Part shown: positions 1 to 33,002 of the stretch, in pieces
Position numbering within the stretch: position 1 is the stretch's first letter
Layout of the letters: every line of letters starts with the position of its first letter
Origin: an uncultured Mycoplasmatota bacterium
Lineage (GTDB): Bacteria; Bacillota_I; Bacilli_A; RF39; UBA660
Length of the DNA stretch: 33,002 nucleotides
Direction: 5' to 3'
NCBI GenBank assembly: GCA_946494015.1
Contig: CAMMBL010000006.1
Location: forward strand, 1 to 33,002
Translations under genes and position numbers: made by a program
The notes under the pieces: generated by a model
Told to the model about the DNA's origin: nothing
The model's database searches: none
Seen by the model: the letters and a program-made list of their open reading frames with translations, nothing else

Positions 1-2
1 CA

Positions 3-1121
3 ATTAGTTATAATTCTGAAAATAATACAGCTTTTGAAGGAAGTTATATGGAAGAATGGTTAAATGATATAAGTGTAGATGGCTTTTTAGGTAATTTAAG
101 AAATTATGAAAACTTTATAGAAACCAATGCAAAGTGGAATAATGCGACAGAGACACAATTATCAAGTAAGCCAGTTCAAACAACAATGGTAGAAGATGCA
201 GTAGGACTACTTAATATATATGAATATCAATCTAGTTATAGGGGAGCAAGTGAGTCAACAGGTTATTTAAATAATGGACTTGAATGGTGTACTTTAACAC
301 CAATTGATTCATCTTACATACGTTTGGTGCTTGATGATGGCAGTAGAGGTGGCTTCGGCCCTCCTACTATCACATGTGGTGTTCGCCCATCCATAAATCT
401 AAAATCTAGCATTAAAATCGTAGATGGTGATGGAACAATAGATAATCCATATCGTTTAAGTGGAGATAATGATAGTAATTTAAATGGAGTAAAACTAAAT
501 ACAAGATACAGTGGTGAATATATAAAATTTGGAAATGATGAAAATAATTTGTATAGAATAGTAAGTCATGAAAATGGTATAGGAACAAAGATAACTAGTG
601 CTGAACCATTAAAAAGTTTTGGTGAATTTATAGAAAGAACATTTGGAAATAATACTACTTTTTCAAGTAGTAATACTATAGGAGTATTTTTAAATGGAGA
701 ATATTTAACAAGTTATGTAGGTGATGATTATACTAATATGATAGAGGATAATACAATATGGTATCTTGGAACAGTAGAAGATGGTACATCATATAAATTA
801 GCTAAATATACAAATGAAATGGATAATCTCCTAACATCAAGTAGAACTACAGCAAAGGTAGGACTATTACGTTTAGGCGAGTTAATGGCTAGTCAATTTG
901 AGAAAAGTGAAAATAATCAAGATTATTGGTTATTAACACCAGAAAGTACATCTCACGTGCATTATGCGAGCAACTATGGTGGCACGAACAGCGATTATCC
1001 AAATCTTATTTATGGCGTCCGGCCAACTATGAATCTAAAATCTAATGTAGTAATTACAGGAGGAGATGGAACCAAGAATAATCCATTTACTATTGACTTA
1101 GCAACGGACAGTTCTAATTAA
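3..1121 (+). CDS. Tandem-repeat surface/DUF6273-like protein, 5'-truncated by the window edge
   Basis: The reading frame of ORF 48..1121 is open back to base 3 (ISYNSENNTAFEGSY|MEEW...), so the true start is upstream of the window. Two repeats each end in a LTP...GVRPxxNLKS...DGTxxNPF/Y signature. Confidence 0.75.
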   Translation: MSYNSENNTAFEGSYMEEWLNDISVDGFLGNLRNYENFIETNAKWNNATETQLSSKPVQTTMVEDAVGLLNIYEYQSSYRGASESTGYLNNGLEWCTLTPIDSSYIRLVLDDGSRGGFGPPTITCGVRPSINLKSSIKIVDGDGTIDNPYRLSGDNDSNLNGVKLNTRYSGEYIKFGNDENNLYRIVSHENGIGTKITSAEPLKSFGEFIERTFGNNTTFSSSNTIGVFLNGEYLTSYVGDDYTNMIEDNTIWYLGTVEDGTSYKLAKYTNEMDNLLTSSRTTAKVGLLRLGELMASQFEKSENNQDYWLLTPESTSHVHYASNYGGTNSDYPNLIYGVRPTMNLKSNVVITGGDGTKNNPFTIDLATDSSN

Positions 1122-1202
1122 AGTGTTGAAAAATAAAGGAAGAATAGATATAAAAGTATGATTCACAGTATATGAATTGGTAACAAAGATGATAAAGTGA
1201 AG

Positions 1203-1241
1203 AAAAAGTGTAACTTTTGATACTGAAAAGTTACACTTTTT
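1203..1241. terminator. Perfect 16-bp stem hairpin, bidirectional terminator-like
   Basis: AAAAAGTGTAACTTTT-GATACTG-AAAAGTTACACTTTTT. Confidence 0.75.
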
Positions 1242-1287
1242 ACATAAATTAATACCCAATAAAAAAAACTTTAATTCGTTCAATTTT

Positions 1288-2244
1288 TTAGATGTCATAA
1301 AGAATAAAAGAAAATGGTAATCCACTATATTTAGATGAGTTAAAACTAAGATGAAATAATGTTAGTACTGTATTAAATAAAGGCATTACTCTTTTCTTTA
1401 TTCTAACTCCATTTTGAATAAAATGTTTGTGAGTAGTTATTTTTATTTTTTATAACATTTTGTATTTTTAGAGTAATCAGCACCTAGTACAGTTAAGAAA
1501 AGAATTATAAAACAGGTTATAGAATACATTAAAGTAAAATAATTTAATCCAGCTTTAACGACAGACTCTATATAAAATTCATTAGATTTTTGATTTTTAA
1601 ATAAAGTTTCAATAAAGCCAAAATGATAATTATAATCTTTAATGGTTCTTTTAGGATCACCATTAGAATAATCCAGGACTCATCAACATCATATTTTTTA
1701 TCATAAACAAATTTTTAATATTATTTTTTGATCTAATACATAAAGTATGATCTAGTGAATCAATATGTTGCATTAAAAAAATAGATTTATCGGCAAGGAA
1801 TATTAATTATAGGAAGTATGAAAAAAATTAGAAATATAGGAAATGCCTTGTTTACTAACTTTCATAGAAATTATAAAAATTGTATAAGTATCATGCGAAA
1901 ACATATGACGTGAAGTGATATGAACAGTCTTGTCAGAATGCTTAGTTTTATAATTAGAGATAACATATTTAATAATTTAGTTATAAAATTCATAAGGATT
2001 AAATGATTTATTTTTAAAGAAACGTTTAATTCTTTTGATAACAGAATCAAATTGAACTAAAGAAAAATCATCTTTAAGATGTTTTGCGATATCATTTGTA
2101 ACAGAAGATTTAGATAAAATTATACCTATATATAATTTTAAGCTGTGTCTTTCTAATATAAAGATTAACTTTTGATAAAAATTCTTTCATTTTACCTGCG
2201 ATTTCTTTTTCCCCCCTAGTATTATATACTTTATTCATAAACAT
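1288..2244 (-). pseudogene. Decayed DDE (IS4-like) transposase with frameshifts, stops and deletions
   Basis: Minus-strand fragments in shifting frames: MFMNKVYNTRGEKEIAGKMKEFLSKVNLYIRKTQLKIIYRY / LSKSSVTNDIAKHLKDDFSLVQFDSVIKRIKRFFKNKSFNPYEFYN* / LIFLADKSIFLMQHIDSLDHTLCIRSKNNIKNL / IKDYNYHFGFIETLFKNQKSNEFYIESVVKAGLNYFTLMYSI / RVMPLFNTVLTLFHLSFNSSKYSGLPFSFILYDI*. Confidence 0.7.
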
Positions 2245-2515
2245 TCTCTATTCTATTTTGTGATTATAATAAGAATATCAAAAAAGGTTGTTTCTTTCAA
2301 TTTTAAAAGACAAAATGACTTAGATAAACTTTAGCATTTTTATATCATTTTAAAAACTGTCCGGTTATAAGTGCTATTGAATTAAATTAGATAAATGTTA
2401 ATAATTTTTGATAAAAATTTAAATTTAACTAAGTTTTTTTAATGATTATTTTTTTTAGGTGTTATAATATTGAAAAACTAATAAATAAAAGCTAAAATAA
2501 ATTAGGAGATGGATT

Positions 2516-4291
2516 ATGCGTGATTTTAAGGAAAAACTAAAATTAGTACCAGAACTTCCTGGTAGCTATCAAATGAAAGATGAAAAAGGATATATCATTT
2601 ATGTTGGTAAAGCAAAAAATTTAAAAAAAAGAGTTAGTAGTTATTTTAGAGGTAATGCTACTGGTAAAACAGCTATGTTAGTTGAAGATATCGCTGATTT
2701 TGAATATATTGTTACAAGTAGTGAATTAGAATCATTAATTTTAGAAATTAATCTAATTAAAAAATATAATCCTAAATATAATATTTTACTTAAAGATGAT
2801 AAAAGTTATCCTTATATAGAACTTACTAATGAATTATATCCTAGATTAAGAGTTGTTAGAAATGTTTCACGTAAAAAGAAAAATCATAAATTATTTGGAC
2901 CATATCCTAATGTTAGTGCTGCAAGAAAAACAGTTAATATGATTAATAGATTATATCCTTTACGTAAGTGTGAAAAATTACCAAAAAAAGAATGTCTTTA
3001 TTATCATATTAATGAATGTTTAGGATATTGTATTAAAAATATAGAACAATCTACTATTAAAGAAATGACCGATGAAATTACTAGCTTTCTAAAAGGAAAT
3101 AGTAGTTTTATAAAAGAAAAGATAACTAAAGAGATGGAAAAAGCTAGTAATAATTTAAATTATGAAAAAGCTTTAGAATTAAGAGAGATGTTAAAAGATA
3201 TTGATATTACTTTAACTAAACAAAAGATAGATTTAAATAAAAACTATAATTTTGATATTTTTGCTTACACTAAAATTGATAATTATTTATCTATTACAGT
3301 TTTCTTTATAAGAGAAGGAATTCTTTTTGGAAGACATCATGAAACATTGCAAACTATTGATAATGAAGTAGATGATATGGAAGAATATATTATACATTTT
3401 TATGAGAAAAATGTCTTAGCTCATGAGATTTTATTACCAGATACATTAGATAGTGAAACATTAAGTGAATATTTAAAGATTAAAATACATGTACCGAAAA
3501 GAGGACCATTAAAAAAATTAGTTGATCTTGCTAAAGAAAATTCAGAAGTAGTATTAAAAGAAGAATTAGAAACTTTACAAAAAGATGATAATGCTAAGAG
3601 AAAAGCTTTAGATGAATTAAGTAAACTATTAGGAGTTAAAACTGTTTCTAGGATGGAATCTTTTGATAATTCTCATTTGTTTGGTACTTATTATGTTGGA
3701 GCGATGGTTGTTTTTAGAGATTTTGAACCATTAAAGAATGATTATCGAAAATATAAAATAAGTACAAGTGTTAAAGATGATTTAAATGCTATGAGAGAAG
3801 TATTATATAGAAGATATTATAGAGCCTTAATGGATAATGAAGTGTTACCTGATTTAATTGTTATGGATGGGGGAGAGTTACAAGTTTCAGTTTGTAAAGA
3901 GATTATTAGTAGTTTACATTTAGATATTCCAATAATAGGATTAAAAAAAGATAGTAAACATAGAACTAATGTAGTTATTGATCAAAACTTTAAAGTATTA
4001 GATATTGCTAGTGATAGTAATCTTTTCTTATATTTATCGAAAATTCAAGAAGAAGTACATCGGTTTGCTATTTATTATCATCGTAATATTAAAAGTAAAG
4101 GATTACTTTCAAGTTATTTAGATTTAGTTAAAGGAATTGGTGAAGTTAGAAAAAAAGAGTTATTAAAAAAATTTGGGTCTATGAAAAAAATGAAAGAAGC
4201 TTCGTTAGAGGAATTAAGTGAAGTGGTAGGAGAGAGTGTGGCTTTAAATTTATATAAAGTATTACATGAGGAGGATGAAAATGTTAAATAA
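2516..4291 (+). CDS. uvrC: Excinuclease ABC subunit UvrC
   Basis: N-terminal GIY-YIG region (PGSYQMKDEKGYIIYVGKAKNLKKRVSSYF), central SFDNSHLFGTYYVGAMVVF, C-terminal HhH; SD AGGAG upstream. Confidence 0.97.
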   Translation: MRDFKEKLKLVPELPGSYQMKDEKGYIIYVGKAKNLKKRVSSYFRGNATGKTAMLVEDIADFEYIVTSSELESLILEINLIKKYNPKYNILLKDDKSYPYIELTNELYPRLRVVRNVSRKKKNHKLFGPYPNVSAARKTVNMINRLYPLRKCEKLPKKECLYYHINECLGYCIKNIEQSTIKEMTDEITSFLKGNSSFIKEKITKEMEKASNNLNYEKALELREMLKDIDITLTKQKIDLNKNYNFDIFAYTKIDNYLSITVFFIREGILFGRHHETLQTIDNEVDDMEEYIIHFYEKNVLAHEILLPDTLDSETLSEYLKIKIHVPKRGPLKKLVDLAKENSEVVLKEELETLQKDDNAKRKALDELSKLLGVKTVSRMESFDNSHLFGTYYVGAMVVFRDFEPLKNDYRKYKISTSVKDDLNAMREVLYRRYYRALMDNEVLPDLIVMDGGELQVSVCKEIISSLHLDIPIIGLKKDSKHRTNVVIDQNFKVLDIASDSNLFLYLSKIQEEVHRFAIYYHRNIKSKGLLSSYLDLVKGIGEVRKKELLKKFGSMKKMKEASLEELSEVVGESVALNLYKVLHEEDENVK

Positions 4292-4733
4292 AAAAGCTTA
4301 TACTATAGTAGAATTATTAGCTAGTATTGTTATATTAGGACTTTTAGCTACTTTAGCATATATGGGTGTATCTAAGTATTTTAATAAGGCTTTAGATACT
4401 ACTTATAAGAATTTTGAAGAAAATATTAAAACAGCTGCTACTAATTATTTACTTGATAATAGTAATTATATACCTAAAAAGAATGGAAGCTTGGTAATAG
4501 ATGCTAGTAAACTTATTTGTGATGGATATCTTGATGATTTAGAAGATCCTAAGAATGAGAGTAAAACATGTAATATTGATAGTTATGTTATTGTTAAAAG
4601 AGATAATGATAATAATTTAGATATGACTTATCAAGCATGTTTAAAATGTAGTGATTATCAAAGTGATATATGTAGTACATCTATTAATAATATAGAAAGA
4701 CTAAGAAAAGATGAAGCATGTGAGGTAGAGTAA
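4281..4733 (+). CDS. Prepilin-type N-terminal methylation-domain (type IV pilin/pseudopilin-like) protein
   Basis: KKAYTIVELLASIVILGLLATLAYMGVSKY class III signal. GAGGAGG at 4268-4274 favours ATG 4281 over the ORF-track start 4266. Confidence 0.85.
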   Translation: MLNKKAYTIVELLASIVILGLLATLAYMGVSKYFNKALDTTYKNFEENIKTAATNYLLDNSNYIPKKNGSLVIDASKLICDGYLDDLEDPKNESKTCNIDSYVIVKRDNDNNLDMTYQACLKCSDYQSDICSTSINNIERLRKDEACEVE

Positions 4734-6529
4734 TGAGTACAATTAAAGTAATGGATGAAATACTTGCTAATAAAATAGCAGCTGGAGAAGTTGTAGAAAG
4801 ATGTTTAAATGTAGTTAAAGAATTAGTTGAAAACTCTATAGATGCTAAGGCAACGGAGATAAAGATAACTTTAATAGATTCAGGAGTTAAAAAAATAGTA
4901 GTTAGTGATGATGGAATAGGTATGGATAAAGAAGATGCTATAATGGCTTTTTCAAGGCATGCTACTAGTAAATTAAAGAATTTAGATGATTTATTTAATA
5001 TTTCATCATTAGGATTTAGAGGAGAAGCCCTTCCTTCTATTGCTTCTGTTTCTTTAGTTAATTTACAAACAAGTAAAGATGGAGTAGGTACAGCTTTAAC
5101 TCTTAATGGAGGAGTAATAGAAAATATTAGTTCATCAGATTTAACAAAAGGAACAACAATAGAAGTATCAGATTTATTTTATAATACTCCAGTTAGATTA
5201 AAATATTTAAAAAATTTATATACAGAATTAGCCCTAATAGTTGAATATGTTAATAAGATGGCTTTATCATATCCTTATATTAGATTTGTTTTAATAAATA
5301 ATGATAAAGTTTTATTAAATACAGTAGGTGATGGTAATTTATTAAAAGTAATTTATGCTATATATGGGATTAATGTAGCTAAGAAAATGATTGAAATATC
5401 AGGAGAGAATGATGATTATGTTATTTCTGGTTATATAGGTTATCCTGAGATTGCTAAAACTAGTCGTAATGTTATTACTACATTAGTTAATGGGAGAGTT
5501 ATTAAAAATCAAGAGTTAAATAGATGTTTAATAGATTGTTATCATACTTATATACCAAAGGATAAATATCCTATGATTATTCTTAATATCGATGTTGATC
5601 CTATTTTAATTGATATTAATATACATCCTCAGAAAATGGATATTAAATTTTCTAAGATGGATAGTTTAAAACAATTAATTACTTATGAAGTTACTAAAAA
5701 GTTAAAAGAGATATTGTTAATTCCTCATGCTAGTATAAGAGATATTAATACAGTTTATGAAATAGAAGATTCTATAAAAAGTTATGATAATTATGATCAG
5801 TCCTATAGTGATACTAGTAGTGTTAAAGTTATAGATAAGGAAGAACTTTCTTTTGATTTTGATAATGATAATAAAATAACTGGTGTTTCTACTAATGAAG
5901 TAGTTAATGAAGAAGAAAGTAATGAAGAAGTTAAAGATGAGAGTAGAATTAAAGAAATGATACCAGTAGGGGTAGTACATAAAACTTATATTATCGCTGA
6001 AAATGCTAGTGGGATGTATATTATAGATCAACATGCGGCCGCTGAGAGAATAAATTATGAGAAGGTATTAAAGGCTTTATTAAAAGATGATTATAAAGTA
6101 ATAGATCTTTTAGTACCTTTAAAACTTGAATATTCAGCTGATGAAGCGATTAAGATTAAAGAACATTTAGATATTTTAAAAAGTATAGGAATTGGTATTG
6201 AAGAATTTGGTGATAATACTTTTATTGTTAGATATCATCCTACTTGGTTTTTTGAAGGATATGAGAAAGAAGCGATTGAAAAAATAATTGCTATAACTTT
6301 AGATAAACATGAATTTGATAAAGAGAAGTTTATTTATAAAACAGCCGCTACTATGGCATGTAAGATGAGTATTAAAGCGAATGATTATTTAACTTTAGAT
6401 GATATGAAAGTACTTCTTGATAATTTAAGATGTTGTGATAATCCATTTACTTGTCCTCATGGTAGACCTACTATTATTACTTATAGTAATTATGATTTAG
6501 AAAAATTATTTAAAAGAGCGATGAATTAG
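4733..6529 (+). CDS. mutL: DNA mismatch repair protein MutL
   Basis: GHKL motifs (NSIDAKATEI, DDGIGM, GFRGEALPSIASV), DQHAAAERINYE, CPHGRPT. Confidence 0.97.
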   Translation: MSTIKVMDEILANKIAAGEVVERCLNVVKELVENSIDAKATEIKITLIDSGVKKIVVSDDGIGMDKEDAIMAFSRHATSKLKNLDDLFNISSLGFRGEALPSIASVSLVNLQTSKDGVGTALTLNGGVIENISSSDLTKGTTIEVSDLFYNTPVRLKYLKNLYTELALIVEYVNKMALSYPYIRFVLINNDKVLLNTVGDGNLLKVIYAIYGINVAKKMIEISGENDDYVISGYIGYPEIAKTSRNVITTLVNGRVIKNQELNRCLIDCYHTYIPKDKYPMIILNIDVDPILIDINIHPQKMDIKFSKMDSLKQLITYEVTKKLKEILLIPHASIRDINTVYEIEDSIKSYDNYDQSYSDTSSVKVIDKEELSFDFDNDNKITGVSTNEVVNEEESNEEVKDESRIKEMIPVGVVHKTYIIAENASGMYIIDQHAAAERINYEKVLKALLKDDYKVIDLLVPLKLEYSADEAIKIKEHLDILKSIGIGIEEFGDNTFIVRYHPTWFFEGYEKEAIEKIIAITLDKHEFDKEKFIYKTAATMACKMSIKANDYLTLDDMKVLLDNLRCCDNPFTCPHGRPTIITYSNYDLEKLFKRAMN

Positions 6530-6537
6530 GTGATGTT

Positions 6538-7413
6538 ATGATAATTGCAATATTAGGACCAACAGCAGTTGGAAAAACGGCTTTAAGTATTTCTCTTGCT
6601 AAGAAATATAATGCTGAGATAATTAATTTTGATTCAATGCAAGTTTATGAAAAATTAGATATTGGTACTGCTAAAGTTACTAAGCAAGAGATGGATGGTG
6701 TTACTCATCATCTTTTAAGCTATGTTAAATTAGATGAAAATTATTCTGTTTTTGATTATCAGAAAAAAGCAAGAGAAGTACTTGATAAATTATTAAAAGA
6801 GAATAAGAATGTTATTTTAGTAGGAGGGACAGGTTTATATTTAAAAGCAACTTTATATGATTATAAATTTATTGAAAATACTACTAATAAGTTATATGAT
6901 GATTTATCTTCAAGTGAAATTTTAGATAGAATAAAAAAATATGGGATTGATAATTTACCTCATATAAATAATCGTAAGAGATTAGTTAGATTATTAAATA
7001 AATTAGAAAATGGTGAAGAAATTAGTACTGATGGTAATAATTTATTATATTCTAATGTTTATTTTATTGGTCTTACTACTGATAGAAAGGTTTTATATGA
7101 TAAGATAAATAAAAGAGTTGATGCTATGCTTGATAATGGTTTAGTGGAAGAAGTAGAATCTTTAAAAGATTATTTTAATAATTCGAAAGCATTAAATACA
7201 GGGATTGGTTATAAAGAGTTTATTCCTTACTTTGAAAATAAGAAAACAAAAGAGGAAGTTAAAGAGGAGATAAAGAAGAATTCTAGGCATTATGCTAAAA
7301 GACAATATACTTTTTTTAAACATCAATTTGATATTGTGTGGTTTAATACAGATTATAATAATTTTGACAATACTGTTAAGGAAGTAATTAATTATTTAGA
7401 GAAAAATAACTAA
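6538..7413 (+). CDS. miaA: tRNA dimethylallyltransferase MiaA
   Basis: GPTAVGKTALS P-loop, DSMQVYEKLDIGTAK, HHLLSYV, VGGTGLYLKA, NNRKRLVR. Confidence 0.96.
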   Translation: MIIAILGPTAVGKTALSISLAKKYNAEIINFDSMQVYEKLDIGTAKVTKQEMDGVTHHLLSYVKLDENYSVFDYQKKAREVLDKLLKENKNVILVGGTGLYLKATLYDYKFIENTTNKLYDDLSSSEILDRIKKYGIDNLPHINNRKRLVRLLNKLENGEEISTDGNNLLYSNVYFIGLTTDRKVLYDKINKRVDAMLDNGLVEEVESLKDYFNNSKALNTGIGYKEFIPYFENKKTKEEVKEEIKKNSRHYAKRQYTFFKHQFDIVWFNTDYNNFDNTVKEVINYLEKNN

Positions 7414-7463
7414 GGTTTAGCATAAAAAAATTATTTGCATAAATTATATAGGAGTTGAGTTTT

Positions 7464-8072
7464 ATGTATAAATTGCCTATATTACCTTATTTATTTCAAG
7501 ATTTAGAACCATATGTTGATATACATACAATGGGACTTCATTATCATAAACATGAGATGAATTATTTAAATAAGTTAAATTTGTTATTAATAAAGAATAA
7601 TTATGATTATAAGTATCCTATTGAAGAATTAATTTATCATATAGATGAGTTTCCTATAGAGGATAGAGAAGATATTTTATATAATTTAGGAGGAGTTTTA
7701 AATCATAATTTATATTTTAAGAGTATGAGTCCTAAAAGAGTATTACCAAGTGATAAGTTAAAAGATGATATAGAAAGTAAATATGGAAGTGTTGATAAAT
7801 TCCTTTTAGAGTTTAAGAATAAAGCTCTTGAATTAAAAGGGGTTGGTTATACTTTTTTAGTAGTAAATGATAATGGTACTTTAGATATTATAAATTTATC
7901 TAATCAAGATTTACCCCAATTATTAGGATATATTCCGCTATTAAATATGGATATGTGGGAACATGCTTATTATTTAAATTATAAGAATGAAAAAAGTAAT
8001 TATATAGATAACTTTTTTTTGATAGTAGATTTTACTAATGCTAATAGTTTATATAATAGTTTGATGAAGTAG
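7464..8072 (+). CDS. Iron/manganese superoxide dismutase family protein
   Basis: TMGLHYHKHEMNYLNKLN, NHNLYFKSMSP and DMWEHAYYLNYKN keep all four metal-ligand positions (H,H,D,H). SD GGAG at 7451 favours ATG 7464. Confidence 0.85.
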   Translation: MYKLPILPYLFQDLEPYVDIHTMGLHYHKHEMNYLNKLNLLLIKNNYDYKYPIEELIYHIDEFPIEDREDILYNLGGVLNHNLYFKSMSPKRVLPSDKLKDDIESKYGSVDKFLLEFKNKALELKGVGYTFLVVNDNGTLDIINLSNQDLPQLLGYIPLLNMDMWEHAYYLNYKNEKSNYIDNFFLIVDFTNANSLYNSLMK

Positions 8073-8270
8073 ATAGTACTATTTATTTTAGGTTATTATA
8101 GTTAAGAAACGATTATTATAGAAAATATAAGATACATTAGATATTAAAATCTATATATTATGATAATATAAGATTTAGATAAGTTTTTAATTTTTTATTA
8201 ATGGTTAAAAAGATTGTAATTACTATTACTAATTAATGTACGATAGAATAAATATATAAATATTTAATTT

Positions 8271-8297
8271 GGGCACTGAAAAACAGTGCTCTTTTTG
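8271..8297 (+). terminator. Rho-independent terminator
   Basis: GGGCACTG-AAAAA-CAGTGCTC followed by TTTTT. Confidence 0.75.
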
Positions 8298-8320
8298 TAT
8301 ATATAGAAATGGAATATTAT

Positions 8321-8621
8321 TATGAGTACAAAAGTATTAGAAACAAATTAAAAAGTTGTTAATAGTATAGAAGATATTATTACCACTATTAAAAATAAGG
8401 TAGTATATCAAATTAATAATACTTTAGTAAAAATTTATTAAGAGATTATTACTTTCTAATGGCAAAATAAATAAAAAGAAAGTATATGATTTATCTAAAA
8501 AAAACAAGAGATAAATGAACCTACTGATATATTGGAAAATCATTATGTATTTGAATTTTTAGGAATAAAAGAAGAATTAATTGATGAAGTAGAAAGAACA
8601 CTTAAAGAAGTTAATAATTAA
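8321..8621 (+). pseudogene. Decayed DUF1016/YhcG-like PDDEXK nuclease-family fragment
   Basis: Interrupted frames give VVNSIEDIITTIKNKVVYQINNTLVKIY* and later NEPTDILENHYVFEFLGIKEELIDEVERTLKEVNN*, resembling the DUF1016 N-terminus and the YVFEFLGL motif. Confidence 0.5.
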
Positions 8622-8749
8622 GATAAAATGTTTATTTGTAAAATCATTTTTTTCTGTTAATAATATTAGTGTAAACTAAATGTCCTTTTATTTGAAGTGA
8701 ATTTTAAATTAATATATACTAGTGTTATAAATAGAAAGGTAGTGAAGTT

Positions 8750-9706
8750 ATGCTTTTAGATATAGTTTTTTTGTTAATAGGTTTTGTTATTATTATTAAA
8801 TCATCAGATGTTTTAGTAGATGCCGCATCATCTTTGGCTTTAAAATTAAGAGTTCCTAAGATGTTAATTGCTTTAACAATTGTTTCTTTTGGAACTTGTG
8901 CTCCTGAAGTTGCTATTTCTTTTAGGAGTATTGCAAATGGTGATGGAGTGATGGCTTTTGCTAATGTTATAGGTAGTTCGATTGTAAATGTTTTCTTGAT
9001 TATAGGACTTGCAAGTTTTATAAGACCTATTAAAGTAAGACATGCTACTATTAAAAAAGAATTACCATTATTATTAATTGTTACTACTGCTTTTTCTATT
9101 CTTATGTTAGATAGTGTTTTTAATCCTTTAACTGATAATATTTTTTCAAGACGAGATAGTATAATTTTGATTTTGTTGTTTTGTATGTTTCTTTTATATT
9201 TAGTAGGAATGTTATTTAAACGTAATAAAAAGGATGAAGAAGTAGAGAAGGGTAAATATTCTCCTTTTGTTTCGTGTGTACTTTTATTAATTACAATAAT
9301 TTTAATAATTTATAGTAGTGATTTAATAGTAAATTCGGCTAAATCTATTGCTAAGGGGTTAAATATAAGTGAAAAGGCTATTACAATGACAGCGATTGTT
9401 ATTGGAACAAGTTTACCTGAGATGATAATGACAGTGATAAGTGCTAAAAAGGGTGAGTTTGATATGGCTATTGGCAATATTATTGGGACTAATATTTTTA
9501 ATATATGTATAGTATTAGGATTACCTATTTTAATTTTTGGTAATATAGCTTTAGAGGGTTTTGGGTTTATTGATATACTTGTTGTCTTTTTATCTTCTTT
9601 TCTTTTATTTATATTTGCAAGGAGTGAGAGAGTAGTTAGTAAAAAAGAAGGAATTATTATGCTTTTAGTATTTGTACTTTATTATGTATATATGTTATTC
9701 TTTTAG
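8750..9706 (+). CDS. Calcium/sodium antiporter (CaCA family, YrbG-like)
   Basis: Two inverted Na_Ca_ex repeats: SFGTCAPEVAISFRSIANGDGVMAFANVIGSSIVNVFLIIGLA and GTSLPEMIMTVISAKKGEFDMAIGNIIGTNIFNICIVLG. Confidence 0.93.
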   Translation: MLLDIVFLLIGFVIIIKSSDVLVDAASSLALKLRVPKMLIALTIVSFGTCAPEVAISFRSIANGDGVMAFANVIGSSIVNVFLIIGLASFIRPIKVRHATIKKELPLLLIVTTAFSILMLDSVFNPLTDNIFSRRDSIILILLFCMFLLYLVGMLFKRNKKDEEVEKGKYSPFVSCVLLLITIILIIYSSDLIVNSAKSIAKGLNISEKAITMTAIVIGTSLPEMIMTVISAKKGEFDMAIGNIIGTNIFNICIVLGLPILIFGNIALEGFGFIDILVVFLSSFLLFIFARSERVVSKKEGIIMLLVFVLYYVYMLFF

Positions 9707-9940
9707 TATATTAAACTAAGGTGCTACAAAATGGAAAGAACGATATGAATTTAGAAATAAAAATTTGGAATTGGAAAAAAGTTACTGTACAAAGTGAAAT
9801 ACTTGATGATTTGTTAATGTTTTTAAAAAAAGTTAGAATATACTAATAAGAAAAGTATTAATGCTAGTAATTTTATTAATTAATCTAATAAAAAGTGATG
9901 TCAAATATTTGTTAAAATATTTAAAATATCTTTTGGTTTA

Positions 9941-9949
9941 TGCTATACT
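9941..9949 (+). promoter_or_regulatory. Extended -10 promoter for ftsK/spoIIIE
   Basis: TGCTATACT; the ORF-track start at 9940 overlaps it, so translation more likely starts at ATG 9970. Confidence 0.5.
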
Positions 9950-9969
9950 TAAAAGTAGAAGGTGAAGTT

Positions 9970-12225
9970 ATGGCAAAAAGAAAGAAAAAGAAAGAAACTA
10001 AAAAAGGTTTTGCTCATGCTACAGAGCTTTATGGAGTGTTACTTGTTTTAGCAGCAATTCTAGGTATTGGTAGATATGGTCCAGTGGGAGGGATGATCGC
10101 TTCTTTTGCAATTTTTCTTGTTGGAGTATTTTATAATGTTTTTCTAATTGTATTATTAGTATTAGGGGCTTATTTAATTATAAATAGAGAGTGGCCTAAT
10201 TTATTTACTACAAAAATGCTGGGACTTTATTTATTAGTAATTGGACTTTTAGTATTAATGCATGAAAACTATATTTTACAAAATGATAGTAATGCTATTA
10301 AAGTCTTTAGTGAAACAGTAGATCAGTTAATTAATTCTTTTTCAAATGTTATGAAAGGGGCAAGGCCTGATGCTATTGGTGGAGGTATAATTGGTTGTAC
10401 TTTTGGAGTATTATTTATGTTACTTTTTTCATATAAAGGAATGCAAATAATCGCTTGGGCTTTAATAATTTTAGGATTTTGTTTATTTACAGGCTTTTCT
10501 ATTGTGGATTTTGTTAAGAATAGTGCTAAAAAAGCAAAAGAGAAATTGCCTAAGAAAGATAAAAATGAAGGAAAAGAAGAAGATAAAAAACCTATTATTA
10601 CTGGTAATGAAGAAGTAGCAATGGGAGAAATAAGAGATGATGATAAGAAAATTATTATTTCTAGTATTGATGAATTAACTAAGGCTAGAGTTAATGATAA
10701 TAATGAATCTAAGGATATTGGTTGTGATAATGATAATAGTAAGCCTAAAGTAAAACATAATTATGTTTTACCACCTATTACTTTACTTGATCAACCTAAG
10801 AAAAAGAAAAATAGTGTTAATCAAAGTCAAATTGAAAAGAATATAGAGATATTAGAGAAAGTTTTAAAAGATTTTAATATTATTGGTAAAGTAGTAGAAG
10901 TTCATATTGGTCCTACTGTTACTCAATATGAATTAGAACTTCATTCTGGGACAAAAGTAAGTAAACTTTTAAGTATTCATAGAGAAATTGCCCTTGCTAT
11001 TGCTACAAAGGATGTTAGAATTCAAGCTCCTATTCCTGGTAAGAATACTGTAGGTATTGAAATTGCTAATAGAGAAACTAGTCCAGTTAGTTTTAGAGAA
11101 GTATTAGAAAAAGTTCCTAAATCACTTGATGGGGCGAAATTACTTTGTCCTTTAGGTAAAAATATAATGGGTAATGTTATTTGGTGTGAGATTAATAAAA
11201 CACCCCATCTTTTAGTTGCTGGTTCGACTGGTAGTGGTAAATCTGTTTGTATTAATGGAATAATTTGTTCTATTTTAATGAGAGCGAAGCCTGATGAAGT
11301 TAAACTTGTTATGGTTGATCCTAAAAAAGTAGAACTTTCTGGTTATAATGGGGTACCTCATTTAATGAGGCCTGTTGTAACTGATCCTAAAGAAGCAAGT
11401 GTAGCTTTAGGAAAAATTGTATCTGAAATGGAAAGACGATATGATACTTTTAGTGAAACTAAGACTAAAAATATTGCTACTTATAATGATTATGTTGAGA
11501 AGAAGAATAAAACATTACCTAAAGATGAACAGATTAAGAAAATGCCATTTATTGTGGTTATAATAGATGAGTTAGCTGATCTTATGTTAGTTGCTAGTAA
11601 AGATGTAGAAGCATCTATTATGAGAATTACACAAATGGCACGTGCTGCTGGTATTCATTTAATTATAGCAACTCAAAGACCTTCAACAGATGTTATTACA
11701 GGAGTTGTTAAAGCTAATATTCCAAGCCGTATTTCTTTCGCTGTTTCTAGTAGTATTGATTCAAGAACTATTCTTGATATGACAGGAGCTGAAAAACTTT
11801 TAGGTAAAGGAGATATGTTATTCTTACCAATGGGAGAGGCTGATCCAGAACGAATTCAAGGTGCTTTTATTTCTGATGATGAGATTAAGCGAATTATAGA
11901 TTATACAATTGAACAACAGAAAGCTGAATATGATCAAGCATTTATGAATTTATCAGGTGATAGTGAAAAATCTGCATCACAAAAAGAAGATATGCATCAA
12001 AAGGAAGAATATGATGATCCTTTATATAACGAAATAGTGGAATTTGTTATTGAAACAGGTAAAGCTAGTGCTTCTTTATTACAAAGAAGATTTAAACTTG
12101 GTTATAATAGAGCGGCCAGAATTATTGATTTATTAGAAGAAAGAGGAATTGTAGGTCCTCCTAATGGTTCTAAGCCAAGGGAAGTATTAGTTAAGCTTGA
12201 TGATAATAATAATGAAGAATATTGA
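9970..12225 (+). CDS. ftsK: DNA translocase FtsK/SpoIIIE
   Basis: N-terminal TM segments, Walker A AGSTGSGKSVCING, Walker B VVIIDELADLM, C-terminal gamma winged helix (SASLLQRRFKLGYNRAARIIDLLEERGIVGPPNGSKPREVL). Confidence 0.95.
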   Translation: MAKRKKKKETKKGFAHATELYGVLLVLAAILGIGRYGPVGGMIASFAIFLVGVFYNVFLIVLLVLGAYLIINREWPNLFTTKMLGLYLLVIGLLVLMHENYILQNDSNAIKVFSETVDQLINSFSNVMKGARPDAIGGGIIGCTFGVLFMLLFSYKGMQIIAWALIILGFCLFTGFSIVDFVKNSAKKAKEKLPKKDKNEGKEEDKKPIITGNEEVAMGEIRDDDKKIIISSIDELTKARVNDNNESKDIGCDNDNSKPKVKHNYVLPPITLLDQPKKKKNSVNQSQIEKNIEILEKVLKDFNIIGKVVEVHIGPTVTQYELELHSGTKVSKLLSIHREIALAIATKDVRIQAPIPGKNTVGIEIANRETSPVSFREVLEKVPKSLDGAKLLCPLGKNIMGNVIWCEINKTPHLLVAGSTGSGKSVCINGIICSILMRAKPDEVKLVMVDPKKVELSGYNGVPHLMRPVVTDPKEASVALGKIVSEMERRYDTFSETKTKNIATYNDYVEKKNKTLPKDEQIKKMPFIVVIIDELADLMLVASKDVEASIMRITQMARAAGIHLIIATQRPSTDVITGVVKANIPSRISFAVSSSIDSRTILDMTGAEKLLGKGDMLFLPMGEADPERIQGAFISDDEIKRIIDYTIEQQKAEYDQAFMNLSGDSEKSASQKEDMHQKEEYDDPLYNEIVEFVIETGKASASLLQRRFKLGYNRAARIIDLLEERGIVGPPNGSKPREVLVKLDDNNNEEY

Positions 12226-12238
12226 TAAATAATTAAAA

Positions 12239-12280
12239 AATACAGTCTTATAACAGAGATTGTATTTTATTTTTTTTGCT
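12239..12280 (+). terminator. Terminator after ftsK
   Basis: AATACAGTCT ... AGATTGTATT hairpin followed by a T-rich tract (TTATTTTTTTT). Confidence 0.7.
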
Positions 12281-12306
12281 TTCTTGTGATCGCTGTGCCA
12301 TTAATG

Positions 12307-12345
12307 CAAGAAATATACAAGAAATATAAATAAAGTGCAAGAAAA
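12307..12345. repeat. Tandem 11-bp repeat (CAAGAAATATA x2) plus a third CAAGAAAA copy; possible operator
   Basis: CAAGAAATATA at 12307-12317 and 12318-12328; CAAGAAAA at 12338-12345, upstream of the wHTH gene. Confidence 0.5.
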
Positions 12346-12399
12346 CTATTTACAAACTTTTATAGATATGATATGTTTTTAATGAAAGGAGGTAAGAAT

Positions 12400-13314
12400 G
12401 TGACAACAAGTGCAAAAATACAAGAAAAAATACTTGAATTTTTAGAAGATTGTCGTGATCATTCAGTACAAGAAATAAAAAAATATTTGGAAGAAGTTAA
12501 TCTTGATGATTATACGGAAGGACAGTTTGCTGGTTCCATAAATACTTTAGTTAGAAATGGATCTATTAGAAAAAAAGATAGAGGGGTTTATGCTTTAAAA
12601 ATAGGAAGTGAAAAAAGAAAAACTTGTTTTGTTGTATCACCTATTGGAAGTGAAGGTAGTCCTACAAGAAATAATGCTGATAAATTATTTAAATATATTA
12701 TTAAACCAGCATGTGATGAGTGTGATTTTCAGGCAATTAGAGTTGATAAATTAAATGATGCTAATTCTATTACACAAACGATTATTGAACAACTTGAAGA
12801 AGCTGATTTAGTAATCGCTGATATTTCTTTTCATAATCCTAATGTTTTTTATGAGATGGGATTTAGAGCAAGAACAAAAAAACCAATTATTCATTTAAAA
12901 ACTAAAAATGAACAGATTCCATTTGATGTAAATACCATTCGTACTTTTGATTATGATTTAACAGATTTAGATAATGTTTCAGAAATAAAAAGTCGGTTAG
13001 TAAAAACAATAAAGTCCTTCAATTATAAAGAAGATGAAGAAGAATTAGAATTAGATGAAGATATAGATACTAAACCTTCTATTATTCCTTTACTATATCA
13101 AATTTTAGATGCTATTGCCGATTTAAAAAAAGAAGTTAAAAATATTAATACTGAAACTATTGGTACAGTAATTAAATCTATGCAAAATTCCAATGTTAAT
13201 AATTCTTCATTATCATCTATTGAAAGAGATGCTCTGATTGAATTATTAAGTAATCCTGATAGTATTGTAAATTTAATTAAATTATCTAAAGAACTTTCTT
13301 TTGCAAAAAAATAA
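12400..13314 (+). CDS. Winged-helix N-terminus plus TIR/nucleoside-2-deoxyribosyltransferase-like nucleotide-binding protein
   Basis: N-term QEKILEFLEDCRDHSVQEIKKYLEE...SINTLVRNGSIRKKDRGVYAL (wHTH-like). Core CFVVSPIGSEGSPTRNNADKLFKYIIKPAC...ADLVIADISFHNPNVFYEMGFRARTKKPIIHL. AAAGGAGGT at 12385-12393 favours GTG 12400. Confidence 0.7.
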   Translation: MTTSAKIQEKILEFLEDCRDHSVQEIKKYLEEVNLDDYTEGQFAGSINTLVRNGSIRKKDRGVYALKIGSEKRKTCFVVSPIGSEGSPTRNNADKLFKYIIKPACDECDFQAIRVDKLNDANSITQTIIEQLEEADLVIADISFHNPNVFYEMGFRARTKKPIIHLKTKNEQIPFDVNTIRTFDYDLTDLDNVSEIKSRLVKTIKSFNYKEDEEELELDEDIDTKPSIIPLLYQILDAIADLKKEVKNINTETIGTVIKSMQNSNVNNSSLSSIERDALIELLSNPDSIVNLIKLSKELSFAKK

Positions 13315-13340
13315 AGAGATTTCTTATATGGTCTCTTTTT
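13313..13340 (+). terminator. Terminator after the TIR/NDT-like gene
   Basis: AAAGAGA ... TCTCTTT followed by TT. Confidence 0.6.
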
Positions 13341-13387
13341 CTTTGTTTTAATTTATGTTAGAATACGTTATATAAAGGACTGGTAAT

Positions 13388-14221
13388 ATGAAAATTTTAG
13401 GTGTTATTAGAGATGATAATTATTTAGAATATTTAAATGAAGGACTTGCTGGTATAATTTTACCATTAAAAGATTATAGCGTTGATTATTTTAAATATTA
13501 TAATCTTTTACAAATAGAAGGATATAAAAAATCTACTGATAAGTTGTGTTTTGTTGTTATTAATAAAATGATTTTTAATAATGAATTAGATAGCTTATCT
13601 AAAGTATTAAAAGAATTAGAGAGAATAAAAGTAGATGGAGTTTTCTTTTATGATTTAGCCATTTTAAATTTAGTTAGAAAAAATCATCTTAACCTTAATT
13701 TGATCTTTAATCAAACTCATATGGTTGCTAATAGTGATACTATTAATCTATATTCTTCTTTAGGGGTAAAAGGGGCTTATTTATCTAATGAAATAACTAA
13801 AAAGGAAATACTTAAAATAAGAGAAAATACAAAAAGTGATTTATTTATTCTTTTATTAGGTAGAGCGGTTGCAGCCATGAGTAGAAGGAATTTACTTACT
13901 AGTTATTTTGCTAATAAAAATAAAGAGAAAAAAGATACAATTATAATTAAAGAGCCTAAGAGTAAACAAGAGTTTTTGGTTATAGAAAATAAGTTTGGGA
14001 CAAGTTTTTTTTATAATAAAATTCTTAATTTAAGTAATGTTTATAAATCTTTAGATGATAGTGGTATTAATTATGGGATAATAGAACAAGGAAATTTTAA
14101 AAAGTGTGAGTATAAGGAATTGATAAGGGCTTTTGTTAATTTTGATAAAGAAAAAATAGATAAGTTAGCAGGGCATAATCGCGGATTTTTATATAGGGAA
14201 ACTATATATAAAGTAAAGTAG
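13388..14221 (+). CDS. Short U32 peptidase-like protein (YrrN/TrhP1-like)
   Basis: Divergent U32 barrel; degenerate signature FILLLGRAVAAMSRRNLLTSYFANKN; paired with a full U32 gene downstream. Confidence 0.65.
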   Translation: MKILGVIRDDNYLEYLNEGLAGIILPLKDYSVDYFKYYNLLQIEGYKKSTDKLCFVVINKMIFNNELDSLSKVLKELERIKVDGVFFYDLAILNLVRKNHLNLNLIFNQTHMVANSDTINLYSSLGVKGAYLSNEITKKEILKIRENTKSDLFILLLGRAVAAMSRRNLLTSYFANKNKEKKDTIIIKEPKSKQEFLVIENKFGTSFFYNKILNLSNVYKSLDDSGINYGIIEQGNFKKCEYKELIRAFVNFDKEKIDKLAGHNRGFLYRETIYKVK

Positions 14222-14237
14222 TTGAGGTGATGTTATA

Positions 14238-14840
14238 ATGAAGAAGATAGTATTTGCAACTTCTAATGAAACTAAATCTAAAAGATTTAGTGAAGGACTA
14301 TTAAAAAAAGAAATAGAAGTGTTATCTTTAAAAGATATAGATCTTAAATTAAATATAGAAGAAGATGGTAGTAGTGTTATAGATAATGCTTTAATAAAAG
14401 CAAGAGAGTGTTATAAGAAGACAAAGATGCCTAGTATAGGAATGGATGATTCTTTATATATGGAAGGAGTTCCTTTAGATAGACAGCCAGGTTTATTTGT
14501 TAGAAGAATAAATGGAAAGACGTTAACTGATGAAGAAATGATTGAATATTATACTAATTTAGTAAAAGAATATGGAATAAATGAAAGAATTAATTGTAAA
14601 TGGATATATGGTTTGGCAGTTATTGATGAAAAAGGAAGAGAAGCGACTTATACTTGGTTTAAAGATGATTTTTATATGGTAAGTAAGAGAAGTGATAAGC
14701 TTAATAAGGGGTATCCTTTAAATTCAATATCTAAATATAAAAAATTAGATAAGTATTTTACTGATGTTACTTTTGATGAGATGAAGTTAATTGAGGTAAA
14801 TGAAGATGATGTTGTGGACTTTATTGCAAGTCATATATGA
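14238..14840 (+). CDS. Divergent non-canonical purine NTP pyrophosphatase (RdgB/HAM1-like)
   Basis: IVFATSNETKSKRF, NALIKARECYKKTKMPSIGMDDSLYMEGVPLDRQPGLFVRRINGKTLTDEEM. Confidence 0.7.
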   Translation: MKKIVFATSNETKSKRFSEGLLKKEIEVLSLKDIDLKLNIEEDGSSVIDNALIKARECYKKTKMPSIGMDDSLYMEGVPLDRQPGLFVRRINGKTLTDEEMIEYYTNLVKEYGINERINCKWIYGLAVIDEKGREATYTWFKDDFYMVSKRSDKLNKGYPLNSISKYKKLDKYFTDVTFDEMKLIEVNEDDVVDFIASHI

Positions 14841-14860
14841 GTTAAGAGGACAGTGATGGT

Positions 14861-16042
14861 ATGAAAAAAATAGAATTACTAGCACCAGCGGGGGATTTAG
14901 AAAGGTTAAAAGTTACGTTGTTATATGGCGCTGATGCTGTTTATGTTGGCGGAGAAAAGTTAGGACTTAGAGCGAATGCTACTAATTTTACGAAAGATGA
15001 GTTAAAAGAAGGATGTATTTTTGCCCATTCTTTAAATAAGAGAGTATATTTAACTACTAATATAGTTTTTCATGATAGTGATAGAATTAACATGGAAGAA
15101 TATATTAAAATGGCTGTAGATTGTGGTGTAGATGCTTTTATTGTTAGTGATTTATATCTTGCTAAATATATTATAGATAATTATAAAACTGTAGAAGTAC
15201 ATATTTCAACACAAGATTCTATTACTAATAGGGAAAGTGCATCTTTCTATAGAGATTTAGGGGTTAAAAGAGTAGTTTTAGCAAGAGAACTTTCTAAAGA
15301 AGAAATTAAAGAAATATCTAGCATAAATAATTTAGAAACGGAAGTTTTTATTCATGGGGCAATGTGTACTTGTTTTAGTGGAAGATGTGCTTTATCTAAT
15401 TATGTTACTAATCGTGATGCTAATCGTGGTGGTTGTGCTCAAGTATGTCGCTTTGCTTTTGATTATCAAGATGAAGATAAATTTACTCTTGCTACTAAAG
15501 ATTTAAATATGGCAATGTATATTAAAGATTTAATTGAGATGGGGGTTAGTTCTTTAAAAGTAGAAGGACGAATGAGAAGCTTGTATTATCTTGCTACTGT
15601 TATTGGTAGTTATAGATTTTTAATAGATAGTATTTATGATGAAACTTTAACAGATGAAAAATTATTAGAATATGAAAGACGTCTTGATAAGGTTGCTAAT
15701 CGAGATACTACTAGTCAATATTTTAATCATTTAGCAGATGTAACTGATCAATATTATACAGGTAGACAAGAAGTATCTAATCAAGAGTATTTAGGTCTTA
15801 TCATAGGTTATGATGATGAGTTAGAGTCAATTGTTTTAAAAGAACGTAATTACTTTAAAGTTGGGGATGAAGTAGAAATATTTACTCCTGATGGTGATAT
15901 TTATCCTTATAAGATTGATATTATTTATAATGAAAATAATGAAGTAATAGAAATTGCAAGACATCCTGAAGAAATATTAAAATTACCATTTAAAGAAAAA
16001 CTTAAGCCTTATTCAATGATAAGATTAATAAATAAGAGGTGA
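14861..16042 (+). CDS. U32 family peptidase (YrrO/TrhP2-like)
   Basis: ELLAPAGDLERLKVTLLYGADAVYVGG; signature ETEVFIHGAMCTCFSGRCALSNYVTNRDANRGGCAQVCR. Confidence 0.93.
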   Translation: MKKIELLAPAGDLERLKVTLLYGADAVYVGGEKLGLRANATNFTKDELKEGCIFAHSLNKRVYLTTNIVFHDSDRINMEEYIKMAVDCGVDAFIVSDLYLAKYIIDNYKTVEVHISTQDSITNRESASFYRDLGVKRVVLARELSKEEIKEISSINNLETEVFIHGAMCTCFSGRCALSNYVTNRDANRGGCAQVCRFAFDYQDEDKFTLATKDLNMAMYIKDLIEMGVSSLKVEGRMRSLYYLATVIGSYRFLIDSIYDETLTDEKLLEYERRLDKVANRDTTSQYFNHLADVTDQYYTGRQEVSNQEYLGLIIGYDDELESIVLKERNYFKVGDEVEIFTPDGDIYPYKIDIIYNENNEVIEIARHPEEILKLPFKEKLKPYSMIRLINKR

Positions 16043-16046
16043 TTTA

Positions 16047-17168
16047 ATGGATAATTATGAAAAAGCTAAAAAGAATTTTTTAATGAAAGAAAGATATTTA
16101 AGTAAGTATGCTACTAGAAGTAGTGATGCGGTTAGATTTAAAGAGGAGAATGAAGATATTAGACCCCCATTTTTTCATGATATAGATAGAATAATACATT
16201 CTTTATCTTATACAAGATATTTAAATAAAACACAAGTTTATACATTAAATACTAATGATCATGTTAGTAGAAGAATTACTCATGTACAATTGGTTAGTAA
16301 AATTGCTAGAACTATAGGTAGAGCTTTAAATTTAAATGAAGATTTAATAGAAGCGATTGCTTTAGGTCATGATATTGGCCATACTCCTTTAGGGCATACA
16401 GGAGAAGCGATATTAAATGAATTATCTTTAAAAGAGTTAGGTGAGTATTTTTCTCATAATATTCAGGGTGTTAGATATTATATGGATGTTTCTAAAGATG
16501 GGAAGGGACTTAATTTAACATTACAAGTATTAGATGGAATAATGACTCATAATGGAGAGATGTTAAGTTATATATATGAGCCAGTTTCTAAAGATAAAGA
16601 TGAGTTTTTAAGAGAGTATAATGAAGCTTATAAAGATTTAAAAAAATCTAAGACGTATCATCCTATGACTTTAGAAGGATGCGTTGTTAGAATTAGTGAT
16701 ATTATAGGGTATATAGGTAGAGATATAGAAGATGCGATTATGCTTGGAAATTTAAAAAGAGAAGATATTCCTAAAGAAATTAGTAGTGTATTAGGAGATA
16801 ATAATAAAGATATTGTTAATACTATTATCTTAGATATTATTGATGAGAGTTTTGATAAACCTTATATTAAAATGAGTGAAAAAGTATATAAAGCGTTATT
16901 TGAGTTAAAGAAGTTTAACTATCAATATATTTATAGTAAATCTATGACTGAGAGTGAGTATAATTATTATAAAAATGGTATTAATAAACTTTATTATATT
17001 TATTTAGAGGATATAAAAAACAAAAATACTAATAGTGATATTTATAAAACATTTTTATTAGCTCAAGATAAAAATTATTTAGAAAATACTAGTATAAAAA
17101 GACAAATAATAGATTTTATAGCTGGTATGACTGATGATTTTTTAATTAGGGAAATAGAAAAAAATTAA
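16047..17168 (+). CDS. HD-domain deoxyguanosinetriphosphate triphosphohydrolase-like protein
   Basis: SYTRYLNKTQVYTL, RITHVQLVSKIARTIGRALNLNEDLIEAIALGHDIGHTPLGHTGE. Confidence 0.92.
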   Translation: MDNYEKAKKNFLMKERYLSKYATRSSDAVRFKEENEDIRPPFFHDIDRIIHSLSYTRYLNKTQVYTLNTNDHVSRRITHVQLVSKIARTIGRALNLNEDLIEAIALGHDIGHTPLGHTGEAILNELSLKELGEYFSHNIQGVRYYMDVSKDGKGLNLTLQVLDGIMTHNGEMLSYIYEPVSKDKDEFLREYNEAYKDLKKSKTYHPMTLEGCVVRISDIIGYIGRDIEDAIMLGNLKREDIPKEISSVLGDNNKDIVNTIILDIIDESFDKPYIKMSEKVYKALFELKKFNYQYIYSKSMTESEYNYYKNGINKLYYIYLEDIKNKNTNSDIYKTFLLAQDKNYLENTSIKRQIIDFIAGMTDDFLIREIEKN

Positions 17169-17174
17169 ATTAGC

Positions 17175-17203
17175 TTGTAGATTATAATTGTTATTAGTAT
17201 AAT
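17175..17203 (+). promoter_or_regulatory. Desulfoferrodoxin promoter with PerR-box-like spacer
   Basis: TTGTAG-17 bp-TATAAT; spacer contains TTATAAT-T-GTTATTA (17182-17196). Confidence 0.55.
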
Positions 17204-17226
17204 AGATTAAGAAAGAAGGTATTAAT

Positions 17227-17598
17227 ATGAAAATTTATGTATGTAAAAAATGTGGTAATGTAGTAATGAAATTAGAAGATAAAAGTGAAGCTTTGGTTTG
17301 TTGTGGAGAAAAGATGGAATTAGTTAGTGCTAATACTACTGAAGCAGCTACTGAGAAACATTTGCCTGTATATGAGATTGATGGAGATGTAATTAATATT
17401 AAAGTGGGGGAAGTAGAACATCCTATGCTTGATGAGCATTATATTTCTTTTATAATACTTGCAAGTGATGATGATTATATGATAAAGAAATTAAAACATA
17501 CTGATAAACCAGAAGCAAGTTTTCCATATAATAGTAAATATAATAAAATATATGCTTATTGTAATTTACATAGTTTATGGTTAACAGAAATTAAATAA
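17227..17598 (+). CDS. Desulfoferrodoxin / class I (2Fe) superoxide reductase
   Basis: N-terminal CKKCG...VCCGEKM desulforedoxin cysteines; EKHLPVYE, EVEHPMLDEHYI and YCNLHSLW SOR ligands. Confidence 0.95.
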   Translation: MKIYVCKKCGNVVMKLEDKSEALVCCGEKMELVSANTTEAATEKHLPVYEIDGDVINIKVGEVEHPMLDEHYISFIILASDDDYMIKKLKHTDKPEASFPYNSKYNKIYAYCNLHSLWLTEIK

Positions 17599-17669
17599 TT
17601 AAAAATTTCCCAGTATCATTTTCCCTTTTTTGGCATATCATATTAAGATGACATTTCTAAAAAAAATAC

Positions 17670-17698
17670 TTGAAAAAAAGCTAAAAATGTGCTAAAAT
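17670..17698 (+). promoter_or_regulatory. greA promoter
   Basis: TTGAAA-17 bp-TAAAAT. Confidence 0.55.
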
Positions 17699-17754
17699 TT
17701 TACTCGTATTATGGTTAGGGGGCCTAATCAGTATTATTAATTGAGGTGATTATA

Positions 17755-18228
17755 ATGGGAAACAAAAAAGTAGTATATTTAACAGAAGAAGGACTTAATG
17801 ATTTAAAAAATGAATTAAATGAATTAATAAATGAAAAAAGACCAGCTAACATACAAGCAATTAAAGAAGCTCGTAGTTTAGGTGATCTATCTGAAAATGC
17901 CGATTATGATGCGGCTAAAAATGAACAAGCACAAATAGAAAGTAGAATTAAAACTATTGAAAAAATGCTTGAGAATGTGGAAATTATTAAAGATATTCCA
18001 AAAGATGTTGTAGGACTTGGTAGTACTGTAGCAATTAAATATGTTGATGATCCAGATGATTCTGATGAATATAAAATTGTCGGAAGTCAAGAAGCTGATC
18101 CTTTTGAAGGAAGAATTTCTAATGAAAGTCCTATTGCTAAAGCTTTACTTAATCATAAAGTAGGCGATATTATTACAGTAGTTAGTCCTAATGGAAGTTA
18201 TGAAGTTGAAATTACAGAAATTAAATAA
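17755..18228 (+). CDS. greA: Transcription elongation factor GreA
   Basis: VYLTEEGLNDLKNELNELI...ARSLGDLSENADYDAAKNEQAQIESRI...SPIAKALLNHKVGD; GAGGTG SD upstream of ATG 17755. Confidence 0.97.
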   Translation: MGNKKVVYLTEEGLNDLKNELNELINEKRPANIQAIKEARSLGDLSENADYDAAKNEQAQIESRIKTIEKMLENVEIIKDIPKDVVGLGSTVAIKYVDDPDDSDEYKIVGSQEADPFEGRISNESPIAKALLNHKVGDIITVVSPNGSYEVEITEIK

Positions 18229-18240
18229 TAATTAATTTTA

Positions 18241-18268
18241 AAGCTAGCTAAAAAACTAGCTTTTTTTT
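18241..18268 (+). terminator. greA terminator
   Basis: AAGCTAG-ctaaaaaa-CTAGCTT followed by T tract. Confidence 0.85.
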
Positions 18269-18371
18269 GTCAATACCCCTTTTAATTTTTCTTTACAAAA
18301 AAATGTCAAGTAAAGTTTTTGTCTAATTAAATAACCCTTATTTTATTTACTTTTTTTAAGATTTTGTGTAA

Positions 18372-18410
18372 TATAATCTTAAGCAGTGGTAAATTGTGGT
18401 GAAAAGTGGG
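18372..18410 (+). promoter_or_regulatory. mraZ promoter -10 plus three MraZ-box-like repeats
   Basis: TATAAT 18372-18377; GTGGT 18386, GTGGT 18396, GTGGG 18406, at an exact 10-bp period. Confidence 0.75.
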
Positions 18411-18418
18411 GGATATAT

Positions 18419-18856
18419 ATGTTTATGGGAGAGTTTCATCATAATCTTGATGAAAAAGGAAGGATTGCTATACCAGCTAAATATCGTGAGATATTAGGAA
18501 AAAATTTTGTTATTACTAGAGGTATAGAACATTGTATTTATGTTTATCCTTTAAATACTTTTCAATCAATTGTTACAAAACTTGAAAGCTTACCATTTAC
18601 AAAAAAAGATGCTAGAGTTTTTACTCGCTTCTTTATGTCTGGTGCTACTGCCGTTGAACTTGATAAACAAGGAAGAATTAATATTCCAACTCCTCTTTCT
18701 AATTATGCTAATCTTGCTAAAAATTGCGTTGTTATTGGTGCTAATGATCGATTGGAGATTTGGAATGAAAATGACTTTAATTCGTTTATGAGTTCATGTA
18801 ATGATGAAATGTCTTTAATTGCTGAAGGTCTGTTTGGTGATAAATATGATGCATGA
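18419..18856 (+). CDS. mraZ: Transcriptional regulator MraZ
   Basis: MFMGEFHHNLDEKGRIAIPAKYREILG and GATAVELDKQGRINIPTPL (two AbrB-like halves). Confidence 0.96.
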   Translation: MFMGEFHHNLDEKGRIAIPAKYREILGKNFVITRGIEHCIYVYPLNTFQSIVTKLESLPFTKKDARVFTRFFMSGATAVELDKQGRINIPTPLSNYANLAKNCVVIGANDRLEIWNENDFNSFMSSCNDEMSLIAEGLFGDKYDA

Positions 18857-19772
18857 GAGTGTTTTATTAGAAGAAGTACTTAATTATTTAAACTTAAAAG
18901 ATGATAGTGTTGTTGTTGATATGACCTTAGGGTTGGCAGGACATAGTAGTCAAATTTTAAAAAGAATTAAAAATGGGTATCTATTCGCCTTTGATCAAGA
19001 TGAGGAAGCTATTATTGTAGCAAGAGAAAAACTTAAAAAAATAGGTAGTAACTTTCAAATTATTGATTCTAACTTTGTTTATGCTAAACTTAAATTAGCT
19101 GCTTTAAATATTCATAAAGTTGATGCTGTTTTATATGATTTGGGTGTTTCTAGTCCTCAGCTTGATAATGATTATCGTGGTTTTAGTTATCGCTTTGATG
19201 CTCCTTTAGATATGAGAATGGATAAAGATAATAAGTTAAATGCTAAAATTATAGTCAATACTTATGATTTTTCTGATTTAAACCGGATTTTTAAAGAATA
19301 TGGGGAAAGTAAATTTGCTTCTAAAATAGCTAGAAATATTATTAAATATCGATCTCAAAAAGAAATAGAAACTACTTTGGAGTTAGTTGATATTATAAAA
19401 GAAGTAGTTCCATATAAAGAAAGATTAAAAAAGCATCCTGCGAAACAGATATTTCAAGCTTTAAGAATTGAAGTTAATAATGAATTAGAGGTAATTGAGA
19501 AGTCTTTAAATGATTCATTAGATTTACTAAATGTTGGAGGACGAGTTGCAGTTATTACTTTTCATTCATTAGAAGATAGAATTGTAAAACGAAAATTTTT
19601 AGAAGTTACAGAAATAGATCCAGTATCTAAAGGATTACCTAATGTTCCTATAGAAAAAATGCCTGATTTTAAATTAATTACAAAAAAAGGTATAAAAGCT
19701 AGTAGTGAAGAATTGAAACGTAATAAAAGGGCACATAGTGCAACTTTAAGGGTTATAGAAAGAATAAAATAA
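18846..19772 (+). CDS. rsmH: 16S rRNA (cytosine(1402)-N4)-methyltransferase RsmH
   Basis: MMHESVLLEEVLNYLNLKDDSVVVDMTLGLAGHS..., DLGVSSPQLD, RGFSYRFDAPLDMRMD, ITFHSLEDRIVKRKF. Confidence 0.96.
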   Translation: MMHESVLLEEVLNYLNLKDDSVVVDMTLGLAGHSSQILKRIKNGYLFAFDQDEEAIIVAREKLKKIGSNFQIIDSNFVYAKLKLAALNIHKVDAVLYDLGVSSPQLDNDYRGFSYRFDAPLDMRMDKDNKLNAKIIVNTYDFSDLNRIFKEYGESKFASKIARNIIKYRSQKEIETTLELVDIIKEVVPYKERLKKHPAKQIFQALRIEVNNELEVIEKSLNDSLDLLNVGGRVAVITFHSLEDRIVKRKFLEVTEIDPVSKGLPNVPIEKMPDFKLITKKGIKASSEELKRNKRAHSATLRVIERIK

Positions 19773-19784
19773 AGGAGGGATAAT

Positions 19785-20084
19785 ATGGCTAAGAGAACAA
19801 TTAAAAAAAGAGTTAAAATGAGTAAATTTGAACGATTAATTTATACTTTTGCTATTGTTTTATTAGTTAGTTCTCCTTTAACTATCGTCTTTTCTAAAGC
19901 AACATTATCAAAAATAAATTTTGAAGTTGAAAAAACTAAGAAAAAAATAGATGATCAAACTAAAACTAATGAAAGTTTATCTATGAAAATTAATGAATTA
20001 GCATCTTTAGATAAAATAGAAGAAGTTGCGAAAGAACAGGGTTTAAGTTATAATAATGATAACATTAAAAATATAGATGAATAA
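19785..20084 (+). CDS. ftsL: FtsL-like cell division protein
   Basis: Small single-TM coiled-coil protein exactly between rsmH and the PBP gene. Confidence 0.65.
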   Translation: MAKRTIKKRVKMSKFERLIYTFAIVLLVSSPLTIVFSKATLSKINFEVEKTKKKIDDQTKTNESLSMKINELASLDKIEEVAKEQGLSYNNDNIKNIDE

Positions 20085-20090
20085 TAGGAT

Positions 20091-22259
20091 GTGATAACTT
20101 TGAAAAAGAGAAAGAAAACAAGAAATAATATTAAATATAGTAAACTTGTTATTCTAGGTTCTCTTTTTTTGTTTGTTTTAATGCTAGTTAGGGTTACTCA
20201 ACTTGCTTTATCTGATGAAATAGATGATGTTAATTTACAAGCTTTAGCTAAAAAAAGAACAACTACAACAGATATTATTGAAGCGAAAAGAGGAAATATC
20301 TATAGTAGCGATGGAGAAGTTTTAGCTCAAAATGTATCTTCTTATAAACTTATCGCTTATCTTTCACCTACTAGAACAACTGATCCTGATAATCCAAAAC
20401 ATGTAGTTGATAAAGAAAAAACAGCAAGGGAACTTGCTCCAATATTAGGAATTAGTGAAGAAGAAATATTAAGATATTTAAGTAAAGAAGAAATATATCA
20501 AACAGAGTTTGGTAGTGCTGGTAAGGGTTTAACAGAACTTACTAAAGAAAAGATTGAACAATTAAATTTACCAGGAATTGATTTTGAAGAAAGTTTTAAA
20601 AGATATTATCCTAAGGGAGATTTTGCATCTTACGTTTTAGGTTATGCTAAAGAGGAAGTTAGTGTAAATGCTGAAAATAAAGAAGAAACTTCTATTAGTG
20701 GTGAGATGGGGATTGAGAAGTATTATGATTCTACTTTAAAAGGGGAAGATGGTTATACTACTTATCAGAAAGATTTAAGAGGTTATAAAATCGCTGGTAC
20801 TAATGAAATTAGTAAGGAAGCTAGTGATGGTAAAAATATTTATTTGACACTTAATAGTAGTATTCAGTTTTTTGTTGAACAAGCATTGAAAGAAGCAGCC
20901 GAGAATTATAATTTTGAATGGTTTACAATAATGATAGCAGATGCTAAAACAGGGGCTATACTTGCTTCTAGTACTTCACCATCATTTGATCCTAATAAAA
21001 GAGATATAGCTAATTATTTAGATCTTAATGTTTCTAGTCCTTATGAACCTGGATCAACGATGAAAATATTTACTTATATGGCTGCTATGGAACAAGGTGT
21101 TTATAATGGTAATGAAACATATCATTCTGGTGTTTATACTACTACAGATGGTACAGAAATTGGTGATTGGAATAGAGCTGGTTGGGGAGATATAACCTTT
21201 GATCGAGGCTTTGCTTTATCTAGTAATGTTGGTGTTATAAACTTAATAGATAGACATTTATCAGCAGAAATTTTAAGAAGTTATTTTAAGAAGTTAGGTT
21301 TTAGTAAAAAAACAGGTATAGAACTTCCTAATGAAGCGACTGGTAAATTAAATTTTAAATATGAAACAGAAATATTTAATGCTGGGTTTGGACAGGGTAT
21401 TACTACAACTCCGGTTCAAAATATTCAAGCATTAACATCTCTTACTAATAATGGAGTTATGTTAAAACCTTATTTAGTAGAAAAAATTGTTGATCCTAAG
21501 ACGAAAGAGGTAATTTATAAAGGGAAAAGAGAAGAAGTTGATACAGTAGCTAGTGAAACTACAGTAAATAAAATTAAAGATTTAATGTGGGATACTGTTA
21601 ATACTCCTGGTATGACAGGAGCTGGGTATCGTCTTGATGGTTATAATTTAATAGGAAAGACAGGTACTGCTCAAATTGCAGATGAAAATAGTGGGGGATA
21701 TTTAACGGGTGCTAGTGATATTATTTCTTCATTCGCTGGTATTTATCCTAAAGATGATTCTAAGGTAATTATTTATGCTTCTGTAAAAAGACCAGAAGGT
21801 GGTAATCAAAAAGTTATTTGGGAAGCGATTAAAAATATAGTTGTAAATATCAGTAAGTATTATGGAACTGACCCTGTTAGTGTTAGTGAAGATGTTTTAG
21901 AAGAATATAAATTAACTTCTTACAAAAATAAAGATGTAACAAGTTCAAAAGCTTCATTAGAATCTATGGGGATGAATGTTACTGTTATTGGAAATGGTAA
22001 TGAAATTGTTAAACAGTATCCAACTAAGGGTGAAAAAATTACTAAAGGGACTAATATCTTTTTAATCACAAATGATACTAATTTAACTGTTCCTAATGTT
22101 GTAGGATTATCTAGTAAACAAGCTGAAGATTTACTTAGACTTTTAAATATAAGTGTTAAATTAGATGGTAATGGTTATGTAACTTCGCAAAGTATTGCAC
22201 CAGGTAGTTTAATTACAGGTGGTATGGAAATAACGTTGTCTTTAGCACCTAAGTTTTAA
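20091..22259 (+). CDS. Penicillin-binding protein 2B / FtsI-type transpeptidase with C-terminal PASTA domains
   Basis: EPGSTMKIF (SxxK), LSSNVGVI (SxN), IGKTGTAQ (KTG), C-terminal PNVVGLSSKQAEDLL PASTA. The start codon (GTG 20091 or TTG 20100) is uncertain. Confidence 0.93.
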   Translation: MITLKKRKKTRNNIKYSKLVILGSLFLFVLMLVRVTQLALSDEIDDVNLQALAKKRTTTTDIIEAKRGNIYSSDGEVLAQNVSSYKLIAYLSPTRTTDPDNPKHVVDKEKTARELAPILGISEEEILRYLSKEEIYQTEFGSAGKGLTELTKEKIEQLNLPGIDFEESFKRYYPKGDFASYVLGYAKEEVSVNAENKEETSISGEMGIEKYYDSTLKGEDGYTTYQKDLRGYKIAGTNEISKEASDGKNIYLTLNSSIQFFVEQALKEAAENYNFEWFTIMIADAKTGAILASSTSPSFDPNKRDIANYLDLNVSSPYEPGSTMKIFTYMAAMEQGVYNGNETYHSGVYTTTDGTEIGDWNRAGWGDITFDRGFALSSNVGVINLIDRHLSAEILRSYFKKLGFSKKTGIELPNEATGKLNFKYETEIFNAGFGQGITTTPVQNIQALTSLTNNGVMLKPYLVEKIVDPKTKEVIYKGKREEVDTVASETTVNKIKDLMWDTVNTPGMTGAGYRLDGYNLIGKTGTAQIADENSGGYLTGASDIISSFAGIYPKDDSKVIIYASVKRPEGGNQKVIWEAIKNIVVNISKYYGTDPVSVSEDVLEEYKLTSYKNKDVTSSKASLESMGMNVTVIGNGNEIVKQYPTKGEKITKGTNIFLITNDTNLTVPNVVGLSSKQAEDLLRLLNISVKLDGNGYVTSQSIAPGSLITGGMEITLSLAPKF

Positions 22260-22281
22260 AAAGTACTTTTAAGTACTTTTT
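22258..22281. terminator. Terminator after the PBP gene
   Basis: AAAAAGTACTT-TT-AAGTACTTTTT, perfect 11-bp stem. Confidence 0.75.
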
Positions 22282-22338
22282 AATTTTGTTTAAATATAAT
22301 TAACATGATATAATACTAATAAAAAGGAGGTTTTAGAA

Positions 22339-23610
22339 GTGTTTGTAGATGAGGTTATATTAAAAGTAATCGCTGGAGCTGGTGGTGATGGTTGTACAGC
22401 TTTTAGACGTGAGAAATATATTGCTTATGGAGGACCATATGGAGGAAATGGGGGTCATGGCGGTGATATTATTTTTAAAGTTGATGAAGGACTTCATACG
22501 CTTTTAGATTTACGATATCAAAAAGAAATTAAGGGTAAAAAAGGCGAAAATGGTAGAGGTAAAAATCAACATGGTAAGGGAGCAGAACCTACAATTATTA
22601 AAGTACCACAAGGAACAGTTGTAACTGATTTAGATACAGGTTTTATTATCGCTGATTTAAAACATAAAGCTGATGAAGCTTTAATTGCTAAAGGTGGTAG
22701 AGGAGGACGAGGTAATACAGCTTTTAAAACGCAGACTAATACCGCTCCTAATTATTCGGAAAATGGTGAGGAAGGAGAGGTTAGGACGATAAAAGTTGAG
22801 TTAAAACTTTTAGCAGATGTTGGTCTTGTAGGTCTTCCTAGTGTTGGTAAAAGTACTATTATCTCTAAAGTATCTAAAGCTAAACCAAAGATTGCAGAAT
22901 ATCATTTTACTACTTTAAAGCCAAATTTAGGAGTAGTAAAAGCTTCTAATGGTAAAAGTTTTGTTATGGCTGATTTACCAGGATTAATAGAAGGGGCTAG
23001 TAAAGGAGAAGGTTTGGGGGATAGATTTTTAAGACATATAGAGAGAACTAGAGTTATCTTACATGTTATTGATATGGCTAGTACTGAGGGGAGAAATCCT
23101 TATGATGATTATGTTCTTATTAATAAAGAATTAGAGGAATTTAATAAAAAATTACTTACTAAACCGATGGTTATTATTGCTAATAAAATGGATATTGCAG
23201 GAGCTAGTGATAATTTAGTTAAATTTAAAGAAAAAGTTAAGGATAAAAAGATTTTTGAAGTAGAAGCGTTGAACGGTTCAGGATTAACTTTGGTAGTTGA
23301 TTATTTAAGTGACTTATTAGATTCTATAAAGAGTGAAAATCTTTATGATGATGAAGTTTTTGAATCTCATGTTTTATATAAATTTAAAGAAGAAGAACCA
23401 TATACAATTGAAAAAGATGGTGATGAGTTTGTCATTAAAGGTAAACAAGTTGAAAAAATATTTAAAATGACTAAGTTTACTGATGAGGGAATTGTAAGAT
23501 TTAGTAAAAAATTACGAAGAATGGGAATAGATGATAAATTAGAAGAAATGGGAGCACAAGATGGGGATAAGGTTAGGATATTAGATTTTTATTTTGAGTA
23601 TCATAAATAA
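22339..23610 (+). CDS. obgE: GTPase ObgE/CgtA
   Basis: Obg glycine-rich domain (GGPYGGNGGHGGDIIF), GLPSVGKSTIISKVSKAKPKIAEYHFTTLKPNLG, OCT domain; GTG start after AAAGGAGG. Confidence 0.96.
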   Translation: MFVDEVILKVIAGAGGDGCTAFRREKYIAYGGPYGGNGGHGGDIIFKVDEGLHTLLDLRYQKEIKGKKGENGRGKNQHGKGAEPTIIKVPQGTVVTDLDTGFIIADLKHKADEALIAKGGRGGRGNTAFKTQTNTAPNYSENGEEGEVRTIKVELKLLADVGLVGLPSVGKSTIISKVSKAKPKIAEYHFTTLKPNLGVVKASNGKSFVMADLPGLIEGASKGEGLGDRFLRHIERTRVILHVIDMASTEGRNPYDDYVLINKELEEFNKKLLTKPMVIIANKMDIAGASDNLVKFKEKVKDKKIFEVEALNGSGLTLVVDYLSDLLDSIKSENLYDDEVFESHVLYKFKEEEPYTIEKDGDEFVIKGKQVEKIFKMTKFTDEGIVRFSKKLRRMGIDDKLEEMGAQDGDKVRILDFYFEYHK

Positions 23611-24848
23611 TGGTTGATTTAGATAGATTAATTAATAGTGAAGATAGATTAAATAAGTATTTAGATTATTTAATAGAGATACTAGCAAGTGATTATCATT
23701 ATAGTTTTAAAGATTTAATTGCTAAAAGATTAAAAGATGTTGTTTATATTTTTGATTCTTTCCCATCTGATAGTTACGAAGTATTAAAAAGATTAGGCTT
23801 TAATGCTAAAGAAAAGAAAGATTTATTTAATTATTATTTAGAACATAAAGATTATTTAGATAATGAAAGAATTATAGATAAAGTTATTAATAAAAAACGC
23901 GATAATTATTTAAAAGATGCATTTAATATTTCTTCATCATTTTATAAGAAAAATAGAAAGATAATTAATAGTTTAGATTATAAGTATTTTTCATCTTTTT
24001 ATGATGAATATTATGATAGGAGTGATATTAGTAAAGTTATTGATAATTATCGACGAAATTATATTAAAACTTGTAAAAAAATTGGCCTTAGTCCTTTAGT
24101 TGATCAAAAAAAGATAGATTTATTAATAGAATCATGTAATTATCTTAATGATTTTAAAAATTATAAATTATTAAATAGTACACTTTTTGGTAAGAGAATG
24201 AAAGAAAAAATAGGACTAAAATTGCAAGTTAATTCATCTTTGCAAAATAAATATTTAAGAAATTTATTAGATATTGAAGAACATACTTTAGCATTTACTA
24301 CTTGTATAAAAAATAAAACAGTAATATATTTTCCTATTTTAGCTAATTATCAAGAAAGACTTGATGTAGTTTTATTACATGAGATGATTCATGCCCTTGA
24401 AAGAGTTAACAATAATTATGGTTTAGATATTGTAAATTTAGAACAAACTACTTTTAACGAATTAAGAACGCAAAAGAAAGCTTTAGAAATTAGTAAAAAG
24501 TTAAGAAAAGATCATGTTTATATTTTTGATATGGATGATAGAAATACTAAAAGTAATATTACTTATGATAAATTTATTCCTTTAGTTTCTAATTTTTTAG
24601 AAGAAAATAAACAATTACTTGATTATGCTGCTTTAACTAATAGAATGAGTATTTTATATAAGATGTTTTCAAAAGATGATTTTGAACTATATACTTATAT
24701 TTTGGAAAATATGTATTATTTATATCAAGTAAATGGATACCAAAATATATCTTCAATTATTAAAGATAATAAAAATGAAATTTGTGAGTTAGAAAAAAGG
24801 ATGGTATTAACTAAAGCATCAGCAAAAAACATTATTAAAATATTTTGA
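23610..24848 (+). CDS. Uncharacterised protein with HExxH putative zinc-metallopeptidase motif
   Basis: VVLLHEMIHALERV followed by TTFNELRTQKKALEISK; start overlaps the obgE stop. Confidence 0.6.
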   Translation: MVDLDRLINSEDRLNKYLDYLIEILASDYHYSFKDLIAKRLKDVVYIFDSFPSDSYEVLKRLGFNAKEKKDLFNYYLEHKDYLDNERIIDKVINKKRDNYLKDAFNISSSFYKKNRKIINSLDYKYFSSFYDEYYDRSDISKVIDNYRRNYIKTCKKIGLSPLVDQKKIDLLIESCNYLNDFKNYKLLNSTLFGKRMKEKIGLKLQVNSSLQNKYLRNLLDIEEHTLAFTTCIKNKTVIYFPILANYQERLDVVLLHEMIHALERVNNNYGLDIVNLEQTTFNELRTQKKALEISKKLRKDHVYIFDMDDRNTKSNITYDKFIPLVSNFLEENKQLLDYAALTNRMSILYKMFSKDDFELYTYILENMYYLYQVNGYQNISSIIKDNKNEICELEKRMVLTKASAKNIIKIF

Positions 24849-24890
24849 TAGGTTGTTTTACTAAGTTATTTATGATATTATTTTAACCGA

Positions 24891-24924
24891 GAATACTTAA
24901 ATTAAAGCTAAGTATTTCCTTTTT
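24891..24924 (+). terminator. Terminator
   Basis: GAATACTTA ... TAAGTATTT followed by CCTTTTT. Confidence 0.6.
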
Positions 24925-24942
24925 AGATAAGGATTTGATACT

Positions 24943-25593
24943 ATGACATTAAAAATAGATGGAGAAAGTTATAATGTATCTGTTGTAAAGAAAAGTACTA
25001 CTAAAAATATTTATATAAGAGTTAAAGAAGATTTAACTATTTATATAACATGTAATACTTTAACTTCTAATAAAAGAATTATGTCTTTAATTGAAGATAA
25101 TTATGATTCTATTAGAAAAATGATAAAAAAAGTTAAGGAAAAGTTAAAATATAATAGTGAATTTTATTATTTAGGTAAGAAATATGATATTATATACACA
25201 GAATTTTGTGATCTTAAATTAGGGGAAAATAAAGTTTTTATTAGTAGAGATTTTGATTTAGATAAATGGAAGAAAAAGCAAGCTTTATCTATATTTAGTG
25301 AACGTTTAGAAAAGTGTTATCAAAATTTTTCTAGAAAGATTCCTCATCCAACTTTGAAATTAAGAAAAATGACATCAAGATGGGGTGTATGTAATATTAA
25401 AACTCATGTTATTACTTTAAATACAGAATTAATTACTAAAGATATAGGATGTCTTGATTATGTTATTTATCATGAATTAAGCCATTTAGTCGAAGCGAAT
25501 CATTCTAAGAAGTTTTGGAATGTTGTAGAAGAAAACTGTCCTGATTATAAAAAATGGCGTAAATTAACTAATAATTATGGAGATGAGGAGTAA
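24943..25593 (+). CDS. YgjP-like (DUF45) M48-related metallopeptidase
   Basis: MTSRWGVCNIKTHVITLNTELI, YVIYHELSHLVEANHSKKFWNVVEENCPDYKKWR. Confidence 0.93.
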   Translation: MTLKIDGESYNVSVVKKSTTKNIYIRVKEDLTIYITCNTLTSNKRIMSLIEDNYDSIRKMIKKVKEKLKYNSEFYYLGKKYDIIYTEFCDLKLGENKVFISRDFDLDKWKKKQALSIFSERLEKCYQNFSRKIPHPTLKLRKMTSRWGVCNIKTHVITLNTELITKDIGCLDYVIYHELSHLVEANHSKKFWNVVEENCPDYKKWRKLTNNYGDEE

Positions 25594-25594
25594 T

Positions 25595-26335
25595 ATGGTT
25601 ATAACTAGTTTAGATAATGAGAAAGTAAAATATTATTATAAATTACAAAAGAAAAAGTATCGTGATCTTAAAGGGCAATTTATTGTAGAAGGGGAGCACT
25701 TAATATTAGAAGCATATAAAACAGGAATTTTAAAAGAAGTTTTAATAGAAGAAGGTCTTGTTTTACCAATAGATGTAGAACAAATTGAAGTAACTAGGGA
25801 AATTTTAAAAAAAATAACAACTTTAAATTCTCCTCCTAAAATGATTGGTTTATGTGAGAAAATAATTGATACTACAATTGGTAAAAGAATACTTATTGTG
25901 GATGAAGTTCAAGATCCTGGCAATATAGGAACAATTATTAGAAGTGCTGTTGCCTTTAATATTGATACTATTGTAATAGGAGATAATACTGTTGATATTT
26001 ATTCTCCTAAAGTTGTAAGAGCGACTCAAGGAATGTTGTTTCATGTACCAATAGTTTTTTATTCAATTGATAAATTAATTCCTATTTTAAAAAAAATTAA
26101 AATACCAGTATTGGCAACAAATGTTAAATATGGTGAAGAAGTAAAAAACTTAACTAAGGAAGAAAAAAAAGTTTTTGCCCTTATTATTGGTAATGAAGGT
26201 AGTGGGGTTAATCCTAAATATTTAGAGATGAGTGATAAGTTTATCTATATACCGATGAATGATGTAGTAGAAAGTTTAAATGTCGCTGTTGCAACTAGTA
26301 TAATACTTTATGAAATGGATCAAGATAATGACTAA
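25595..26335 (+). CDS. TrmH/SpoU-family RNA 2'-O-methyltransferase
   Basis: GQFIVEGEHLILEA, VDEVQDPGNIGTIIRSA, LIIGNEGSGVNP, IPMNDVVESLNVAVATSIILYEM; SD before ATG 25595. Confidence 0.94.
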   Translation: MVITSLDNEKVKYYYKLQKKKYRDLKGQFIVEGEHLILEAYKTGILKEVLIEEGLVLPIDVEQIEVTREILKKITTLNSPPKMIGLCEKIIDTTIGKRILIVDEVQDPGNIGTIIRSAVAFNIDTIVIGDNTVDIYSPKVVRATQGMLFHVPIVFYSIDKLIPILKKIKIPVLATNVKYGEEVKNLTKEEKKVFALIIGNEGSGVNPKYLEMSDKFIYIPMNDVVESLNVAVATSIILYEMDQDND

Positions 26336-26807
26336 AATATATATAGGTAGAATTGTTAATACTCATGGTATTAAAGGTGAACTTAGAATAAAAAGTGATT
26401 TAACTACTACTCAGAAAAAAGAAATATTTAAAATAGGGAGTAATTTAGTAATTGATGATAAATTATACTTGATAACTAGTTATAGAACTCATAAAGATTA
26501 TGATATGGTTACTTTTAGAGGCTTTAATAATATAAATGATGTTTTATTTTTAAAGAGTAAAAAAGTTTATAAACTTAAAGAGGAGATAAATCTTTGTGAT
26601 GATGATATTTTAGATAGTGAACTTGTTACTTATAAAGTTAGAACTATAGATAATTTAGAAGGGAAAATTATTGATATAGAAAAAACAGGTATTAATTATA
26701 AGATAATTAGAGTATTAATAAATAATAAAGAAATATTAATACCATATCATAAAGATTTTATAAAAATAAATAGTGAAAAAAAAGAAGTTTTAGTTAGAAT
26801 TCCTTAG
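26328..26807 (+). CDS. rimM: Ribosome maturation factor RimM
   Basis: IYIGRIVNTHGIKGELRIKSDL...; directly upstream of trmD. Confidence 0.93.
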   Translation: MTKIYIGRIVNTHGIKGELRIKSDLTTTQKKEIFKIGSNLVIDDKLYLITSYRTHKDYDMVTFRGFNNINDVLFLKSKKVYKLKEEINLCDDDILDSELVTYKVRTIDNLEGKIIDIEKTGINYKIIRVLINNKEILIPYHKDFIKINSEKKEVLVRIP

Positions 26808-26817
26808 GAGGTTTATA

Positions 26818-27498
26818 ATGAAAATAGATGTATTAACTTTGTTTCCTGATATGTTTAATAGTGTTTTTAGTGAATCTATTATTAAAAGAGCATTAGATAA
26901 AAAAATAGTAGAGATTAATATTCATAATATTAGAACTTATAGTAATGATCCTCATAAAAAGACAGATGATACTCCATATGGAGGAGGAGCTGGAATGGTT
27001 TTAATGTGTCAACCTATTTTTGATGCTGTTAAAAGTTTAAAAAAAGATAATACTAAAGTAATATTATTAACACCTAGTGGTAAGTTATATAATCAAGCTG
27101 TTGCTATAGATTTATCAGGTGAAAAACATTTAATTATTATTTGTGGTCACTATGAAGGATTTGATGAGAGAATTAAAACGATTTGTGATATGGAAATATC
27201 TATTGGTGATTATATATTGACTGGTGGAGAAATACCAGCGATGGTTTTAATTGATTCTATTACGAGATTATTAGATGGTGTTATAAGAAAAGAAAGTTAT
27301 CAAAATGAATCATTTGCTAATAATATGTTAGATTATCCAACTTACACAAAACCAAGAATTTATGAGAATTTAGAAGTTCCTTCAGTTTTAGTTAGTGGTG
27401 ATCATGAGAAAATTAGAAAATGGCGCGAGGAAAAACAATTAGAGATAACAAAAAAGAATAGACCGGATTTATTAAAAGGAGATGATTCTTTTGAATAA
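26818..27498 (+). CDS. trmD: tRNA (guanine37-N1)-methyltransferase TrmD
   Basis: IDVLTLFPDMF, DDTPYGGGAGMVL, LIIICGHYEGFDERI, SIGDYILTGGEIPAMVLID. Confidence 0.97.
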   Translation: MKIDVLTLFPDMFNSVFSESIIKRALDKKIVEINIHNIRTYSNDPHKKTDDTPYGGGAGMVLMCQPIFDAVKSLKKDNTKVILLTPSGKLYNQAVAIDLSGEKHLIIICGHYEGFDERIKTICDMEISIGDYILTGGEIPAMVLIDSITRLLDGVIRKESYQNESFANNMLDYPTYTKPRIYENLEVPSVLVSGDHEKIRKWREEKQLEITKKNRPDLLKGDDSFE

Positions 27499-27901
27499 TT
27501 ATTTAAAAGTAGAGAAAAGCTTTGGTTATGTTGGATGTTTACCTTTAGGTAAAGAGCTTATTATTAATCTTCAAAATAATAAATTATATATTTATAATTT
27601 AGATATACAAAAAGTTTTTATTAGTAACAAAGTTTATAAAAAATATTTAAAATTATTAAAATTAGTAAACTTTTATTTAGATAGTGAAGATGATACTGGT
27701 ACTGCTTATCAAGAAGCTTTAAACGAAATAGAAAGGTTTAGGCAGCTTGTTAAAAATAAATATAGAGCTTATCTTTTAGATAATGTCTTAAAAGAGATGT
27801 CTTTGGGTTTAGTATGTAAGGTTAATGAGACTAAAAGAAGATTAATGATACTAAATATTAAAAGTTATAATTATATTAATGAAAATAAACATAGTAAATA
27901 A
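27491..27901 (+). CDS. Hypothetical protein (about 136 aa)
   Basis: Open frame overlapping the trmD stop. SD AAAGGAG favours TTG 27491 over ATG 27482. No motif recognised. Confidence 0.6.
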   Translation: MNNYLKVEKSFGYVGCLPLGKELIINLQNNKLYIYNLDIQKVFISNKVYKKYLKLLKLVNFYLDSEDDTGTAYQEALNEIERFRQLVKNKYRAYLLDNVLKEMSLGLVCKVNETKRRLMILNIKSYNYINENKHSK

Positions 27902-27905
27902 AAAC

Positions 27906-27934
27906 TTTACTAAATTAGAGATTTATGCTATTAT
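27906..27934 (+). promoter_or_regulatory. Promoter upstream of the multi-Gre-like gene
   Basis: TTTACT-17 bp-TATTAT with extended TGC. Confidence 0.5.
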
Positions 27935-27961
27935 ATCATCATTATTGAAGGGGGAATTGTA

Positions 27962-30453
<2,492 letters not shown>

Positions 30454-30458
30454 ATATC

Positions 30459-30507
30459 TTGACTTTTAATAGGAGGTTTACTATAATTTAAGTGATAATA
30501 ATTATCA
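30459..30507 (+). promoter_or_regulatory. Promoter with perfect Fur-type 7-1-7 box upstream of the Fur/PerR gene
   Basis: TTGACT (30459-30464)-17 bp-TATAAT (30482-30487); operator TGATAATAATTATCA 30493-30507. Confidence 0.8.
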
Positions 30508-30520
30508 ATAAGGTGAAAAG

Positions 30521-30889
30521 ATGGAACGTAAAACAAGACAAAGAGAATTGATATTAGAGATTATAAAGAGGTGTTATACGCATCCTACTATTAAAGAACT
30601 TTATAGTTTAGTAAATAATAAATATCCTGATATTGGACAAGCGACAGTTTATCGAACTGTTAATAAGTTAGTTAATGATGATATTATTAAGAGAATTGAT
30701 TGTCCTGATGGTATTCATTATGATTATAGAAAAGATCATTATCATTTTTATTGTCTTAATTGTAATAATATTACTGATGTCTTTTTAGAAAAAGATTTAG
30801 TTGATAAATTATTATTATCTTCTAATTTAGAGGATGTTAAGCATATTAACTTGGTTTTTGAAGGAATATGTAGTAAATGTAAGAAGTAG
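30521..30889 (+). CDS. Fur-family regulator (PerR-like)
   Basis: THPTIKELYSLVNNKYPDIGQATVYRTVNKL, HYDYRKDHYHFYCLNCNNITDV, C-terminal CSKC. Confidence 0.92.
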   Translation: MERKTRQRELILEIIKRCYTHPTIKELYSLVNNKYPDIGQATVYRTVNKLVNDDIIKRIDCPDGIHYDYRKDHYHFYCLNCNNITDVFLEKDLVDKLLLSSNLEDVKHINLVFEGICSKCKK

Positions 30890-30897
30890 GTGTTTTA

Positions 30898-32202
30898 ATG
30901 AATTTAGATAAAGCAGTTAGAATTGATGAAGATAATGTAGCGATAAAAAGAGTTAAGGAAATGTGTATTAACTGTGGTAGATGTAAAACTATTTGTGAGG
31001 ATATTGTAGGTATTCATTATGATGAAAAATGTAAGGAAGCGGTATGTTTACATTGTGGTGAATGTATATTAAATTGTCCTGTAGGAGCTTTAGTTCCTAA
31101 GTATGATTATCGAAAAATTTTAGATTATTTACATGATACAGAAAAAATTGTTACTATTTCTATTGCTCCTGCTGTTAGATCATCAATTGGTGAAGGCTTT
31201 GGCTTAGAACCCGGAACTTTTTTAGAAAAACAGTTAGTAGGTGCTTTAAAAGATGTGGGTTTTGATTATGTTTTTGATGTAACTTTTGGTGCTGATATGA
31301 CAGTTATGGAAGAAGCTAGTGAGTTAGTAGATAGATTAAAAACTAAAAAGGGTCTTCCTATGTTTACATCATGTTGTCCATCTTGGGTTAAATATTTAGA
31401 AATATATCATCCTACTATTAAAGAACATTTATCAACTGTAAAAAGTCCTATTGGCATTCAAAGCTCAGTTTTGAATACTTACTTTTTAAAAATGATGAAT
31501 ATTCCTAAAGAAAAGCTTGTTAATGTTGTTGTAGTTCCTTGTACTGCGAAAAAATTTGAAATTAGAAGGACGGAATTAGGTATGGATTTTGCTATTACAA
31601 CAAGTGAATTAGTTTTATTGTTAAAAGAAAGCAAAATTGATTTAACTAAAGCGAGGGAAGAAGAATTTTCCGCTCTTTTAGGTAAAGGAAGTGGTTCAGG
31701 AGTTATTTTTGGAAGAAGTGGTGGAGTTATGGAAGCTACTCTTAGGTGTGCTAATTATTTATTAACTGGAAAAGATAAAATAACTTCGTTTTTAACTCTT
31801 GAAGAAAATCAAAAAAGTGATAAAATAAAAAAGGCTATAGTTAATATTGGTTCATTTACTTTAAGAGTTGCATCTGTTAGAGGAATGATAGGTGTAGAAG
31901 AAATATTAAAAGATTTAAAAGATTATGATTTTATTGAAGTAATGAACTGTAAAGAAGGATGTGTGTCTGGAGGAGGACAGGTCTTAACAGCGATTTCTAA
32001 ACAAGATGAAATTAATTTAGCTAGAGCCAAAGCTTTAGAACTTGATGATTTAAATAGTAAAATTAGATTTTGTTATAAAAATCCTGATGTTATAAATATT
32101 TATAAAACATATTTTAATTATCCAAATAGTCCTAAAGCAAAGAAACTTCTACATACTAATTTTAAAGATAGAAGTAGTATATTAAGAGAGAAATCTCTTT
32201 AA
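30898..32202 (+). CDS. [FeFe]-hydrogenase large subunit-type protein with 2x[4Fe-4S] ferredoxin domain
   Basis: CINCGRCKTIC and CLHCGECILNCP; H-cluster motifs TSCCPSW, PCTAKKFE, EVMNCKEGCVSGGGQ. Confidence 0.9.
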   Translation: MNLDKAVRIDEDNVAIKRVKEMCINCGRCKTICEDIVGIHYDEKCKEAVCLHCGECILNCPVGALVPKYDYRKILDYLHDTEKIVTISIAPAVRSSIGEGFGLEPGTFLEKQLVGALKDVGFDYVFDVTFGADMTVMEEASELVDRLKTKKGLPMFTSCCPSWVKYLEIYHPTIKEHLSTVKSPIGIQSSVLNTYFLKMMNIPKEKLVNVVVVPCTAKKFEIRRTELGMDFAITTSELVLLLKESKIDLTKAREEEFSALLGKGSGSGVIFGRSGGVMEATLRCANYLLTGKDKITSFLTLEENQKSDKIKKAIVNIGSFTLRVASVRGMIGVEEILKDLKDYDFIEVMNCKEGCVSGGGQVLTAISKQDEINLARAKALELDDLNSKIRFCYKNPDVINIYKTYFNYPNSPKAKKLLHTNFKDRSSILREKSL

Positions 32203-32235
32203 TATAAATAAAATAAATAGAAAGAAGGTATTTAA

Positions 32236-32778
32236 ATGGAATTAAAAGGTTCAAAAACTGAACAAAATTTAATGACTGCTTTTGCTGGTGAAAGTCAAGC
32301 TCGTAATAAATATACTTATTACGCTTCTAAAGCTAGAAAAGATGGTTATGAACAAATAGCAGCTATTTTTGAAGAAACTGCTAATAATGAAAAGGAACAT
32401 GCTAAGTTATGGTTTAAAGAATTACACGGTGGTGATATTCCTGATACTATGACTAATTTAGAAGATGCTGCTGCTGGTGAAAACTATGAGTGGACTGATA
32501 TGTATAAAGGTTTTGCTGAAACAGCTCGTGAAGAAGGGTTTGATCGTCTTGCTTATCTTTTTGAAAGTGTAGCAAAGATTGAAAAAGAACATGAAGAAAG
32601 ATATTTAACACTTTTAAAAAATGTTAAAGATGATAGAGTATTCCATAAAGATGGTGATAAAATTTGGATTTGCCGTAATTGTGGACATGTATATGTTGGT
32701 AAAGATGCTCTTGATGTATGTCCAGTTTGTAATCATCCAAGAAGCTTTATGGAAGTTAGAGCAACTAATTACGAATAA
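32236..32778 (+). CDS. Rubrerythrin
   Basis: [50 protein letters not shown]-terminal rubredoxin CRNCGH...CPVCNH. Confidence 0.97.
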
Positions 32779-32793
32779 AATGTTAAATTATAG

Positions 32794-32822
32794 GGAGTTA
32801 TTTATATATAACTTCTTTTTTT
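32794..32822 (+). terminator. Rubrerythrin terminator
   Basis: GGAGTTAT ... ATAACTTC followed by T7. Confidence 0.75.
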
Positions 32823-32880
32823 AGTTATTATATAGACTAATATGTCTAAATATGTTAACATAAAGTTATAAGAAGATAGG

Positions 32881-32967
32881 AGAAAGGAGTAGGTAAAAGA
32901 TGATAGATATCCGTTTACAAATAGTTACCTGGGGGGGGGTCATTTAGCCATAATCTAGTCCCTTTCT
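32881..32967 (+). other. Structured leader candidate with G9 tract
   Basis: Nested complementarity AGAAAGG(32881-32887)/CCTTTCT(32961-32967) and AGGTAA(32891-32896)/TTACCT(32925-32930); G9 at 32931-32939. Confidence 0.35.
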
Positions 32968-33002
32968 TTTACTATGAAATAAGAGCAGGATAGATATATT
33001 CT

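Follow-up and report, generated by a model that had tools for sequence, protein, structure and literature searches.

TIR effectors of the CBASS, Thoeris and SPARTA systems and the DUF4062 protein Swarozyc have in common a TIR-like Rossmann fold, a catalytic glutamate and a phenylalanine where NDT enzymes carry a tyrosine. NAD+ is the best known ribose substrate in defence. In NDT and DNPH1 the tyrosine hydrogen-bonds the glutamate and accompanies 2'-deoxy specificity, and in TIR NADases the usual residue there is Phe or Ala (PMC11204291). NAD+ hydrolysis in defence is reported for the NDT-like effector of retron-Eco1 and for TIR-like DUF4062 (PMC12774641, PMC12887533, PMC13174449), and in retron type II-A/Eco1 the NDT-like core is associated with a winged helix (Carabias et al. 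2024, cited in PMC12774641). AbiEi, an antitoxin and repressor with an N-terminal winged helix, represses its own promoter through repeats, and AbiE loci are type IV toxin-antitoxin systems (PMC3985639). The literature search found no paper on the effector family described here or on an AbiEi-NDT fusion.

The gene lies in a stretch of 33,002 nucleotides from an uncultured gut bacterium of the Mycoplasmatota (the window) and is, judged from sequence and predicted structure, probably a one-gene anti-phage system. With AbiEi it shares the kind of winged helix and the repeats at its own promoter; unlike AbiEi, it has a TIR/NDT-like core in place of the C-terminal antitoxin domain and comes without an AbiEii toxin. 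The fold, the glutamate and the phenylalanine of TIR-like NADases are all present (E152, F77), and the distribution is of the defence type known from CBASS, Thoeris and SPARTA TIR effectors and Swarozyc. However, there is no CD-NTase, ThsA or pAgo partner and no STING, SAVED or DUF4062 domain, and CBASS and Thoeris were rejected as the one-gene insert holds no partner signalling enzyme or effector gene. DNPH1/Rcl and the CMP N-glycosidases MilB and BcmB share the fold and the catalytic Glu motif, but lack the winged helix and the helical tail, and DNPH1 has Tyr where this protein has Phe. The association of winged helix and NDT-like core recalls the retron effector. A retron was rejected: the window contains no reverse transcriptase or Rfam match, and no PADLOC retron model was matched. 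The only reverse transcriptase of the genome lies on another contig (C1:48275-51928; 317 aa, YMDD motif), with a 113-aa Avd-like ORF before it and an acetate-kinase-like gene after it, and looks like that of a diversity-generating retroelement rather than a retron.

Insertion site and gene model

The features of the locus are as follows.

12226..13309, + strand: inserted segment of 1,084 bp between the ftsK stop and the original ftsK terminator, missing in same-genus genomes
12237..12277, + strand: insert-borne intrinsic terminator 3' of ftsK, a 13-pair hairpin with T-tract
12282..12342, no strand assigned: putative operator with CAAGA/TCTTG repeats at 12282-12286 (-) and at 12307-12311, 12318-12322 and 12338-12342 (+)
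12349..12377, + strand: likely promoter TTTACA-17-TATGTT with TG preceding the -10, from a consensus scan whose hits did not outnumber those in shuffles
12385..12392, + strand: Shine-Dalgarno sequence AAAGGAGG, conserved across the four-way fusion alignment
12400..13314, + strand: winged-helix-NDT/TIR-like effector gene, 304 aa, GTG start
12400..12597, + strand: N-terminal winged helix of AbiEi type, residues 1-66
12616..13020, + strand: NDT/TIR-like, flavodoxin-like predicted catalytic core, residues 73-207
12628..12630, + strand: Phe77, at the position of the NDT/DNPH1 active-site Tyr
12853..12855, + strand: Glu152, predicted catalytic glutamate
13027..13305, + strand: C-terminal helical region, residues 210-302
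13313..13338, + strand: original ftsK terminator, now ending the effector gene; an identical hairpin follows ftsK in locus L013

The gene is an accessory, horizontally acquired insertion. In 13 genomes of the same genus the site is empty: ftsK (95-97% amino acid identity) is followed by 60-82 bp and then by the U32 gene, and the sequence shared with these genomes resumes at AATAAAGAGATTTCTTA, window position 13310. The insert, a single gene between housekeeping flanks, supplies its own promoter and a new terminator for ftsK, and the old ftsK terminator is reused for the effector gene. The effector gene is missing from the 29 further same-genus loci retrieved around U32. It occurs in one of 117 family genomes and one of 385 order genomes, in each case the source genome; a core relative of some kind was found in 6 of 392 phylum genomes, source genome included. 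Some same-genus genomes carry other genes upstream of U32, hence the ftsK-U32 site is not always preserved. No recombinase accompanies the insert. The original prediction had taken the gene for an accessory insertion in housekeeping DNA, isolated between terminators, and had proposed a presence/absence check in which universal conservation at the site would speak against it; distribution is patchy and no further genome in the family and order samples has the gene, so that this part of the prediction stands.

The two flanking terminators fold at -12.8 kcal/mol (z -6.8; upstream) and -8.1 kcal/mol (z -2.6; downstream), although a strict consensus terminator scan listed neither. The span first proposed, 12373-13340, had to be corrected at both ends: ATG 12373, where the longest ORF begins, lies within the likely -10 hexamer TATGTT (12372-12377), and 13340 is the terminator end. 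A GTG start behind a strong Shine-Dalgarno sequence had been predicted as well and was borne out, with the gene running from GTG 12400 to a TAA stop at 13312-13314. Promoter position and AT-rich hexamers recur at the three other fusion genes described below (L002-L004).

Further downstream in the window, a HAM1/XTP-pyrophosphatase-like gene (14238-14840) sits between two U32 peptidase genes, which are directly adjacent in the same-genus loci L025, L030, L032, L036, L037 and L039.

Protein architecture and active site

An AlphaFold model built with 39 homologues has a mean pLDDT of 85, with values mostly above 90 in the winged helix (1-66) and the core (73-207). The winged helix consists of helices 4-17, 23-32 and 40-52, a short strand after the first helix and strands 56-60 and 63-66. 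Folded alone it reached pLDDT 92.9 and resembled generic PDB winged helices at a TM-score of about 0.8, with no structural match in the PDB reaching E 0.001. Its AbiEi character comes from profiles: each of the four fusions is hit by AbiEi models of PADLOC, at E 5e-5 in the best case, and three of the four match Pfam AbiEi_4, with a best E of 4e-4 that lies under the curated cut-off. The third-helix region TEGQFAGS-NT is invariant in the four fusions.

When the core was compared with the PDB by Foldseek, NDT (E 1.2e-6) and DNPH1 (1.1e-5) came ahead of the SfSTING TIR (1.6e-5) and SPARTA (2.9e-5); TIR-STING and SPARTA TIR matches span E 1.6e-5 to 8e-5, and as NDT has the same fold they are not exclusive. 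The PADLOC 'Effector TIR' model matches at E 1.9e-12 and is matched by all 39 homologues tested. Pfam Nuc_deoxyrib_tr (PF05014) gives E 3e-5 at 24.5 bits, below the cut-off of 28.8, and DUF4062 is absent among Pfam matches up to E 1. Among solved structures phmmer found no relatives, and a profile search found only DNPH1 (E 0.06 and 0.014), the remaining matches being coiled-coil noise. The closest phage family is phrog_3634, a temperate-phage family of uncharacterised function that includes Streptococcus phage SM1 gp11 and is found in Staphylococcus phage SA13_16. Its profile (positions 3-232 of 237) aligns with residues 73-302 at E 2.2e-54, covering the core and the C-terminal helices (211-302), which are predicted with lower confidence and are likely an oligomerisation module.

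Seven residues are invariant across the 39 homologues: F77, N146, N148, E152, P174, F175 and D176. In a profile alignment to NDT-family proteins the hhalign probability is only 43%, yet both anchor motifs line up, with Glu152 opposite the NDT and DNPH1 glutamate and Phe77 opposite the Tyr of IYIAGP. Cys76 was rejected as the counterpart of this tyrosine since the alignment places Phe77 there. An invariant phenylalanine at the deoxy-selective position favours a ribose-type substrate such as NAD+ for the core.

Most of what had been said of the protein from its sequence holds. The ORF and its domains are confirmed by homologues that are 58-65% identical over the full length, the NDT/TIR fold and the C-terminal helical tail appear in the predicted structure, and the conserved E of NPNVFYEMG, singled out as a residue to mutate, is Glu152. 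As to the combined TIR/NDT assignment, the shared fold stands and the NDT label is weak, with the Pfam match below cut-off and the diagnostic Tyr exchanged for Phe.

Promoter repeats in four fusion genes

Only four fusions of this kind are known in total, the source gene included. The three others, 58-65% identical and full-length, come from two metagenome-assembled genomes (MAGs), a rumen Oscillospiraceae MAG with two copies (L002 and L004) and a rabbit Clostridia MAG (L003); the hosts 'rumen' and 'rabbit' are taken from the names of the isolates. A search of the Oscillospiraceae MAG's family returned only that MAG's own two copies, and the winged helix was found in no other protein among viral contigs, plasmids and the 392 phylum genomes.

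Within the 174 bp preceding the effector gene there are four copies of CAAGAAA. The repeats were first spotted by eye in the window and then tested in the three other fusions, whose surroundings are unrelated. Per 150 bp upstream the four genes have 4, 4, 3 and 4 copies of CAAGA (single-locus P 0.00025, 0.00025, 0.0105 and 0.001, respectively), placed immediately ahead of the -35 element. Relative to the start codon they lie mostly at about -97 to -92, -84 to -82, -76 and -67 to -62. CAAGA is the top 5-mer common to the four regions (minimum 3, sum 15), against a minimum of 2 and a sum of 11 in the best of 300 Markov sets, and the upstream regions of 44 phage relatives lacking the winged helix hold 0-1 copies (mean 0.25). 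The presence of 3-4 CAAGA repeats upstream of the -35 in all four fusions is new here.

Because these repeats stand at the gene's own promoter in 4/4 fusions and the domain matches AbiEi models, the winged helix probably regulates its own gene, and autoregulation of the fusion gene through the CAAGA repeats is well supported by the sequence comparison. Repression, not activation, is inferred as the sign of this regulation by analogy with AbiEi. The original prediction had left open whether the domain is a sensor or a DNA-binder; the domain is real, but it need not sense phage, and a self-repressor seems more likely than a phage sensor. Elsewhere in the genome the three-repeat pattern is found only once, and thus no regulon is evident.

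Mobile and defence-type surroundings were found for relatives of the gene. L004 has a type IIG restriction enzyme-methyltransferase upstream and a serine recombinase directly downstream. L002 lies 12 bp upstream of a CAP12-type TIR-like gene, with which it possibly forms one operon; that gene (L002 1911-3521) encodes a 537-aa protein whose N-terminal CAP12-type domain matches weakly, below the Pfam cut-off. Beside the rabbit MAG copy L003 no known defence gene was found, and the source gene itself has housekeeping neighbours; both points speak against a defence role. A core relative in L010 comes after HsdS, a type I specificity subunit; there (946-1893) the core is fused to another N-terminal domain without family assignment.

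Mechanism, alternatives and phage relatives

Because of the family fold, the patchy distribution, the mobile context and the neighbours of the relatives we read the gene as a defence gene, and we consider it rather probable that it is a horizontally acquired, self-regulated abortive-infection effector consisting of one gene. In such a scheme the N-terminal winged helix would bind the CAAGA repeats near the -35 and, like AbiEi, hold its own expression low, and the C-terminal helices would hold the TIR/NDT-like core together. A phage component or an altered assembly might then trigger the core, which would cleave a ribonucleotide, with NAD+ as the likeliest one, at its N-glycosidic bond, and growth would be arrested ahead of phage release. 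Relatives in temperate phages might likewise protect the lysogen from competing phages. No phage-sensing domain was identified in the effector protein. A bolder version, to which we give only a small chance, would have the same chain act as repressor and executioner, the AbiEi-type winged helix parking on the CAAGA operator until DNA release or phage-induced assembly derepresses the gene and activates the NAD+-cleaving core. If autoregulation and NAD+ cleavage are both true, the gene shows a partner-free way to keep a single-gene effector quiet. With regulator, likely operator and effector packed in 1.1 kb, the fusion is directly testable.

Accessory status and mobile context would also fit other kinds of cargo. 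It might be possible that upon phage attack the core drains nucleotide pools as a ribo- or deoxyribonucleotide N-glycosidase (a CMP/dNMP hydrolase or an NDT-like enzyme) and is not an NADase. NDT and DNPH1 are the best PDB folds, MilB and BcmB are listed too, the top viral structure match carries a CMP/hydroxymethyl-CMP hydrolase annotation, the Nuc_deoxyrib_tr match points the same way, and Phe77 may be compatible with ribonucleotide N-glycosidases such as CMP hydrolases as well. However, the deoxy-selective tyrosine is lost throughout the homologues, the Pfam score misses its cut-off and PADLOC groups the core with TIR effectors; we regard this activity as unlikely.

The winged helix, the conserved putative operator and a Rossmann-like core that could bind nucleotides would also suit a transcription regulator with a non-catalytic NAD or nucleotide sensor, yet Glu152 is invariant in 39 homologues, most of which have no winged helix, and the genome offers no evident regulon; such a role appears improbable. 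Slightly less probable still is a one-chain, toxin-antitoxin-like selfish module, in which a repressor of the AbiEi type fused to a toxin would serve element stability and not defence. The winged helix, the putative operator and the type IV nature of AbiE loci speak for it, but the insert has no antitoxin (the AbiEi C-terminal domain) and no second gene, and the window holds no mobile element to stabilise. NDT salvage enzymes belong to the same fold class, and a housekeeping enzyme of nucleoside metabolism might be considered; against this, the gene is lacking in every further genome examined from the family and order, the site is empty in same-genus genomes, relatives occur in phage and mobile contexts, and the absence in the genus nearly refutes a housekeeping role, leaving it very improbable.

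Relatives of the core (phrog_3634), which share the C-terminal helices as well, are numerous among temperate phages of Streptococcus and Staphylococcus; 44 phage records contain them, and viral contigs gave 199 hits. They are stand-alone genes too, but are phage-encoded, mostly lack an N-terminal domain (44 of 46 distinct viral relatives) and, in the 44 upstream regions compared, lack the CAAGA cluster. Our analysis flags phrog_3634 and its relatives as probable prophage immunity genes. With a simple ORF caller the downstream neighbour was convergent in 39 of 47 distinct viral loci, both neighbours were opposed in 21 and both co-directional in only 5. The S. aureus prophage defence gene Tha lies antisense within a phage operon (PMC11087260), a layout that most of the viral loci share with regard to the downstream neighbour. 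In phage SM1 (L005 4692-5457) gp11 has about 47 bp at its 3' end in common with gp10 on the opposite strand, which recalls the antisense overlap that switches Tha off on prophage induction. In two viral relatives (L082 5305-6477 and L116 1-1191) the same core is joined to an N-terminal domain of another kind, longer than 200 aa, and the core is also found on many proteobacterial plasmids, within proteins annotated as TRAFs-binding or tetratricopeptide-repeat.
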